Source of the DNA: Clostridiales bacterium
Lineage (GTDB): Bacteria; Bacillota; Clostridia; Caldicoprobacterales; DTU083
DNA: 64,000 bases
NCBI GenBank assembly: GCA_012842605.1
Contig: DUSN01000062.1
Coordinates: 1-64,000, forward strand
Reading direction: 5' to 3'
Of the stretch, positions 1 to 64,000 are shown piece after piece. Numbering within the stretch: position 1 is the first letter of the stretch; each line of letters opens with the position of its first letter. The position numbers were made by a program, and so were the translations under genes. The notes under the pieces were generated by a model, which did no database searches, had not been told where the DNA came from, and saw only the letters and a list, made by a program, of their open reading frames with translations.

Positions 1-542
1 ATGATTCGAGGGTAAGCACTGGCACCTGCAACTATCATCTTAGGTTTATGTTCTCTTGCCAGGGAAGCCAGCCGGTCATAGTCAATGTATCCTGTTTTAG
101 TGTCAACACCATAAGGAACAATATTAAAATATTTACCCGAAATATTAACCGGGCTTCCGTGGGTGAGATGGCCTCCGTGGGCAAGGTTCATGCCCAAAAT
201 GGTATCACCGGGTTTGAGCATGGCAAAATAAACTGCTGTATTGGCCTGAGCTCCGGAGTGGGGCTGTACATTTGCATGTTCTGCTCCAAAGATTGCTTTA
301 GCCCGGTCAATAGCCAGCCTTTCTACAACATCCACATACTCACAACCGCCATAGTAACGTTTACCGGGATATCCTTCTGCATACTTGTTTGTCAGATGGG
401 ATCCCATGGCAGCCATAACGGCTGTGCTTACGAAGTTTTCGGAAGCTATCAGCTCCAGGTGATTCCTTTGACGATTTAATTCCTGTTCCATGGCTGCTGC
501 TGTTTCTGGATCTACTAATGCAATTTCTTTCAAATCAATCAT
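1..542 (-). CDS. glyA: Serine hydroxymethyltransferase, N-terminal part (cut by window edge)
   Basis: This is the first 180 residues of a PLP enzyme that interconverts serine and glycine with tetrahydrofolate in the cytoplasm. The N-terminus ([14 protein letters not shown]), the ASENF block, the [15 protein letters not shown] stretch and HSGAQAN are all classic SHMT motifs. The ATG at 542 sits behind an AGGAG site. The PLP-binding lysine and the C-terminal half lie beyond the left edge, so completeness cannot be judged. A promoter with its own -35/-10 is visible just upstream, so it is probably its own transcription unit. Confidence 0.96.
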
Positions 543-653
543 GGCAAGCTCCTTTGTATATAAAATTTATAAAAGGGTTGTAACCCTTTATTATTCGCAA
601 ATATATTGTGATTTTACTGCTTTATTTAAATTAAATAATACCAGGATTCGTGC

Positions 654-682
654 ATTATTCCAGTTTTCATGAAAGTTGTCAA
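654..682 (-). promoter_or_regulatory. Sigma-A promoter of glyA
   Basis: Read on the minus strand, TTGACA (682-677) is followed after 17 bp by AATAAT (659-654), about 110 bp upstream of the glyA start. The rest of the leader is AT-rich and shows no clear riboswitch. Confidence 0.6.
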
Positions 683-773
683 CTATGGTAAATATTTATT
701 CAATTTTGTAAATAATTATATGAAAGTTATTATACAGTCTTAATCCGTCTTTTACAAGTTTATTTTAAAACTG

Positions 774-802
774 CTAATGCCGGTTTTTTAAGCCGGCATT
801 GC
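774..802 (-). terminator. Hairpin downstream of trxA
   Basis: AATGCCGG (776-783) pairs with CCGGCATT (793-800). It lies 75 bp past the trxA stop. The downstream U tract on the minus strand is short, so it may be a weak terminator or a stabilising hairpin. The remaining sequence between glyA and trxA shows nothing else. Confidence 0.5.
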
Positions 803-875
803 TGATATCTTTTATTTTAGTCTTTCTCTTTATATCTCTTATGTCTATTTATATCTATAAGTATAATGCAGCTGA

Positions 876-1202
876 TTATATGCTTTGAAGAATTTTCACA
901 AGCTCAGCCTTCGGTCTTGCACCAACAAGCTGATTTACCACCTCTCCGTTCTTGAAAAACAGAAGAGTGGGAATGCTCATAACCTTGAACCTGATTGCCA
1001 GGTCCCTGTTTTCATCTACATTCAGCTTTGCTATCTTAACCTTTCCATCAAATTCTTCTGCCAATTGGTCAATAATAGGTGCAATCATTCTGCAGGGGCC
1101 GCACCAGGCTGCCCAAAAATCAACCAGGACCGGAAGTGAGGAGTTCTCCACTTCATCTTCAAAATTATCCATGGTCAGATTAATCACCTTATCACTTGCC
1201 AT
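876..1202 (-). CDS. trxA: Thioredoxin
   Basis: This is a 108-residue canonical thioredoxin, a cytoplasmic dithiol-disulfide reductant. The redox motif W-C-G-P-C is at residues 33-37 and the cis-proline segment SIPTLLFF lies near residue 78. The length is normal for the family. The ATG follows GAAAGGAG. The start overlaps the end of the rseC-like gene by 11 bp, so the two are translationally coupled. It is the last gene of the hisS-aspS-tcdA-rseC-trxA run on the minus strand. Confidence 0.97.
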   Translation of the reverse strand: MASDKVINLTMDNFEDEVENSSLPVLVDFWAAWCGPCRMIAPIIDQLAEEFDGKVKIAKLNVDENRDLAIRFKVMSIPTLLFFKNGEVVNQLVGARPKAELVKILQSI

Positions 1203-1641
1203 TATCGTTTTCTCCTTTCTTAGTCTTTATTATTTGTACCATTTTAGGTGAAAATTGATGTCCCTTTTGAAAATATGGTTCCAATGCCCTGATCACTAAA
1301 AAGGAAAGTGCGGTAAACAGCAGCCCCAGCAATGCACCTCCCAGTTCCTGATTGAAACCATATAACCCGCCGAGCAAAAAGCCTGCCGCAACACCCAGTA
1401 TCAAAGCAGCCAAAGGGATCAGGTAAGTAATTGCTGAAGCCTTAAGCACCTGACCGGATGCCAGTTCAAGCTCAACAAAGTCTCCTACCTCACCTTTGAG
1501 TACATTTGGTATAGTAAGAATCATTTCATCAGAATGGCTGCCCATCTGACAAGCGCCGCATTTGCTGCAAGCCGAGCTTCTGCGAACCATTACAACAGCA
1601 TTGTCTTCTTGTATATCAACGATTTCCCCGAATTCATTCAT
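1192..1641 (-). CDS. rseC: SoxR-reducing system / RseC family membrane protein
   Basis: This 149-residue protein has three cysteines (C25, C28, C31) in a CxxCxxC arrangement in its N-terminal soluble part. Two closely spaced hydrophobic helices follow, at about residues 70-90 and 96-114. That is the layout of the RseC/MucC family, linked in other bacteria to sigma-E control and in Firmicutes and Rnf-containing species to redox membrane functions. Its specific role here is unknown. It overlaps tcdA by 4 bp (ATGA) and trxA by 11 bp; the coupling with thioredoxin fits a redox role, which is inference. Confidence 0.85.
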   Translation of the reverse strand: MNEFGEIVDIQEDNAVVMVRRSSACSKCGACQMGSHSDEMILTIPNVLKGEVGDFVELELASGQVLKASAITYLIPLAALILGVAAGFLLGGLYGFNQELGGALLGLLFTALSFLVIRALEPYFQKGHQFSPKMVQIIKTKKGENDNGK

Positions 1642-2414
1642 GCATTATCATCTCTCATTCTGTTGGGATTATCCTTCCAGCCAATCAAGTCCCTGATTAC
1701 CTCACCGGCAATGATCAGGCCGGCCACCGAAGGCACAAAGGAAATACTCCCCGGCACAGCCCTGCGCTTTACCTGGCCCCTGGTACCGGTGCTTTCCTTG
1801 GCCAAATCCAAATCAGTTACCTGAGGGGTCAGCGGAGGCTCAGTGGAGTATACTACCTTCAACCTGCCTATGCCCCGCTTTCTTAACTCACGGCGCATTA
1901 CCTTTGCCAGGGGATCCACAGAAGTGCTGTATATATCAGCCACCCGGAAACGCGTTGGGTCCATTTTATTGCCGGCTCCCATGCTGGATATGATAGGTAT
2001 TCCCATTTCACTGCATCTTACTGCCAGGTCTATCTTGGCTGATACCGTATCTATTGCATCAATAACATAGTCATAGTCGTTTCTAATCAAATCCTGGCCT
2101 GTTTCAGAAGTATAAAACACCTGGCAGGCTGTAACTTCAGCATCAGGATTGATGCTTAAAATACGTTCCTTCATTACCTCTACCTTAGGCCTGCCAAGGG
2201 TATTCATGGAGGCATGCAGCTGGCGGTTCAGATTTGTAAGGCATACACAATCATCATCCACCAGGACAAAGGAACCCAAACCTGCTCTAGCCAATGCTTC
2301 TACAGCAAAAGATCCAACTCCTCCGATTCCAAAAATGGCTACCTTGCTATTCTTTAGTTTATTCAAAGCTTCGTATCCAATAAGCATTTCTGCCCTGGAA
2401 AAAGCATGCAGCAT
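1638..2414 (-). CDS. tcdA: tRNA threonylcarbamoyladenosine dehydratase (TcdA/CsdL family)
   Basis: This is a 258-residue ThiF/MoeB/E1-like adenylating protein. The nucleotide-binding loop GIGGVG is at residues 29-34, followed by the acidic LVDDD and the NLNRQLHA block. Later come the DAIDTVSAK segment and the SMGAGNKMDPT motif typical of TcdA, which converts t6A to cyclic t6A in tRNAs using ATP. The family length matches. ATG follows AAGGGTG. It is 47 bp downstream of aspS in the same direction, a fitting neighbourhood for a tRNA modification enzyme. Confidence 0.92.
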   Translation of the reverse strand: MLHAFSRAEMLIGYEALNKLKNSKVAIFGIGGVGSFAVEALARAGLGSFVLVDDDCVCLTNLNRQLHASMNTLGRPKVEVMKERILSINPDAEVTACQVFYTSETGQDLIRNDYDYVIDAIDTVSAKIDLAVRCSEMGIPIISSMGAGNKMDPTRFRVADIYSTSVDPLAKVMRRELRKRGIGRLKVVYSTEPPLTPQVTDLDLAKESTGTRGQVKRRAVPGSISFVPSVAGLIIAGEVIRDLIGWKDNPNRMRDDNA

Positions 2415-2461
2415 TAATCAACACCCTTGCTCAACTAATATTTAACCTACCGTGCAATTTA

Positions 2462-4279
2462 CTAAACATCCGTTCCGGGAATCTTGCTTTCACCTTCGTC
2501 CTTTATCACACATATATGCAGTTCTTCCAGCTGAGATGCATCAACGACCGAAGGAGCCTCTGTCATCAAATCGGAAGCATTCTGTACTTTGGGGAAGGCT
2601 ATTACATCCCGGATAGATTCTCTATCTGCCAGCAGCATGATCATCCTGTCCAAGCCATACGCTATACCGCCATGAGGCGGGGTTCCGTATTTGAATGCCT
2701 CAAGCAGAAAGCCGAATCTTTCCCATGCCTGCTCCTGTGTAAAACCCAGAACTTTAAGCATTTTTTCCTGAAGTTCGGTGCTGTGGATTCTAATGCTGCC
2801 TCCGCCCAGCTCAACTCCGTTCATTACTATATCATATGCTTTAGCTCTGACTTTGCCGGGATCTGTCTCCAGCAAATGTATATCTTCATCCATGGGGCTG
2901 GTGAAGGGATGATGCTTGGCAGTAAAGCGCTGTTCTTCTTCATCATACTCCAGCAGCGGGAATTCAGTTACCCACAGCAGATTTTTAACGCCTGGATCCA
3001 GCAGGCCAAGCTTTTCAGCAATCTGAAGCCTTAGGTGGCCCAGAGCGGCAAATACTATATCATCCTTGTCGGCTGCAAAAAGGAGCAGGTCTCCCACTTC
3101 AGCATCCAGTCTTTGCAAAATCGCATGCAGCTCTTCCTGGGAAAAGAATTTGGCTATGGGTGATTTGATCCCTTCTGCAGTCACGTTGATCCATGCCAGG
3201 CCTTTAGCTCGGTACGTTTTTACATATTCACCCAGGGCATCTATTTCCTTTCGAGAAAACTTGCTGCCGCATCCTTTTGCATTAATTGCACGGACACTGC
3301 CTCCATTAGCTACTGCATCTGCAAATACTTTAAAGCCGCATCCCTTTACAAGGTCGCTTACATTTTTAAGTTCAAGGCCGAACCGTGTATCAGGCTTATC
3401 CGAGCCATACCTTTCCATGGCTTCCTTGTAGGTTATCCTGGGCAGAGGAAGAGAAATTTCAATTCCCAGAGCCCTTTTAAGTATATCAGCAAGCAGTCTT
3501 TCGTTCAAGGTAATAACATCATCTACATCAACAAAGGACATTTCTATATCAATCTGAGTAAACTCGGGCTGCCTGTCCGCTCTCAAATCTTCATCCCTGA
3601 AGCAGCGGGCTATCTGGAAGTACCTGTCAAAGCCTGACAGCATCAGCAGCTGTTTGAATAACTGGGGGGACTGAGGCAGGGCATAGAATGAACCAGGATG
3701 GACCCGGCTCGGAACCAGGTAGTCCCTGGCACCTTCCGGAGTGCTCTTGGTCAGCATGGGAGTCTCAATCTCCAAAAAGCCTTCCTTATCGAGAAAATCT
3801 CGAACCCATTTGGTTACCTTGTGCCTTAGGATGATATTTTTCTGCATTTCAGGCCGCCGCAGGTCAAGGTAGCGGTACTTCAGCCGCAATGCTTCAGATG
3901 CATTCAACCCGTCCTCAATATAGATAGGAGGAGTTGCTGCAGTAGAAAGAATCTTCAGGTCCGAAGCTATTACCTCCACATCACCGTTGGGATACTTAGG
4001 ATTGATGGCAGAGGCTTCCCTTTCCACCACTGTTCCCTTCACTGCCAAAACATACTCACTGCGTATTAACTGAGCTTTATCCAATACATCACTGCTTACT
4101 TCATTATTGAATACAACCTGAATAAAGCCTTCGCGGTCGCGAAGATAAATAAAAATCAGCTTGCCCAGGTCCCTTCTGCGCTGTACCCAGCCTGTCAGTA
4201 CTACTTCCCGGCCTGCCAAATCCTTGGTGACCATTCCGCACATATGAGTTCTCTTCCAACTGCCCATTGATTCACTCAT
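2462..4279 (-). CDS. aspS: Aspartyl-tRNA synthetase
   Basis: This 605-residue class IIb synthetase charges tRNA-Asp. It has an N-terminal OB anticodon-binding fold (about residues 15-105) and class II motif 1 around the [20 protein letters not shown] region. Motif 2 is [16 protein letters not shown], and motif 3 is [14 protein letters not shown] near the C-terminus. A GAD insertion domain lies between motifs 2 and 3, as in bacterial-type enzymes. ATG follows AAGGAGG. It is 192 bp downstream of hisS with no clear terminator between, so both are likely under the hisS T-box. Confidence 0.98.
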
Positions 4280-4471
4280 TGTATTACCTCCTTGTCCTGT
4301 TACAATAGCTTCTATTATCTGTACCAGTTTTTTTTCTGAATCAGGATTCTTTAAAGTTCACATTATCTATCTGCCATATAGCTTATTAATGTAATCAGTC
4401 AGTGCATGCATACCTGTCATACTGCATCTGGCAACCTGTGTCAGTTATGCTTAACATGCATATCGTTTTTA

Positions 4472-5725
4472 CTATGCTGAAATAAACTCACAAATCTTGC
4501 CAAATGCCACCGTTTCTTCTTTGCCTGTAGCCATTTCTTTCAACTTGAGCTGTCCTGAGGCCAGTTCTTCATCACCCAAAGTACCCACAAACCGGGCACC
4601 CAGCTTATCGGCGTACTTGAACTGTGATTTAAGGCTGCGGCCTATATGATCCATGTCACACGATATGCCATTGTCCCTAAGCTTCCGGATAAGCTCAAAA
4701 GCCTTTACCCTGGCTTCTTCACCGATCGTTGCAAAGTACAAGTCACAGACTGCCGGCTTAGGGATAGTGACTCCCTGTTTCTCCATAGCCAGCAGCAAAC
4801 GTTCCAGACCCAGTCCAAACCCTACACCCGGTACCTGAGGTCCTCCGCATTCTTCTACCAATCCATCATAGCGGCCGCCCCCGCAGATAGTTCCCTGTGC
4901 TCCAATGGACCCGGATATGATCTCAAAAACAGTTTTGGTGTAGTAATCCAGCCCCCTGACAATCATTGGGTCTATAGTATAATCAAAACCTGCCGCTTCA
5001 AGGAAACGCTTGATTTCTTCAAAATGCCGGCTGCATTCCTCGCACAGGTGATCCAGCATATGAGGAACCCCCTCAATTATGTCCTGGCATTCGCTCACCT
5101 TGCAGTCCAGAATGCGCAGAGGATTCTTTTCATAACGTTCCTTGCAGGTTTCGCACAGTTCATCCAGATGACCGGCCAGATAAGACTTGAGAATCTCATG
5201 GTAAACAGGCCTGCAATTTGGGCATCCTATGCTGTTTATTTTCACGCTTAAATCCTTTATGCCCAGGCGGGTGAACAAGGTCATAGCCATGGTAATGATC
5301 TCAACATCCACAGAAGCCTGGGGCGCACCGAATACTTCCACGCCAAACTGATGGAACTCCCTTAGCCTGCCGGCCTGTGGTCTCTCATACCGGTAGCACG
5401 GGGTTATGTAGTACATCTTAACAGGCTGGGGCTCTGCATATAGCTTGTGCTCGATATATGCCCTGGCGGCACCTGCAGTGCCTTCAGGCTTTAAGGTAAT
5501 GCTGCGTTCTCCCTTGTCCAGAAAGGTGTACATTTCCTTCTGTACAATATCCGTGGTATCCCCGACACCACGTTCAAACAGTTCTGTATGTTCAAAAACC
5601 GGTGTTCTAATCTCCTGGTAACCGTAAGCCCTTGCTATTTCCCGTATGGTGTCTTCTATATAATGCCACTTATATGCCTCCTGAGGCAGTACATCCTTTG
5701 TACCCTTTGGAGCTTTCGTTAACAT
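4472..5725 (-). CDS. hisS: Histidyl-tRNA synthetase
   Basis: This 417-residue class IIa synthetase charges tRNA-His. The N-terminus KGTKDVLPQEAYKW, motif 2 (CYRYERPQAGRLREFHQFG), the histidine-A motif GLDYYTKTVFEI and the glycine-rich GGGRYDGL are all present. A C-terminal anticodon-binding domain starts near residue 325. The length is normal. ATG follows GAGGAGGA. It is preceded by a T-box leader and followed by aspS. Confidence 0.98.
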   Translation of the reverse strand: MLTKAPKGTKDVLPQEAYKWHYIEDTIREIARAYGYQEIRTPVFEHTELFERGVGDTTDIVQKEMYTFLDKGERSITLKPEGTAGAARAYIEHKLYAEPQPVKMYYITPCYRYERPQAGRLREFHQFGVEVFGAPQASVDVEIITMAMTLFTRLGIKDLSVKINSIGCPNCRPVYHEILKSYLAGHLDELCETCKERYEKNPLRILDCKVSECQDIIEGVPHMLDHLCEECSRHFEEIKRFLEAAGFDYTIDPMIVRGLDYYTKTVFEIISGSIGAQGTICGGGRYDGLVEECGGPQVPGVGFGLGLERLLLAMEKQGVTIPKPAVCDLYFATIGEEARVKAFELIRKLRDNGISCDMDHIGRSLKSQFKYADKLGARFVGTLGDEELASGQLKLKEMATGKEETVAFGKICEFISA

Positions 5726-5803
5726 TATTAATTCCTCCTCACGATAGTCATTTGTATCTAAAGTATGGCTTTATAAGTCATACTTATCAGGCTGAAATTA
5801 TTA

Positions 5804-5841
5804 AATAAAAAATCTCTGCATCCCTAAAGGGACGAGAGATT
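5804..5841 (-). terminator. T-box-controlled terminator of hisS
   Basis: AATCTCT (5811-5817 on plus) pairs with AGAGATT (5835-5841), with an inner CCC/GGG pairing. On the minus strand it is followed by TTTTTTATTT. It is mutually exclusive with the antiterminator formed by the T-box sequence just upstream. Confidence 0.9.
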
Positions 5842-6090
5842 ATAACCCGCGGTGCCACCCTGCTTGAAGAGCATGCCTGAAATGCCAGACAAATATATAC
5901 TCTTCCACTCATAATCTTTAACGCTTACAGCGGATATGCCTACTGAAAGTTCAGCATACCTGCTCCGGAGTGTCCTTCCCCGTTCTTTCGCCGGATATGC
6001 TTTCAGCCATGGCATATCCTCTCTGTTGCTGCCGAAACGGCTACTCTCTCCATCATTGCAATTCTCATATTTTAACTTTATCTGGGATTT
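5804..6090 (-). promoter_or_regulatory. T-box leader of hisS-aspS
   Basis: The conserved T-box AGGGTGGCACCGCGG is at 5861-5847 (minus strand), followed by the terminator. Upstream is a stem I region with an AGTAGCCG S-turn-like segment, an AGAGAGG bulge, and a specifier segment GGACACTCCGGAG. The specifier region contains CAC (His, 5972-5970) overlapping GAC (Asp, 5974-5972). The antiterminator bulge reads UGGC, which would pair with a tRNA with discriminator G73. Uncharged tRNA binding is known to stabilise the antiterminator and turn on the operon. Confidence 0.93.
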
Positions 6091-6096
6091 TACTGT

Positions 6097-6125
6097 ATTA
6101 TAATCGCCACATGCAATATTGTCAA
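6097..6125 (-). promoter_or_regulatory. Consensus sigma-A promoter of hisS T-box transcript
   Basis: A perfect TTGACA (6125-6120) is separated by 17 bp from a perfect TATAAT (6102-6097) on the minus strand. The -35 overlaps the TGA stop codon of hemZ (6124-6122). The transcript would start near 6090 and enter the T-box. Confidence 0.85.
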
Positions 6126-7663
6126 CTACTATACAGCACTTTTAGCTTTTTTTCTATCATCTCACCTACCCGGGACAGGTATTCATCCAAATTCTTTACA
6201 TTGCCGATGCGTACCAGCCTGTCTTCGCCGGGATAGTATATTTTACTTGACGCGCCTGCTCCAAAAGCCCATATATCCCGTTTCTCATCCATAAACTGAA
6301 TATTGTAAAGGCATTCCTTGCCGGGCAATGCATAGCCTATGTTTTCCAGGTGGTCCAGCATGTATTTCTGGCGGTAGAGATAATACGGTTCCATTCCAAG
6401 GCGGTCCAGCCATTCTCTGCAAACCTCCGCCATTTCCTCCGCCAGTCCCTTTCTGGACGGATCATACTGCCGGAAGGAATCCTTCCATGCAGAAGCTCTT
6501 TTTACAGCCAGTGTATGAATTGTTATGTTGTCCGGCTTTAGGGCAGCAATGCTTTCCATTGTACGGCGCATGTGCTGCTCTGTTTCTCCGGGAAGGCCTA
6601 ATATAACATCCATATTTATGCAGTCATAGCCTATTTCCCTGGCTTGCATAAATATACGGACAATGTCCTCTACTGTGTGGCTTCTGCCGATCAGATCCAG
6701 GGTTTCCTGGTTCATTGACTGCGGATTGATGCTTACCCTGGTAACACCATAGTCCTTCATTATCTGCAGCTTCTTTTTATCCAGGCTGTCCGGCCGTCCG
6801 GCTTCCACAGTGTATTCCCGCAGCTTGAATATTTGAGCTATATGTTTTTGCACAATGCATAGCAGTTTCTCCAGATGGATATGCTCCAGAACAGTAGGAG
6901 TGCCGCCCCCTATATAAATAGTATCCACCTGCGTTCCCTGTTTCAGGAGCTCATTCATAACAGCAGCCAGTTCTTGTTCCAGGCAGTCCAGGTAAGCATC
7001 CATCTTATTTGATACCCTGCTGATTAAATCAGAAGGAAAGGAACAATAATGACAGCGTGTTGAACAAAATGGTATATGAATATAAACTGAAGCTTTATTA
7101 TCATAAGGCTTATCAATTAGCGGCCGCTGGTTTTCTGCCGTTCGTATCAGCAAGTCAGCTTTTTCAGGGTGCAGCTTATATACATTCAGCAGTTCCTGCC
7201 TGATTTTTTCATAATCAAAGCCTTTGTCCAGCATTTCATGAACCAGCTTGACAGGCCGGATACCTGTCAAAGCGCCCCATTTGGGATGCTTGCCTGTATA
7301 TTCGGCCAGGAGATCAAACACGCACCCCTTCAAACCGTTTTTAATCACCCTGTTGCTTTTCCGGTTGCCGGCTGTGCTTCTCTCCTCATCTAAATAGTCC
7401 AGTTCCATGTTATCTGAACTTGATATGGTTTTATGTTCACAAAGTATATCCTGCCCTTTTTGCAAAGCAGCCATAAAAGAAAAAAAACCCGGTTTTTCTT
7501 CCATAAAACTGCTTGTCAGCACCATATGATCACCGGTTAATTCCTGATAGGCTGAATCTTCGCTTTTATCAGGGATTGCAACCGTTTCATCAGGAAAAAA
7601 CACTTTAGCCAATTCCATTATTTCATTGTCATAGTTAACCTGCGGCGCTTTAACCAGTATCAT
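6122..7663 (-). CDS. hemZ: Coproporphyrinogen III dehydrogenase-like radical SAM protein HemZ
   Basis: This protein is about 513 residues. An N-terminal domain of about 190 residues is followed by a radical SAM core with C200-x3-C204-x2-C207 (FCSTRCHYC), which binds the 4Fe-4S cluster. The YIGGGTPT motif and the INPQSMNQETL stretch are typical of HemN/HemZ proteins. The anaerobic HemZ branch acts on coproporphyrinogen, but several homologues are heme chaperones or of unknown activity, so the reaction is a family-level call. The ATG at 7663 directly follows the TAA of the upstream gene; a TTG at 7684 would extend it by 7 residues. Confidence 0.88.
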   Translation of the reverse strand: MILVKAPQVNYDNEIMELAKVFFPDETVAIPDKSEDSAYQELTGDHMVLTSSFMEEKPGFFSFMAALQKGQDILCEHKTISSSDNMELDYLDEERSTAGNRKSNRVIKNGLKGCVFDLLAEYTGKHPKWGALTGIRPVKLVHEMLDKGFDYEKIRQELLNVYKLHPEKADLLIRTAENQRPLIDKPYDNKASVYIHIPFCSTRCHYCSFPSDLISRVSNKMDAYLDCLEQELAAVMNELLKQGTQVDTIYIGGGTPTVLEHIHLEKLLCIVQKHIAQIFKLREYTVEAGRPDSLDKKKLQIMKDYGVTRVSINPQSMNQETLDLIGRSHTVEDIVRIFMQAREIGYDCINMDVILGLPGETEQHMRRTMESIAALKPDNITIHTLAVKRASAWKDSFRQYDPSRKGLAEEMAEVCREWLDRLGMEPYYLYRQKYMLDHLENIGYALPGKECLYNIQFMDEKRDIWAFGAGASSKIYYPGEDRLVRIGNVKNLDEYLSRVGEMIEKKLKVLYSS

Positions 7664-7664
7664 T

Positions 7665-8300
7665 TTACTCTGATTCCACTCCAATTAAAAAAGGGTTTGT
7701 TATGCTTTCCAGTTTTAATGTGCTTGGGCTGCCGTGACCGGGATAGATGGGCAGACTGTTATCCAGTACCATCAATTTTTCATTGACGGATTGAATTAAT
7801 TCACTGAAATCTGCCCGGGGAAGATCCGTTCTGCCAATTGAACCCCTGAATAATGTATCGCCGGTAAACAGTATTCCGTCCCCCAGGTAAGACACTCCTC
7901 CCCTGGTATGACCAGGGGTATGAATTACCTTCAGCGATGTTTTCCCTATTTGCAGTATATCTCCGTCTTCCAGAACAAAATCCGGAGGCACCTGAACAGT
8001 TTCTCTGCCAAAATGAGCAGACAAATTCAGCACGGCATCGGTGAGCATACCTTCATCTTCCCGATGAATTGCAACCTGTGCTCCTGTTAATTCCTTAAGC
8101 TCCTTTACAGCACCTATATGATCAAAATGCCCATGAGTCAATAAGATATACATGGGCTGCAGGCTGTTTTTCTTTATCAAATCCATTATTCTTTCAGGAT
8201 TAGCACCAGGGTCAATAATGGCGCAAAGCTTTGTTTCCTCACAGTAATATATATAGCAGTTTACTGACAAGACCCCCACAACTACGGGCAGCATATTCAT
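7665..8300 (-). CDS. Metallo-beta-lactamase fold hydrolase (glyoxalase II-like)
   Basis: This is a 211-residue MBL-fold protein with the zinc-binding THGHFDHIG motif (H56, H58, D60, H61), a later HTPGHTRGG histidine, the FTGDTLF aspartate and the YPGHGS histidine. The family splits thioesters or related substrates, such as S-lactoylglutathione in glyoxalase II; the natural substrate in this organism is not evident. The ATG at 8300 has AAGGGTGG seven bases upstream; an upstream TTG was not chosen. It lies between dtd and hemZ in one run. Confidence 0.88.
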   Translation of the reverse strand: MNMLPVVVGVLSVNCYIYYCEETKLCAIIDPGANPERIMDLIKKNSLQPMYILLTHGHFDHIGAVKELKELTGAQVAIHREDEGMLTDAVLNLSAHFGRETVQVPPDFVLEDGDILQIGKTSLKVIHTPGHTRGGVSYLGDGILFTGDTLFRGSIGRTDLPRADFSELIQSVNEKLMVLDNSLPIYPGHGSPSTLKLESITNPFLIGVESE

Positions 8301-8315
8301 ATGCAAACCACCCTT

Positions 8316-8765
8316 CTAAAATAACCTCTTGCTGTCCAGCAGCATGGTTACAGGACCGTCATTAATCAGGCTGACCTCCATATGGGCTCTGAAAACACCT
8401 TTCTTAACAGGAATACCCTGTTCCTCAGCCAGCCTGCAGAATTCTTCGTAATAAAATTCAGCATCTTCAGGCCCTGCGGCTGAGGAAAAGCTGGGACGCC
8501 TTCCCTTCCTGCAATCGCCGCAAAGAGTAAATTGGGAGACTACCAATAGCTCTCCCCCAACATCTTTTACAGATAGATTCATTTTTTCCTGGTCATCTTC
8601 GAAAACACGCAGATTTACGATTTTATCCACCATGTATTCCAGGTCCTGTCTGGTATCCCCGGATTCCACCCCCAAGAATACCAAATGACCTCTTTGAATC
8701 TTAGAAACCAGGCTGCCGTCTACACTGACACTTGCCTGCTTTACTCGCTGAACTACAGCTCTCAA
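8316..8765 (-). CDS. dtd: D-aminoacyl-tRNA deacylase
   Basis: This 149-residue protein hydrolyses D-aminoacyl-tRNAs, and Gly-tRNA-Ala in some species, in the cytoplasm. It shows the two signature motifs of the family: SQFTL with the conserved Thr, and the C-terminal NDGPVT with the Gly-cisPro pair. It starts with TTG at 8765, backed by GAGGAGAG six bases upstream. It is 19 bp from the rel gene, a frequent pairing in Firmicutes. Confidence 0.95.
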   Translation of the reverse strand: MRAVVQRVKQASVSVDGSLVSKIQRGHLVFLGVESGDTRQDLEYMVDKIVNLRVFEDDQEKMNLSVKDVGGELLVVSQFTLCGDCRKGRRPSFSSAAGPEDAEFYYEEFCRLAEEQGIPVKKGVFRAHMEVSLINDGPVTMLLDSKRLF

Positions 8766-8784
8766 ACCAATCTCTCCTCAGTAA

Positions 8785-10944
8785 TCATGCATTTACACGA
8801 TAAACATCCACAACATCCTTAAGTCTGCTTAAGTACCTCATAACCTTTTCCAGCTGCTGGGTATCATGTATTTCCATATTAATATTAATGACAACCATTT
8901 TATTTTTGGCAGTACGAGCGTTAATAGCAGTAACATTTATTTTAATTTCTGCTATGGCATTGGTCAGGTCTGCCAATATAGCCTGCCTGTCCCTGGCTAC
9001 TATTTGAATTTCTGCATTGTAGGAGGCTTTATGCTCACCTACCCAACCTACTTCAATCAGGCGGTTGGTATCAACAAACTCATCTGCCAGATTGACACAG
9101 TCGGCCCGATGGACTGACACACCTCTTCCCCTCGTAATGTAGCCTATGATGGGGTCACCAGGAACCGGATTGCAGCACTTGGCAAAGCGCACCATTACAT
9201 TATCTATGCCCTTAACCTTAACACCGTTATCCGATGAGCTTTTTGCTTTTTCTGTACGCGGTTCTTTAACTATGGTTTCAGGAACTTCCTGAGCGTTAGC
9301 CTTGCGGTACTCATCTATCAGGCGGGTAAGAACCTGACCGGTGGTAATTCCTCCATAACCGACAGCAGAGTATAAGTCATCCATGGAGGTAAAGCCATAT
9401 TTTTTAAATATTCCCTCTACCCATTCGCTGCGCGTCAGCTGAGACAGGGCAAAACCATGGCGCTTGGCTTCACGTTCCAGCATTTCCCTGCCTTTTTCAA
9501 TATTCTCTTCCCGTCGTTCCTTCTTAAACCATTGTCTTATCTTGTTTCTGGCTTGATTGGTTTTGACAATTTTCAACCAGTCCCTGCTGGGTCCATGGTT
9601 TGCTGACTGTGTGGTAAGAATTTCGACTATGTCCCCGGTTTCCAACTGGTAGTCCAGAGGAACTATCTTGCCGTTGACCTTGGCACCTATACATCTGTTG
9701 CCAATGGCACTGTGAATGGTATAGGCAAAATCAAGGGGTGTAGCTCCCTTGGGCAAATCTATTACATCACCTTTGGGGGTAAATACGAATACCTCATCAG
9801 TGAACAAGTCAATTTTTAAGGTTTCCATGAACTCCCTGGCGTCACGGGAATCATTCTGCCATTCCAGGAGCTGGCGCAGCCAGGCCAGTTTTTTGTCAAT
9901 ATCATAGGAGGTTTTACGCCCCTCCTTGTACTTCCAGTGGGCAGCAATACCATATTCTGCCGTACGATGCATTTCCCATGTTCGAATTTGAATTTCGAAG
10001 GGTTCGCCTTCAGGTCCAATTACAGTGGTATGCAAAGACTGGTACATGTTAGGCTTGGGCACTGCAATATAATCCTTGAACCTGCCTGGAATGGGCTTCC
10101 AGAGAGTATGAGCAATCCCCAGCACCCCATAGCAGTCCTTTACTGTGTTGACCAGGACACGTATGGCCAGCAAGTCATAAATCTGCTCAAAATCCTTATG
10201 CTGCATATACATTTTCTTGTATATGCTATAGAAGTTTTTGGGCCGGCCTTCTATTTCGCATTCAATTCCAAGTTCATTGAGCTTTTCCTTTAGTGTCTCA
10301 ATGACCTCCTGAATGAAAGCTTCTCTTTCCCTTCGCTTTCGTGCTACTTTTTCCACCAGGTCATAATAGCCTTTAGGATCAATATACCTCAGCGATATGT
10401 CTTCAAGTTCCCATTTTATTTTAAAGATACCAAGCCGGTGAGCCAGCGGGGCGTATATTTCCAAAGTTTCATAAGCTTTTTCCCGCTGTTTTTCTTCATC
10501 CACATATTCCAAAGTACGCAGGTTGTGAAGCCTGTCCGACAATTTGATGATAATAACCCGAATGTCTTTAGCCATTGCTAAAAACATCTTTCGTAAGTTC
10601 TCAACCTGCTGCTCTTCTTTGGTTGTATATGACAACCTGCTCAATTTGGTAACCCCGTCCACCATTCCGGCTACTTCTATACCAAACTTCGCTTCCAGTT
10701 CTTCCTTGGTTACACCAGTATCCTCTATTGTATCATGAAGCAATCCGGCTATGATGGTGTCAACATCCATACCCAAATCCGTCAGGATAATGGCCACAGC
10801 AAGGGGATGTATGCTGTATGGCTCGCCGGATGAGCGTTTCTGGCCGGCATGAGCTTTTTCGGCATACTCATATGCTTCCTTGACTTTGTTGGCAGCTTCT
10901 TCACCGAATGCCTTTTCTATCTTTGACAATAGCACTTCCAGCAT
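8785..10944 (-). CDS. relA: Bifunctional (p)ppGpp synthetase/hydrolase Rel
   Basis: This 719-residue RSH enzyme controls the stringent response. The domains in order are an HD hydrolase (LLHDTIEDTG near residue 72), a RelA/SpoT synthetase (PKPNMYQSLHTTV), a TGS domain (near 385-445), a helical and zinc-finger-like region with CCNPVPGD, and a C-terminal ACT domain. An intact HD site and synthetase site indicate both activities. The true start is the ATG at 10944, because AAGGAGAG lies directly upstream; an in-frame ATG at 10968 lacks a ribosome binding site. A dtd gene follows. Confidence 0.96.
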   Translation of the reverse strand: MLEVLLSKIEKAFGEEAANKVKEAYEYAEKAHAGQKRSSGEPYSIHPLAVAIILTDLGMDVDTIIAGLLHDTIEDTGVTKEELEAKFGIEVAGMVDGVTKLSRLSYTTKEEQQVENLRKMFLAMAKDIRVIIIKLSDRLHNLRTLEYVDEEKQREKAYETLEIYAPLAHRLGIFKIKWELEDISLRYIDPKGYYDLVEKVARKRREREAFIQEVIETLKEKLNELGIECEIEGRPKNFYSIYKKMYMQHKDFEQIYDLLAIRVLVNTVKDCYGVLGIAHTLWKPIPGRFKDYIAVPKPNMYQSLHTTVIGPEGEPFEIQIRTWEMHRTAEYGIAAHWKYKEGRKTSYDIDKKLAWLRQLLEWQNDSRDAREFMETLKIDLFTDEVFVFTPKGDVIDLPKGATPLDFAYTIHSAIGNRCIGAKVNGKIVPLDYQLETGDIVEILTTQSANHGPSRDWLKIVKTNQARNKIRQWFKKERREENIEKGREMLEREAKRHGFALSQLTRSEWVEGIFKKYGFTSMDDLYSAVGYGGITTGQVLTRLIDEYRKANAQEVPETIVKEPRTEKAKSSSDNGVKVKGIDNVMVRFAKCCNPVPGDPIIGYITRGRGVSVHRADCVNLADEFVDTNRLIEVGWVGEHKASYNAEIQIVARDRQAILADLTNAIAEIKINVTAINARTAKNKMVVININMEIHDTQQLEKVMRYLSRLKDVVDVYRVNA

Positions 10945-11125
10945 ACCTCTCTCCTTTCTATCTGGCATTACCCTTCATCCTGAGTGCTGATATATTTGGT
11001 GTCATATTCTACTTTCCCTGATTTTAGTTAACATAATAACGCAGTAATTATAAATCAATAGGATGGTTTATTCAATATATTCAGTTATTATTCAACTGTG
11101 CTATTGAGCTATTATTGTGTCATAA

Positions 11126-11644
11126 TTAGTTGTCAAATTTAATGAGAGAATGGACTTCATAACCATCCAGGGTTTGCCTGCCGTTCAGGAAACACAGTTC
11201 CATGGCAAAAAGCACTCCTGCTACTATGCCCCCAAGTTTTTCTACCAGCTTGACTACAGCAAGAGCAGTTCCCCCCGTTGCCAGGAGGTCATCTACAATA
11301 ATAACCTTTTGACCTGGCTTAATGGCATCTTTATGAATTTCCAGAACATCCTTCCCATATTCAAGATCATATTCATAGCTAACTGTTTCAGCCGGAAGTT
11401 TGCCGGGTTTGCGCACCAGGACAAATCCAACTCCCAAACCGTAAGCAACAGGAGCTCCCAGGACAAATCCACGGGCCTCAGGACCTACTACAACATCGAC
11501 ACCTTTCTCTCTGCAAATCTCAACCATAGTATCTATGGTATATTTGTAGGCATCCTTATCCTTCAGCAATGTAGTTATGTCCTTGAATGAGATGCCTTTT
11601 TTGGGAAAATCTTCGATTACCCTGATTTTTTCTTTTAAGTCCAT
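11126..11644 (-). CDS. apt: Adenine phosphoribosyltransferase
   Basis: This 172-residue purine salvage enzyme makes AMP from adenine and PRPP. The PRPP-binding motif [14 protein letters not shown] lies near residues 114-127, and the N-terminal [15 protein letters not shown] and GPEARGF blocks match APRT. The length is typical. ATG follows AAGGAGG. It sits between recJ and rel, the recJ-apt-rel order common in Firmicutes. Confidence 0.97.
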
Positions 11645-11671
11645 ACTCCATCCTCCTTGTATACTCTTGCA

Positions 11672-14200
11672 TTAATTACTTATGCCATACTGAGCCAGCC
11701 ATCGTCTGTGGTAATTTATCAGCCGGCTTTCATCCAATTGCCTGCTGACAGGATTCTTATTGCATAGTATTTTAATGTACTGATTGCCGGATTCCATATT
11801 TATAAATCCAAGTTCTTTGAATACTTCCAGTGCCAGGCTCAGCTGAAATCCGTTTATCGGTGTCCCGCTGCTGTCCCTGCAGTGCTGCAGCAATTGCCTG
11901 TTGTCCGTCCATATATTGCGGCCCGGGACAATTTTCCGCAGCCATTTGTATATTACGCCCAGCAAATCCCTGTTCATGGTAAATGACGAGCTTAATATAT
12001 TTTTTAGCTCCATATTATTATTCAACTTAAAGCAATATCTTTTCCCGTTCAAGCATTTTATAAACTTTTTGCCTGCAGGACTGAATCCTTCCTCAAACAC
12101 CGGTGTCAGTACTGTATGATATAAATTATCCTTATATACTGAAAGGTCCGGAATTAGAATTACCGTACTGCGCCCTAGACCGTTTGCAGGATTAGGTTGA
12201 TGATAGTGTACAGGAAACTTGTCCAGCAGATTGCGATCCAAAAGCTCAAGCAGCAGTCCGGCTGCCGCTTCAAAAGTATTCACAAATACTGCAGTGCCTA
12301 TCATAGAGCTGCCTAAGCAATCCAGTGCCTCATCTAAAGAAATCAGAACCGTCTCTATGCTGCATTGGCCGTCATTGGCAGAAGAATCGCAGGTTTTGCT
12401 GTCATCCAGCAGAACGTCATTATAATTATACATAAAATAATGGAAAAAAACATCAAAAAATTTACTATGGAAGCAACCTAATAGTTCTTCCAGGTCCCTC
12501 GGACCTTCATATACCCGTTTCATACTATGTATTTGAAACTGGGTACTGCTGATCCCCATCCATTCATTGCGTTTTAAAGAAGTAAGCAGGCTTACCCGGC
12601 AGCCCTGCTGCAGGTCTTTTTCACATTCAGCCATTCCGAATCCCACCGCATCCCATGAACGCTGCCCCAGGGACAAGGCCAGTTTGAGGTGGTTTGCGTT
12701 CTTTCCTATAATTCTGCTGTTCTCTACAACAGCAGAGGGCAGTAAAAACCTGGGTACAGGATTCCCGCAGCCAAAGGGAGCAAGCATTTCTATTTCCTTC
12801 AGCAAATTTGCGGAAATCTGCTCCGGCTTCAGCTGTCCGTCATATATGTAATGAGGTATAAGCGCTTCATCTTCCAAAACCTCATCTGCATAAGCACAGA
12901 TTTTGCTGCGGAATTTGTCAATATCCGCTGTTTTAATGGACAGGCCGGCTGCCATCTCATGGCCTCCGAACTTAGTTAAAAGTTTGCTGCAATGAGAAAT
13001 TGCATTGTATAAATGAAATCCTTTTATGCTTCGGGCTGAGCCTACTGCCTGATCCCCGTCAATTGACATGACAATAGCCGGACGGGTGTACTGCTCTGCA
13101 ATTCTTGAGGCTACTATGCCTATAACGCCAGGGTGCCACCCCTCTCCGGCTACTACAATAACACGCTGGTGAGCCAAGTCAACTTGATTTGGTATCATTT
13201 TAAGTGCTGATTCCAAAATCAGGCTTTCTGTCTCTCTTCGAAGCCGGTTTTGTTCTGCAAGCTCAATTGCAGAAGGCAGGGCTTGTTCAATGGATTTTGA
13301 AGTCAACAGATTATATCCTGAATGGAATGTGGTCATTCTGCCGGGAGCATTTAAACATGGACCAATAATAAAGGATACTTTTGCTGAGTCTATGGGCTGT
13401 CCGGTCAGCTCCAGTACCTGAAGAAGCGCTGATATGCCCGGCCGTGGGTTTTCATTGATCTGCTTCAGCCCCAGGGAAGCAAAAACACGGTTCTCACCGA
13501 TAAGTGGTACGATATCAGCAATGGTGCCAATGGCTACTATGTCAAGATAGGGCTGCAGACCTTCTGTTCCGCCCAACGCCTGTACCAGCTTGGCAGTTAC
13601 CCCTACACCGGCCAGATCCTTAAAGGGATATGCCTGACCCGGTATTTTGGGATTGATAACGGCATATGCATTGGGAAGCACATTACCCGGTGTATGATGG
13701 TCTGTAATTATTATATCCAGCAAAGGCTGAATCTCATTGACTTCCTCAATGGCAGAAATACCGCAGTCCACTGTAATAACAAGGCCTGCGCCGTTTTCCA
13801 GTATGCTTCGCAGCGCTTCCAGATGAATCCCATAGCCTTCATCCTGCCTGCTGGGTATATATATTTCTGTTATGGCACCCAGTGAAGACAGGTAAAGAGA
13901 CAGCACTGATGAAGAAGTAATGCCATCTGCATCGTAATCACCGTAAATGACTATCTTTTCTTTTTTGTTTATGGCTTGACGTATACGATGAACTGCCTCT
14001 GCCATGCCTTTTAAATCAAAGGGATCGTGGAGCTGGTCAAGAGACGGATTAAGAAATGCCCGGGCTTCTGCCGGTGATGATACCCCCCGATTGACCAGAA
14101 GCCTGGCAGTTACTTCGCTGATATTCAAATCGAACTGCAAAAGCATTGCGATGGTTTCCGTGTTTTCCAACAACGGTGCACACATCTCATATATTGCCAT
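11672..14200 (-). CDS. recJ: Single-stranded-DNA-specific exonuclease RecJ
   Basis: This 842-residue RecJ is a 5'-3' ssDNA exonuclease in recombination and repair. The DHH core includes YGDYDADGITSS (near residue 84), VDCGIS and TDHHTPG. The DHHA1 domain carries GGHEMAAG (near residue 408), followed by an OB-like domain. The last 270 or so residues form a variable C-terminal extension of the kind seen in Firmicute RecJ; the length is slightly above B. subtilis RecJ. ATG at 14200 follows GAGGGG. It is 27 bp upstream of apt. Confidence 0.95.
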   Translation of the reverse strand: MAIYEMCAPLLENTETIAMLLQFDLNISEVTARLLVNRGVSSPAEARAFLNPSLDQLHDPFDLKGMAEAVHRIRQAINKKEKIVIYGDYDADGITSSSVLSLYLSSLGAITEIYIPSRQDEGYGIHLEALRSILENGAGLVITVDCGISAIEEVNEIQPLLDIIITDHHTPGNVLPNAYAVINPKIPGQAYPFKDLAGVGVTAKLVQALGGTEGLQPYLDIVAIGTIADIVPLIGENRVFASLGLKQINENPRPGISALLQVLELTGQPIDSAKVSFIIGPCLNAPGRMTTFHSGYNLLTSKSIEQALPSAIELAEQNRLRRETESLILESALKMIPNQVDLAHQRVIVVAGEGWHPGVIGIVASRIAEQYTRPAIVMSIDGDQAVGSARSIKGFHLYNAISHCSKLLTKFGGHEMAAGLSIKTADIDKFRSKICAYADEVLEDEALIPHYIYDGQLKPEQISANLLKEIEMLAPFGCGNPVPRFLLPSAVVENSRIIGKNANHLKLALSLGQRSWDAVGFGMAECEKDLQQGCRVSLLTSLKRNEWMGISSTQFQIHSMKRVYEGPRDLEELLGCFHSKFFDVFFHYFMYNYNDVLLDDSKTCDSSANDGQCSIETVLISLDEALDCLGSSMIGTAVFVNTFEAAAGLLLELLDRNLLDKFPVHYHQPNPANGLGRSTVILIPDLSVYKDNLYHTVLTPVFEEGFSPAGKKFIKCLNGKRYCFKLNNNMELKNILSSSFTMNRDLLGVIYKWLRKIVPGRNIWTDNRQLLQHCRDSSGTPINGFQLSLALEVFKELGFINMESGNQYIKILCNKNPVSRQLDESRLINYHRRWLAQYGISN

Positions 14201-14352
14201 TGAAACCCCTCACTCAAACTAGCACAAATAAAAACTGCTTCCCAGTCTATAATTCTATCTGCCAAATTCCGCCAAGTAAAATTATATCTAAGTTAAGTTC
14301 GTCTATGTTAAACTATATCTGATTCCAATTATTAAATCCAATTAGCTTTCAA

Positions 14353-15711
14353 TTAACAGCCTTCCTCCAGCAGTTCCAATGCCTTTAATGCCAAGGCGCA
14401 TTCCAGTCTTTTCTTTTCCATTTCGCATCCAAGCTCATAAGGTTCATTAATGCTGCCTGAAAAATGCTGGGCATTGGCAGCACAGCCTCCGCTGCAGTAA
14501 AACTTAGCCCAGCAGGCTGCACATTTTTCCTTGGTGAACACATTAGAGCTGCCAAACATTTTCTGCATTTTTTTATTGAAGGTTGTGTTAAGGACATTGC
14601 CCATTCTAAATTCTTCATCACCAACAAACTGGTGACAGGGATAAATATCTCCTGTTGGTGTTACAGCTATGTATTCATTGCCTGCCCCGCAGCCCATAGA
14701 CCTCTTAGCTGCACAAGGCCCCTGCTCCAGGTCCACCATAAAATGGAAGAAGTTAAACCCACAGCCTTGATTTTTCCTATCCCGGTATGCTTGCATCAGT
14801 CTCTCATAAGCATTAAAAATTTCCGGCAAGTCTTCAGCTGAAAGGTGATATTCTTCTTCCTCTGAAGCCACAACCGGCTCAACGGAAATTTGCTTAAACC
14901 CTAAGTCTGCCAAATGCAGGACATCCTTGTCAAAATCCTTATTGTATTTAGTAAAAGTGCCTCTGACGTAGTAATCCTTTTGATTGCGGGACTCTGCCAG
15001 TTTAACGGCTTTAGGGACAATCAGGTCATAACTGCCCATACCAGTTCTGGTCTTTCTTAAGTGGTTATGAACCTCAGGCCTGCCGTCAATGCTTATAACA
15101 ACATTGACAAACTCCCGGTTGATATAATTAATGGCTTCGTCGTCAAGCAGCAATCCGTTTGTTGTGATGGTAAACTTAAACTTTTTATTGTATTGCTTTT
15201 CCAGTTCCCTTCCGTATTGCACCAGCTTTTTGACTACCTCAAAATTCATCATTGGCTCTCCGCCGAAAAAGTCAACCTCCAGATTCCTCCTGTGACCCGA
15301 GTGCTGCACCAGGAATTCCAGGGCTTTTTTACCGGTTTCGAGGTCCAGCAGACCTCTTTCTCCCTTGAAATCGCCTGTGGAGGCAAAACAATAGCTGCAC
15401 CGGAGATTGCAGTCATGTGCTGCATGCAGGCACATAGCCTTAATAACAGGTTCGCCTGCCATTGCAGGCTTGTCCTGTGGATCCCATGAAGTGTATAGCA
15501 TCTGAGCGTCAATCAATTCTCTTATTTCTTCAAGCCCTTCCTTTAGGGTTTCACTCCCGTATTTTTGTCCTAAGGCAGCATTAACAGCTTCCCACGGGAA
15601 TTCCGGGCCGAAGTCCAGCAAATCCCAGATGAGCTCATCAATTATATGAACGGCACCGCTGTGTACATCAAGTACAAGCCGGATACCGCCTATTTCAAAC
15701 TTATGTATCAT
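14353..15711 (-). CDS. scfB: SCIFF peptide maturase, radical SAM/SPASM protein
   Basis: This is a radical SAM enzyme of about 452 residues. The N-terminal part (IHKFEIGGIRLVLDVHSGAVHI) resembles the peptide-recognition domain of thioether-forming maturases. The SAM cluster motif is C101-x3-C105-x2-C108 (CNLRCSYC). A C-terminal SPASM domain carries the cysteine set around CAAKRSMGCG, YPCHQ and CAACWAKFYCSGGCA for two auxiliary clusters. The family installs thioether crosslinks in the SCIFF peptide, encoded just upstream. The ATG at 15711 has AAAGG just before it; an ATG at 15729 is the alternative. Confidence 0.95.
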   Translation of the reverse strand: MIHKFEIGGIRLVLDVHSGAVHIIDELIWDLLDFGPEFPWEAVNAALGQKYGSETLKEGLEEIRELIDAQMLYTSWDPQDKPAMAGEPVIKAMCLHAAHDCNLRCSYCFASTGDFKGERGLLDLETGKKALEFLVQHSGHRRNLEVDFFGGEPMMNFEVVKKLVQYGRELEKQYNKKFKFTITTNGLLLDDEAINYINREFVNVVISIDGRPEVHNHLRKTRTGMGSYDLIVPKAVKLAESRNQKDYYVRGTFTKYNKDFDKDVLHLADLGFKQISVEPVVASEEEEYHLSAEDLPEIFNAYERLMQAYRDRKNQGCGFNFFHFMVDLEQGPCAAKRSMGCGAGNEYIAVTPTGDIYPCHQFVGDEEFRMGNVLNTTFNKKMQKMFGSSNVFTKEKCAACWAKFYCSGGCAANAQHFSGSINEPYELGCEMEKKRLECALALKALELLEEGC

Positions 15712-15893
15712 TAAACCTTTCCCTTTCATATGATTCTGTTCTATAAATTCAGCATGCTTGTCAACTCAGCAATCTTATTTACAATGTAACCTTTTTTAAA
15801 TCCAGTTCGCTGAATTGTTTACAAGTCAACCCTTCAAGATTATATTACATAGTTAAGGCATCTGGTTGTCCAATTTACATTTACTTGAATGAA

Positions 15894-15921
15894 GATAGCA
15901 GTAGCTAAGGCTACTGCTATC
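15894..15921 (-). promoter_or_regulatory. Perfect 12-bp hairpin between scfA and scfB
   Basis: GATAGCAGTAGC (15894-15905), loop TAAG, then GCTACTGCTATC (15910-15921). It is 32 bp past the scfA stop and about 180 bp before the scfB start. There is no U tract on the minus strand, so it looks more like an mRNA processing or stabilising element, or an inefficient terminator, that could make more peptide than enzyme. Confidence 0.6.
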
Positions 15922-15952
15922 CATGCTTATTAATATGTAAGATGCTGCAGGC

Positions 15953-16090
15953 TTATTTCTGACAGCTTTGATTGCCAACAGTGCAGGATGTTTTGCACGC
16001 AGACTGGCATGATGCCTGGCATTCTCCGCAACCGCCCTTAATCAAGCTTTGCTTAAGGCTGCCCTTGTGCAGAGTTCTAATATGCTTCAT
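15953..16090 (-). CDS. scfA: SCIFF (six cysteines in forty-five residues) ranthipeptide precursor
   Basis: This short gene encodes exactly 45 residues, starting MKHIRTLHKGSLKQS and ending in QSCQK. The six cysteines (C21, C24, C28, C32, C36, C43) crowd into the second half, the defining feature of the SCIFF peptide, a modified peptide nearly universal in Clostridia and of unknown final role. The family is modified by ScfB, which makes thioether bonds from Cys to neighbouring residues. ATG at 16090 follows AGGGAG. It has its own promoter and lies directly upstream of scfB. Confidence 0.97.
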   Translation of the reverse strand: MKHIRTLHKGSLKQSLIKGGCGECQASCQSACKTSCTVGNQSCQK

Positions 16091-16124
16091 CTTGAAATCT
16101 CCCTCTCTCTACAAATTCCAATAT

Positions 16125-16153
16125 ATTATACCACAGAACAAGTCTTATGAAAA
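16125..16153 (-). promoter_or_regulatory. Promoter of scfA
   Basis: On the minus strand TTTTCA (16153-16148) and a perfect TATAAT (16130-16125) are 17 bp apart, with an extended -10 TG. It is 35 bp upstream of the scfA start codon. This suggests strong autonomous expression of the peptide. Confidence 0.65.
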
Positions 16154-16185
16154 GTACTGCCGGGATTTTTACGATATTTCTGCCA

Positions 16186-16596
16186 TTACCGGATATTGAT
16201 TCCTATTGCCCCGCCTGCTGCACCAACTATAATCGCCATTAATGTATCAGATAAAAGAATACGATCAAACGCAAAATGTCCGCCTGATATAATTCCTATT
16301 AAAGATACCAGTATTACATAGCTGACACCTGTCGCTGCACCTTTCAGCCAACCCTTGCTGGTGGTCTGCCTGGCTACATAAGCACCTCCCACGGCAATGC
16401 TTAATATCCTGATTACCTGTACAACAGGCCTGATAATTGTTTCCGACAAGCTGGACAATTGCATGGTAAATGCAAACAGGATGATAAAAAACAATGTTAT
16501 CACAACCGCAAATACAGATCCCTTTGAGACAAGAGCCAAATCCTGCAGCAAAGAGCTTTCTTCCTGTTTTGCAGCTATTCTCCTACCTTTCTTCAT
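16186..16596 (-). CDS. TIGR04086-type membrane protein
   Basis: This is a membrane protein of about 136 residues with roughly four hydrophobic helices after a basic N-terminus (KKGRRIAAK). The glycine-rich GGAYVARQTTSKGWLKGAATG segment and its position next to scfA match the TIGR04086 family, a conserved Clostridia membrane protein linked by location to SCIFF. Function is unknown; a role in export or membrane placement of the peptide is only a guess. The ATG at 16596 is preceded by GGGAG; another in-frame ATG is at 16620. Confidence 0.75.
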   Translation of the reverse strand: MKKGRRIAAKQEESSLLQDLALVSKGSVFAVVITLFFIILFAFTMQLSSLSETIIRPVVQVIRILSIAVGGAYVARQTTSKGWLKGAATGVSYVILVSLIGIISGGHFAFDRILLSDTLMAIIVGAAGGAIGINIR

Positions 16597-16691
16597 CCTT
16601 TCCCAACTCCCTCTATGCATCTTATTCCAAACATATGCAAAAAGGGAGGCTGATATGACAACCCATGAGTCTATTACAATCCAAAAAATGA

Positions 16692-16728
16692 TTAAAAAAA
16701 GCCGGTTTCCTAAGGAAACACGGCTTCT
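16692..16728 (-). terminator. Rho-independent terminator after yajC
   Basis: On the minus strand, AAGCCG...GTTTCC pairs with GGAAAC...CGGCTT around a TTAG loop, followed by TTTTTTAAT. It lies right after the yajC stop at 16734, separating it from the TIGR04086 gene. Confidence 0.85.
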
Positions 16729-16733
16729 TTTAC

Positions 16734-17051
16734 TCAGTCGGAAATTGGTCTGTCTACATCGCGGATAGCCCAGCGTTCAAACACCAGTTTTACTTTATCT
16801 GTCCCAACTTCAATTGTTAGAATATCATCCTGGATTTTTACTATCTTGCCGCAAATTCCTCCGATGGTGGTTACATTGTCGCCAACCTTAAGAGAGGCAA
16901 GCATCTCTTTATTTTCTTTTTCACGTTTTCTTTGGGGACGAATCAGCAAAAAGTAAAACACTGCTATCATCAATACAAAAGGCAACAATGAAGTCAGCAA
17001 CGCCAGTGGTCCGGCTTCTGCTCCGGGTGCTGTTTGTGCTGCAAGTAACAT
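16734..17051 (-). CDS. yajC: Preprotein translocase subunit YajC
   Basis: This 105-residue accessory subunit of the Sec-SecDF translocon has one N-terminal transmembrane helix (about residues 18-38, LLTSLLPFVLMIAVFYFLLI). The hallmark RPQRKREKENKEMLASLKVGD and TIGGICGKIVKI segments follow. The start ATG at 17051 is set by AGGAGG seven bases upstream. It follows tgt, the conserved queA-tgt-yajC order. Confidence 0.96.
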   Translation of the reverse strand: MLLAAQTAPGAEAGPLALLTSLLPFVLMIAVFYFLLIRPQRKREKENKEMLASLKVGDNVTTIGGICGKIVKIQDDILTIEVGTDKVKLVFERWAIRDVDRPISD

Positions 17052-17130
17052 TAAATACCCTCCTTTTTCAGCATATATTAATATATTAAACGGTTTGTCC
17101 GGTTTATTCAAGGATTAACTTCAATTATTT

Positions 17131-18394
<1,264 letters not shown>

Positions 18395-19426
18395 TTATTT
18401 GTCGGTGATGAACATGGCATCGCCGAAGCTGAAGAACCTGTATCTTTCAGATATGGCTTCTTCATATACTTTAAGGATTTCTTCCCTGCCTGCAAGTGCG
18501 CTTACCAGCATCAGCAATGTGGATTTGGGAAGATGAAAATTGGTGATCAAAGCATCAGTCACTTTGAACCGGTATCCTGGGTAAATGAAGATACCTGTTT
18601 CTCCCTTTCCCGAATGGATCACACCGCTTTCATCTGCGATCGATTCCAGGGTGCGCAGGGATGTAGTGCCTACTGCGATTATCCTGTTTCCTGCCTTCCT
18701 TGCACCATTAATGCAATCTGCTGCTTCCTGCGAGACATCGTATACTTCTTCATGCATTTTATGTTCCTCAATATTTTCTGCTTTCACCGGCCGGAAAGTA
18801 CCAAGCCCAACATGCAGGGTTACTCTTGCAATAATAACGCCCTTGTCCTCCAATTGCTTAAGAAGCTCAGGAGTAAAGTGCAGACCTGCTGTGGGAGCCG
18901 CAGCAGAACCTTCATAACGGGCGTAGACCGTTTGATACCGGTTCTTATCCTTCAGTTCTTCATGAATGTAAGGCGGCAAAGGCATAATCCCAACCCGGTC
19001 AAGCACTTCTTCAAAAACTCCGTCAAAAAAAAAGCGGACAATGCGTCCCCCTTCTTCTGTTTTGCTCAGCACCTCTGCCTTTAACAGTCCATCGCCAAAT
19101 ACAAACCGTGTTCCAATCTGGGCCCTTCTGCCGGGTTTTACCAGCACCCGCCATGTATCGCCCTCTTCCCGGTTGAGGAGCACAAACTCTATTTTACCTC
19201 CGGTATCTTCCCTATTCCCCAGCAGCCTGGCCGGAATCACTTTTGTATCATTTATTACCAGGCAGTCACCCGGATATAGATACTCTCCTATCTCTTTGAA
19301 TACTCTATGCTCAATTACTTTTGATTTTCGATGGTATACCAAAAGCCTGGATTCATCCCGCTTTTCCAGCGGTGTCTGCGCTATCAGCTCTTCCGGCAGT
19401 TCATAATCAAAATCGGAAACCTTCAA
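18395..19426 (-). CDS. queA: S-adenosylmethionine:tRNA ribosyltransferase-isomerase
   Basis: This 343-residue enzyme transfers and rearranges the ribosyl part of SAM onto preQ1-tRNA to give epoxyqueuosine. It begins [16 protein letters not shown] and contains [31 protein letters not shown] and [16 protein letters not shown], all family blocks. A TTG start at 19426 is supported by GGAGAG six bases upstream. Its TAA stop is directly followed by a REP-like repeat. Confidence 0.97.
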
Positions 19427-19581
19427 TACTGTCTCTCCATTCTGCTAATATTTATACAAATGTTCAATCAATGCAAAAGTCAACTCAAAGATTCAATAAT
19501 ATTCCCATCTTATCCGATAATATCCCGATATTATAACCCAATTATACATAAACACACTGAACAATTGCTGCCAATAACGGA

Positions 19582-20604
19582 TTACAGCAAGCTTTCCTGT
19601 TCATGGACCGGAAGCTTAAGGTGCTTGAAGCCCAGAGAAGTCAATACCCTTCCCCGTGGTGTACGGGCAATAAATCCAAGCTGCAGCAGATACGGTTCAC
19701 AAACATCTTCGATGGTGGTGCTTTCCTCTCCGGTGGAGGCTGCCAAAGTATCCAAACCAACCGGTCCGCCGTCAAATTTCAGTGCAATGGTTCTAAGAAT
19801 CCTTCTGTCTACATCGTCCAGTCCCATATCGTCCACTTCCAGCATGTCCAGGGCTTCTTTTGCAACATCAACAGTAATTGTCCCGTCAGCCCGAATCTGA
19901 GCAAAATCCCGAACTCGTTTCAGCAAACGATTGGTAATGCGGGGAGTACCCCTGGATCTTCTGGCAATCTCATAAGCTCCTTCATCATCAATATCAATAC
20001 CTAAAATCCCTGCAGAACGGACTACTATTTTCTTTAGTTCTTCAGGTGAATACAACTCCAGACGGTTGATAACACCGAAACGGTCCCGAAGTGGTGAAGT
20101 AAGCATGCCTGCCCGTGTAGTTGCACCAATAAGAGTGAATCTGGGCAGATCCAGGCGAATGGACCGGGCACTGGGGCCTTTGCCGATTATAATATCCAGG
20201 GCATAGTCCTCCATAGCCGGATAAAGAATTTCCTCTACGCTCCGGTTAAGCCTGTGGATTTCATCTATGAATAAAACATCCCGGTCACCTAAGTTGGTAA
20301 GGATGGCAGCAAGATCTCCTGCCTTCTCTATAGCCGGACCTGAAGTGACGCGTATGCTGACACCCAATTCATTGGCTATTATATTAGCAAGGGTAGTTTT
20401 GCCCAATCCGGGCGGTCCGTACAGCAGCACGTGATCCAGTGCTTCTCCCCTTTCCCGGGCAGCCTGGATAAAAATCAGCATCTTTTCCTTAACTTTTTCC
20501 TGACCTATGTATTCCGATAACCGCCTTGGTCTGAGGCTGAATTCAATATCCTGATCCTCAATCATAGCATTGGATGCTATAATACGGTCTTCCCGTTCCA
20601 GCAA
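19582..20604 (-). CDS. ruvB: Holliday junction branch-migration ATPase RuvB
   Basis: This 340-residue AAA+ motor drives Holliday junction branch migration with RuvA. It shows [14 protein letters not shown], Walker [12 protein letters not shown], Walker B FIDEIHRL, sensor 1 region [10 protein letters not shown], and a C-terminal winged-helix domain. TTG start at 20604 is backed by AGGAGG. It is separated from ruvA by 12 bp. Confidence 0.98.
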
Positions 20605-20616
20605 ACTCTATTCCTC

Positions 20617-21216
20617 CTATCTTCCGGAGTTGTCCAGATTTTTTAGTGCCTGACGTATCAAGGCGGAAGCATCCTTTCCCTCCAGCCCGGCCAGTGCTCT
20701 TTCAGCCTCTGATGCCGGGTAGCCTAATGCCTGCAGTGCCTGCAATGCTTCCATTTGCTCAGTGTTCCACCGTCTTGATGCAATTGTCATGGATTCCTGA
20801 GGTCTGATTATATCATTGTCTATCTTGTCCTTCAATTCCAGGATAACCCTCTCAGCTGTTTTTTTCCCGATACCGGGTACACTGCAAAGACTTTTGCTGT
20901 CACCGGTAATGATAGCCATAGCAAGCTGGCCTGCTGAAAAAGCCGACAGCATTGCCAGGGCAGCCTTGGGACCTACCCCGGAAACAGATATTAATTTTTC
21001 AAAAAACTGTTTTTCATCTTTATTTAAAAAACCATAAAGCTCCTGGCAATCTTCCCGCAGATGAAGATAGGTAAACAGTTTTACCCGATCGCCCTTGGAC
21101 GGGAGGTTATTCAATACAGAACCCGGTACATAAATCTGATAGCCAATTCCGTTGGCTTCCACAACAACATATTGATTATCTGATTCGGTTAAAATCCCGT
21201 TTATGTATGCGTACAC
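20617..21216 (-). CDS. ruvA: Holliday junction DNA-binding protein RuvA
   Basis: This 199-residue protein holds the Holliday junction as a tetramer and recruits RuvB. It has an N-terminal OB domain, two helix-hairpin-helix motifs (SGVGPKAALAML and PGIGKKTAERVILELKDK) and a C-terminal UBA-like domain contacting RuvB. It begins with GTG at 21216, behind GGAG. It lies 11 bp after ruvC. Confidence 0.97.
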   Translation of the reverse strand: MYAYINGILTESDNQYVVVEANGIGYQIYVPGSVLNNLPSKGDRVKLFTYLHLREDCQELYGFLNKDEKQFFEKLISVSGVGPKAALAMLSAFSAGQLAMAIITGDSKSLCSVPGIGKKTAERVILELKDKIDNDIIRPQESMTIASRRWNTEQMEALQALQALGYPASEAERALAGLEGKDASALIRQALKNLDNSGR

Positions 21217-21227
21217 TTGCTTCTCTC

Positions 21228-21722
21228 CTATCTGCTGCCCAGCTTTCTTCCATTCTGGGAGCTATGTATATGGCACACTGCTACAGCCAGCGCATCAGCC
21301 GCGTCATCCGGTTTAGGTATTTCCCTGAGGTTTAATAAAAGCTTGACCATATTTTGTACCTGATGCTTGTCCGCCCTTCCATATCCTACTACTGCCTGCT
21401 TGACCTGCAGCGGAGTATACTCATAAAGGTCGATGTTTTTCCTGGCTCCTGCCAGCACTGCTGCACCCCGGGCATGTCCGATAATCAGGGCGGTCTTTAC
21501 ATTCTTGTTAAAAAACAGCTCCTCATACGCCATTGCATCAGGGGAGTATTGCTGAATAAGGTCATCAACAGAATTGAATATTTTCAATAACCTCTGAGGG
21601 GTATTCATACCTGATGGGGTGGTTACTATGCCATAATCCAGAACCTTCATTGCATTATTGCTTGACTCAATTACACCATAGCCCATGATAGCCATTCCCG
21701 GATCTATACCCAAAACAATCAC
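21228..21722 (-). CDS. ruvC: Crossover junction endodeoxyribonuclease RuvC
   Basis: This RNase H-fold resolvase of about 164 residues cuts Holliday junctions. The acidic catalytic residues lie in [10 protein letters not shown] (first Asp), AYEELFF (Glu) and the C-terminal [12 protein letters not shown] (two Asp). GTG at 21722 is preferred on spacing from AAGGGTG; TTG at 21725 is an equal alternative. It heads the ruvCAB operon on the minus strand. Confidence 0.96.
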
Positions 21723-22019
21723 CAAATCACCCTTATCTGCTGTGTAAAAGCCCTAATTAGCTAATAACTGAAGCGGCCATTTAAGACTATCTTTTATATG
21801 ACCATCTTCTGATAACCTTTATAAATCTACTTATAACTACAGATTATGCTGACAGTCATATGCTTCATTTTCCACTATAGTAATATTATGCTTTTTAGGG
21901 AGTGATGTCAATGTATAATGCCTGACAGTTCTTCCGAACATAAACTTAAACATCAGTCTTGTATTCATGGACTGCTTTTGATATAGTCCTATAATGTAAA
22001 ATTAATTGGTTAAAATATC

Positions 22020-22056
22020 TTGCATATTTATTCACTATTATGTATAATTATTTACA
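22020..22056 (+). promoter_or_regulatory. argG promoter with candidate ArgR operator
   Basis: TTGCAT (22020-22025), 17 bp, then a perfect TATAAT (22043-22048). The near-palindrome TGTATAATTATTTACA (22041-22056) covers the -10, and a second similar half (TGCATATTTATTCA, 22021-22034) lies on the -35. Both resemble ARG boxes (TGAATnnnnATTCA type). Repression by ArgR in arginine is the expected control. The rest of the 356-bp gap to ruvC shows nothing clear. Confidence 0.55.
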
Positions 22057-22081
22057 ACTTGAGAAAGAAAGGTGAAGTATA

Positions 22082-23299
22082 ATGTCTGAAAAACAGAAGG
22101 TAATTCTTGCATATTCGGGAGGATTGGATACTTCCATAATCATTCCATGGCTTAAAGAAAACTACGACTACGAAGTTATAGCTATGGCTGCAGACGTAGG
22201 CCAGGGAGAAGAACTTGAGCCACTTAGGGAAAAGGCAATAAAAACAGGTGCAAGCAAGATTTATATAGAAGATCTTAAAGAAGAATTTGTAAATGATTTT
22301 ATATTTCCCACGCTGAAAGCCGGTGCCGTTTATGAAAAGAAATACCTTCTCGGCACCTCCTTTGCCCGTCCGGTTATTGCAAAGCGTCTGGTAGAGATCG
22401 CCGAAAAGGAAGGAGCAGTTGCTATTTGCCACGGCGCAACCGGAAAAGGCAATGACCAGGTACGCTTTGAGCTGACCATAAAAGCTCTTAATCCCAATTT
22501 GAGAATAATCGCTCCCTGGCGCATATGGGACATAAAATCCAGGGAAGAAGAAATTGAATACGCTTTAGCCCGCAATATTACCATTCCGGTTTCAAAAGAG
22601 CACAACTACAGCATGGACAGAAACCTGTGGCATTTAAGCCATGAAGGCAGCGACCTGGAGGATCCCTGGAACGAACCCAAGGAAAACCTTTTAATGATTT
22701 GCACTCCACCGACAAAAGCTCCGGATGAGCCGGAATACGTGGAAATAGAATTTGAAAAGGGTATACCGGTAAAGGTAAACGGAACTGCTTATGACGGAGT
22801 TTCATTAATCCAGCTGCTTAACGAGATTGGTGCAAGGCATGGTGTGGGAATTGCGGATATGGTAGAAAATCGGCTGGTGGGCATGAAATCCCGTGGTGTA
22901 TATGAGACACCGGGCGGAACAATCCTCTATGCGGCTCACCAGGAACTTGAATCCATAACCCTGGACCGCGCTGTTCTCCAATACAAGCAGCTTGTGGCTA
23001 TTAAGTTTGCCGAACTGGTGTATGACGGCAACTGGTTTACCCCATTGCGCAAAGCCTTGTCAGCCTTTGTTGACGTAACCCAGGAAACAGTTACCGGCAA
23101 AGTCCGCCTGAAACTGTACAAGGGAAATGTATACCCAGCCGGTGTACAGTCGCCCTATTCGCTGTACAGCGAGGAATTTGCCACCTTCGGAGAAGATGAA
23201 GTATATAACCAGAAGGATGCTGAAGGTTTCATCAACTTGTTCGGACTGCCCCTTAAGATACGGGCTCTTATGGAACAAAAACGGGGGCTGAAGCCATGA
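22082..23299 (+). CDS. argG: Argininosuccinate synthase
   Basis: This 405-residue enzyme joins citrulline and aspartate using ATP in arginine synthesis. It carries the PP-loop-like [10 protein letters not shown] at residues 9-18, a second block [15 protein letters not shown], and the [23 protein letters not shown] segment of the active site. ATG at 22082 follows AAAGGTGA. It overlaps argH by 4 bp (ATGA), so the two are co-translated. Confidence 0.98.
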
Positions 23300-24678
23300 A
23301 ACTGTGGGGCGGGCGGTTTGAGAAAAAAACATCCGCCGAAGTTGATGACTTTCATTCCTCCATTCATTTTGACTATAAAATGTATCGCCAGGATATTCTG
23401 GGCAGCATAGCACATGCAAAAATGCTGGGCCGCCAGGGCATTATTCCGGCTGATGAAGCTGAGTTAATCTGCGATACGCTGAAAAAGCTCCTTGATGAAA
23501 TTGAAGCAGGTGAAATTCAATTCAGCATAGAAGCAGAAGACATCCATATGAATATTGAAACGCTGCTTATTGAACGAATAGGAGATGTCGGCAAAAAGCT
23601 TCATACCGGAAGAAGCCGAAATGACCAGGTGGCATTGGATACGCGGATGTATGCCATGGAAGAGACCGGACATATCCTGACACTGCTTGCAGCATTGGAA
23701 TCCGAGCTGCTGCGTCAGGCAGAACAGAATATTGAAAGTTACATGCCGGGATATACTCATCTGCAGAAGGCCCAGCCCATTACCCTGGCTCACCATCTGA
23801 TGGCATATTTTGAAATGTTCAGAAGAGACATGGAGCGGCTGATTGACTGCAGAAAACGGATCAACATAATGCCTTTAGGTTCAGGCGCATTGGCCGGAAC
23901 TACCTATCCCCTGGACCGGAACTGGGCAGCCGGGGAACTGGGCTTTGGAGACATAACCCGAAACAGTCTGGATGCGGTGAGTGACAGGGATTTTGTAATA
24001 GAAACCCTGTGCTGCTGTTCCATGATAATGATGCACCTGAGCCGTTTCTGTGAAGAGTTGATAATATGGTCCACAGATGAATTCCGGTTTGTTGAAATGG
24101 ATGATGCCTACAGCACAGGCAGCAGCATTATGCCGCAGAAGAAAAACCCTGACGTAGCCGAGCTTATAAGAGGCAAAACCGGAAGAGTATATGGCGACCT
24201 TATTACCATCCTTACTGTTATGAAGGGCCTGCCCCTGGCATACAACAAGGACATGCAGGAAGACAAGGAAGCATTGTTTGACGGCCTGGAAACCGTAAAA
24301 AAATGTATACGGGTCTTCACAGGCATGATATCAACCCTGAAGTTCTGCAAAGAACGCATGGAACGCAGCGCTCTGTCGGGATTTGCCAATGCCACGGATG
24401 CAGCAGATTATTTAGTAAAAAAAGGCCTTCCCTTTAGAAGCGCCCATGAAGTAACAGGCAAGCTGGTGCTGCACTGCCTGAAAGAGGGCAAAGGCCTCCT
24501 GGATCTGGATATAGATGAGCTTAAAGAATTTTCTCCCCTGTTTGAAGAGGATGTATACCAGGCACTATCACTGGAAGCCTGTGTAAACGGTCGCAAGCTT
24601 CCGGGGGGACCGGCTGCTGAGGCAGTGAAAAATGCAATAGCACAGGGCAAAGAATGGCTGAAAAAAACGGCAGGTTAA
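23296..24678 (+). CDS. argH: Argininosuccinate lyase
   Basis: This 460-residue fumarase/aspartase-superfamily enzyme cleaves argininosuccinate to arginine and fumarate. It begins [18 protein letters not shown], has the [13 protein letters not shown] loop, [10 protein letters not shown], and the signature [12 protein letters not shown]. The length is normal. Its stop codon lies in the loop of the terminator that follows. Confidence 0.98.
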
Positions 24679-24695
24679 TTTCCTGCCGTTTTTCT
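24664..24695. terminator. Bidirectional terminator between argH and proA
   Basis: AAAAACGGCAGG (24663-24674) and CCTGCCGTTTTT (24682-24693) form a strong stem with A and T tracts on both sides. It serves argH on the plus strand and proA on the minus strand; both stop codons lie in or next to it. Confidence 0.93.
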
Positions 24696-25941
24696 ACTTT
24701 CTGATTTGTCCGTTGCCGAGAACAACATACTTAATGGTTGTCAGTTCCTTCAATCCCATAGGTCCTCTCGCATGAAGCTTTTGTGTGCTTATTCCTATTT
24801 CTGCACCAAACCCGAATTCAAAACCGTCGGTAAACCGTGTTGATGCATTTACATAGACAGCGGCTGCGTCGACCTCCTGGGTAAACCTGCGTCCTTTGAA
24901 ATAATTCGTAGTTACAATAGCTTCGGAATGCTTCGTACCGTATTTGGATATATGAGAAATAGCTTCGTCGATGCCGTCAACAACCTTAACCGCCATAATC
25001 AAATCCAAATATTCGGTATACCAGTCTTCCTCTGCAGCAGGAATAAGTCCGTCTACATATCGGGCTGCCTCAGGGCACCCGCGAAGTTCTACACCCGCTT
25101 CTCTCAGCTTTTGGGCTATAACCGGAAGCAATTCCGGAGCTGCCTTTTTGTCTATCAGCAGCTTTTCAGCCGCGTTGCATACACCGGGGCGCTGGGTTTT
25201 GGCATTAACAACAATATTAACAGCCATTTCAGGATCACATTCGCTGTCAACATATACATGACAGTTCCCTACCCCTGTCTCAATAACAGGAATCCTGGAG
25301 TTTTCCACTACCGTCCTGATAAGACCGGCACCGCCTCTGGGGATAAGTACATCTATAATTCCGTTTAGCTGCATCAATTCAATGACACTCTTGCGGTCCG
25401 TATCACATATCAATTGTATTGAGCCTTCCGGAATGCCTGCCTTGCAGGCTGCCCGGGCCATAACAGATGAAATAGCCTGATTTGAATTTATAGCCTCAGA
25501 GCCGCCTCTTAATACAACTGCATTTGCAGTCTTAATGCAAAGGCCTATGGCATCAGCCGTTACATTGGGGCGTGACTCATATATAATGCCGACTACTCCA
25601 AGCGGCACCCGCCGTTGTGCTACTTCAAGGCCGTTGGGACGAGTCCAGGCAGAAATGGTTTCTCCAATGGGGTCAGGCAGCGCTTTAATTTGGCGAAGGC
25701 CTTCTGCCATATCACTGATGCGTTTCTTATTCAAGGTAAGCCGGTCTATAAAAGCTTTCGGCCTCCCTGCAGCTGTTGCCGCATCCACATCTTTCTGATT
25801 TTCCTGCAAAATCCTGTCTGCTTCAGATTCCAGCGCAGCAGCCATCGCTTCCAATGCCATATCCTTGATTTGTGATGAAAGTGAAGCCAAATGCCTGGCT
25901 GCGTTTTTAGCCTGGGTTGCTTTTGCTAATACTTCACTCAT
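24694..25941 (-). CDS. proA: Gamma-glutamyl phosphate reductase
   Basis: This 415-residue aldehyde dehydrogenase-superfamily enzyme reduces gamma-glutamyl phosphate to glutamate semialdehyde with NADPH in proline synthesis. The PLGVVGIIYESRPNVTADAI block and the catalytic cysteine in QRPGVCNAAEK are present. ATG follows GGAGGGTG. It overlaps proB by 8 bp, which matches the proBA operon logic. Confidence 0.98.
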   Translation of the reverse strand: MSEVLAKATQAKNAARHLASLSSQIKDMALEAMAAALESEADRILQENQKDVDAATAAGRPKAFIDRLTLNKKRISDMAEGLRQIKALPDPIGETISAWTRPNGLEVAQRRVPLGVVGIIYESRPNVTADAIGLCIKTANAVVLRGGSEAINSNQAISSVMARAACKAGIPEGSIQLICDTDRKSVIELMQLNGIIDVLIPRGGAGLIRTVVENSRIPVIETGVGNCHVYVDSECDPEMAVNIVVNAKTQRPGVCNAAEKLLIDKKAAPELLPVIAQKLREAGVELRGCPEAARYVDGLIPAAEEDWYTEYLDLIMAVKVVDGIDEAISHISKYGTKHSEAIVTTNYFKGRRFTQEVDAAAVYVNASTRFTDGFEFGFGAEIGISTQKLHARGPMGLKELTTIKYVVLGNGQIRK

Positions 25942-26752
25942 TCACTTCACCCTCCCTGCAGGGTACAAACAGAGTTCCTATGTCTTCCCCTGCCAGCACC
26001 CTGGTAATATTACGAGGATCATCCCCGTTTGCAATAACCATTGGGATACCATGCTGGTTGCAGATCTGAGCAGCTGCTATTTTAGTTTTCATGCCGCCGG
26101 TACCAAGATTGTTATGAGTGCTTCCGCAGGCATTGATAATGTCTTCTGTTATACCGTATACCACATGGATCAGCCGGGCATCCTTATGGTCATTAGGATC
26201 CTTGTCGTACAAGCCGTCAATGTCTGACAGCAGGATCAGCAAATCAGCCTTAACCAGTACTGATACTATGGCTGATAAGGTATCGTTGTCACCGAATTGA
26301 ATCTGTTCGATAGAAATTGTATCATTTTCATTGACGATAGGAATGCTGTTATAACGGAACAATGTAGAAAAAGTGTTGACCGCGTTCTGCTCTCTTTCTC
26401 CTCCGTCCAAAACGTCCTTGGTAAGCAGAACCTGAGAGGTCAGATGACCGTATTCTCCAAATAGTTTGGAATATATATACATGAGATTAACCTGGCCAAT
26501 AGCAGCCAATGCCTGCTTTTCAGGTATAGTATCCGGCCGCTGGGCCAGGCCCATTTTAGCACGGCCTACTGCAATAGCACCGGATGTAACCAGAATGACA
26601 TTTTTTCCCTGATTTTTTAGATCGGACAAGACCCGTGCGAGTTGTTCAATGATCATCAGATTCAGTTTGCCGTTAGGATGGGTAATTGTAGATGTCCCTA
26701 CTTTTACCACTATAGTACTAGCAGATTTGATTCTGCTTTTTGTTCTGGTCAA
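25934..26752 (-). CDS. proB: Glutamate 5-kinase (short form without PUA domain)
   Basis: This kinase of about 272 residues phosphorylates glutamate as the first proline step. It has the amino acid kinase fold: VVKVGTSTITH, LVTSGAIAVGRAKMG, ENDTISIEQIQFGDNDTLSA, LLSDIDGLY and GTGGMKTKIAAA. The C-terminal PUA domain of E. coli ProB is absent, as in many Clostridia. The start is unclear: TTG at 26752 or 26761. A small hairpin (ATGCCC/GGGGCAT, 26768-26786) lies before the AGGGGG site. Confidence 0.93.
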   Translation of the reverse strand: MTRTKSRIKSASTIVVKVGTSTITHPNGKLNLMIIEQLARVLSDLKNQGKNVILVTSGAIAVGRAKMGLAQRPDTIPEKQALAAIGQVNLMYIYSKLFGEYGHLTSQVLLTKDVLDGGEREQNAVNTFSTLFRYNSIPIVNENDTISIEQIQFGDNDTLSAIVSVLVKADLLILLSDIDGLYDKDPNDHKDARLIHVVYGITEDIINACGSTHNNLGTGGMKTKIAAAQICNQHGIPMVIANGDDPRNITRVLAGEDIGTLFVPCREGEVNE

Positions 26753-26956
26753 GTTAATCAAACCCCCTATGCCCCGTCAGCGGGCATTACGCTTTAATAG
26801 TTTTGTCTTATTTTACTATTTTTCAATTCGATTAGCAATATGCCTTGTTTATATTCCGATTGCAAGTTTACTATTAGATTTCCATTAGTTCTCTGTTAGT
26901 TATCTGTTTATCATCTGATGGTTTTATTATTCAATTTCATTGTCTATATTTAGTGT

Positions 26957-27565
26957 TTAGCTTTCCCAGTCCTCCATCAATTGCTCTACTGCCTCAATGC
27001 TGTCCAGGACCATACCTTTGCTTACCTGTTCCTGCAGTTCCTGACTCAGCCTGTCAATCGGAATATTGGTAGCCTCTACGGCAATCATATAACCGGTATC
27101 TTTATCCGCCCTGAATATAACCAGAAAACCGTCCTCCTCCCTGATTATATAGTGGTCAGGGCAATAGCTGTTTATTTTAGTCGACAGCAATACTCTTTCA
27201 GGTGAAAAATCTTTTAGCTGCCAATCCGGAAAGGCCTGGGCAATTTCGCTCCTTGTTTTCCCTATAAAGCGCTTTTCCATAAACTGCTCCTCAGTATAGG
27301 TGTGCCCGCATTTGGTATAGTGACGCTCCAGTATAATTTTGGCATCATTTTCGGTCTTGCTAGCCTCAATTACATAAGGACTGGGGGTCTGTGATCCTTC
27401 ATCAAGTGATTGATTCGTATCTTCACGGGTTATATAGTCCTTATTAAAACGCCCGTATATATCAGGAATACGCCTGAGATAACCATAGGACAGAACCGCT
27501 ATGGAAAGCAGCAATACCAGGCCTGGAACCAGGATAAATATTTTTTTATATCTATGGAAAAACAC
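26957..27565 (-). CDS. BofC C-terminal domain-like sporulation protein
   Basis: This protein of about 202 residues has one N-terminal transmembrane helix (about residues 8-28) and an extracytoplasmic domain. The segment LERHYTKCGHT, the IGKTRSEIAQAFPDWQLKDFSPERVLL block and the SYCPDHYIIREEDGFLVIF block resemble BofC C-terminal domain proteins of Clostridia. BofC in B. subtilis acts in the forespore-to-mother-cell checkpoint on SpoIVB. The GTG at 27565 has GGAGGG seven bases upstream. That start lies inside a strong hairpin. Family call is from memory of the motif pattern; role is inferred. Confidence 0.7.
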   Translation of the reverse strand: MFFHRYKKIFILVPGLVLLLSIAVLSYGYLRRIPDIYGRFNKDYITREDTNQSLDEGSQTPSPYVIEASKTENDAKIILERHYTKCGHTYTEEQFMEKRFIGKTRSEIAQAFPDWQLKDFSPERVLLSTKINSYCPDHYIIREEDGFLVIFRADKDTGYMIAVEATNIPIDRLSQELQEQVSKGMVLDSIEAVEQLMEDWES

Positions 27566-27606
27566 TATTATCCCTCCACAAACTGTCTTTGGATAATAGT
27601 GTTTCC
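27556..27606 (-). promoter_or_regulatory. Hairpin covering the start codon of the BofC-like gene
   Basis: On the minus-strand RNA GGAAACACUAUUAUCC (27606-27591) pairs with GGAUAAUAGUGUUUUUCC (27573-27556): 14 continuous pairs plus two after a UU bulge. The GUG start and the end of the Shine-Dalgarno sit in the 3' arm. It may repress translation, end the upstream transcript, or both. Confidence 0.6.
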
Positions 27607-27656
27607 ATTTTTTCTCAAAATATACATGCACATAGATATCAATATAAGTATATACC

Positions 27657-28154
27657 TTAATTAGGCCTTACTCCCAAAATCTTTATAAAGCGGATCCTGC
27701 TCCAGAAATATTTTGACAGTGGATATTCCTTTCTGTCATAAGTATGAGTGTTAATCTGAATATTACTCACCTCCGGAGGATTGCCGCATTTGACGATTAT
27801 AAGAGAATGACTGAACCTGCCTGTATCCTGAAAGGCTAACTGAATAATATCGCCTGGTTCCAAATTGGTTATAACTGTCTCCTGTCCCACCGGCCCAGGT
27901 CCTCCTGTTTTTCTTGTTAGAAAATTGTAAAGGTATTGGACACCGGTCCATGCCGGAGCCTTATCATTCGGGTTTCTATAGTACCATCCAAAATCCCTTG
28001 TATAGTTCATTATACCACTGCCTGCGTAAATGCATTGGGAAATAAAATTAGTACAATCTCCCCCAAGATTGGAATAATCATAGTATTGTGGATTCCTGCC
28101 TAAAGCCCAGATATTTGCATATTCAACTGCTTTTATTCTGTCATACGGCAGCAT
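27657..28154 (-). CDS. Amidase domain (Amidase_6-like, CHAP/NlpC-type) protein
   Basis: This 165-residue protein lacks a signal peptide. It carries GGDCTNFISQCIYAGSG with a Cys in the position of the catalytic Cys of the amidase_6 family, then the WTGVQYLYNFL segment, LEPGDIIQL and a SHSLIIVKC histidine block. Such domains occur in cell-wall or spore-associated hydrolases of Firmicutes. The substrate is not known. ATG at 28154 has GGAGGG upstream, which is locked in a hairpin. It is followed by the BofC-like gene 92 bp on. Confidence 0.75.
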   Translation of the reverse strand: MLPYDRIKAVEYANIWALGRNPQYYDYSNLGGDCTNFISQCIYAGSGIMNYTRDFGWYYRNPNDKAPAWTGVQYLYNFLTRKTGGPGPVGQETVITNLEPGDIIQLAFQDTGRFSHSLIIVKCGNPPEVSNIQINTHTYDRKEYPLSKYFWSRIRFIKILGVRPN

Positions 28155-28160
28155 AAAACA

Positions 28161-28200
28161 ACCCTCCGCATATTATATAAATCCATTATATGCAGAGGGT
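28161..28200 (-). promoter_or_regulatory. Hairpin covering the ribosome binding site of the amidase-like gene
   Basis: ACCCUCUGCAUAU (28200-28188) pairs with AUAUGCGGAGGGU (28173-28161) over 13 positions with one G-U pair. The 3' arm holds GGAGGG, the Shine-Dalgarno of the 28154 start. UUGUUUU follows, so it can also act as the yebC terminator. Confidence 0.65.
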
Positions 28201-28259
28201 ATATATCAGGTAACGTTTCATCTTATAAGTTGTATACAGCATTTATAGCTTTGCCTGGA

Positions 28260-29003
28260 TTATGCTTCAAAATCCTCCGGGAACTCGGCATTATGATATA
28301 CATTTTGCACATCATCATTGTCTTCCATCATATCAATCAGCTTCATTACTTTCTGAGCTTGTTCCGCATCAAGCTGTACCGTATTTTGAGGCACCATCTC
28401 TATTTCAGCCGATGCAAAAGTATATCCCGCTTGTTCCAGCGCATCCCGTACGGCGGAAAAATTAGTGGGATCAGTGTATATTTCATACGCATCGGTATTA
28501 TCCTGGACATCCTCAGCACCTGCCTCGATAGCAGTCATCATTAATTCATCCTCGTCCAATTTTTCGTTCTTTTCTATTACCAGCACGCCTTTGCGGTCAA
28601 ACATCCAGGAAACGCATCCGGTAGCACCAAGGCTTCCACCGTTTCTGTCAAATATATAACGCATTTCGCTTGCTGTTCGATTGCGGTTGTCTGTAAGTAC
28701 TTCCACTATCATAGCGACTCCGCTCGGCCCATAGCCCTCGTAGGTTACATCCTCATAATTGACGGAGTCTACTTCTCCTGCTGCTTTTTTGATGCTTCGC
28801 ATTATATTTTCATTTGGCATGTTGTTTGCTTTGGCCTTTGCTATAACATCTTTAAGCCGGGAATTAACGTTAGGGTCGCTGCTTCCGCCTTCTTTTACCG
28901 CCACTGCAATTTCCCTGCCAATTTTAGTAAAAATCTTGCCCTTCTGTGCATCGGTTTTTTCTTTTTTATGCTTTATATTCGCCCATTTTGAATGGCCTGA
29001 CAT
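28260..29003 (-). CDS. yebC: YebC/PmpR family protein
   Basis: This 247-residue protein begins [22 protein letters not shown], the unmistakable YebC start, and has the acidic middle and [11 protein letters not shown]-like C-terminus of the family. Family members were long called transcription factors; recent work links them to translation of difficult proline-rich stretches by ribosomes. The ATG at 29003 is fixed by GGAGG seven bases upstream. yunB lies 80 bp upstream. Confidence 0.96.
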
Positions 29004-29083
29004 AGGTAAACCTCCTATATTAAATTGCCATTTCATATGATACCATATGTTGTCCTGCCTGTAAAGTTTATGCGTCAAAGTAC

Positions 29084-29746
29084 TCAATCACCGTCAGGTA
29101 CCAGGTTGAGCATTTGGTCTTCATTGTCTACATTTACGTAGGAGTCAGGAACGTCTCCTACAATAATCGTATCGGTTATTGGAACCCTTGTAGACACAGT
29201 AATGATTTCACTTCCCAGGGGTACAACAATTCGCACCTGGGTTTTCAACTCCAGATATATCTTGTGCCTTGTCTGATTTATTCCAGCCTGCCGGAATTCA
29301 TCACTGAAATCTGTAGACACTGACCCTACCGGGATGATCTTTACAGGGATGTTGGGACCTCTGCCGGACAACAGCTTGCTCTTTGTAATTGATCCCAGCG
29401 GCACGCTTATCCCCGCTTCTCCCAATGACTGGATCTCGTCCTGGGCCAAAGTAGATGTTTCCCGCGCCAGGGTATTTATTAGAATAGTGTTATACTGAAT
29501 CATAGTAATTTTTCCATCTTTATCAGTCAATACATCAGTAAGATCGGTATATTTTATATTGCTTCCAAGTATCTTGCTTACCGCGTTGTTCATTGCCAGA
29601 ACAGCTATGTATTCGACTTTGGCTTCCGACATAGCTATTATGGTAGGCTTAATACCGGTATCTATCAATATGAATATCAATACTGCTGTAACTACAATTA
29701 TTAATAAAATAATGATTGCTTTGTTTTTCGGCCTGATTTGGAGCAT
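29084..29746 (-). CDS. yunB: Sporulation protein YunB
   Basis: This protein of about 220 residues has one N-terminal transmembrane helix (about residues 10-30) and an outside domain. The segments [67 protein letters not shown] and the [13 protein letters not shown] block match YunB, a sigma-E-dependent sporulation protein in Bacillus of poorly defined function. ATG at 29746 has GGGAGGTG upstream; a GTG at 29755 is too close to that site. Confidence 0.92.
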
Positions 29747-30019
29747 GGCAGACACCTCCCCTTATATTTTATGCAAAAGGCAGTAAGACTGTGACGAATA
29801 CAGAGGTGCACAGCATGGCTCTATTTTTGGATTTTGAATATCTTAATTTATATATCTGTTTGAATCCTGCCAACCTGTATGGCATATACTATGCTATCAT
29901 CCTTTACATTTAGTTTATATGGCAATAAAATTATAGTAGAAAAATTTATATTAAATCAGATATTTTTTTAATTCTTTACGTCTAATATTATAGCAATCCA
30001 AAATGAAAGGAGTATCCGC

Positions 30020-30577
30020 ATGAGCAAAGCTTTATTGATTATAGACTATACCAATGATTTTGTAGCAGATGACGGTAAGTTAACCTGCGGAAAAGCAGCA
30101 CAAGACATTGAAAATAATATAGCAGCAAAAGTAAGGCAATATTATGAAACTAATGAATATATTATTATTGCAAATGATTTGCACTATAAAGACGACTTAT
30201 CCCATCCTGAAAGCAGGCTGTTTCCGGAGCATAATATATCAGGAACAGAAGGCAGAAATGTATATGGCAAAGTTGGAGATCTGCTAAACGAAATATTGAA
30301 AAGCAAATACAGCAAAATACGGTTTTTTGATAAGACAAGATACTCTGCTTTTGCCAAGACATACCTTCAAGCTTATTTAGAAGAAGAAAATATAGATACT
30401 ATTGAACTATGCGGTGTTTGTACAGATATATGCATTCTGCATACTGCTGTAGATGCCTATAATTTAGGGTATTTCAATACCATAATTGACAGCAGGTGTG
30501 TTGCAAGTTTCAATCAAACCGGGCATGACTGGGCACTAAATCACTTTAGAAATACATTAGGATTTACCGTGTATTAA
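30020..30577 (+). CDS. Isochorismatase-family cysteine hydrolase (nicotinamidase-like)
   Basis: This 185-residue alpha/beta hydrolase belongs to the cysteine hydrolase family. The catalytic Asp is in LLIIDYTNDF (D9), the Lys in FFDKTRYSAF, and the Cys in ELCGVCTDICILHTAVDA. The shape is closest to nicotinamidase/pyrazinamidase, which would deamidate nicotinamide in NAD salvage, but the metal site ligands are not all obvious, so related amidase activity is possible. ATG follows GAAAGGAG. It stands alone on the plus strand, divergent from yunB; the 270-bp gap between is AT-rich without a clear element. Confidence 0.87.
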   Translation: MSKALLIIDYTNDFVADDGKLTCGKAAQDIENNIAAKVRQYYETNEYIIIANDLHYKDDLSHPESRLFPEHNISGTEGRNVYGKVGDLLNEILKSKYSKIRFFDKTRYSAFAKTYLQAYLEEENIDTIELCGVCTDICILHTAVDAYNLGYFNTIIDSRCVASFNQTGHDWALNHFRNTLGFTVY

Positions 30578-30631
30578 AAAGGTAAAAAATGGTAATACAC
30601 AAAAATATAAATAGTAAATGGCAGATTGATG

Positions 30632-30640
30632 TGTTATAAT
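30632..30640 (+). promoter_or_regulatory. Extended -10 promoter of the first class A PBP
   Basis: TGTTATAAT (30632-30640) is a perfect extended -10; the -35 region is poor. It gives a short leader to the ATG at 30676, which follows TTGGAGG. Confidence 0.5.
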
Positions 30641-30675
30641 GTAGAAAAATAACATTACGTGTTATTGGAGGTTTT

Positions 30676-33558
30676 ATGAAAGCAAACAATGTAGACAAGG
30701 AAAATGGAAACGGTAAAGGAAATTCTGTAAAGGAACGCTTTTCTAATTCCTTTACCGCAAGAAAAAAGGAACCCAATTTCCTGCTGTCGGTCTTTGTTAC
30801 AAGCATAAGGCTTTTTGTAATAGCTCTGCTTGTCATAGGCTTTGCCTGTTTTGGTGCTTTGCTGGGTGTAGCCAAGGCTTATGTTGATGGTACACCTGCA
30901 TTGGATATTCAACGGATCGAGGATCAGAATCTTACTTCTTTCATATATGATAAGAACGGAGAATTGATTACAGAGTACAAGGGGCTGGAGCATCGCATTT
31001 GGGCTCCTCTTGAGGAAATACCAAAAATGATTCAGGATGCTCTTATTGCAACCGAGGATGTACGCTTTTATGCCCATAACGGTCTGGATTACAAACGCCT
31101 GGCAGGTGCCTTCATCAACAACCTGAGAAGTGAATCTGTTCAAGGCGGCAGCACCATTACACAGCAATTAATTAAAAACACCATGTTAAGCCCTGAACAG
31201 ACCTACAAACGTAAGATCCAGGAAGCTTATCTGGCTATTCAGCTGGAACAGGAATATGAAAAGGAAGAAATTCTGGAAGCGTATTTGAATACTATTTACC
31301 TGGGAAGCGGAAACTATGGTGTTAAAGCGGCTGCTTTGAACTATTTCGGCAAAGATCTTAAAGACCTTAACTTGCGGGAATGTGCGACTCTTATCGGTAT
31401 TACCAAAAATCCTTATAAATATGATCCCAGACTAAATTTCTACAAAAGAAAGACACCTGAAGTAACTTACGCAAGAACCAACCTGGTATTAAGGCTGATG
31501 TATGAAAACGGTTTTATTACCAAGGAGCAGTATGAAGAAGCCCGGTTTAACGACAAATTCCCTGCCAGCACCAAGAATGAGGGATTTGTGGTACTGGAAG
31601 AATCCAGCCATCAGAAACTTTATGATTATCCGTATTTTGTAGAGTACGCCATTGAGGACCTGATAGGGGAATTGATGGAGCTGTACGGCTGGGAAGGATC
31701 AGATGGCCGCAAAAAAGCTATCAATTTAATTCAAACCGGCGGACTGCATATTTATACTACACTGGATCCTGAAATCCAGAAAATTGTAGAGGATACAATA
31801 TACAACTATGATAAGTATCCCAAGACCAAAAACTCCAAGGATAGTGTTCTCCGGCAGAAGCAAGGCGACAGGGTCCTGGATATACCACAGCCGCAGGCTG
31901 CAGCAGTAGTATTGGATCATCAAACCGGAGAATTAAGAGCAATCGTCGGCGGCAGGCTTGAGCCGCAGGAGCGGTTCTGGCAGAACCGGGCTAATCTGCC
32001 ATGGGCACCCGGCTCATCCATCAAGCCTTTGGCTGTCTATGCTCCTTTCATAGAAGCAGGTTACCCAGGCGGTATTATTGTGGATGATATTCCCGTGCCA
32101 ATAAAAGGCTGGGATGACGGCGGAGGCAAGGGATACCCTTCCAATTACAGCACCAGCAAGTTCTACGGCCCCATAACTACCAAGGTGGCTATTCAGCATT
32201 CATATAATATGTCAGCAGCCAGAACCTTGCTGGAGCGTGTTGGGGTTGAATACTCCATGAATAAGCTTAAGGAACTTGGGATTACTGAACCCAACTACGT
32301 TGAAAAAGGGCTGCCGTCTGACCTGGCTTTAGGAAGTGACCCGGTAAATATGATTGAAATGACTGCTGCCTATGGTGCATTGGCCAACAAGGGAGTATAT
32401 AAGGAGCCTATTTCCATTCTCAAGGTAATAGACAAAGACGGCAAAGTGCTGCTGGACAATAAATCACAGCTGACGCTGACAGTGTTTAAGGAAAGCACCA
32501 CATATATATTGACAGAATATCTTAAGAATGCAGTTGCCAATGGTACAGGTGACAGAGCATTATTTAAAAATATGAGTATTGCCGGCAAGACCGGAACCAA
32601 CAGCGACTTCCACGGCGTTTTCTTTGCAGGATATACACCATACTATACTGCCACTGTTGTGATAGCGCATGATAGACACAGTGTCTCCCTGGAGAAGGAC
32701 GCAACAGGCGGTAAGTTTGCTGCCCCCTTATGGAAGGCTTTTATGGAAAAAATTCACGAAGGCCTGGAAAACAAGCCTTTTTATGATGAAGTGCCCAGCG
32801 GTGTAAAATCAGTTAAGATTTGCGCTATATCCGGTAAACTGCCAACCAAAGAATGTGACAAGACTACTACAGAACTGTTCCCGTCGGATGCAGTGCCCAA
32901 AGAAGAGTGCGACATGCATCAGAAAATTACCGTTTGTGCATTCTCAGGCAAACTCCCTACGCCCTACTGTCCGGAGGAGTCTAAGGTGGACAAATCTGTT
33001 GTAGTCTTGCCTAAGGATTCAATTTATCAGCAGTTAAAGGATGACCAGCTGGAAAAAGTACTCCCAGGAGCTTTCCGAAGCCTGGATGACCTGGAAGATT
33101 ACGATTATAATGATCCCAAGTATAAGGAAGCATTCTGTCCTCTCCATAATGAGCAGTGGCATAAGGGTGAACAGCAGAGACAAGAACTTACCCAGGCTGC
33201 TAACCAGTTAATCGCGCTTGTTACAGATAATATGACCCGCTACGCCTCGTACCTGACACAGCAGGAGGCTAATACTTTGAACAAGGCGGTAGACAAGCTT
33301 AAGAAAGCTCTCGAAGCAGAAGTGCTGCAGCCACCAAAAGAGGATGATCCGTATTATACAGAGTTGCCGGTGTTCCAGCCCGATAAAGTAATGGCTGAAA
33401 TAAACAATCTCCAGCAAACCTATAACAGCATCTTTGATGCTGAATTCTGGGATCGGGTAAACGGAGACAACGGAGGAAATGACGATAATAATGGGAATAA
33501 CGGAAATGATAATAGTGCCGGCAGTCTTTGGTGGAACGGCGGAGGCAGAGGCAGATAG
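30676..33558 (+). CDS. Class A penicillin-binding protein (PBP1A type)
   Basis: This 960-residue bifunctional peptidoglycan synthase has a cytoplasmic basic N-terminus and one transmembrane helix (about residues 38-62). A GT51 glycosyltransferase follows (EDVRFYAHNGLDYKRL, QGGSTITQQLIKN). The transpeptidase has SxxK in PGSSIKPL, SxN in SYNMSAA and KTG in AGKTGTNSD. The C-terminal 270 residues hold Cys-rich repeats (CAISGKLPTKEC, CAFSGKLPTPYC), a helical part, and a Gly/Asn-rich tail. Confidence 0.95.
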   Translation: MKANNVDKENGNGKGNSVKERFSNSFTARKKEPNFLLSVFVTSIRLFVIALLVIGFACFGALLGVAKAYVDGTPALDIQRIEDQNLTSFIYDKNGELITEYKGLEHRIWAPLEEIPKMIQDALIATEDVRFYAHNGLDYKRLAGAFINNLRSESVQGGSTITQQLIKNTMLSPEQTYKRKIQEAYLAIQLEQEYEKEEILEAYLNTIYLGSGNYGVKAAALNYFGKDLKDLNLRECATLIGITKNPYKYDPRLNFYKRKTPEVTYARTNLVLRLMYENGFITKEQYEEARFNDKFPASTKNEGFVVLEESSHQKLYDYPYFVEYAIEDLIGELMELYGWEGSDGRKKAINLIQTGGLHIYTTLDPEIQKIVEDTIYNYDKYPKTKNSKDSVLRQKQGDRVLDIPQPQAAAVVLDHQTGELRAIVGGRLEPQERFWQNRANLPWAPGSSIKPLAVYAPFIEAGYPGGIIVDDIPVPIKGWDDGGGKGYPSNYSTSKFYGPITTKVAIQHSYNMSAARTLLERVGVEYSMNKLKELGITEPNYVEKGLPSDLALGSDPVNMIEMTAAYGALANKGVYKEPISILKVIDKDGKVLLDNKSQLTLTVFKESTTYILTEYLKNAVANGTGDRALFKNMSIAGKTGTNSDFHGVFFAGYTPYYTATVVIAHDRHSVSLEKDATGGKFAAPLWKAFMEKIHEGLENKPFYDEVPSGVKSVKICAISGKLPTKECDKTTTELFPSDAVPKEECDMHQKITVCAFSGKLPTPYCPEESKVDKSVVVLPKDSIYQQLKDDQLEKVLPGAFRSLDDLEDYDYNDPKYKEAFCPLHNEQWHKGEQQRQELTQAANQLIALVTDNMTRYASYLTQQEANTLNKAVDKLKKALEAEVLQPPKEDDPYYTELPVFQPDKVMAEINNLQQTYNSIFDAEFWDRVNGDNGGNDDNNGNNGNDNSAGSLWWNGGGRGR

Positions 33559-33593
33559 CATATCAGAATAGCTTAGTAGCAAATTCATTAAAC

Positions 33594-33634
33594 TAAAAAA
33601 GAGAGACCACTTAACTTGTGTCTCTCTTTTTAAT
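33594..33634. terminator. Terminator after PBP gene, likely bidirectional
   Basis: AAAAAGAGAGAC...AC pairs with GTGTCTCTCTTTTT around a TTAACTT loop, with A and T tracts. It sits between the PBP gene on plus and the SpoVAE-like gene on minus. Confidence 0.85.
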
Positions 33635-33726
33635 TTACTTTTTATCAGTATCACATGTAATTTGCTGCTTGAAGCTTTAGAGTGGTTTCTTTCTGGCTCT
33701 TTTAACTCTATCTATAATAACCATTT

Positions 33727-34290
33727 TTAGCTATTGTTCTTTTCATTTGCTGACAGGATTTCTTTCAAAGCTTTTGTTGTTATCGGTGCTCCTTTGGCAG
33801 CATCATCCTGATAGTGCATTTTGCCTGGATCTCCCAGTCCAATTATTACAGGAATATTCATTTGCTTTAATATGCTCAAAGTATCACCTTTTACTTTTTT
33901 CGAAGATTTAGGAGCACCATGCTTGTCAACTCCTCTGTCAACCACATTTCCATCTTTTGTAACCGACTTGGTTACTTCTATTTCTTCTTCTCCTTCAGCA
34001 TTGGATGCTACAGCGACAACACCCAAAACATCTATATCAGGGTGCCTGGCAATATTCATCAGCATCTCTTCTCCGGAACCAATGCCGGCATGCCCACAGT
34101 CATCCACCATAACTATTACAGGATCACCGTCTGATTCCCTAATAAGCTGAATAGCTGATTCTGCATCCATAGGAGTCGGATTCCCTGCCAGCCCGGATAT
34201 CACCCGGCCGCCGATATTTCGCGCTGCTGCTTCAACGGCATTCTTAGCAAAGTCATCACCGTCTGTAACAAATATAACTCTTTTTTTCAA
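33727..34290 (-). CDS. spoVAE: Stage V sporulation protein AE (SpoVAEa type, soluble)
   Basis: This soluble protein of about 187 residues begins KKRVIFVTDGDDFAKNAVE, has VIVMVDDCGHAGIGSGEEML and ends with the GLGDPGKMHYQDDAAKGAPITTKAL segment. That is the SpoVAEa family encoded in spoVA operons, expressed in the forespore. The TTG at 34290 has GGGG seven bases upstream; a GTG at 34296 is too close. It follows spoVAA and spoVAB, but no spoVAC, spoVAD or spoVAEb lies between. Confidence 0.87.
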   Translation of the reverse strand: MKKRVIFVTDGDDFAKNAVEAAARNIGGRVISGLAGNPTPMDAESAIQLIRESDGDPVIVMVDDCGHAGIGSGEEMLMNIARHPDIDVLGVVAVASNAEGEEEIEVTKSVTKDGNVVDRGVDKHGAPKSSKKVKGDTLSILKQMNIPVIIGLGDPGKMHYQDDAAKGAPITTKALKEILSANEKNNS

Positions 34291-34303
34291 TAGCACACCC
34301 CAT

Positions 34304-34474
34304 TCATTTTTTTTCTGTCTCTTCTGCCTTTTTGTTGTTTTGATATACCTGCCTTATATCCTTATCTGCATTTATTATGAACTGCTCAGGATGACGAACT
34401 TCATTCTCAAAAGGGTTATTGCCTTCCGGTACTGCTTGTTTTAATTTATGATAGCTGACTATCCTGATAAAGCC
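34304..34474 (-). pseudogene. Start-less open frame between spoVAB and spoVAE
   Basis: A 57-codon open frame ends in TGA at 34304. It is protein-like and ends in a charged tail (NKKAEETEKK), but has no ATG, GTG or TTG in frame. An AGAGGTGAGG Shine-Dalgarno-like site sits just before it, in the position expected for a coupled gene. A GTG at 34478 starts in another frame. It could be a frameshifted small gene or non-coding; I do not recognise the sequence. Confidence 0.3.
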
Positions 34475-34486
34475 TCACCTCTGATC

Positions 34487-34906
34487 TTAAAAAAATCCGG
34501 GAATAAGAAAAAATAGTAATGATCCAACTACTTTTCCTAAAAGTGTAACTACAACAATTAGATAAATCCAGCGGACGATATTTAGTTTTTTTGCAGCTAC
34601 TGTGATAATATCCAGCGTCTCAGTCAGCGCAGCCGCCAGCATCCCTACGAAAATACCCATCATGAAGCCCAGTGGTATAATAATTATCTGAAGGTGCTTC
34701 AAAGTAAGGCCAGAAAAATAAATAAAGCATGAAACTAAAGCACCTAAAACTATACTGCACTGATACAGCAGTGTATATTCTTTTTTTCTGCTCCATTCAA
34801 TAATTTTTACAGTGACACCGATAACCGTAAAAAATGCTGTAACACTGGCCCCGACTGCAAGTCCTCCTGATACACCGGTCACAATGGTAATAACTGCTTT
34901 TATCAA
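34487..34906 (-). CDS. spoVAB: Stage V sporulation protein AB
   Basis: This 139-residue membrane protein has about four transmembrane helices. Its N-terminus (VTGVSGGLAVGASVTAFFTVIGV) and a later GFMMGIFVGMLAAALTE segment match SpoVAB, part of the spoVA group that in Bacillus supports calcium dipicolinate uptake by the forespore. The start is a TTG at 34906, overlapping the spoVAA stop by 4 bp. The length agrees with B. subtilis SpoVAB. Confidence 0.88.
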   Translation of the reverse strand: MIKAVITIVTGVSGGLAVGASVTAFFTVIGVTVKIIEWSRKKEYTLLYQCSIVLGALVSCFIYFSGLTLKHLQIIIIPLGFMMGIFVGMLAAALTETLDIITVAAKKLNIVRWIYLIVVVTLLGKVVGSLLFFLIPGFF

Positions 34907-35511
34907 TTCTGTTTTTTCCCTTCCTGATCTCTCAGATATTCCCTTAGTTCCTTTTCTGACTGGTGCATTTCCAATTCCAGCGGTCCTGGGTTCTCTTTGT
35001 TTTTCATTTTTGCAAATATATCCAGAAAGATAGCTATCCCCATTCCAATTCCCAGGGAATAAGAAACAGTAAACAATACAGGATTGTCAACCTTCTCTCC
35101 GGTAATAAAATAGTATATTATCTGGTGGGCCTTGTTCATATCAACATCCGAATGGAAATACATTATAGCCAGAGCAGCACCAATAAAAAGAAGCACCATG
35201 GAAAATGCTACTCGTAAAAACAATAAAACCGGATTTTCTTTGCTTCGTTGTTTAGGCTCATAAAGGGCAGATGATTCACCAATTGGTATAACGGCAATTC
35301 CAGGAACTTCCTGCTGAATCAACTGCACAATCTGCACTGCCGTTAAGCGAACCTGGGTATTTATGCCATTGGGAAAGACAATAATGCATTCTATTTTTTC
35401 TTTTAAATTTTCAGGACCTGCCAACTCTATGAAATCACCCAGGAGAGCTTTTTCTCCGGTGTATTTCTTATAGAATGGCTTGAATTGAAAATAAACTTCA
35501 GGATTGTCCAT
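34903..35511 (-). CDS. spoVAA: Stage V sporulation protein AA
   Basis: This protein of about 202 residues has an N-terminal soluble domain and two C-terminal transmembrane helices (LLFLRVAFSMVLLFIGAALAIMYFH and the later VLFTVSYSLGIGMGIAIFL). This is the layout of SpoVAA. The ATG at 35511 has AGGAGG eight bases upstream; a GTG at 35550 has none. The start overlaps the end of a small upstream membrane ORF by 14 bp. Confidence 0.88.
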   Translation of the reverse strand: MDNPEVYFQFKPFYKKYTGEKALLGDFIELAGPENLKEKIECIIVFPNGINTQVRLTAVQIVQLIQQEVPGIAVIPIGESSALYEPKQRSKENPVLLFLRVAFSMVLLFIGAALAIMYFHSDVDMNKAHQIIYYFITGEKVDNPVLFTVSYSLGIGMGIAIFLDIFAKMKNKENPGPLELEMHQSEKELREYLRDQEGKKQN

Positions 35512-35668
35512 CAATAGTGCCTCCTGCCGGACATTCAATATACTTGGCACCTGAATATGATCTATTTTGATTGGCCTGCCGGCTTAAGATGGTCCATAAA
35601 GATACTACTCCGGCAATGACTATGACTATAAAAAAAATTGTCCATTTTACAGACTTCTTTTTTTCCAT
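35498..35668 (-). CDS. Small single-pass membrane protein ahead of spoVAA
   Basis: This 56-residue ORF begins MEKKKSVKWTIFFIVIVIAG. A lysine-rich start, one hydrophobic helix (about residues 9-28) and a short outside tail with one Cys are visible. ATG at 35668 has AAGGAAG upstream. Its stop lies 14 bp inside spoVAA, suggesting coupled translation. I do not recognise a family. Its place as first gene of the spoVA operon points to a role in sporulation; this is inference. Confidence 0.6.
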   Translation of the reverse strand: MEKKKSVKWTIFFIVIVIAGVVSLWTILSRQANQNRSYSGAKYIECPAGGTIDGQS

Positions 35669-35716
35669 ATTCCATCTTCCTTAAACCACAATTACGTGTA
35701 ATCAGTTAGCTTATGT

Positions 35717-35746
35717 TATTTTACGCATTCACTGGAATATTATTCA
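35717..35746 (-). promoter_or_regulatory. Possible forespore (sigma-G-like) promoter of the spoVA operon
   Basis: On the minus strand TGAATAA (35746-35740) lies 15 bp before GTAAAATA (35724-35717). The -35 fits sigma-G well, the -10 only partly. It would drive the small membrane ORF and spoVAA-AB-AE. Confidence 0.35.
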
Positions 35747-35755
35747 AAAGATATC

Positions 35756-35805
35756 GGGGACAGTTCTCAATTATCTGATATCTTAAAAAAATGAGAACTG
35801 TCCCC
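35756..35805. repeat. REP-like inverted pair between sigF and spoVA
   Basis: GGGGACAGTTCTCA (35756-35769) and TGAGAACTGTCCCC (35792-35805) form a perfect 14-bp stem with a 22-nt loop. This is the cleanest complete unit of the family in the window. Confidence 0.9.
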
Positions 35806-35811
35806 GTTAAG

Positions 35812-35848
35812 AAAAAAAGATGGTGTGGGTTTGGAAACTCACACCATA
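35812..35848 (-). terminator. Terminator of the spoIIA-sigF operon
   Basis: ATGGTGTG...GTTT pairs with AAAC...CACACCAT (35820-35847); on the minus strand TTTTTTTCTT follows. Confidence 0.88.
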
Positions 35849-35893
35849 GAAAAGAGTAAGCGGAAGTGCATTAAAGAGTATATTGGGGCAAAG

Positions 35894-36655
35894 CTAAAGC
35901 ATTTCTCTCATTTTCATCAGAACCTTTTTCTCGATTCTGGATACCTGTACCTGGGATATGTTAAGCATCTCTGCAATCTCGCTCTGAGTTTTATCCCGAA
36001 AGTACCTCATAATGATTATAGTTCGCTCTCTTTTATCTAATTTGGACAACAAATCATTCAATGTGATTCGTTCCATGGCTTCATCTATCTGCGGAGTGTC
36101 TTCAGAAACTTTATCTATTAACAGAATGGGATTGTCTTCATCCTCGTAAATAACATCATAAATGGATGCAGGCGTGCGGACTGACTCCATTGCATAGACA
36201 ATTTCTTCAGGAGAGCTGTCTACCGCCTCCGCAATTTCCTGGATACTGGGATCCCTCCCCAGCTTTCCTTTCAGCTGTTCTCTGGCAACTGCTGACTTAT
36301 TGACCAGCTCCTTCAGGGAACGACTGACTTTAATCATTCCATCGTCCCTTAAGAAGCGTTTGATTTCACCAACTATCATAGGCACAGCATAGGTTGAGAA
36401 ACGGACATTGAACTTTGGTTCATAGTTCTGAATGGCTTTAATCAATCCGATGGATCCAAGCTGAAATAAATCTTCATATTCATAGCCCCTGTTCATAAAT
36501 TTCTTAACCAGGCTTTTTACCAGAGCTATGTTTTTGCGAACCAAAATCTCCTTGGCTTCATTGTCGCCATTCTGTGCTTTTTCTATAAGGGCCAGGGTTT
36601 CTTCATGGGTAAGAAGCTGTCTGTCATCTTCCTGATACTCTGCCATTGTACTCAT
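35894..36655 (-). CDS. sigF: RNA polymerase sporulation sigma factor SigF
   Basis: This 253-residue sigma-70 family factor drives early forespore transcription. Region 2 includes [34 protein letters not shown] and [21 protein letters not shown]. Regions 3 and 4 include [16 protein letters not shown] and [25 protein letters not shown] at 36655 overlaps spoIIAB by 4 bp. The spoIIAA-spoIIAB-sigF order is complete. Confidence 0.98.
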
Positions 36656-37104
36656 TCGTCTCTCTCCGTTTCGGCAGTATCATTCCTGATATACTTAACC
36701 ATTCTAACCTTCGTCCCTTGACCTGGAGCAGAATTCACCTCCACCTCATCCATAAAAGTTTCCATAACAGTGAATCCCATACCGGAGCGCTCCAACTCAG
36801 GTTTAGATGTGTACAGAGGCTGTCGTGCCAGTTCTATATCCTCTATACCCTTGCCATGGTCTATAACTTCTATTACCACACAATCATCATAAATCTGGGT
36901 TATCAACTGCACATATTCGTTTGGATTATCATAGCCGTGTATGATTGCATTGGTAACAGCTTCCGAAACTGCTGTTTTGATATCTGCAATTTCTTCCAGG
37001 GTGGGATCCAACTGGGCAGCAAAAGCAGCAACTGCTACCCTGGCAAATGCCTCATTCTGTGACCTGCTGAGGAACTCAAGCCTCATTTCATTTCTTAAAT
37101 TCAT
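36652..37104 (-). CDS. spoIIAB: Anti-sigma F factor SpoIIAB
   Basis: This 150-residue GHKL serine kinase binds SigF and phosphorylates SpoIIAA. It has the N-box [12 protein letters not shown], the G1 box [10 protein letters not shown] and the G2 region [17 protein letters not shown] at 37104 overlaps spoIIAA by 4 bp. Confidence 0.97.
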
Positions 37105-37451
37105 ACTGCTTCCCCCCTGATACCGTCAACAGCCTGCTCTACGGTATTATATACTTTCAAGATACGGTAAAGGCCGGACACATCAAGAATTCTGGCTAAT
37201 TGCGGATTTACATTGGTTATGCAGACCTGTCCTCCTCTTTTGCTGATTGTTTTATAACGGCCAATAAAGACGCCTATGCCTGAACTATCCATAAAATTCA
37301 GATTGCGCAAATCCAATATTAAATGCCGAATTGAAGAATCCTCCAGCAGTTCATCCAAGGATTTCCTGATTTCCTCAGCATGATGATGGTCCAACTCACC
37401 TTCCAGCCTGACAATCAGAATATCCTTTTTTCTTTCGTTGCCCGTCAGCAA
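37101..37451 (-). CDS. spoIIAA: Anti-sigma F factor antagonist SpoIIAA
   Basis: This STAS-domain protein of about 116 residues releases SigF from SpoIIAB. The phosphorylated serine lies in [14 protein letters not shown]. The TTG at 37451 has AGGGAGG eight bases upstream and gives the family length. An ATG at 37490 would add 13 residues, but it is almost at the predicted transcript start and has no ribosome binding site. Confidence 0.96.
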
Positions 37452-37501
37452 GTCTACTGCCTCCCTTATCCAAATCATTCCATTGTTCATCTTAATTGTA
37501 T

Positions 37502-37527
37502 ATTCTTCACCGCCTTCAAATATCCTT
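37502..37527 (-). promoter_or_regulatory. Sigma-H-type promoter of spoIIA operon
   Basis: On the minus strand AAGGATAT (37527-37520) and GAAT (37505-37502) are 14 bp apart, matching the AGGAWWT/GAAT pattern of sigma-H. This parallels the known control of spoIIA in Bacillus. Confidence 0.72.
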
Positions 37528-37571
37528 CATCGAATAATGGGTGTTTTTGACATTGTTTGGAAAAATAAGCA

Positions 37572-37604
37572 AAAACCCTCACGACTTTTGTCGTAAGGGT
37601 TTTA
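37572..37604 (-). terminator. Terminator after the 73-residue gene
   Basis: AAAACCCTCACGAC and GTCGTAAGGGTTTT form a stem with a TTTT loop; on the minus strand TTTTTGCTT follows. It insulates spoIIA from the upstream gene. Confidence 0.85.
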
Positions 37605-37619
37605 TGAAAATATTATTTA

Positions 37620-37841
37620 CTATACTTCTACTTCCTGGACTTCTACACGAATTGACTGACGCTTGTTGAGATCCTGCAAGATAAGGTTTTCGTCCTGCCA
37701 GTCTTTATATTTTTGACGTTCATCTTCCGTCAATATCAATTTGTCCAATATTTCTCTTCCGGTGAGTTGTTTGTTGCTGACCATGGTTTGCATAATAGGT
37801 TTATTTTCAAGAACAGTAAGTACCGCATAAACATATTTCAT
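37620..37841 (-). CDS. Conserved-looking small hypothetical protein
   Basis: This 73-residue soluble protein starts MKYVYAVLTVLENKPIMQT and ends in a VEVQEVEV acidic beta-like tail. The middle is rich in charged residues and predicted helical (REILDKLILTEDERQKYKDWQ). ATG at 37841 has GAGGGAG eight bases upstream. It has its own terminator. I do not recognise a family. It stands alone between L25 and spoIIA. Confidence 0.75.
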   Translation of the reverse strand: MKYVYAVLTVLENKPIMQTMVSNKQLTGREILDKLILTEDERQKYKDWQDENLILQDLNKRQSIRVEVQEVEV

Positions 37842-37981
37842 AATCCAAACTCCCTCAAACATATATAATAGCACTTACTAGTTTACAACAAAATGTCCCA
37901 AAATTCAACGACTAATGCCATATGGTCAGCTTGATAAAGAGTGGAAGGGCTCTCAAAAACCGCACACTACAAAACTGCCGG

Positions 37982-38614
37982 CTATTCACCATCTGCAGTG
38001 TCGTTCTTCTCACTTTCTCTCTCCGGAACTGGAAGTTTAGCAGCATCTTCCTCCTCAGCTTCAGCCCTCATGGTAGGCTTAAGTGATGCGGCAATTAACT
38101 CATTTGGTGCATCTAATATACTGATTTCTTCTGATATCTCCAGGTCCTGTACGCGAATATTGTTAGCTTTTTGCAGTTTATGAAGCGGTACCAAAATATA
38201 AGGCGGTATATTCTTAGCCAGCCCCTCTACAACAACCGTATCCTTTTGATGCTGCAAAATATACCCCCGTTTCTCTACAATATCCTTTCCTTCGAATCGA
38301 AGAGGAACTCTGGCATGTATCTTTTTCTCTGTTTCAATGTTTATCAGGTCCAGGTGTATTATTTCCCTTGATACCGGATCTCTTTGCACTTCCAATATCT
38401 TAACAGGATGTATTTCTCCATTTAGTGAAACATCGAATACAGCTCCCTCTCCTTTTCGCTGAACAAAATTCTCAACACTTTTTTTATCAAAAATAACAGG
38501 GACGGTGGTATTGTTAGGTCCATAAAGCACTCCCGGCACATATCCCTGGCGTCTTAACTTCTTTGCCTTTGTCTGCGGAACCCTTTGTGTTACTTGGAGC
38601 AACTCGGTGTTCAT
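37982..38614 (-). CDS. rplY: Large ribosomal subunit protein bL25 (CTC family)
   Basis: This 210-residue CTC-type L25 binds 5S rRNA. The N-terminal domain (TKAKKLRRQGYVPGVLYG) is the L25 fold; the C-terminal domain (residues 95-190) is the TL5/CTC extension, ending in an acidic tail. ATG follows AAAGGATGAT. The ribosome binding site lies in the 3' arm of a long leader hairpin. A terminator could not be seen. Confidence 0.95.
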   Translation of the reverse strand: MNTELLQVTQRVPQTKAKKLRRQGYVPGVLYGPNNTTVPVIFDKKSVENFVQRKGEGAVFDVSLNGEIHPVKILEVQRDPVSREIIHLDLINIETEKKIHARVPLRFEGKDIVEKRGYILQHQKDTVVVEGLAKNIPPYILVPLHKLQKANNIRVQDLEISEEISILDAPNELIAASLKPTMRAEAEEEDAAKLPVPERESEKNDTADGE

Positions 38615-38617
38615 TGA

Positions 38618-38689
38618 ATCATCCTTTCAGCTTAAAATTACAGTCACTATTGTATCCACAACTGTAAGTTTTAAACATAAAAGGATGAT
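38618..38689 (-). promoter_or_regulatory. Leader hairpin enclosing the rplY ribosome binding site
   Basis: On the minus-strand RNA the 10-nt AUCAUCCUUU (38689-38680) pairs with AAAGGAUGAU (38627-38618). An inner stem pairs AAAcUUACAGU with ACUGUAAUUU around a 16-nt loop, with 7-8-nt internal loops between the stems. The Shine-Dalgarno is fully within the 3' arm, five bases before AUG. Confidence 0.65.
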
Positions 38690-38724
38690 CCTTCTTATTC
38701 TACCTCATTAACCGCATTTATCGG

Positions 38725-40014
38725 TTACTCAGCTCCTGCAGCAATTTCCTCCTGAATACTGCCGTTTCCTATGATGCCGTATTCTTTGCCTAAATACTCC
38801 ATTGCATTCAATACTTTATCAAGGTGCTCCTTCGTATGCCCTGCCATAAGGCTGATGCGGATTCTGGAAAGGTTCCTGGAAACTGCAGGATAGAATACCG
38901 GATTTACATATATCCCCATCTCATCCAGACGTCTGCCTATTTCTTTAACTTTCCAGTCATCACCGATTATAATCGGGAATATTGCTGTCTCAGAATGACC
39001 CAGATTAAACCCTAAGCTGAGCAGATTCTTCCTGAAGTAGCGGATGTTTTCCCATAGCTTTTCCCTTAGCTGAGGCTCTTCTACTATTACTTTCATAGCC
39101 TCGCAGAGGGATCCTGCTGCCTGGGGCGTCATGGCTGTAGAGAACATATATCCCCTTGAATAGAACCTTAGATATTCAACCAATTCAGCATTGGATGCAA
39201 TAAATCCTCCCACAGCACCAAATGCCTTGCTGAATGTTCCCGCTACAATATCTACTTTGCCTTCCAGATGAAAATGCTCCGGTGTTCCCCGTCCGTGTTC
39301 TCCGATTACACCTGTTGCATGAGCTTCATCGACCATAACATAAGCTCCATACTTATGCGCCAGCTCCACAATCTCATCCAGAGGAGCAATATCTCCGTCC
39401 ATGGAATAGACTCCATCTACTACAACCAATTTTGTAACATATTCATTCTGAGATTTTTCTAAAATCTTTTTCAGTGCGTCCATGTTGTTATGCCTGAAAT
39501 ATCGGACATTTGTTTTCTGGCAGCCATCTACTATGCTGGCATGCACATACTGGTCCAATATGGCAATATCCTGCTTACCTAACAGGGCGAGGAGAGTGTT
39601 GCAGTTTGAGCCGAATCCAGAGGTATAAATAATTGCATCCTCACAGCCTTTGAATGATGCAACATCCTTTTCCAGTTGACGATGAATATCAAGAGTACCC
39701 CCTAAAAGAGGAACACTTCCTGCACCAGCGCCATATTTCATTAAAGCTTTATAGCCTGCTTCCAATACACGGGGGTGACGTGTCAGGTTCAGATAATCAT
39801 TTGAGGCCATATATATCATTTCCCTGGGTTTTCCGGTATAGGTGTCTATCACCTCCATTGTCGGCCCCGAACCGTTCAAGGATACCCTGCGGTATTGATA
39901 ATGATGCTTTTCCTTTACATCCTCCATATAACTTTGAAATATTGATGCTCTTTTCATGATATCAGCATCTTGTATGTACGCAAAGTCTTTCAGGCTGTAT
40001 TTGGTCGAATCCAT
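38725..40014 (-). CDS. Alpha-oxoamine synthase family PLP enzyme (KBL/BioF-like)
   Basis: This 429-residue PLP enzyme condenses an acyl-CoA with an amino acid in known family members (BioF, Kbl, HemA, serine palmitoyltransferase). It has ASNDYLNLTRHPRV, GSVPLLGGTLDIHRQLE, YTSGFGSNC, MVDEAHATGVIGEHGRGT and the PLP lysine in GTFSKAFGAVGG. An N-terminal extension of about 50 residues precedes the core. No biotin or threonine genes are nearby, so the substrate cannot be set. ATG follows AAAGGAGG. A promoter and palindromic operator lie upstream. Confidence 0.9.
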   Translation of the reverse strand: MDSTKYSLKDFAYIQDADIMKRASIFQSYMEDVKEKHHYQYRRVSLNGSGPTMEVIDTYTGKPREMIYMASNDYLNLTRHPRVLEAGYKALMKYGAGAGSVPLLGGTLDIHRQLEKDVASFKGCEDAIIYTSGFGSNCNTLLALLGKQDIAILDQYVHASIVDGCQKTNVRYFRHNNMDALKKILEKSQNEYVTKLVVVDGVYSMDGDIAPLDEIVELAHKYGAYVMVDEAHATGVIGEHGRGTPEHFHLEGKVDIVAGTFSKAFGAVGGFIASNAELVEYLRFYSRGYMFSTAMTPQAAGSLCEAMKVIVEEPQLREKLWENIRYFRKNLLSLGFNLGHSETAIFPIIIGDDWKVKEIGRRLDEMGIYVNPVFYPAVSRNLSRIRISLMAGHTKEHLDKVLNAMEYLGKEYGIIGNGSIQEEIAAGAE

Positions 40015-40031
40015 TTACTAATCCTCCTTTA

Positions 40032-40052
40032 TTGTGCTCATTATGTGCACAA
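40032..40052 (-). promoter_or_regulatory. 21-bp palindromic operator of the oxoamine synthase gene
   Basis: Outer arms TTGTGC and GCACAA flank an inner CAT/ATG pair, 18 of 20 positions symmetrical. It lies between the -10 and the ribosome binding site, an ideal roadblock position for a repressor. The regulator is unknown. Confidence 0.6.
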
Positions 40053-40056
40053 CATT

Positions 40057-40086
40057 ATTATACTACTTCTTTCTATGGAAATGCAA
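40057..40086 (-). promoter_or_regulatory. Promoter of the oxoamine synthase gene
   Basis: TTGCAT (40086-40081), 18 bp, TATAAT (40062-40057) on the minus strand. Confidence 0.6.
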
Positions 40087-40153
40087 ACTGTAGAAAAAAA
40101 GCAAATGGAAAAACAGAACAGAATGACTGTATTTAATAAAAGCGGATAAAAGT

Positions 40154-40186
40154 AAAAAAAAGCAGCTTACTGCTGCATTTTTTTAT
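40154..40186 (-). terminator. Terminator after the Tyr-rich protein gene
   Basis: A short GCAGC/GCTGC stem flanked by A and T tracts; on the minus strand a run of T's follows. Confidence 0.75.
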
Positions 40187-40258
40187 TTTTTACATTTTAT
40201 AAATTTGGATTTCACATTTACATTTTAGCATTTAATAATAGCCGACTCCATAATCCGT

Positions 40259-40783
40259 TTAATATCCGGGATTGTAATAGCCATTGTTTCCATAACCATA
40301 ATTCGGGTCATATCCATAGCCGGGGTTATAGCCAGAACCGTAATAATATCCCGGATTATAACCATAATCATAACGTCTTCTCCTGCGGAAAAGCTCGCTG
40401 ATCAGAATAATTGCAATCAAATCTCTTAACAGCGGCCTTCTCCTGAATTGTGATGCTTCAGCTTCATTTTCCTGCTCTGCTTTGAGATCAGCATATTGTA
40501 TTAAGTCCGGCATTCCTCTGACACATGCATCATAGCATTCGTTAATCATACTCTCAACCTGAGCCTCAGAGGGGTAATACATATAAGGGTTATCCATTCG
40601 ATCGCAGGTTCGATGAACATATGGGTAAATCCTATAGTAAATATCCGGATACATAATGGGTTGAACCATCCCGTTGTCTATAACAGGCTCAAGGGATGGA
40701 TACATATATCCATATCTATAATGATAATCGATTGGATACATAAATTCCTGCGCGGGAGTCATACCCCATCCTTGATAATTCAT
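40259..40783 (-). CDS. Tyrosine-rich hypothetical protein (possible spore coat protein)
   Basis: This protein of about 174 residues is very rich in Tyr, Pro, Met and Gly. The C-terminal 45 residues are imperfect repeats of G-Y-N/D-P-G/N-Y. The middle has an acidic helix with two Cys (INECYDACVRGMPD) and a basic cluster (FRRRRR). No signal peptide is visible. The ATG at 40783 has GAAGGAGG upstream. Such Tyr/Gly repeats occur in spore coat and crosslinked structural proteins, so a coat role is plausible but unproven. It follows ftsH by 72 bp. Confidence 0.8.
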   Translation of the reverse strand: MNYQGWGMTPAQEFMYPIDYHYRYGYMYPSLEPVIDNGMVQPIMYPDIYYRIYPYVHRTCDRMDNPYMYYPSEAQVESMINECYDACVRGMPDLIQYADLKAEQENEAEASQFRRRPLLRDLIAIILISELFRRRRRYDYGYNPGYYYGSGYNPGYGYDPNYGYGNNGYYNPGY

Positions 40784-40855
40784 AGAATCGCCTCCTTCAT
40801 ACCTATCGCTACATATATCCACACCAATATCATATGAAGGATGCAATAAAAGCGT

Positions 40856-42619
40856 TCACCCTGCTTTTCTAAACGCTTGTATAATTAAATCAAGTTCCTT
40901 TTCGTCAAGTGTCTCAAGGGAAAGCAAGCTTTCCGCAACAGCTTCCAATATCTTTATATTTTTCGCGAGAAGCTCTTTTACTTCGTTATAAAGCATATCC
41001 ATCCGGGCTTTGCATTCTTCAAGTATTTCATTCTGAACCTGATGGAAACCATTGTTATATAAAACATCATAGTTAAGCAAGCCTGATTTTGAATTCATGC
41101 CAAAGCGCCTTATCATGTTAAGAAGCGTCTCTGTAGCCTTTTCCAAATCATTGGAAGCGCCTGTGGTAATGTTTTCTTCACCAAAAATCAACTCTTCTGC
41201 GGCACGGCCTGCTAAAGCAATCTTAATGCTGTTTTCCATGTCCTTTTTCTTATGATACATGCGGTCAGGGGGTATGTTCATGCTAAATCCCCCGGCACCT
41301 TTAGTACTGGGTATTATGGTAACACGAGACACTCTATTTTCAGGAGAGATAAATTTTGTAACCAAGGCGTGGCCTGCTTCATGAAATGCAGTCAGCCTGC
41401 GGTCCTGTTCAGAAATTGTGCTCCGGTCCTTCTTTTCTGCACCTGCTATTACAGTATAGAAAGCCCTATCAATATCATCAGCATTTATATATCCGCTGCT
41501 TCGCTTGGCAGCCAAAATGGCAGCTTCATTCAGAAGGTTTTCCAGTTTGGCACCGCTGAAATATACTGTCTGCTGTGCAAGCTTTTCCAGGCTGACTCCT
41601 TTGTCTATCGGCTTGTTACGTGCATGAAGCTCTAAAATTCTCAGGCGGCTTTTAACATCAGGCAGCTGAATCTCAATATGGCGATCAAATCGGCCGGGTC
41701 TCAGCAGCGCTTCATCCAAAATATCCAGCCTGTTGGTAGCTGCAATTACTACTATGCCTTCATTATCCTGGAAACCGGACATCTCGGACAGAAGAGCATT
41801 CAGGGTCTGATCCCTTTCATCGTTGCCCCCGCCGTCTGCTCCGTCCCTCTTCTTTCCCAGTGCATCTATTTCATCAATAAATATAACGCATTTCCCATAG
41901 CTTCTGGCTTTTTTAAACAAGTCGCGTATTCGGCTGGCTCCTACTCCTACATAAACCTGCACAAAATCCGAACCAGATACGGCTATGAAAGGCACACCGG
42001 ATTCACCGGCTACTGCTTTTGCCATTAAAGTCTTACCTGTCCCCGGTGCCCCGTAGAAGATCACTCCCCGCGGCAGGCGAGCGCCATAGCGTGTGTATTT
42101 TTCAGGGTTTTTGATAAAATCAACCAGTTCCTGTACGCTTTCTTTTGCTTCTTCATTACCGGCAACATTGCTGAAATTCACATTTACATTCTCCGGCAAT
42201 ACAGCATTAAAAAAAGATTTTCCGACATTTCCCTGTTTCTGCTTAGAAACATTTCTGTTGACAACAAATATCAATACCCCGAACACACCCAAGGTAAAAA
42301 CCATGCTGAGAAGCTGTTCTCCCTGGATGCTTTCAGTCATTTCCTCCACTTCTATATCCTTCATCAACAAGAATTCTTTAAGATCTTCCTTGCGGGGATT
42401 GTCGGTTACGAAGGTCTTGCCGTTCTTGTATTCACCTTTTATCAAATCGGAATTTCCTAAATAAACATTTCCTATATTTCCATATTCCACAGCCTGCAAA
42501 AATTGATTATAAGTAATCTTTTCAGGCTCAGGCGACCGATTGGCAAAAAGAATACCTGCTATAACAGCACTTATGACTAATACAACTGCAATAATATGAA
42601 TCTTCTTGACCTTCTTCAT
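40856..42619 (-). CDS. ftsH: FtsH-like ATP-dependent zinc metalloprotease
   Basis: This 587-residue membrane AAA protease has two transmembrane helices (about residues 7-26 and 104-122) with an outside domain between. The AAA module has Walker A GAPGTGKTLMAKA, Walker B CVIFIDEIDALGKKRD and the SRH block DEALLRPGRFDRHI. The zinc site is HEAGHAL with a later acidic ligand. It is shorter than housekeeping FtsH and may be a second copy acting in sporulation or membrane protein quality control; that is inference. ATG follows AAAGGAGG. Confidence 0.93.
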   Translation of the reverse strand: MKKVKKIHIIAVVLVISAVIAGILFANRSPEPEKITYNQFLQAVEYGNIGNVYLGNSDLIKGEYKNGKTFVTDNPRKEDLKEFLLMKDIEVEEMTESIQGEQLLSMVFTLGVFGVLIFVVNRNVSKQKQGNVGKSFFNAVLPENVNVNFSNVAGNEEAKESVQELVDFIKNPEKYTRYGARLPRGVIFYGAPGTGKTLMAKAVAGESGVPFIAVSGSDFVQVYVGVGASRIRDLFKKARSYGKCVIFIDEIDALGKKRDGADGGGNDERDQTLNALLSEMSGFQDNEGIVVIAATNRLDILDEALLRPGRFDRHIEIQLPDVKSRLRILELHARNKPIDKGVSLEKLAQQTVYFSGAKLENLLNEAAILAAKRSSGYINADDIDRAFYTVIAGAEKKDRSTISEQDRRLTAFHEAGHALVTKFISPENRVSRVTIIPSTKGAGGFSMNIPPDRMYHKKKDMENSIKIALAGRAAEELIFGEENITTGASNDLEKATETLLNMIRRFGMNSKSGLLNYDVLYNNGFHQVQNEILEECKARMDMLYNEVKELLAKNIKILEAVAESLLSLETLDEKELDLIIQAFRKAG

Positions 42620-42784
42620 AGCAATCCCTCCTTTCTAAATCAAACGTATATGTTCTTCGGCCTTTTAGTTTACATAATATCCGACTGTATGCTATTATAC
42701 AATAGATCATGGTATAAGTCCACCCTAACATCACTCCATGCAGGCATCTTGATTTACGGCTTCAAATGTTATCATGAAATAATA

Positions 42785-43080
42785 CTTGCTTAGCAATATT
42801 CCAGCTATGCATCTTAATGGTTCTCGCTTACCAGCTTGTACTCATGAAAACGACTCTTGTTTAGTAAATTTCCTATAGCTCAGCTTCCTGGTTCTTGCCT
42901 GCTTTTTAACATGAAGCAACTCTTTTTGCAAAAAACTGCTACTTATCTTCCTTTCTCTTGTCTGCCAGCATTGACCATAAACACACACTTGTTCAGCAAT
43001 ATTTTTATTGCCATTCTCCTGGTTCTCGTTTTTCTTTCTCAGCCGTAAGCACAACCCTTGTTTAGCAATAATGCGATTGG
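42785..43080. repeat. Degenerate tandem repeat, about 66-71 bp period, five units
   Basis: The motif CTTGTTTAGCAATATTcC recurs at 42785, 42856, 42922 (weak), 42988 and 43057, with GGTTCTCG/GGTTCTTG about 34 bp after most starts. It occupies the long gap between the FtsH-like gene and the second PBP. No gene is supported in this gap. Confidence 0.7.
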
Positions 43081-43216
43081 GCAAAATATGAAAATGAAGA
43101 TAATAAGTAAATTTATGGATTAAAAAGTTTTATTGATATATTCATTATGATGGAATATTTTTGAGGAATTGTAATCTATATTGCATTATATACTTACTAT
43201 CAAAGGTATCCTTGAT

Positions 43217-43245
43217 TTGATAACCAAAAGAATGTATGGTAAACT
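43217..43245 (+). promoter_or_regulatory. Possible promoter of the second PBP gene
   Basis: TTGATA (43217-43222), 17 bp, TAAACT (43240-43245). It leaves a leader of about 150 nt to the ATG at 43401. Confidence 0.4.
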
Positions 43246-43400
43246 GTTGAAAATATAAACCGCGGTAACCGGTAGTGCAGCGGCAGATGCAGGTAATAGA
43301 CTTTAAGTTAGTTTAGCTGGGTGTAAAGCAGCAGGTATTTGTCAGCTGTCAGATGTTATAACTAATTATGATCAGATGATTATGCCAAGGAAGTGATAAA

Positions 43401-45911
43401 ATGACGGATTCGTCTAAAAATAGCAGAGTGAATAGAAAAAGAGGCAAAGGTGCCGGCAAGAATAAAAAAGGGCTTGCTATATTGAAAAAAATATTTGCTG
43501 TTATCGGGATTTTAGGTGCATTATCTGTTTTGGCTGTAACAATATACCTGTTTACCATTATTGGCACACTGGATGATTTTGATCCTGAGAAACTGGTTGA
43601 CTATGAGCAAACCTCACTGGTATATGACAGAAATGACAACTTGATTTCCAGCATACACGGCATAGAAAACAGGATTTATGTTCCACTGAGCAATATACCA
43701 AAACATGTGCAAAACGCTTTTATTGCTGTTGAAGATGTTCGTTTTCGAAAGCATCCGGGATTTGATATCCGGAGGATGTTCGGTTCTCTGCTGCAAAATA
43801 TAAAAGCCCGGGATATAGTAGCAGGTGCAGGCACTATAACTCAGCAGGTTATACGCAACACTGTACTCTCCCAGGAACAAACCATCGACCGCAAAGTAAA
43901 AGAGATATTGCTTGCATGGCAGCTGGAACAAAAATATTCCAAAGATCAAATATTGGAAATGTACTTAAATATTATATATTTTGCCAAGGGGGCATATGGA
44001 ATAGAAGCTGCTGCAAAAACCTATTTTGGTAAAACTGCCAGTGAGCTGACGGTTGCAGAAGGCGCTTTGCTTGCCGGAATAATCAAGAATCCGCACCGCA
44101 ACTCGCCGTTTATTGACAAAGAACGTGCACTGGAAAGAAAAAATCTGTCAATAGACCTAATGGTTAAGAATGGTTATTTGACCGAAGAAGAAGGCGAAGC
44201 TGCTAAGAAGGAAGAAATTAAATTTGCAGAAGATGTAAAACCGGCTTATACCCATGGATATTTTATGGACATGGTGCTGGAGGAAGCAGCAGCCTTATTG
44301 AAAATTAAACCGGAAGAGCTTTATACCGGCGGATACAGAATTTACACAACAATGGATAATGATCTGCAGGAATATATTGAAGAACTGTATTCCCAGGATG
44401 ATTTATTCCCAAAAAGCCCGGTCTCAGGAGAAACCTGTGAATCCGCACTGGTTATTATGGATAATAATACCGGTGAAGTGCGTGCTGTTTTAGGGGGCCG
44501 AAGTTACCCTGAAGGCGAGAGATATGTACTGAACCGGGCAGAAACCAGACGCCAGCCAGGGTCGGCCATCAAGCCTCTGGTTGTGTATTCACCTGCAATA
44601 GAGGTCTTCAATTATACACCTGTCAGCTTTATTAAAGATGAGCCTGTTACATTTGGTAAATATACTCCGCGCAATGCCGGGGGCAAGTTTTACGGCGATG
44701 TAACTTTGCGAATGGCGCTAGCAAAATCGATAAACATACCTGCTGTCAAAATTCTTAATGAGATTGGTATTGATACCGGCATTTCCCTGGCGGAAAAATT
44801 GGGAATTCCTTTTACGGAATCAGATCGCAACAACCTGGCTGTAGCATTAGGTGGTATGGAAAAAGGCGTCACTCCTCTGGAACTTGCAAGAGCATATGCT
44901 ACACTGGGCAACAGAGGAAGCTACAAAGATTATACTACTATCAGAAGAATTGAAGACTCCTTTGGAAAAACCTTGTATGAATACAAGCCTTCTAAAAAAC
45001 AGGTTATATCTGAAGAAACAGCGTTTCTTGTGAGCAATATACTCCAGTCAGCTGCAAGTAAGGGTGGAACTGCCAGCAGGCTGGCCGGCATGAAATTAGC
45101 AGCCAAAACAGGAACCGTGCAATTACCGGATACAGGGGAATTCGCAAACATAGATGGTACCAACGATGCATGGATCGCGGCTTATAATCCGGAATATACG
45201 GTTGTAGTCTGGATGGGGTTTGACAGAAGAACCAGGGAGAATTACCTGCCTCCGGGTGCATCCGGCGGATCCTTCCCTGCTGAAATTGCAAAGCAAGTTT
45301 TTGAATACTTATACAGGAATAAAGATACACCCAATTTTCAAAAACCATTAGGGGTCAATGAAGTTAAACTGGATGGCAAGGCATTGTGGGAGCATAATCG
45401 TGTATTGCTTGCATCTGCCCTGACACCTGATGACTATGTCGTTAAAGAATACTTTAAACAAGGAACTGAGCCGACTGAACAAACAGATTATTGGGTTGTA
45501 CCTAATGCTCCGTATAATTTCAGTGTGACATTAAATGATGATGAGAAACCTGTTATTTCATTTACACCAAGTAATACATTTGCTGCCTACAATATTATGA
45601 GAACAGCCGGAGAACAAGGATCTCCCATCCTCGTACAACAGATTAGGACAGGTGCTTTGGATCCTGTTGAATGGACCGATACACAAGTAAATCCAGGTGA
45701 AACATATGGTTACTTCATTGTGCCTATACACCCTGAAATGAAACTGGAAGGAGAGCCGGTTCAAGGTCCTCAGACAAGTGTTATCTATATAGATATTCCC
45801 GCACCCCAAATCCCCGATAATGATATTTGGGACAATATTCTTGATTGGCTGCTTCCGGGAAACAATCAGGAAGATGAAAATAATGAAGGCGGCCAGGACA
45901 GCGGCGATTAA
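43401..45911 (+). CDS. Class A penicillin-binding protein, second copy
   Basis: This 836-residue bifunctional peptidoglycan synthase has a basic cytoplasmic start rich in Lys/Gly, one transmembrane helix (about residues 32-54), and GT51 motifs EDVRFRKHPGFDIRRM and GAGTITQQVIRN. The transpeptidase has SxxK in PGSAIKPL, SxN in KSINIPA and KTG in AAKTGTVQL. A C-terminal fibronectin-like extension (about residues 690-800) and an acidic Asn/Glu/Gly tail follow. ATG follows AAGGAAG. The TAA stop is directly fused to a REP-like repeat. Confidence 0.95.
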   Translation: MTDSSKNSRVNRKRGKGAGKNKKGLAILKKIFAVIGILGALSVLAVTIYLFTIIGTLDDFDPEKLVDYEQTSLVYDRNDNLISSIHGIENRIYVPLSNIPKHVQNAFIAVEDVRFRKHPGFDIRRMFGSLLQNIKARDIVAGAGTITQQVIRNTVLSQEQTIDRKVKEILLAWQLEQKYSKDQILEMYLNIIYFAKGAYGIEAAAKTYFGKTASELTVAEGALLAGIIKNPHRNSPFIDKERALERKNLSIDLMVKNGYLTEEEGEAAKKEEIKFAEDVKPAYTHGYFMDMVLEEAAALLKIKPEELYTGGYRIYTTMDNDLQEYIEELYSQDDLFPKSPVSGETCESALVIMDNNTGEVRAVLGGRSYPEGERYVLNRAETRRQPGSAIKPLVVYSPAIEVFNYTPVSFIKDEPVTFGKYTPRNAGGKFYGDVTLRMALAKSINIPAVKILNEIGIDTGISLAEKLGIPFTESDRNNLAVALGGMEKGVTPLELARAYATLGNRGSYKDYTTIRRIEDSFGKTLYEYKPSKKQVISEETAFLVSNILQSAASKGGTASRLAGMKLAAKTGTVQLPDTGEFANIDGTNDAWIAAYNPEYTVVVWMGFDRRTRENYLPPGASGGSFPAEIAKQVFEYLYRNKDTPNFQKPLGVNEVKLDGKALWEHNRVLLASALTPDDYVVKEYFKQGTEPTEQTDYWVVPNAPYNFSVTLNDDEKPVISFTPSNTFAAYNIMRTAGEQGSPILVQQIRTGALDPVEWTDTQVNPGETYGYFIVPIHPEMKLEGEPVQGPQTSVIYIDIPAPQIPDNDIWDNILDWLLPGNNQEDENNEGGQDSGD

Positions 45912-45943
45912 TGGGGACAGTTAATGGGGACAGTTCTCAATTA
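45912..45943. repeat. REP-like repeat pair at the PBP stop codon
   Basis: A truncated head GGGGACAG (45913-45920) is followed 13 bp on by a full GGGGACAGTTCTCAATT (45926-45942). The array begins one base after the PBP stop. Confidence 0.85.
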
Positions 45944-45950
45944 TATGATC

Positions 45951-45984
45951 AAAAAAGGTGTACCCAAGGTACACCTTTTCTTAT
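45951..45984. terminator. Bidirectional terminator between PBP and TPR genes
   Basis: AAAAAAGGTGTACC and GGTACACCTTTTCTT form a strong stem with a CAA loop. It ends the PBP gene on plus and the mrfA-mrfB-TPR operon on minus. Confidence 0.9.
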
Positions 45985-46040
45985 CTTTAGCTTACAGCCG
46001 TTTGATCAGCTGCTTAATTTATACATCTATAGGCCGGATA

Positions 46041-46727
46041 TCAGCCCAGTTCTTTCAGCTTTTCTTCTATTTTTTCACGACTAATAGTGCTCAAAGCAGA
46101 TATATTGCATTCCAATGCCTTTTCCAGCATTTCCCTGGCTTTTTCCAATTCTCCCCGCTGTTTATAAATATCCCCAAGATAATACAAAGTAACTGCCTGA
46201 TCTCCCTTTTGCTCATAAGCTTTTTGGAAATATAAAAATGCATTGTCCATATCACCCATGCGATAATAGGTCTGCCCTATATTATCCAACACAACCGGAT
46301 CAGTGTCATCATATTCCAATGCGTTCAGGTTGAATTTCAAAGCTTCTTCATAGTCTCCCTTTTCTATGAGCAAATAACCCAATGTACCGTAAGTTCTGGA
46401 GTTTTTCAGTTTGTTGTGGAGTTCCCTCATTCTTTCTATGGCTGCATCCAGATCACCTAACTTCCAGTAAACAAGGGACAAGTTTATTTTTGCATTGTTT
46501 TTTACACTCTCATTTCTTGGGTAAAACACCAATATTTTGTCAAAGATTGCCCTTGCCTCCTCAAAATAACCTGAGCGCAGCAGCAGAACTCCATGTGCCA
46601 TTCGATAATTAGGATTGGATACATCATTTTTTTCTGCTTTCTTATACCAATCTAAAGCTTTGTCAAGTTTACCTCTGGAATGATTATAATAGCCTAGAAA
46701 GCCATAAATATTACCTTTTAACCCCAT
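46041..46727 (-). CDS. Tetratricopeptide repeat protein
   Basis: This 228-residue soluble protein is made almost wholly of about six TPR units (for example LDKALDWYKKAEKNDVSNPNYRMAHGVLLL and GDYEEALKFNLNALEYDDTDPVVLDNIGQTYY). TPRs bind other proteins. ATG at 46727 has AAAGGAG upstream and overlaps the mrfB end by 10 bp. Co-expression with mrfAB suggests it may be an added partner of that repair pair, which is inference. Confidence 0.9.
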   Translation of the reverse strand: MGLKGNIYGFLGYYNHSRGKLDKALDWYKKAEKNDVSNPNYRMAHGVLLLRSGYFEEARAIFDKILVFYPRNESVKNNAKINLSLVYWKLGDLDAAIERMRELHNKLKNSRTYGTLGYLLIEKGDYEEALKFNLNALEYDDTDPVVLDNIGQTYYRMGDMDNAFLYFQKAYEQKGDQAVTLYYLGDIYKQRGELEKAREMLEKALECNISALSTISREKIEEKLKELG

Positions 46728-48088
46728 TGTTCAATACTCCTTTCAATCTTCTTTAACAGACGTCTTTTTCTTGTAAACAGTTCATCTCTCAGTTTAGATG
46801 AACCGTTATTATAGTCACCGTTGTTCCGAAGCCTGCTCGCCAGCTGTATGGCTCTTTCTGTACACTCAAGTGCTTTTTTATAGTCCTTTTTGCCATGTTC
46901 CAGGTACTTGGCCATCTCAACAAGAGGAAATATCAGCATGCTGCCCTCTTCCCCCGCCAATTCCTCCCACAGATTCATGGCTTCTTCAGGCCCGTCATGC
47001 CTCTTTCTTAAATAAGCAAATCGCTTTTTTGCATCTACCTTAAGTGAATGTATCACAGCAGTATCAATGCAGCATTTATAGCACTCCGAAGCTTCTTGAA
47101 TTCTATGGTTTCTTTCCAGTTCTTTTGCTATACTCAATAACTCATGGGGATTTGCATAGCCAATCGGATTTTTGTACAATTTGCTTATATGTATCAGCAA
47201 AGCAGCCAAAGCCGCAATATCCCATTCGTTATGTTTTATTACCTGCTTCATAGCATCAGTTTTTCTTGTTTCCAGATAATCAAAATAAATCTTTGGTATC
47301 AATTGTCCCGGAATGTCATTTTTCCTTTGCTGTTTAAGAATTTTATCCTCGATAGAAACAAGGGAACAGCTCTCTAAAAAATTTCCCCATAACCGCCTTG
47401 CTACATGCAGCAAATCCAGGTGCGAATCCTCCCAGTACAAAGGCCGGAGCCTGGAATATACAAAACGGCTCTCCAGCAACGGCCAGTCAAAGGCTTTTCC
47501 ATTAAATGTAACAAGTACTCGAAAATTTTTCAGTACATCCAGGACTGCTAATAACATAGGATATTCTTCGTCAAAGTCACGCATCAGATACTGCTCTATC
47601 ACTAACCCGTTGTCCGTAAAATAGCCTATTCCTATTAAGAACGGGTAAGTACCTGTTCCACCCGCCAAGCCGGTAGTTTCAGTATCTAACAACACTATAT
47701 CCTGAATACAAATATCGCGGTCTAATCTTGTCCACCATCTATTATCACTAAAGCTGGATGCCCACAGATCGGACAAATTAACTGAACCATATATTGTACT
47801 CTTACCATATATCGTTCGTTTCCTGATAAATGACCCATATGCTCCTATGATTGCCTGCCCGCCGAAATCCTCCATCCTTTCATTGCAGCCGACTGTTTTT
47901 CTGTCCGTATCAACTTTATTTCCATTGTTTATGGATTTATATATGGGCTCATATGTGTCCAGGCTGCCATCATTTTCCGTGTAAGCAGTTTGTTCATGAA
48001 CAGGCCGCTCTAAATTTCCGGCATCCGGATTATGCAAAGGGGAGTTGGATGACATTGCCTTGAGCTTGTTCTTCAAATTGGGTATCAC
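46718..48088 (-). CDS. mrfB: DEDDh exonuclease with TPR tail, MrfB/YprB family
   Basis: This protein of about 456 residues has an RNase H-like DEDDh exonuclease domain. Catalytic residues lie in VLLDTETTGLAGG, LVTFNGKAFDWPLLESRF and KHNEWDIAALAALL. A helical TPR-like region follows. MrfB in B. subtilis (YprB) acts with helicase MrfA in repair of mitomycin C damage. The start is uncertain: GTG 48088 or TTG 48091 behind GGGAGG. Either overlaps the end of mrfA by about 60 bp. Confidence 0.9.
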   Translation of the reverse strand: MIPNLKNKLKAMSSNSPLHNPDAGNLERPVHEQTAYTENDGSLDTYEPIYKSINNGNKVDTDRKTVGCNERMEDFGGQAIIGAYGSFIRKRTIYGKSTIYGSVNLSDLWASSFSDNRWWTRLDRDICIQDIVLLDTETTGLAGGTGTYPFLIGIGYFTDNGLVIEQYLMRDFDEEYPMLLAVLDVLKNFRVLVTFNGKAFDWPLLESRFVYSRLRPLYWEDSHLDLLHVARRLWGNFLESCSLVSIEDKILKQQRKNDIPGQLIPKIYFDYLETRKTDAMKQVIKHNEWDIAALAALLIHISKLYKNPIGYANPHELLSIAKELERNHRIQEASECYKCCIDTAVIHSLKVDAKKRFAYLRKRHDGPEEAMNLWEELAGEEGSMLIFPLVEMAKYLEHGKKDYKKALECTERAIQLASRLRNNGDYNNGSSKLRDELFTRKRRLLKKIERSIEQWG

Positions 48089-50345
48089 CAAGTATTCCTC
48101 CCAGAATTTTTTGTGCCATATATTTGCCATTAGCTGATACCTCAGCAGCAGGTCCGACACAAGCTGGACAACCACTTTCGCAATAGCAGTTCGATATTAC
48201 CTCATATGCTTTTTTAAACAACTCCAGATGAATCTCATAAAGCCGCTCACTGAAACCAATACCGCCAGGACAGCTGTCATAGATATAGATTGTGGGTTTA
48301 TGAGTAAAAGGAGATTTAACATGATATACAACATGGATATCACGGGGATCACACATCAGGTAAAGCGGTGCTATATGTCCTAAGACATTGGCTATTCCCA
48401 TCAATCCGTTCTGCAAATCATCCTGGCTTTCGATGCCTTTCGGAATATCATTCAATGTCATCCAATAGGCTGTTGTCTGCAGTTCCATTTCCGGTAAACG
48501 AACAGGCCCCCAGCCCAGGTTCTCATGTGTATCAAACTTTATCTTCTTGAACATGGTAACGAGAGATGTTACCATGACATCACCCCAGCTTCTGCCTGTC
48601 TTCCCCTCATCCTTTGTGCTAAATACATCCAAAACCTTTAAAGTAACTGCCAGGTTGGCATCAGTATAATAATCCACATCCACTTTTCTTACATATGCCT
48701 TCTTTTCCTCAAAATCCAGTTTTTCAACCTGATACTGGACACCTTCATGAATGTAAATGGCTTCCTCATGGAGCAGCTGTGGTGCACTGAAGCGATCCAT
48801 TTCACCAATTACCCGGTGCTGTGGAGTGGTTATATCTATAATGATAAAGTTTTCATTGGCAGCTGTACGAAGGCTGACTGAATCAGCCGGAAAATTGTCC
48901 GCTGTCCAGTACCAGCGGCTGCCTACATGCCGCAGCACCTTTTCCTCTTCCAGAAACTCCAGTATTTGATCTAATGAATCAACTCCGAAGGTTTCTCCGT
49001 CTTCAAACGGCAGCTCGAAAGCAGCACATTTGATATGGGACATTAGAATATACAGGTTATTGGGATTGATTAGTCCGTGTTCAGGACTGGATTCAAGGAA
49101 AAATTCAGGATGCTGTATAATATATTGATCCAGCGGATTGCTGCTGGCAACTATCATTGCAAGAGCTGTATCATTTCTGCGCCCTGCCCGGCCGGCCTGC
49201 TGCCATGTGCTTGCTATAGTACCGGGATAACCGCACATTATGCATGCCTGCAGCCTTCCTATGTCAATGCCCAGCTCAAGCGCATTGGTGCTGACTACAC
49301 CTAATATATTGCCTGATCTGAGCCCTTGTTCAATTTCACGCCTCTGGCTTGGCAGATAGCCGCCGCGATATCCTCTGACACTGTTGGATTTGCCCAGCTT
49401 ATCCTGTACCAATTGCTTCAGATAGGTGACCAGAACTTCCACAGTAAGACGGCTTTTGGCAAATAAAATAGTTTGTATTCCATTAAGTATAAAATTGGTG
49501 GCAAGCCTTCTTGTTTCTAAAAGAGAGCTTCTCCTAATGCCTAATTGCTTGTTCACTACAGGTGGATTGTAGAATATCATATGTTTTTTGCCGGACGGAG
49601 CACCGTTTTCATCTATTAGTTCCACTTCCTGCCCAATAATGCGCTCAGTCAGTTCTTTGGGGTTTGCTATAGTTGCTGAGCAGCAGATGAATTGCGGATC
49701 AGATCCATAGAATTTGCAAATACGGTGCAATCGGCGAAGGACATTGGCTAAATGGCTTCCGAATATCCCCCTATAAGAATGAATCTCATCTATTACAACA
49801 AACTTAAGATTCTCAAACAATTTAACCCATTTTGTATGATGAGGCATTATCCCGGAATGAAGCATATCAGGATTGGTAACAACAATATGGCCGGCTTGGC
49901 GGATTGCCTTCCTGGCGCTGACTGGTGTATCTCCATCATATGTATATGTCTTGATAGGATGGCCCAGCAAGTCCATAATTTCATGCAGCTCACTCACCTG
50001 ATCCTGGGACAGCGCTTTTGTTGGGAACAAATACAATGCTCTTGCATCGTCGTTATTCAGTATTTCATTAATAACAGGAAGATTATAACAGAGTGTCTTT
50101 CCTGATGCAGTAGGAGTTACTACAACTATATTTTTTCGCTGGAATACCAATTCAACTGCTTTGGACTGATGTGAGTACAGCTGATGTATGCCTTTCTTTT
50201 TTAGTACTATTTCCAGCTCAGGTCGCAGCCCTTTGGGAAATGAGCCATACACCGCACTCTTGGATTCCATTTCTTTCCAATATGTAATATTTTGCATGAT
50301 TTCCGGGCTGCTGCGTATATGATCTACCAGTTGATCAATATTCAT
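48030..50345 (-). CDS. mrfA: DEAD/DEAH-box helicase MrfA (YprA) with DUF1998 zinc domain
   Basis: This 771-residue superfamily 2 helicase has motif I PTASGKT, motif II DEIH, motif III SATIANP, and motif VI QQAGRAGRR. The C-terminal DUF1998 domain has four clustered Cys in NCYCESGCPACVG, as in MrfA, where they bind zinc. MrfA unwinds DNA 3' to 5' and works with MrfB on mitomycin C lesions. ATG follows AAGGGG. No LexA box was seen in its promoter. Confidence 0.94.
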   Translation of the reverse strand: MNIDQLVDHIRSSPEIMQNITYWKEMESKSAVYGSFPKGLRPELEIVLKKKGIHQLYSHQSKAVELVFQRKNIVVVTPTASGKTLCYNLPVINEILNNDDARALYLFPTKALSQDQVSELHEIMDLLGHPIKTYTYDGDTPVSARKAIRQAGHIVVTNPDMLHSGIMPHHTKWVKLFENLKFVVIDEIHSYRGIFGSHLANVLRRLHRICKFYGSDPQFICCSATIANPKELTERIIGQEVELIDENGAPSGKKHMIFYNPPVVNKQLGIRRSSLLETRRLATNFILNGIQTILFAKSRLTVEVLVTYLKQLVQDKLGKSNSVRGYRGGYLPSQRREIEQGLRSGNILGVVSTNALELGIDIGRLQACIMCGYPGTIASTWQQAGRAGRRNDTALAMIVASSNPLDQYIIQHPEFFLESSPEHGLINPNNLYILMSHIKCAAFELPFEDGETFGVDSLDQILEFLEEEKVLRHVGSRWYWTADNFPADSVSLRTAANENFIIIDITTPQHRVIGEMDRFSAPQLLHEEAIYIHEGVQYQVEKLDFEEKKAYVRKVDVDYYTDANLAVTLKVLDVFSTKDEGKTGRSWGDVMVTSLVTMFKKIKFDTHENLGWGPVRLPEMELQTTAYWMTLNDIPKGIESQDDLQNGLMGIANVLGHIAPLYLMCDPRDIHVVYHVKSPFTHKPTIYIYDSCPGGIGFSERLYEIHLELFKKAYEVISNCYCESGCPACVGPAAEVSANGKYMAQKILGGILGDTQFEEQAQGNVIQLPFA

Positions 50346-50379
50346 TAAACCATTCCCCTTACTAATCTCTTTCCTATTA

Positions 50380-50408
50380 ATTATATCTATTTTCCCCCTT
50401 AATGTCTA
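50380..50408 (-). promoter_or_regulatory. Promoter of the mrfA operon
   Basis: TAGACA (50408-50403), 17 bp, TATAAT (50385-50380) on the minus strand. REP-like repeats begin four bases upstream of the -35. Confidence 0.65.
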
Positions 50409-50411
50409 TGT

Positions 50412-50450
50412 GGGGACGTTTCTCAATTTTCCTGTGGGGACATTTCTCAG
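50412..50450. repeat. REP-like repeat pair downstream of the RAYT gene
   Basis: GGGGACGTTTCTCAA (50412-50426) and GGGGACATTTCTCAG (50436-50450) in direct orientation, 24 bp apart. They lie between the RAYT terminator and the mrfA promoter. Confidence 0.85.
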
Positions 50451-50506
50451 TTATTACTTAATAAAAACGGCAAACTCATTTTGGGACAGCTAATAAAGTA
50501 ATTACA

Positions 50507-50554
50507 TAAAAAAGAAAGCCAATACTAATCTTTTCACAAAGGATAGCATGGCTT
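50507..50554 (-). terminator. Terminator of the RAYT gene
   Basis: On the minus strand AAGCCATGCTATC pairs imperfectly with GATTAGTATTGGCTT, followed by TCTTTTTTATG. Confidence 0.6.
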
Positions 50555-50624
50555 AAAAAATATGTGCGACTTGGAGATAATGGGGCTTGTTGGGCTTATA
50601 TACTTATAAAAATATAACTTAACA

Positions 50625-50660
50625 CTGCATAAAATACAGTATCTATTATGTATTATGCAG
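50625..50660 (-). repeat. Hairpin over the RAYT stop codon
   Basis: CTGCATAAaaTACA (50625-50638) pairs with TGTATTATGCAG (50649-50660), with a two-base bulge. The TAA stop (50653-50655) lies in one arm. It could be the transposon end recognised by the transposase, or only an mRNA end structure. Confidence 0.5.
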
Positions 50661-51588
50661 CATTTTTCAGAAGTTCACTAAAAATCTGCGAATATAAGGT
50701 GTGTCCGCTATTTATAAGTTCATACCCCCTATCACATAATTGTGAACAACAGGCTATAGTTATAGAAGGTATTATACGACATATTTCTCTATAACTTAAT
50801 CCTGCTAAAACTCTCAGGACATATGCACAGAACGCCCTGTAATTAATCAGTTCCCTTTTAGCCTTCCATGCAATATTTATAATATTATCATGCGCAGAGC
50901 CTGTCAGTTTACTGGATACGTAACTTACCACATTATCGGGTGAAATGCTTCTCAATATTATGCTTCTACCACTGATATATTCATTTTCAGCAGCAGTAGA
51001 AAATTGCTCATCATAATCCTTTAAATTATCTGTTTTATTTTGATACTTGACAAATTCATAGTATTTCTTTATAAAGCTCTCTCCATCAGCATGAAAAAGC
51101 TCCATTATAAAGCTCTTATCTATAATCTTATGGGTGTCTTCCCGTTTGCCTATATAGATTCCATATGAAGAATAGGGATAATCCTCTTCCCTGCCGTTAT
51201 ATTCGGGAATATCCTTAGGATTGTTGTGTATATAAGCAGATACTGCTAAGTTATACCGTTCTGAAGATAATATCCTGCTTTGAAATCTATCCTGGAATAA
51301 ATGCCCGTGCCTATTATATTTTGTATTGTAATATCTAACATAAGCCGTATTCAAACTGTGCATAAATTTCGACACATCAAAACCTTTAGGATCCAGATGA
51401 ATATGAACATGGTTATTCATCAAGCAGTATGCATATACACTAGCTTGGTATTTATCTGTATAACGTTTGAGCAAAGCCAAATAGTAGTCCTTGTCCTCAT
51501 TTTCCCTAAACAGAAGTATTTCTGAGGAACTTCTGCTCATAATGTGATAGATAGCCAGTTCATGCTTTTGCCGTGCTCTTCTGGGCAT
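50653..51588 (-). CDS. REP-associated tyrosine transposase (RAYT, IS200-like Y1)
   Basis: This protein of about 311 residues has the Y1 HUH fold: CLMNNHVHIHL gives the metal-binding HxH (H60, H62). The YVRYYNTKY segment near residues 83-90 holds the candidate catalytic tyrosine, and RHGHLFQDRF is typical of RAYTs. A long C-terminal part has a helix-turn-helix-like LSYREICRIIPSITIACCSQ. RAYTs nick single-stranded REP hairpins. ATG at 51588 has AGGTGG upstream. The gene seems intact, has a LexA box promoter, and is flanked by REP-like repeats on both sides. Confidence 0.9.
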   Translation of the reverse strand: MPRRARQKHELAIYHIMSRSSSEILLFRENEDKDYYLALLKRYTDKYQASVYAYCLMNNHVHIHLDPKGFDVSKFMHSLNTAYVRYYNTKYNRHGHLFQDRFQSRILSSERYNLAVSAYIHNNPKDIPEYNGREEDYPYSSYGIYIGKREDTHKIIDKSFIMELFHADGESFIKKYYEFVKYQNKTDNLKDYDEQFSTAAENEYISGRSIILRSISPDNVVSYVSSKLTGSAHDNIINIAWKAKRELINYRAFCAYVLRVLAGLSYREICRIIPSITIACCSQLCDRGYELINSGHTLYSQIFSELLKNAA

Positions 51589-51646
51589 AACAATAACCAC
51601 CTATCAAAGGTAATTAACTAAAGGATAGATTTATAAGTTTAATTAT

Positions 51647-51676
51647 ATTTTACCATAGAACACATGTTCGTGTAAA
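51647..51676 (-). promoter_or_regulatory. RAYT promoter with LexA/DinR box
   Basis: TTTACA (51676-51671), 18 bp, TAAAAT (51652-51647) on the minus strand. GAACACATGTTC (51658-51669) fits the Firmicute SOS box GAAC-N4-GTTC and fills the spacer. Twenty-two of 23 positions match the dinB promoter block. Confidence 0.78.
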
Positions 51677-51787
51677 GCGTTAATAAATTTTTTTCTTAAA
51701 ATTTTTGATAGTATTGTTTATGAAATAATTATAACTTAGTCATATTCTGGTACATGATAAAAAGGAATTGATATTGGGAAAAACAAA

Positions 51788-51837
51788 GGGACATTTCACA
51801 ATAATATTAGTAAGTAATAAAATTGAGAACTGTCCCC
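51788..51837. repeat. REP-like inverted pair between lpd and the RAYT gene
   Basis: GGGACATTTCACAA (51788-51801) and ATTGAGAACTGTCCCC (51822-51837) pair over 13 of 15 positions with a 20-nt loop. The array ends six bases from the lpd stop codon. Confidence 0.85.
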
Positions 51838-51843
51838 ATTATT

Positions 51844-53238
51844 TTATATATGGATAGCCCAGCCTTCTACTGTGCGCATGGATTCCATTACCGCTTCTGA
51901 TATAGTAGGATGAGCATGTATCATGTTGGCTATATCCTCCGGCAGCAACTCAGCTGTCTTTGCCAGCAGTATTTCATGAATAATCTCTGTTGCATCAGCA
52001 CCAATGCAATGGGCTCCTAAAATTTCTTTTGTGTTAGGATCATACAGTACCTTTACCATTCCGTCAGGCTGTTCTACGGCAACAGACTTACCAGCTCCTC
52101 TGTATGGAAAGCTTGCTTTTTTATATTCTACAGAATCCTGCTTTGCCCGCCATTCAGAATATCCGAAGCTTGCTACCTGAGGATCACAATAAACAGCACT
52201 TGGAATACTCATTGGATCAATTCTCTTCGGAGGATTCAACCCCGCTATATGCTCAACTGCAATTTCTCCTTCCTTTGACGCTACATGAGCCAATAAAGGA
52301 GTATTGATAACATCTCCTATTGCATAAATGCCGGGTACATTTGTCTCATAGTAGTCTCCAACCTGGATAAAGCCTTTATCTGTTAGCACCCCTACCGATT
52401 CCAGCCCAAGCCCCGAGGAGTTGGGTACCCTTCCAACAGCAACAAGAATCTGATTTACTGAAATTGTTTTATGTTTCTCATTATTGTCTGCCAAAACTAC
52501 AGAAACATGGTCTTCTAATTTTTCCATTGATAAGGCCTTGGTTTTCGTCATTACCTCTATTCCTCTGGCTCTAAATATCCTGGCTAAATAATTAGATATT
52601 TCCTCATCCTCAAGGGGCAAAATTCGATCCATTAACTCCACCAAAATTACTTTTACTCCGAAAGAATTCATTATATATGCAAACTCGACACCAATTGCTC
52701 CGCCGCCTATTATCAGTATCCTTTCCGGAAGTCTCTCCAGCATTAACGCACCTGTAGATGAAAGCACATATTTTTCATCAAAAGGAAACCCCGGGACTTC
52801 CCTTGGTCTTGAACCTGTAGCAATAATGATATTCTTGCCTGTAACTTTCCTGCCCGATGAAAGGTTTACCTCATTCTTACCAATAATTGTTCCTGTACCT
52901 TCAAACAAATCTACTTTATTTTTCTTCAGCAGATAACTTACTCCCTTAGACAGTGTATCCGCTGCTTTTCTTGACTTTTTAAAAACTTTTCCATAATCGA
53001 ATCCTTTACGATCTATTGATATGCCCAGTTCTTCCATAGCAGACAAACTGCGATACAGCTCTGCCTGGTGAATCAGTGCTTTAGAAGGGATACAGCCTAC
53101 ATTAAGGCATACGCCGCCCACCTTTTCCTTCTCTATTATGGCAGCCCTTAACCCCAGCTGGGATGCACGGATAGCAGCCACATAACCCCCCGGTCCGCCT
53201 CCGATTATAACAACATCATACTCATATGATTGGTTCAT
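51844..53238 (-). CDS. lpdA: Dihydrolipoyl dehydrogenase (E3)
   Basis: This 464-residue FAD enzyme reoxidises dihydrolipoamide with NAD. It has FAD motif VVIIGGGPGGYVAAIRA, redox cysteines in GGVCLNVGCIPSKA, the NAD motif LIIGGGAIGVEFA, and C-terminal HAHPTISE with the catalytic His-Glu. It has no lipoyl domain of its own. ATG at 53238 is set by GGAGGGGG; GTG at 53268 has no such site. It is the last gene of pdhABC-lpd. Confidence 0.97.
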   Translation of the reverse strand: MNQSYEYDVVIIGGGPGGYVAAIRASQLGLRAAIIEKEKVGGVCLNVGCIPSKALIHQAELYRSLSAMEELGISIDRKGFDYGKVFKKSRKAADTLSKGVSYLLKKNKVDLFEGTGTIIGKNEVNLSSGRKVTGKNIIIATGSRPREVPGFPFDEKYVLSSTGALMLERLPERILIIGGGAIGVEFAYIMNSFGVKVILVELMDRILPLEDEEISNYLARIFRARGIEVMTKTKALSMEKLEDHVSVVLADNNEKHKTISVNQILVAVGRVPNSSGLGLESVGVLTDKGFIQVGDYYETNVPGIYAIGDVINTPLLAHVASKEGEIAVEHIAGLNPPKRIDPMSIPSAVYCDPQVASFGYSEWRAKQDSVEYKKASFPYRGAGKSVAVEQPDGMVKVLYDPNTKEILGAHCIGADATEIIHEILLAKTAELLPEDIANMIHAHPTISEAVMESMRTVEGWAIHI

Positions 53239-53295
53239 ATTTCCCCCTCCAAATTGGCTCAAGTACACTTTTTCATAAGAATAATGTTACTTATG

Positions 53296-54636
53296 TCAGA
53301 ACAACGCACGAATCGGATCCTCAATAATATCTTTCAAATCTTTAAGGAAGGCTGCTCCTGCTGCTCCGTCAATTACCCTGTGGTCACATGAAAGAGTCAT
53401 CTTCATTTGTGTTTGAATTGTAATATTATCGTCCTGATCAACTGCCGGAACCTTTTTCATTTCTCCGACAGCTAAAATAGCTGAACCCGGCGGATTAATT
53501 ACAGCAGTAAACTCTTCAATCCCAAATGAGCCAAGGTTGCTTATAGTAAATCCTGCATTCTGATATTCATCGGGAGCCAATTTATTGTTTCTGGCCTTTT
53601 CTATCAATACCAGAAGTTCCTTATTAATTGCAATTACGCCTTTATTTCCGCAATCACGGACAACAGGAGTTATCAACCCGTCAGGCTGTGCAACAGCCAA
53701 CCCAATGTCAACTTGTTTTCTTTGAATAATTGTATCTCCATTCCAGGTTGCATTCACCATAGGATGCTTTTTGAGTGCTTCAGCAGCATACTTAATAAAA
53801 AATGCATTAAAGGAAACTTTTTCCTGCAGGGATTCATTTAATCTCTTTCTGGTTTGAATAAGATTGTCTACATTTACAGAGACAGTCAGATAATAATGAG
53901 GTGCGCTGAATTTGGACTCCGACAGACGCTGAGCAATAATTTTTCTCTTTTGCGATACCGGAATCTCAATATCACCGACAGCTGCGACAACAGCTTGTAC
54001 CGGCGTTGAAATCTTAAAGGCTTGCTGTTCTTTCCCTTGCTGAATCTCAATTTTCTGTGCTTCAGTCACATTATATCCTTTAGCCATACTGCTTATTTCA
54101 GTCACATTGCTCTTATCAAGTTTATCCTTCATGTATCTTTCTATATCGGCTTTAACTATGCGGCCAGCCGGACCGCTTCCATTAATATCGCTTAAATCAA
54201 TTTTATTCATTTCTGCTATTCTACGTGCTAAAGGCGATGCTTTAATACGAGTATCACCATATGCTTTTATTGATTCATTTTTTATATATATTTGAGAACT
54301 GTCCCCAAAGTCATTTTTGCTTAATTCTTGAGAACTGTCCCCACCATCGATTTTTTGAGAACTGTCCCCATCATCAAGTATTTGAGAAATGTCCCCGAGG
54401 TTGTCGCCAATGATGGCAATGACCTCACCTACTGCTGCTTTTTCACCTTCCTGGACCAGAATTTTAAGCAAAATTCCTTCTGCAGTGGATTCATAGTCCA
54501 TTGTAGCCTTATCGGTTTCTACTTCACACAATATATCACCGGCCTCAACCCGGTCTCCTTCTTTTTTATGCCACCTAGCCAAAATTCCTTCTTCCATGGT
54601 AGGTGACAAGGCAGTCATAAAAACTTTTTCAGCCAT
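53296..54636 (-). CDS. pdhC: Pyruvate dehydrogenase E2, dihydrolipoamide acetyltransferase
   Basis: This 446-residue E2 has one lipoyl domain (residues 1-80, lysine in EVETDKATMDYES), then a linker (about 80-120), a peripheral subunit-binding domain (KASPLARRIAEMNKIDLSDINGSGPAGRIVKADIERYM), and a catalytic core ending in DHRVIDGAAGAAF with the active-site His. The first linker holds four copies of G-D-(S/I)-S-Q, each encoded by an in-frame REP-like repeat. ATG follows AGGGGG. Confidence 0.96.
   Translation of the reverse strand: MAEKVFMTALSPTMEEGILARWHKKEGDRVEAGDILCEVETDKATMDYESTAEGILLKILVQEGEKAAVGEVIAIIGDNLGDISQILDDGDSSQKIDGGDSSQELSKNDFGDSSQIYIKNESIKAYGDTRIKASPLARRIAEMNKIDLSDINGSGPAGRIVKADIERYMKDKLDKSNVTEISSMAKGYNVTEAQKIEIQQGKEQQAFKISTPVQAVVAAVGDIEIPVSQKRKIIAQRLSESKFSAPHYYLTVSVNVDNLIQTRKRLNESLQEKVSFNAFFIKYAAEALKKHPMVNATWNGDTIIQRKQVDIGLAVAQPDGLITPVVRDCGNKGVIAINKELLVLIEKARNNKLAPDEYQNAGFTISNLGSFGIEEFTAVINPPGSAILAVGEMKKVPAVDQDDNITIQTQMKMTLSCDHRVIDGAAGAAFLKDLKDIIEDPIRALF
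54291..54396. repeat. Four in-frame REP-like repeats inside pdhC
   Basis: TTGAGAACTGTCCCC or the variant TTGAGAAATGTCCCC starts at 54292, 54328, 54355 and 54382. Spacings are 36, 27 and 27 bp, all multiples of three. All copies have the same orientation and encode GDSSQ or GDISQ in the E2 linker. Confidence 0.95.
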
Positions 54637-54685
54637 ATATTATACCCCCTGTTATTTCTGGGTTTACCACTATAATTATTTCGTT

Positions 54686-55666
54686 TTACCTTATATACAT
54701 TACTTTCTTTACGGCATCTATAATCTTTTTCACGGTAGGCTGAACTTCCAGTTCCAAAGTATGATTGTATGGCATGGGAACATCTTCGGAAGTTACCAGC
54801 TCAACCGGTGCATCCAAATAATCAAAGCAATTTCTTAATACCAGCCATCCGACATGGGAAGCCACACTGGCAAAAGGCCATGTTTCATCCACAATAACAC
54901 ACCTGTTCGTCTTTCTGACTGATCGATAAATAGCTTCCTCATCCAGAGGTTTAATGGTACGAAGGTCAATAATCTCAGCATCTACCCCCATCTCTGCCAG
55001 CTGCTGGGCAGCCTGTTCCACCAGCCGCAGCGGTTTGGAATAGGTTACTATGGTTACATCCCTGCCCTCTCTCTTTACATCAGCCTTGCCGATAGGAATC
55101 AGATATTCCTCTTCCGGGACTTCACCTTTCCAGGAATACATAAGCTCTGCTTCCAAAAACAATACCGGATTGTCATTTCGGATGCTGGATTTCAAAAGGC
55201 CTTTTGCATCATAGGGTGTACCAGGAGCCACGACTATCAATCCCGGAACATGAGCATAAATTGACTGCAATGCCTGTGAGTGCTGGGAGCTTAAATATTC
55301 TGCAGGCCCGTTCGGACCACGAAAAACGATTGGAATGCTCACCTGCCCTCCGGACATATGCCGCATTTTCGCAGCATTATTTACCACCTGGTCATAAGCC
55401 AGGAGCGAAAAGTTAAATGTCATCCATTCTACAATAGGCCGCAGACCAGCCATGGCCGCTCCGATTCCTATACCGCTGAAACTTGCCTCCGTTATGGGTG
55501 TGTCAATAACCCGTTTAGGACCATATTTATCTAAAAGGCCTTGGCTGACCTTATATGCACCATTGTATTCGGCTACTTCTTCTCCCATCAGAAATACCCG
55601 TTCATCACGTGCCATTTCCTCATCAATTGCCTGTCTTATTGCTTCGCGAAAGGTAATTACCGCCAT
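54686..55666 (-). CDS. pdhB: Pyruvate dehydrogenase E1 beta subunit
   Basis: This 326-residue transketolase-like subunit begins AVITFREAIRQAIDEEMARDERVFLMGEEV. The PITEASFSGIGIGAAMAGLRPIVEWMTFNF and SSQHSQALQSIYAHVPGLIVV blocks resemble the mitochondrial and alphaproteobacterial E1 beta type more than branched-chain enzymes. ATG follows ATGGAGGT. It is 14 bp from pdhA. Confidence 0.96.
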   Translation of the reverse strand: MAVITFREAIRQAIDEEMARDERVFLMGEEVAEYNGAYKVSQGLLDKYGPKRVIDTPITEASFSGIGIGAAMAGLRPIVEWMTFNFSLLAYDQVVNNAAKMRHMSGGQVSIPIVFRGPNGPAEYLSSQHSQALQSIYAHVPGLIVVAPGTPYDAKGLLKSSIRNDNPVLFLEAELMYSWKGEVPEEEYLIPIGKADVKREGRDVTIVTYSKPLRLVEQAAQQLAEMGVDAEIIDLRTIKPLDEEAIYRSVRKTNRCVIVDETWPFASVASHVGWLVLRNCFDYLDAPVELVTSEDVPMPYNHTLELEVQPTVKKIIDAVKKVMYIR

Positions 55667-55680
55667 TGCTCCACCTCCAT

Positions 55681-56652
55681 TTAAGCGTAGATATCTTCAT
55701 ACATTGCCTCAAGGGAAGGCTCTTCACTTTGTTCCGCATATTGCACGGACTCATTAACGATATCTTTTTGTTTTTTATCCAGCAGGGTATATTCGTCTTC
55801 TGTAAGCATTCCTGCCTCCATCATCTCAGTTTTAAAAATAATTATTGGATCCTTGCTTTTGTATGCTTCCAGTTCTTCCTTGGTTCGATATTTGGCCGGA
55901 TCGCTCATAGAATGCCCTCGATAGCGATAGGTCTGAATCTCCAGGAATACCGGAGTGTTCTTTTCTTTAACAAGTTTAATTGCCTTTTTTGTTTCTTCAT
56001 ATACAGTCAGGACATTCATGCCATCAACCTGCCAGGCAGGTATTTCATAAGATGCCCCCATAACTGAATAATCATGAACGGAAGAAACCCTCTTGTAATT
56101 GGTGCCCATGCCATACTGGTTATTTTCACAAATGAAAATTATAGGAAGATTCCAGATTTTTGCCATATTCATGGTTTCATGGAATACACCCTGGTGAATA
56201 GCCCCGTCTCCGAAATAGCAAAGAACCACACCGTCTTCCTGGTTATATTTCAGCTTGAACGCTACTCCTGCGGCAATTGGAATATGGCCTCCTACAATAC
56301 CATTTCCTCCGTACATATGCTTATCTGCATCAAACATATGCATGGATCCGCCTTTTCCCTTTGAACAGCCTGTGGCCTTGCCGAATAATTCCGCCATGGC
56401 TGCATTTGGATCCATACCGCATGCTAAAGCATGCCCATGGTCCCGATAACCAGTTAAGACATAGTCTTTTTTCAAATCCAATGCCGCGATTGATCCTACA
56501 GCAACTGCCTCCTGCCCGATATATAAATGACAAAAACCGCCGATTTTACGCAAGCCGTACATTTGAGCCGACTTTTCCTCAAATCTGCGAATTAATAGCA
56601 TTTGCTCCAACAAGCCCATTAGAAATGCCTTTTCATATTGATTTACTTTCAA
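55681..56652 (-). CDS. pdhA: Pyruvate dehydrogenase E1 alpha subunit
   Basis: This subunit of about 323 residues binds thiamine diphosphate through GDGAIHQGVFHETMNMAKIWNLPIIFICENN. The substrate and phospholoop region reads TYRYRGHSMSDPAKYRTKEE, as in the pyruvate rather than the acetoin or branched-chain group. TTG at 56652 has GGGAGGG six bases upstream; an upstream TTG at 56676 lacks support. It heads the operon pdhA-pdhB-pdhC-lpd. Confidence 0.95.
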   Translation of the reverse strand: MKVNQYEKAFLMGLLEQMLLIRRFEEKSAQMYGLRKIGGFCHLYIGQEAVAVGSIAALDLKKDYVLTGYRDHGHALACGMDPNAAMAELFGKATGCSKGKGGSMHMFDADKHMYGGNGIVGGHIPIAAGVAFKLKYNQEDGVVLCYFGDGAIHQGVFHETMNMAKIWNLPIIFICENNQYGMGTNYKRVSSVHDYSVMGASYEIPAWQVDGMNVLTVYEETKKAIKLVKEKNTPVFLEIQTYRYRGHSMSDPAKYRTKEELEAYKSKDPIIIFKTEMMEAGMLTEDEYTLLDKKQKDIVNESVQYAEQSEEPSLEAMYEDIYA

Positions 56653-56733
56653 CGATATCCCTCCCATTGCCAACAATGCAAAGACTAAGTATCAAGATAA
56701 CAATATTTTTCAATTTTCTGATATCTGATGGTG

Positions 56734-57174
56734 TTATTTAAAATCAACAGTATAGTGCAATCCCTTCATTGGTTCGTAATAAACACCTTTCTCAATAACT
56801 GTTTCCAATACCACAAAATCCTTCAAGTCTTCGTTGATGCGCCAGAACATAGTAAGTTTATCTCCTACAGTTTCCAACACCTCCGCCGTTAAGGAGGGTT
56901 CATTCAGTACACTAGCTTTTCCATGTATTGTAATAATCTGATCCAGAGCACGTGTTTGAATCATCCAGGTTACCTCAGGGTGCTGCTGTATTTGTTTCAC
57001 CTTATTGGAATTACTGGAGGTAACAGAAAAAATAACGCCTATTCTTCCTCTCAAAAGAACCGGCGTCATCCATCTTGTATAGATATTTCTATTCTGATCT
57101 ATTGTAGAAAGAACTCCTGCGTTGGAATCATCTAAAATTTCATCCAGTATATTCATAAATTTTTGTCGATCCAT
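56734..57174 (-). CDS. Pyridoxamine 5'-phosphate oxidase-like FMN-binding protein
   Basis: This protein of about 146 residues has the split-barrel flavin fold: GVLSTIDQNRNIYTRWMTPVLLRGRIGVIFSV, then QIQQHPEVTWMIQ and ALDQIITIHGKASVLNEP. The family covers many FMN or heme or F420 binding proteins, so the reaction is unknown. ATG at 57174 has GGAGG upstream. It lies 82 bp upstream of pdhA and may share its transcript. Confidence 0.85.
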   Translation of the reverse strand: MDRQKFMNILDEILDDSNAGVLSTIDQNRNIYTRWMTPVLLRGRIGVIFSVTSSNSNKVKQIQQHPEVTWMIQTRALDQIITIHGKASVLNEPSLTAEVLETVGDKLTMFWRINEDLKDFVVLETVIEKGVYYEPMKGLHYTVDFK

Positions 57175-57250
57175 TTTACCATCCTCCACTGAAGATTGTT
57201 ACTTAATATATACCCATGAACTTATGCTGCAAAACACCCAGCAGTCTCGC

Positions 57251-57290
57251 AGTCCCCGGGGACTTTCCCCGGGGACAGTTCTCAATTTTT
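57251..57290. repeat. REP-like repeat with head-to-head palindrome
   Basis: AGTCCCCGGGGACT (57251-57264) is a perfect palindrome of two repeat heads. It is followed by TTCCCC and a full GGGGACAGTTCTCAA (57271-57285). The rest of the 57175-57578 gap is AT-rich, with a possible extended -10 TGATATAAT at 57476-57484 for the Sel1 gene. Confidence 0.8.
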
Positions 57291-57578
57291 CATGTTTTCA
57301 TGTATATACTTATCAGATTAACCTTTTGTTAATTTTCTTTATTGGTTCTAATGGTTGCAGTTTCCAGCGGCGATTATGACATAATAAATACAGGAATTTG
57401 ACTTTACACAGTGCTCTCAAATAAATGCACAGATACTAAAATCCGAAGCAGACTGCCAATTTATGTATAATTGTATGATATAATTAACATGCATATGTAG
57501 CATAATGTGAATCAAACGAAATCAAAAGGGTATCAGCACATATATTGAACTTCTATACGTCTTAAGGGGGAAAATTGC

Positions 57579-58103
57579 ATGGAGGAAAATAAGCTTGAAG
57601 CTTTTTGGGATGGTGCAGTCCGTGGAGATGCAGAGGCACAGTTTCAAATGGCTATGAAGTATATCTATGGTGATGGCGTTGATGAAGATAATGAAAAAGC
57701 AGTTGAATTGCTGCATAAAGCATCTATGCAAGGTCATATCGAAGCGCAGTATAATTTAGGAGTTTGTTATCATTATGGCTATGGCACTAAAGTAGATTAC
57801 AAGATAGCATTTGAACTGTACAAGAAGTCTGCTTTACAAGGTTATGCTAAAGGGAAATGTCTTGTTGGTTTCTTTTATTTTCATGGATTATATGTAAAAC
57901 AAGATTATGCTGAGGCTATAAAGTGGTTTTTAGAAGCCGAAGAACAGAATGATGCTGCAGCCGAATATTGGCTGGGAGTCTGCTATGCCAATGGGTATGG
58001 TGTTACTCAAAATAAAGCAGAGGCAATTAAGTGGTATCAAAAATCTGCTTCTCAAGGATATCCATATGCTCAAAAAGCATTAGAAGATATTTTAAGAATG
58101 TAA
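57579..58103 (+). CDS. Sel1-like repeat protein
   Basis: This 174-residue soluble protein has four Sel1-type repeats of 36 residues (for example AEAQFQMAMKYIYGDGVDEDNEKAVELLHKAS and AAAEYWLGVCYANGYGVTQNKAEAIKWYQKSA). No signal peptide is seen, so it is cytoplasmic. Such solenoids bind partner proteins; the partner is unknown. ATG follows AAGGGGG. It stands alone, with its own terminator. Confidence 0.93.
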   Translation: MEENKLEAFWDGAVRGDAEAQFQMAMKYIYGDGVDEDNEKAVELLHKASMQGHIEAQYNLGVCYHYGYGTKVDYKIAFELYKKSALQGYAKGKCLVGFFYFHGLYVKQDYAEAIKWFLEAEEQNDAAAEYWLGVCYANGYGVTQNKAEAIKWYQKSASQGYPYAQKALEDILRM

Positions 58104-58164
58104 TCACACTCTGGTTACGGAAACTCTGCTTAGCAGTCTTGCATTTTTGCAGACTGAATATGTA

Positions 58165-58202
58165 AAAAAACAGCTTACTTCTTGTGGTAAGCTGCTTTTT
58201 AT
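58165..58202. terminator. Terminator between Sel1 gene and the 58252 gene
   Basis: CAGCTTAC (58171-58178) and GTAAGCTG (58187-58194) with flanking A and T tracts; works in both directions. Confidence 0.88.
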
Positions 58203-58251
58203 GAGCTAACATCTCTAAACAAGTCTGACAGAGACCTATTTATAAAAGCAC

Positions 58252-58755
58252 CTAATAAAACCACTTTGTGGGTAATAGAAAAGTCCATGGTAAAGTAGTA
58301 ACAGCAATAAAAATGGAAACCTTCCATCGCGGCAGTTCTTCTTCAATCAGCTGGTTAAAAGTATAATTATAATTGAAAAGGATAATGCACAATCCGGATA
58401 TTAATACAGACAGCAAGATTAAAATAATTGATAAAACATTGCTGAATGGATCAAAGGATATTCCCCTTATCACTTCATTTGAAAGCCCGAGAAAGTCCTG
58501 CAGGCCCACGCAGGCAAACAGAATAACCGCACCAATGATATCTGCCAGAAAACCAAATAACCAAACTCTTATAATGCTTTTTTTGTAAAATACCAGCCAA
58601 TTTAACTCCTTATGTGGACGAAAGAGGAAGTAAGAGGCAATTACAATTAGTGAGTCAAAGATAAAGTTACCAGCCAAAGTTATAAAGATAACGGGAGGGA
58701 AAAATAATATTAACCATACTGGAAAGATTACATTGTACAGTTTTATTTGCTTCAT
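58252..58755 (-). CDS. Multi-pass membrane protein of unknown function
   Basis: This 167-residue protein has about five hydrophobic helices (starting near residues 10, 35, 62, 102 and 146) and few charged loops. No motif I recognise is visible. ATG follows AAGGGGAG. It stands alone. The 340 bp up to dinB is AT-rich and shows no gene or clear element. Confidence 0.8.
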   Translation of the reverse strand: MKQIKLYNVIFPVWLILFFPPVIFITLAGNFIFDSLIVIASYFLFRPHKELNWLVFYKKSIIRVWLFGFLADIIGAVILFACVGLQDFLGLSNEVIRGISFDPFSNVLSIILILLSVLISGLCIILFNYNYTFNQLIEEELPRWKVSIFIAVTTLPWTFLLPTKWFY

Positions 58756-59095
58756 ATTAATAGTCTCCCCTTAAGAAATTAAAATGCAAAGCTAAAATTC
58801 CAACAAAAGCACATTCTTTTTATAATGAAAAACTGCGTGTATAAAATCACAACTTGCAGTTATAAATTTTCTGCTTAAAGTATTAGGCTTATGGAAAATG
58901 GAACTATAAAAAAGAAAAAATAATACTGTGTAGATTCACTGTATTATCTAATTACACTGATTATACTATATTTTTGTTATTTGTACTATAATTTTTTCTT
59001 TTTTTTCAATAAGATTTCATAGAAAAGAAACAAAGACAAAATTTAAATATTAATAATTTCCAGTAGAGTAAATATTCACTACATTAAAAATATAT

Positions 59096-60355
59096 CTACA
59101 AAATACTGGTCATAACCGGGTAGGAAGCGTCATCGCTCAGTCCGCCCTCCAATGGGGCAAGGCCGCTCCAGAGAAAGTTGGAGCGAAAAATGGAACCAGG
59201 ACCGAATTTCATTCGTATCTGATCTACCGCCCGGTCTACCTTCTTCTGCTTTTCCCAATCCCTTTCAAACATGGAAAGCTGGACATTACTGGCCGGAGAC
59301 AAATCACTGACTCGTACGCCAAGATGACGAATGGGTTCTCCTTTCCAGGCCTCATCAAATAATTGCTTGCAATACCCGTAAATGGCAGTGGTGCTGTCAA
59401 TGGGTGACTGGATTTTCAGTTGATGGCTGTATAATGTCAGATCCTCTGCCCTCTTGATGGAAACTGAAATCACCCGGCAGCACAGGCCTTCAAAGCGCAG
59501 GCGCATGCCAACTGTTTCTACCAGGGACAGTAGAACCTGGTACGCTGTTTCTTTGTCCTCCACATCAAAATGAATGGTCGTAGAATTTCCCATCCCTTTT
59601 ATTACTTCCCTTGACGAGAGAGAAACCGGAGAGTCCTCAATTCCGTTGGCATAATTCCAAATAAGCTCTCCCCAGCTTTTGAACTTATATTTCAGCAACT
59701 CCGGATCACAATTGGCAAGGCTGCCAATGGTATCAATGCCCATTTTACGCAGCTTATACGATGTGGCACGCCCAACCATATACAGTTCCTCCACAGGCAG
59801 GGGCCACATCTTTTCAGGAATTTCCGGGGGGAATAATGTGGAAACCGCATCCGGCTTTTTGAGATCCGAAGCCATCTTGGCCAGCAGCTTATTGGTGCTG
59901 ATTCCTATGCTGACGGTAAAACCCAGCTCTTTCTTAATACACTCCCTAACCTTGTTGGCCGCTTCTATTGATTGACTTTCTTCGATAATCCCGGACATGT
60001 CCATGAAGCATTCGTCTATGCTGAAAACCTGTACCTTGTCAGTAAAACTTTTCAGCAATTCTACCAAAGAATGATGGCAGCACATGTAAAGGGCATAATT
60101 GGGCGGAATAGTGACAAGATGAGGGCATTTCCGTTTTGCCTCCCAAACGGCCTCACCTGTTTTTACTCCGTATTTTTTGGTGGGAGCGCTTTTAGCTAAA
60201 ATAATCCCGTGTCTTGTAGCCTGGGAACCAGCCACCGCAGAAGGGATGTCCCGCAAATCCACCTTCGCCCCGTGCTGAAGCCGATAAACCGCTTCAAATG
60301 ACAAAAAAGCTGAGTTGACATCCACATGAAAAATAAGTTTTTCTTCGTTATTCAT
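59096..60355 (-). CDS. dinB: DNA polymerase IV-type Y-family polymerase
   Basis: This Y-family translesion polymerase of about 419 residues has catalytic carboxylates in FHVDVNSAFLSFEA and VFSIDECFMDMSG. The little-finger domain lies at the C-terminus. The IGISTNKLLAKMASDLKKPDA block is typical of the family. No clear beta-clamp motif is evident, but QLSMF near the end (residues 370-375) is a good clamp-binding candidate. ATG at 60355 is preferred; 60364 is possible. A LexA box lies in the promoter. Confidence 0.94.
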   Translation of the reverse strand: MNNEEKLIFHVDVNSAFLSFEAVYRLQHGAKVDLRDIPSAVAGSQATRHGIILAKSAPTKKYGVKTGEAVWEAKRKCPHLVTIPPNYALYMCCHHSLVELLKSFTDKVQVFSIDECFMDMSGIIEESQSIEAANKVRECIKKELGFTVSIGISTNKLLAKMASDLKKPDAVSTLFPPEIPEKMWPLPVEELYMVGRATSYKLRKMGIDTIGSLANCDPELLKYKFKSWGELIWNYANGIEDSPVSLSSREVIKGMGNSTTIHFDVEDKETAYQVLLSLVETVGMRLRFEGLCCRVISVSIKRAEDLTLYSHQLKIQSPIDSTTAIYGYCKQLFDEAWKGEPIRHLGVRVSDLSPASNVQLSMFERDWEKQKKVDRAVDQIRMKFGPGSIFRSNFLWSGLAPLEGGLSDDASYPVMTSIL

Positions 60356-60375
60356 ATCCTGCATCACCTATATAT

Positions 60376-60405
60376 ATTGTATTATAGAACATATGTTCGT
60401 GTAAA
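60376..60405 (-). promoter_or_regulatory. dinB promoter with LexA/DinR box
   Basis: TTTACA (60405-60400), 18 bp, TACAAT (60381-60376) on the minus strand, with GAACATATGTTC (60387-60398) in the spacer. It is a perfect GAAC-N4-GTTC SOS box. Confidence 0.85.
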
Positions 60406-60633
60406 GTAGTGTTTGCCGAACAAATCAAATATATGCGTTAGTTCAAGACGCTGAATTTAAAAGTAAATCCAAGATTTCAAGTTTAATCTGCAGATAAATT
60501 TTTGAGAGTTTCCTTGAAACATAAGATTTTGCATAGCTTCATTCAGGCAGAAAAAATTACTAAAATTAAATTATTATATTGACCTGAATTACTTTATATG
60601 GTATTTTTGAATTTGTTAACTTTACAAAAATGA

Positions 60634-60822
60634 TTAATATGGAAGGATGGTTTGGATGACTGCAAGCTCTGTAAAGGTGAGGTTCAACTTAATATAGTTG
60701 CTTGGGTCTATAGCAATATTGAGTGTTGAATACAGGTCATTGGCCTGTTTATTTGCTGTGCCCAAAAAGACTGCCCTTACAGATGCTTCGGCATAACCAT
60801 CTTTATAAGCATATTGGTTGTA
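60634..60822 (-). pseudogene. Possible C-terminal remnant of a lost gene
   Basis: A 62-codon open frame ends with TAA at 60634 and is closed upstream by TGA at 60825-60823. It reads like protein (for example FLGTANKQANDLYSTLNIAI and LNLTFTELAVIQ) but has no good start or ribosome binding site. I do not recognise the family. It may be the tail of a deleted gene next to the ABC operon. Confidence 0.35.
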
Positions 60823-60840
60823 TCATAAAGCAAGAGTGAG

Positions 60841-60869
60841 CCGGTGAGCAGATTCACCGGTTTTATTTT
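60841..60869 (+). terminator. First terminator in the ABC operon leader
   Basis: CCGGTGA (60841-60847) and TCACCGG (60854-60860) form a perfect stem followed by TTTTATTTT. There is no plus-strand gene upstream for it to serve, which suggests attenuation. Confidence 0.8.
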
Positions 60870-60875
60870 GGGAGA

Positions 60876-61055
60876 ATGAAAAGCGGTACTCTTCTTGCTT
60901 TCCATGATACAGTCGTGATTCTCGTGATTCTACAATTTTTGGAAGAATCAGGCCCGCAGGAGCATTCTGCCCATTACAGGCAGGGTATGTCTTGCGGGTT
61001 TTCTGTTTTTAAAATTTACATAAATTTAGAAAAGAAAGAGGTCAAGCAATGGTAG
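60876..61055 (+). CDS. Candidate leader ORF of the ABC operon
   Basis: A 59-codon ORF begins at the ATG after GGGAGA, runs through the second terminator hairpin, and stops with TAG at 61055, overlapping the ABC ATPase start (ATGGTAG). The product starts MKSGTLLAFHDTVVILVI. The ribosome binding site is too close to be ideal. It could be a leader peptide whose translation opens the hairpin, or a chance ORF. Confidence 0.4.
   Translation: MKSGTLLAFHDTVVILVILQFLEESGPQEHSAHYRQGMSCGFSVFKIYINLEKKEVKQW
60953..61010 (+). terminator. Second terminator in the ABC operon leader
   Basis: CCCGCA (60953-60958) pairs with TGCGGG (60993-60998), with an inner CTGCC/GGCAG stem, followed by TTTTCTGTTTTT. It ends 39 bp before the ATPase start. 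Confidence 0.8.
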
Positions 61056-62047
61056 TCATTAAAACCGAAAATTTAACTAAAATCTATACCCGTTTTGAAA
61101 AGGAAGCGGGATTGAAAGGCAGCATCAAAAGCCTGTTTCATAGAGAAAAAATAACAAAGACGGCGCTGAACCGGTTTGATCTGAAGATTGAGGAAGGAGA
61201 ATTCGTTGGACTGATAGGACCAAACGGAGCAGGCAAGACCACTCTTATGAAAATCCTGACCGGGATTATCTCCCCTACCGCCGGGAATGTATCCGTACTG
61301 GGGTACGTTCCAAGTGAGTTGAAAAACGCGTATAAAAAGCAATTTGCCATAGTCATGGGCCAAAAAAGCCAGCTGTTTCAGGAATTATCGGCAGCGGATA
61401 CATTTCTGCTTCTTAAGGAAATTTATGATATACCGGATACGGAATACCGCAAAAGCCTGGATTATTTCATTGATCTGTTTTCCGTTTCTGAATACCTGAA
61501 TGTCCAGGTGCGCACATTGTCCCTGGGTGAGCGAATGAAAATGGAGCTCATCGCTGCCCTGCTGCACAATCCAAAAATTCTGTTTCTGGATGAACCGACA
61601 ATCGGCCTGGATGCGGTAGCACAAAAGCAGATTCGCAGTTTCCTGAAAGAGGTTAACCGTGACAAGGGAACAACCATCCTTCTAACCAGCCATTACATGG
61701 ATGACATCAAAAGCTTGTGCAAGCGATGTGTTGTAATAAACAGAGGCTGCAAGATTTATGACGGCAGCCTGGACATGCTTTTCGAGCGATATCAGACCCA
61801 CAAGCTGATTACCGTTTCCTTTAGTGAAGCGACTGATTATATCCCCCATTTCAATGCAGTAATTGTAGAACAAAATCCTTTTAAGCTCTCACTGATGGTG
61901 CATAGCAAAGACGCACGCTGCATATTGACAGAAATGCTGCGGGAATGCGAGATAAGCGATATCTCAATTGAGGCTGAGGATATAGGCAACGTGGTAGAGC
62001 GGATCTATAGCGACAAGGGAGGTATTCTGTATGAGGAAGTACATTGA
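61049..62047 (+). CDS. ABC transporter ATP-binding protein
   Basis: This 332-residue ATPase has Walker A GPNGAGKTTLMKIL, signature LSLGERMKMEL, Walker B ILFLDEPTIGLDA and the H-loop in LLTSHYMDD. A C-terminal extension of about 80 residues follows. The N-terminal insert (KEAGLKGSIKSLFHREK) is typical of ATPases paired with ABC2_membrane_6 permeases. Substrate unknown; export of a drug, lipid or peptide is plausible. Its end overlaps the first permease by 17 bp. Confidence 0.93.
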   Translation: MVVIKTENLTKIYTRFEKEAGLKGSIKSLFHREKITKTALNRFDLKIEEGEFVGLIGPNGAGKTTLMKILTGIISPTAGNVSVLGYVPSELKNAYKKQFAIVMGQKSQLFQELSAADTFLLLKEIYDIPDTEYRKSLDYFIDLFSVSEYLNVQVRTLSLGERMKMELIAALLHNPKILFLDEPTIGLDAVAQKQIRSFLKEVNRDKGTTILLTSHYMDDIKSLCKRCVVINRGCKIYDGSLDMLFERYQTHKLITVSFSEATDYIPHFNAVIVEQNPFKLSLMVHSKDARCILTEMLRECEISDISIEAEDIGNVVERIYSDKGGILYEEVH

Positions 62048-62825
62048 AACGGCAAAGGTTCTGTTTAAGGCCCAGCTTGTATACCATTTTGACATCCTGC
62101 TCACCGTAGTATTCACAATTTCTAAAATTCTACTGGCTCATGTCCTGTGGGGGGCGATCTTTGAAAATCAGGATACGGTATCAGGATTTACCTATCCCTC
62201 CATGCTTTCTTACTACATCATAAGCTCCTTTATCACCCAACTGGATCAGTCGGCAGGCACGGGCGGCCAGATTGCTGCAGAAATCCGGAGCGGCCGGTTT
62301 TCCAAGTATATCGTGAAGCCAATGAGCATATTCTGGTATTTTACTGCTCAAACAGCAGGGGTCTCGGCTTTTCTCCTGTCCTTCAACCTGCTTGCTGCTT
62401 TGGCCTGGATTTTCATCTTCAGGGTTGATTTTACCATTACAGTTGATATTGCGGTAATACTTTCAGCCCTAATCCTGATTTTGCTCGGGCTTTTATTCAT
62501 GATGCAGATGAATTACTATATCGGTATACTGGCATTTAAGTTTTTGGATACCAGCGTATTCTCTATGATAAAAGATAATGTTGTCCGTTTTGTAACCGGT
62601 TCTCTTATTCCACTGGCATTGCTGCCCGCTGGCATTGTGGAAATCATGAGGCTGTTCCCATTTTATTATGTTTCTTATTTGCCTTCCATGCTGCTGATTG
62701 GAAAAAATGAAAGCGAAGCCCTGGCAGGAATAATTATACTGGCTTGCTGGAATGCTGCCTTTGGTATACTGAATGCGGCAACATACAAAAATCTGAAAAT
62801 GAAATATGACGGGGTGGGAATATGA
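62031..62825 (+). CDS. ABC-2 type permease (ABC2_membrane_6 family)
   Basis: This 264-residue permease has six hydrophobic helices. The GGQIAAEIRSGRFSKYIVKPMSIFWYF motif is typical of this permease family, which works as a heterodimer. The start ATG at 62031 overlaps the ATPase end; GGGAGG lies just upstream. It overlaps the next permease by 4 bp. Confidence 0.88.
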   Translation: MRKYIETAKVLFKAQLVYHFDILLTVVFTISKILLAHVLWGAIFENQDTVSGFTYPSMLSYYIISSFITQLDQSAGTGGQIAAEIRSGRFSKYIVKPMSIFWYFTAQTAGVSAFLLSFNLLAALAWIFIFRVDFTITVDIAVILSALILILLGLLFMMQMNYYIGILAFKFLDTSVFSMIKDNVVRFVTGSLIPLALLPAGIVEIMRLFPFYYVSYLPSMLLIGKNESEALAGIIILACWNAAFGILNAATYKNLKMKYDGVGI

Positions 62826-63619
62826 ACATATACAAGCATTTAAAAATCATATGGATGCTGTTAAAAATGAAGCTGGCCAGAACAATGGCCTTCCGGTTCA
62901 CCTTTTTCGGTGCCTTCTTTGTAGACGGATCCATGTTCCTTATACAGATCCTGATGTTTAATGCGATTTACTCCCAAACAGGCAGTATAGGCGGATGGGA
63001 CAAGCAGCAAATGCTGCTGTTTATTGGAACCTTCTCCCTCATCAATGCTGTAAATATGGCAATTTACTTTTTTGGAGTGATCACTATCCCATGGAAGATT
63101 AAGTCAGGTGATTTGGATTTGTATATAACGAAGCCAGTGAACACCTTGTTCCATATATCCTTTGAAAACATCGATATTGGTTCTGTTCCGCTGATATTCG
63201 CCAGCTTGGGAATTATTGCCTATGCCGTTTCCGGAATGAATGTACAGATTACATTTTGGAGAGTATCAGGATATTTTTTGCTGGTAGGCATGATGCTGAT
63301 CCTTTACTATGACATGGAAGTAATCATGAGAACAATACCATTCTTTGTGATCCAGGCTTCCTCCATCGAGCGTTTTGAAGGAGAAGCCGTCACCCTATGC
63401 ATGAAAATTCCGGGAACACTGTTCAAAGGAGCGTTCAAAGTCCTGTTCTATCTGGTGCTGCCCTATGGCATCATGGCAACGGTACCTGCACAGTTCTTTG
63501 CGGGTACACTAACACCTGCAGGGTTTCTCTATTCTATGTGCATAGTGGCAGCCTTTACAGCATTTACTTTGGCATTCTGGAAACTTGGATTAAAACACTA
63601 CAAGAGTGCAAGCAGTTAG
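62822..63619 (+). CDS. ABC-2 type permease (ABC2_membrane_6 family), second subunit
   Basis: This 265-residue permease has six helices and the related motif TIPWKIKSGDLDLYITKPVNTLFHISFEN. With the previous permease it would form the membrane channel of the exporter. The ATG at 62822 overlaps the previous stop. The 275 bp after it holds no supported element. Confidence 0.88.
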   Translation: MNIYKHLKIIWMLLKMKLARTMAFRFTFFGAFFVDGSMFLIQILMFNAIYSQTGSIGGWDKQQMLLFIGTFSLINAVNMAIYFFGVITIPWKIKSGDLDLYITKPVNTLFHISFENIDIGSVPLIFASLGIIAYAVSGMNVQITFWRVSGYFLLVGMMLILYYDMEVIMRTIPFFVIQASSIERFEGEAVTLCMKIPGTLFKGAFKVLFYLVLPYGIMATVPAQFFAGTLTPAGFLYSMCIVAAFTAFTLAFWKLGLKHYKSASS

Positions 63620-63895
63620 ACGGGAATATAGGGAGAGTGGGAATATGAGGAAAGCAAGAATTTGAAAAATCGTAAGTATGAGGAGAATGCTTAAGGCCGG
63701 TATCAGTCAAAAATTATAAGCATTTCGACCATTCCGGTTTAAAACTGGGTATAATAAAAGCACCGAGTTATAGACAAGAATTGTATGTAAAACAGTAATA
63801 TGCTAAATTAACATTTATGGCAAGTAAATGTATTAGATTAAACTTGTTTAAAGACTAAAGACTTGATTGAGTTTTTAAAATGGGAGAAATGCTGA

Positions 63896-64000
63896 ATGTA
63901 CAACAAGACCGGTTGTCTTTTGATACATGGCTTTGGAGGCGACCCAAGCGACGTTGAACCTCTTGCAGATTTTTTGCATCAAAAAGGCATTTTAGTACTA
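63896..64000 (+). CDS. Alpha/beta hydrolase (carboxylesterase-like), 5' end only
   Basis: The last 105 bases encode the first 35 residues of a serine hydrolase. The CLLIHGFGGDPSDVEPLADFL segment has the oxyanion-hole HGFGG of esterases such as Est30. ATG follows GGGAGA. The catalytic Ser, Asp and His lie outside the window, so function and completeness are unknown. Confidence 0.8.
   Translation, partial: MYNKTGCLLIHGFGGDPSDVEPLADFLHQKGILVL

Follow-up and report, generated by a model that had tools for sequence, protein, structure and literature searches.

A TIRYT transposase with a predicted SOS promoter and a clustered cognate repeat family in Clostridia

Introduction

RAYT-type transposases are widespread, and why bacterial genomes retain such enzymes together with their repeats is still an open question. 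The question is raised here by a 64-kb stretch of a clostridial genome (the window), in which a Y1/HUH transposase gene lies among copies of a short repeat. The genome, G000, is a 3.28 Mb MAG of 132 contigs, and the window belongs to a contig of 97.5 kb. An earlier note had read this locus as a RAYT gene with a REP-like repeat family. We ask whether gene and repeat belong together, what kind of element they form, and how they may be kept.

Results

The transposase

The gene had been described as intact, and it is: the reading frame is unbroken (Table 1; a GTG at 51600 is also a possible start) and the product matches Pfam Y1_Tnp at 3e-14. The HUH motif is NHVHIH (H60, H62) and the catalytic Y119 lies within AYIHNNP; all three residues were invariant in the 14 relatives compared. 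Against the NCBIfam REP-transposase model the protein scored 43 bits, under the cut-off of 80. A PDB search with its sequence gave no match, but a fold search with its predicted model (pLDDT 79) did, the best being 4ER8 (the E. coli RAYT), followed by the IS608 and ISDra2 transposases. In the same type of search the C-terminus of the model resembled DnaA domain IV (1J1V; target TM 0.82, rmsd 2.0), and Pfam Bac_DnaA_C matched 7 of the 14 relatives (best 1.3e-8) and the window protein weakly (0.17). The C-terminal domain is thus, as modelled, a DnaA-domain-IV-like HTH.

G000 has three Y1 transposase genes, the other two being 35-36% identical to this one over the N-terminal part; multiple near-identical copies, as for an IS200/IS605 insertion sequence, were not found in this genome. 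The two further genes, on contigs C48 and C38, have GGGGAC-headed flanking repeats of their own, with differing tails (GACAAGGGGACGGTTCTTTTGTC; GGGGACGGRGGTTT); the sites noted are L026 about 10282-10317 on C48 and L027 709-773, 1674-1691 and 3826-3858 on C38.

Table 1. Transposase gene, repeat sites and neighbouring genes in the window
Feature	Position	Strand	Evidence or remark
Y1/HUH transposase (TIRYT/RAYT)	50653..51588	-	intact ORF; 311 aa from ATG 51588
5' flanking repeat (TIR), exact GGGGACAGTTCTCAA	51823..51837	-	only exact copy beside transposase gene
Degenerate inverted partner AGGGACATTTCACAA, 2 mismatches	51787..51801	+	pattern match
3' flanking direct pair	50412..50450	+	50412 = GGGGACGTTTCTCAA, 50436 = GGGGACATTTCTCAG, 1 mismatch each
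Four-copy cluster, order ++--, between queA and tgt	18266..18393	.	pattern match
Convergent pair (REPIN-like hairpin) beside sigF	35756..35805	.	pattern match, folding
Single repeat 3' of PBP1A gene	45926..45940	+	pattern match
Four in-frame repeats in pdhC linker: GDISQ + three GDSSQ	54292..54396	-	pattern match, translation
Single repeat between PPOX-type flavoprotein gene and Sel1-repeat gene (57579-58103)	57271..57285	+	pattern match
Predicted SOS promoter: -35 TTTACA, LexA box CGAACATGTGTTC (51658-51670), -10 TAAAAT	51647..51676	-	conserved in orthologs
mrfA-type DNA repair helicase, fixed transposase neighbour	48030..50345	-	PF09369 MrfA Zn-binding, RNase_H_2; synteny, five genera
mrfB-like exonuclease, next to mrfA	46718-48130		
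lpdA, other fixed transposase neighbour	51844..53268	-	synteny

The repeat family

The dispersed 15-mer family is real. In the window GGGGACAKTTCTCAA has 16 matches with 0-2 mismatches, whereas dinucleotide shuffles average 0.23 and none of 100 exceeds 2; genome-wide, G000 holds 20 copies at no more than 1 mismatch and none of the reversed pattern. Repeats do flank the transposase gene on both sides, as the earlier note had it, but only one of these copies is exact and the inverted partner begins at 51787. All five further loci it had named, at queA-tgt, sigF, a PBP gene, pdhC and a flavin protein gene, do carry repeats, and the tgt, queA, sigF and PBP1A identities were upheld by HMM. The intergenic spaces beside sigF and after PBP1A also hold repeats in G002 and G003, and the 3' TIR, AATGTCYATGT-GGGGAC, is kept across orthologs.

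The consensus of 103 copies outside long ORFs is GGGGACAGTTCTCAATTWTT, with core variation mainly at positions 7 and 8. Neighbouring repeats at most 300 bp apart are either direct or convergent with heads outward; we counted 14 heads-outward junctions and no heads-inward junction. The convergent pair at 35752-35809 folds into a hairpin of -17.1 kcal/mol (z -8.8), and the partner at 51787 folds with the copy at 51837 at -10.5 kcal/mol (z -4.8), whereas a lone 15-mer reaches about -0.9 kcal/mol, inside the shuffle range. Because of this heads-outward order, and because pairs fold strongly and singles weakly, the repeat unit looks like a REPIN, or like a mini-element bounded by terminal inverted repeats. 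That a lone repeat is recognised as a hairpin (GGGGA-CAG-TTCTC, with two G.T wobbles and the variable positions 7 and 8 in the loop) was considered and rejected since it folds no better than shuffles, leaving hairpin recognition in the style of the E. coli RAYT unsupported for single copies. A match in the FtsH gene of G003 (L084:13392, 2 mismatches) was set aside, by eye, as a chance match within a conserved FtsH motif. In another genome, G403, three contigs (C125, C134, C135) carry regular tandem arrays of repeats with periods of 26, 27 or 29 bp.

Classification

In canonical RAYT/REP systems each repeat has a GT[AG]G foot preceding a stable hairpin; no such arrangement was found here, where the head is GGGGAC. 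The earlier note took this head as a sign of a distinct specificity, a suggestion overtaken by the literature, since the consensus head GGGGWSAS is the published hallmark of TIRYTs (PMC3733652, PMC6006769). The element is a TIRtron with a TIRYT-type transposase (probably of Quentin subclass 2.1; Bertels group 1) and not a GTAG-type RAYT; Quentin et al. 2018 (PMC6006769) regard subclass 2.1 as the probable counterpart of the TIRYT group described by Di Nocera et al. 2013. As in the TIRtrons of PMC3733652, a Y1 transposase is flanked by inverted GGGGWSAS-type repeats, and the TIR is moderately abundant and dispersed, in dimers and clusters. Like TnpAY1 proteins of subclass 2.1 (PMC6006769), the transposase has NHVH, FQ for W, Y-x3-NP and a long C-terminus with Bac_DnaA_C similarity; its Y motif is YIHNNP where the subclass has Y[IV]HLNP/YIELNP.

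Co-occurrence of repeat and transposase

The pairing proposed in the earlier note stands, although RAYT/REP applies only in the broad sense, the element being a TIRYT whose cognate repeat tracks the transposase. The order was covered by 30 genomes. Each of the five that have an ortholog carries the repeat (11-21 exact GGGGACAGTTCTCAA each, the other four orthologs being 68-73% identical), and only 1 of the 25 lacking an ortholog does; this one is a 71%-complete MAG from the same genus as a carrier. The repeat is therefore not equally abundant in relatives without the gene, 24 of 25 being free of it. Across 391 genomes of the class it was found in 8 of 22 with a close RAYT homolog and in none of the 369 others (Fisher p 2.5e-11). 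The reversed control pattern was absent across the order and gave one copy in one of the 391 genomes of the class. Most genomes compared are MAGs.

Named relatives of the transposase tell the same story at their flanks: of 78, 54 have GGGGAC facing the gene on its upstream side and 49 on its downstream side, against a background of 12% per side, and variation in the repeat tail follows the distance between the proteins (Mantel r 0.34, p 0.0005, n 68). These comparative data give strong support to the pairing of a transposase with a dispersed cognate repeat.

Vertical descent and loss

In five genera the transposase locus lies between the mrfA/mrfB repair genes and lpdA, and by this synteny the gene, which is single-copy, is vertically inherited. 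The sister genomes G001 and G002 group at full support, and G001 has neither the transposase gene nor any exact repeat copy but retains the promoter with its LexA box. The five-genus distribution and this promoter remnant point to gene loss in G001. In G001 (L133, about 8000-8188) it is now mrfA that directly follows the LexA-type promoter, as though the repair operon had taken it over.

The LexA-type promoter

A CGAACRNRYGTTCG-type LexA box, of the kind found in the LexA/SOS regulon, overlaps the transposase promoter. In all five orthologs a TTTACM -35 is followed by CRAACANRTGTTC and then by a -10 element, with both box and position conserved, and the same pattern occurs upstream of lexA itself in G000, G001, G002, G003 and G004. 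A box scoring at least 12/14 within 250 bp upstream was found for 19 of 78 relatives against a background of 1.2%, the relatives not being independent of one another. In a cultured relative, Anaerobacterium chartisolvens DSM 27016, the boxes (L205, L219) are weak. Genome-wide, the pattern gave 6 hits in G000 against 4 for a reversed control, and the SOS case rests for this reason on position and conservation. On these grounds the transposase gene appears to be DNA-damage-inducible via LexA. We considered whether the box was originally an element of mrfAB, and judge this less likely because it is enclosed by the TIRs and is also found with RAYT relatives elsewhere, at loci unrelated to this one. 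Elsewhere in the window, a DinB-type Y-family polymerase gene (59096-60364) has a LexA-type box just upstream (60387-60399). Our literature search found no paper linking RAYT and LexA, and switching by DNA damage was unreported there for this enzyme class.

Repeats inside protein genes

The pdhC (PDH E2) linker has three or four GDSSQ-type units in each of the five carriers, but no such unit in five non-carriers. Single lineages also have in-frame copies in AroA, an L,D-transpeptidase, a P-type ATPase and an old-yellow-enzyme relative. In htrA, the codons of a native LGDSSQL are the exact GGGGACAGTTCTCAA in G002, G003, G004, G012 and G011 (L139, L140, L143, L144, L154); G000 and G001 use other synonymous codons for the peptide, and G005 codes GDSSK. 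This agreement at synonymous positions was confined to genomes that bear the repeat. Among four carriers the same codon is used at 47 of 242 conserved htrA residues, and no stretch of such codons other than the 15-mer exceeds two. The site may have been converted to the repeat, or the repeat there may be under constraint. Synonymous sites flanking the htrA 15-mer are saturated. We also observed a 2-hydroxyglutaryl-CoA dehydratase-activator-like gene with KGENCP-type peptides from opposite-strand repeats (L291 771-1670 in G405; L283 13826-14776 in G402).

Clustering around the transposase gene

Seventeen of the 20 G000 copies lie on the window's contig, and seven of the nine clusters that do not flank the gene share its contig (p 7e-10). 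G402 (UBA3934) serves as the best control, its two transposases having repeats with differing tails: copies on the contig of the first are 20/20 CAC and those on the contig of the second 9/9 CAA, and all 29 CAC copies are confined to three short contigs. A contaminating contig as the source of the clustering was ruled out by the same gene order and repeats in sister genomes and by the two separate G402 clusters. In Pseudomonas SBW25 one repeat cluster beside each RAYT had been noted (PMC3116915); our literature search found no report of repeats concentrated over tens of kb around a RAYT-type gene.

We suggest that local placement of new copies may be the cause of this clustering. A possible objection is that it reflects inheritance only, old nearby copies having been kept by vertical descent with no preference for insertion close by. 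The clustering is indeed partly inherited, because several sites (beside sigF, after PBP1A, in pdhC, and flanking the RAYT gene) are common to several genera. Inheritance alone sits poorly, however, with the two G402 families at two genes, which are unmixed between the RAYT contigs (20:0 against 0:9), with G300, whose only 3 copies are all within 14 kb of its gene, and with the further G000 clusters near the gene at 57271, 64785 and 68159, although the orthologous sites were established as empty for fewer than all of these. As a full account of the clustering we hold it to be rather unlikely.

Discussion

The gene, the repeat family, their co-occurrence, the orientation rule and the clustering are directly established. 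To connect them we propose, as the probable reading, an SOS-released TIRtron, in which a single-copy, vertically inherited TIRYT maintains a small non-autonomous family of its cognate repeat GGGGACAGTTCTCAATTWTT. LexA would repress the transposase gene and DNA damage would release it; the DnaA-domain-IV-like C-terminus would read the 15-mer; the HUH/Tyr core would nick and rejoin single-stranded DNA at the GGGG end; and new copies or heads-outward pairs would land for the most part close to the donor, either between genes or in-frame in linker-coding sequence.

Alternatively, the host may have domesticated the transposase fully, as a factor in SOS repair next to mrfAB for instance, and the repeats would be relics. 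Its single copy at one locus across five genera, its LexA-type promoter and its MrfA/MrfB neighbours would all suit such a role, but copies specific to a lineage, 15-mers that are identical in diverged genomes, and expanding tandem arrays suggest ongoing activity or constraint, and we consider full domestication unlikely. A more radical version of local spread, an SOS-induced sequence writer whose DnaA-like domain would target double-stranded 15-mers and whose HUH core would copy the repeat nearby, replacing near-matches exactly, seems to us decidedly doubtful. We consider it very improbable that the clade simply uses these repeats as regulatory or structural DNA (terminators, protein-binding boxes) and that the transposase is a bystander, for while convergent pairs form strong hairpins and many copies are intergenic, the repeat co-occurs tightly with the gene, matching variants flank the gene in orthologs and distant relatives, the gene-less sister G001 has no exact copies, and there are in-frame coding arrays.

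The SOS-released TIRtron that we favour can be set beside known systems. Pseudomonas REPIN-RAYT and E. coli TnpAREP (PMC3116915, PMC8049555) likewise combine a single-copy, vertically inherited HUH transposase with paired inverted repeats; the present element, in contrast, has no GTAG foot and no stable single-copy hairpin, its repeats number in the tens rather than the hundreds, and it adds a DnaA-IV-like domain and a LexA-type promoter. HUH-type transposition is also tied to SOS or DNA damage in the LexA-controlled ISCR transposases (PMC13393415) and in irradiation-induced ISDra2 (PMC2806898), but these are true insertion sequences or rolling-circle elements and not RAYT/TIRYT. Compared with the TIRYT/TIRtron account in the available text of PMC3733652, we find only here the LexA-type promoter, the concentration over tens of kb, the strict heads-outward order, the in-frame TIR copies and the class-wide co-occurrence.

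The conserved LexA-type promoter, the sites shared across genera and the loss in one lineage are likewise directly established, and the earlier note had missed the promoter, the clustering, the invariant order of orientation and the majority of the in-frame copies in coding sequence. By sequence comparison and our literature search, several features appear to be new: a LexA box that lies within the promoter in each of the five orthologs and upstream of the gene in 19 of 78 relatives; copies concentrated at their own transposase gene, with two G402 families each at its own; REPIN-like clusters with heads outward; in-frame genic copies (GDSSQ in PDH E2, AroA) together with the synonymous-position match in htrA; and a sister genome that has lost gene and exact copies yet keeps the LexA promoter.

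For this family of transposases the findings mean, first, that subclass 2.1, reported without REP-like sequences nearby (PMC6006769), can have a true cognate repeat family, here a clear and dispersed one. Second, they provide clear examples of in-frame repeats within enzymes. Third, the LexA-type promoter and the clustering at the element's own gene make two ideas testable: that the enzyme is active during DNA damage, and that repeats spread locally from their donor.

Follow-up and report, generated by a model that had tools for sequence, protein, structure and literature searches.

A LexA box in the promoter of a clostridial TIRYT-type Y1 transposase points to SOS control carried within a mobile element

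Introduction

Whether DNA damage raises transposition through the supply of the enzyme or only through the supply of single-stranded DNA (ssDNA) is a question debated for decades. In the case of ISDra2, a Y1 element of Deinococcus radiodurans, transposition rises after damage via the availability of ssDNA, and expression of the transposase is not induced (PMC2806898). Direct LexA repression and DNA-damage induction in E. coli have been described for the ISCR (IS91-like) HUH transposases (PMC13393415, 2026), a rolling-circle-type family with a proteobacterial CTGT-N8-ACAG box and an antibiotic-resistance context. An in-silico LexA regulon of C. difficile also lists a transposase with a LexA-like site; this site, GAAC....GTTT, lies 217 nt upstream and is given for one strain of the table, with no conservation given (PMC4234289).

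The window analyzed here is a stretch of 64,000 nucleotides of a Clostridiales genome, and its transposase is closest to the TIRYT or TnpA_REP subclass 2.1 proteins (PMC3733652, PMC6006769), with which it has in common the Y1 core, the HUH and Y---NP motifs, and a long C-terminal extension. The repeats flanking TIRYT genes typically have the tip GGGG[AT][CG]A[CG] (PMC6006769), and the corresponding tips here are GGGGACAG and GGGGACAT; copies in Anaerobacterium chartisolvens start at GGGGACAT. GGGGAC is the common part of the tip, with variation at the last position. In contrast to described TIRYTs, the window element adds a LexA-box promoter and related short repeats dispersed near the gene, and a search of the text of PMC6006769 for SOS found no mention of SOS control. 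The classical RAYT/REPIN systems of E. coli and Pseudomonas (PMC3116915, PMC8266576) also combine a Y1 transposase, present as a single copy and passed on vertically, with short repeats scattered in the genome, whereas here the repeats are of the GGGGAC rather than the GTAG type and are concentrated near the gene, a LexA box is present, and the NCBIfam cut-off is not reached. Unlike in ISDra2, transcription of the transposase itself is predicted to be induced.

Our main reading, which we hold with a probability of about 85%, is that the locus is a Y1 (HUH) transposase element of TIRYT type, with a promoter of its own that LexA would repress. A literature search for LexA with RAYT, TIRYT or Y1 transposases found no report, in agreement with the initial annotation of this DNA, which knew of no established case for RAYTs, although ISCR, another HUH group, is SOS-controlled. 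A LexA-repressed HUH transposase being already known from ISCR, what is new is the fixation of an SOS operator across a clade of a known element class. Such a clade of Y1 transposases, with the operator inside the mobile unit and with the cultured species A. chartisolvens DSM 27016 among its members, makes the question of enzyme versus ssDNA supply directly testable.

Results and Discussion

Transposase and promoter

The transposase gene (50653..51588, minus strand) encodes a protein of 311 aa that matches Y1_Tnp (PF01797) with an E value of 3.2e-14 and has an intact HVH motif (residues 60-62) and Tyr119. H60, H62, Y119, and N123 are invariant in an alignment with 24 relatives, and the Y---NP motif reads YIHNNP, with P124 invariant in a six-row alignment. 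The score against the classical RAYT model (NCBIfam NF047646) is 43.1 bits, below the curated cut-off of 80. Residues 255-272 give a sub-threshold match to Sigma70_r4_2 (E 0.093), the C-terminal helix-turn-helix of subclass 2.1 being Bac_DnaA_C, HTH_23, or HTH_28. Because the inverted GGGGAC-tipped repeats and the long C-terminus fit, the protein is, judged by these sequence features, closer to TIRYT (subclass 2.1-like) than to classical RAYT. The earlier naming of the gene as a RAYT transposase was thus right as to a Y1 transposase with matching short repeats, but not as to the classical RAYT class. Two other Y1 genes of the same genome (L010 and L011; 36%) lack a box.

The candidate LexA box, GAACACATGTTC at 51658-51669 (GAACATGTGTTC on the minus strand), lies inside the 18-nt spacer between the -35 element TTTACA (51671..51676) and the extended -10 element (TGG)TAAAAT (51647..51652), all on the minus strand and placed as the initial annotation had it. 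The promoter block reads CTTTACACGAACATGTGTTCTATGGTAAAAT, that is, CTTTACA-CGAACATGTGTTCTATGG-TAAAAT, and the box is 69 nt from the ATG of the transposase gene. A GAACN4GTTC operator overlapping the promoter corresponds to the arrangement in the Bacillota-type LexA/SOS regulon. This pattern occurs three times in the window against 0.43 expected from shuffling, and in the whole genome CGAACN4GTTC matches eight times, its reversed control pattern 35 times. The box was identified both by pattern and with a scoring matrix constructed from 27 boxes, solely from the lexA regions of nine family genomes and not including the transposase box. In a scan of the window, this matrix ranks the transposase box second at 18.6, after the dinB box at 20.4 and ahead of the next site at 10.0. 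In 250-bp stretches of background, the best score reaches 4.4 at the 95th percentile, and the score of the transposase box is well beyond chance. The genome encodes a LexA (L156) with the cleavage motif VTAGQ, and three boxes of the same type are present at lexA.

The dinB-like gene for a Y-family DNA polymerase (59096..60367, minus strand; IMS and IMS_C domains) has a LexA box at 60387..60398 (minus strand), 8.7 kb from the transposase box and likewise found by pattern and matrix, in a promoter block that reads CTTTACACGAACATATGTTCTATAATACAAT. Position-wise alignment of the two promoters bears out the reported identity at 22 of the first 23 positions; over the whole block of 31 positions, 27 are identical. 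The agreement spans the -35 element, the box, and a few further bases, while the end of the spacer and the -10 element differ, the latter lying outside the matching stretch. A recent duplication of the dinB promoter was considered and is not needed, since this layout recurs in relatives in which the bases are different (CTTTACC...), and the two -10 elements are not alike.

Conservation of the box

Five family genomes (G000, G001, G003, G010, and G012) carry the transposase gene at the same site, between an lpd gene and mrfA. The initial annotation had proposed looking for the box in orthologous promoters, and all five orthologues keep it between CTTTAC and an extended -10 element (TGnTA), with divergent flanks. 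One half-site of the G012 box is degenerate, and G003 has two boxes, of which the one in the spacer has the same degenerate half-site.

On a wider scale, 80 relatives were retrieved from 84,980 species genomes; nearly all of those at or above about 45% identity have boxes, and almost none of those below do. In the first protein tree, all 19 boxed rows fall in one clade of 27 (SH-aLRT 98) and none among the 46 rows outside. Another sample from the class, 391 genomes drawn in part independently of the first set, added new boxed copies, and in the joint tree of 98 relatives the box is found in 28 of the 38 members of one clade, supported by the quick SH-aLRT method alone, and in none of the 60 outside it. 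Gain and loss of the box on the joint tree take 7 changes versus 24.5 in shuffles (0/500 shuffles). The boxed loci L187, L209, L210, L214-L216, and L218 are independent of the discovery of the pattern. All seven distant host genomes tested have LexA and similar boxes.

The box is situated in the promoter spacer, just before or overlapping the -35 element (L083, L085, L086, L209, and L210), or as a dyad CCAAACAnnnGTT(T/C)GG 25 nt before the start codon (L105, L111, L211, and L213). That the operator takes up at least three positions with respect to the promoter in different sub-clades suggests that selection acts on the operator as such. No recognisable box is present in ten of the 38 clade members (L079-L081, L084, L087-L090, L184, and L186), indicating that LexA control is not universal in the clade. 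Three of these copies (L079-L081, from MAG SKW158) reside in a genome that has LexA with boxes and constitute a natural contrast set.

Element boundaries and dispersed repeats

Three copies in A. chartisolvens (L075-L077) are 90-95% alike, with homology running from the GGGGACATTTCTC end inward. The shared part opens exactly with GGGGACATTTCTCAA, which lies 124-139 nt before the ATG, and takes in the boxed promoter and the gene; the sequence outside is unrelated. The box in these copies is weaker (CAAACTCATGTTC, matrix score 11.1). The pattern is similar for the copies in G148, whose common sequence begins at about GGACAGT(T/C)CTCAA. These copy boundaries place the box in the element rather than in a host site and suggest that the unit is mobile in the relatives. 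Comparison strongly supports control of the transposase by LexA, as the earlier annotation had implied: the genome encodes its own LexA and has three such boxes at lexA, 5/5 orthologues and most of the clade (28/38) retain the box, and in multi-copy genomes it lies within the mobile unit.

In the window, the left end is a REP-like repeat, TGAGAACTGTCCCC (51824..51837, plus strand), whose outer tip is GGGGAC on the minus strand; it forms part of an inverted pair and is the counterpart of the element end in the A. chartisolvens copies. Two REP-like repeats were located on the right side by repeat search, TGAGAAATGTCCCC (50436..50449) and TGAGAAACGTCCCC (50412..50425), both on the minus strand, the latter being the probable right end and abutting the -35 element of mrfA. 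The flanking inverted repeats at 51819-51838 and 50411-50430 are 90% alike. The transposase gene is followed by a terminator-like hairpin (50515..50553, minus strand; predicted -14.6 kcal/mol) and then by TCTTTTTT. By sequence, the element comprises short GGGGAC... ends, the LexA-box promoter, the transposase gene, in the window the terminator-like hairpin, and further GGGGAC-type repeats.

The REP-like sequence TGAGAANNGTCCCC has 19 copies in the window genome, 15 of them on the 97-kb contig of the transposase. Eight of 11 repeat clusters fall on 3% of the genome, with P about 1e-10, or 5e-8 without the two clusters that flank the gene, values that are rough given draft contigs and the treatment of clusters as independent. 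In the other four transposase-bearing genomes the clustering points the same way but is weaker (1e-2 to 1e-5 when the flanking clusters are left out). Seven transposase-free genomes contain no copies, whereas G008 (71% complete), in which the transposase was likewise not found, has 12. Given the matching repeats, their co-occurrence with the transposase, and their local clustering, a coupling of repeat mobility to the SOS response is plausible.

Copies of TGAGAANNGTCCCC in the window are located at 18266-18393, 35756-35805, 45926-45939, and 57271-57284, several as inverted pairs and within about 35 kb of the transposase. Further repeats at 54293-54396 lie inside the linker of the E2 (dihydrolipoamide acetyltransferase) gene (53296-54636, minus strand), where GGGGACAGTTCTCAA is translated as GDSSQ. 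About three units occupy the same place in all five transposase-bearing genomes (L162-L165), and none are present in the E2 gene of G006.

Proposed mechanism and alternative explanations

From the known LexA/RecA pathway we infer the following course of events. LexA would sit between the -35 and -10 elements and block transcription in healthy cells; on damage, RecA-ssDNA would promote self-cleavage of LexA and the transposase would be made. The enzyme would then appear at a time of abundant ssDNA, on which HUH enzymes act, and its targets might be the ends of its own element as well as the short dispersed repeats. Retention of the box across many species suggests that production of the transposase is probably confined to times of DNA breakage. 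The single copy between lpd and mrfAB in the family suggests that its role there may lie in repeat dispersal or in nuclease activity at the time of SOS, and not in moving the complete element often.

This last point touches on an alternative that is compatible with LexA control and differs in the role of the enzyme, namely that the protein is a domesticated, immobile single-strand nuclease acting in the SOS response beside MrfAB. The gene is indeed single-copy and syntenic in five genera, with intact catalytic residues, a retained SOS promoter, and a repair neighbour. However, G006 has lost the gene and none was found in G008, dispersed REP-like repeats still accompany the transposase, and multi-copy relatives look mobile. 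We therefore consider domestication unlikely, though deserving of some weight.

A second alternative is that the boxed promoter truly serves mrfAB, the transposase being a passenger in an SOS-controlled repair operon. Downstream of the transposase, and outside the element, lie an mrfA-like helicase gene (48030..50345, minus strand; DEAD, Helicase_C, and MZB/MrfA Zn-binding domains) and an mrfB-like RNase_H_2/TPR exonuclease gene (46718..48175, minus strand). A DEAD helicase with MZB adjoining an RNase_H_2 exonuclease is the make-up of the MrfAB operon, mrfA and mrfB being a mitomycin repair pair (PMC11194089), and an mrfA-like gene occurs in 13/13 family genomes. Five genomes have the box, the transposase gene, and mrfAB in collinear order, and in G006, which has no transposase, a boxed promoter (CTTTACCGAACAAATGTTCAATGATATACT) lies directly before mrfA. 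Nevertheless, mrfA has a separate promoter without a LexA box (TAGACA-17-TATAAT; 50380..50408, minus strand), conserved in outgroups and in relatives with and without the transposase. The terminator-like hairpin after the transposase in the window has clear and comparable counterparts in L014 and L015, with none convincing in L012, and boxed relatives beyond the family have no mrfA neighbour. In a tree of the mrfA genes, G006 falls within the genomes that bear the transposase (98/97 for a group of three), so that its arrangement looks derived. Assignment of the box to mrfAB was rejected as the main reading for these reasons and is improbable. Given its own promoter and the hairpin, mrfAB is apparently a separate transcription unit, and the transposase is most likely the only gene under the SOS promoter.

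In G006 (L045/L161) the ancestral mrfA promoter is replaced by the SOS promoter. We infer a deletion between two TATA-like -10 elements that handed the SOS promoter to mrfA. No REPs were found in G006 by the repeat scan, which the deletion model leaves unexplained, and the sole match to a REP remnant in its E2 gene is ordinary coding sequence. The G006 case suggests a route by which transposon promoters may rewire repair genes. In G008 (L043), a REP-like repeat is still present before mrfA, and a membrane-protein gene, which has a counterpart at 58252-58755 in the window, replaces the transposase and that end of the operon which carries lpd.

A broader scenario, to which we give even odds, is that a clostridial TIRYT lineage built LexA control into its mobile unit, timing the transposase to its ssDNA substrate; that in one family the element settled beside mrfAB and seeded repeats mainly nearby; and that loss of the element, in at least one lineage, left mrfAB with the SOS promoter, giving an SOS-inducible repair operon.

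The box might instead be an ancestral relic kept by chance, with no present LexA control, as the ten clade members that have lost it and the degenerate state of some boxes could suggest; yet it is kept down to about 40% protein identity while the flanks are unalignable, and the dyad persists in three layouts, which makes chance retention very improbable. Palindromic operators are also common among autoregulated genes. Autorepression through the C-terminal helix-turn-helix of the transposase, with an incidental likeness to LexA boxes, would agree with the DNA-binding C-terminal domains of subclass 2.1 proteins (PMC6006769), but the same motif occurs at lexA (three sites) and dinB with no transposase there, the lexA-trained matrix picks out the box, and the other Y1 genes lack it, leaving this explanation hardly credible.

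Apart from the element, the genome of the window has two more good LexA boxes (L001 1501-1513, G000:C39:12948; L007 1501-1513, G000:C124:42745), the former preceding a small gene (MKVLMKPIKMIAWFNEDG...) and the latter at the start of a sigma-factor-like gene. Several host genomes encode second LexA-like proteins (L174-L178), with no boxes nearby.
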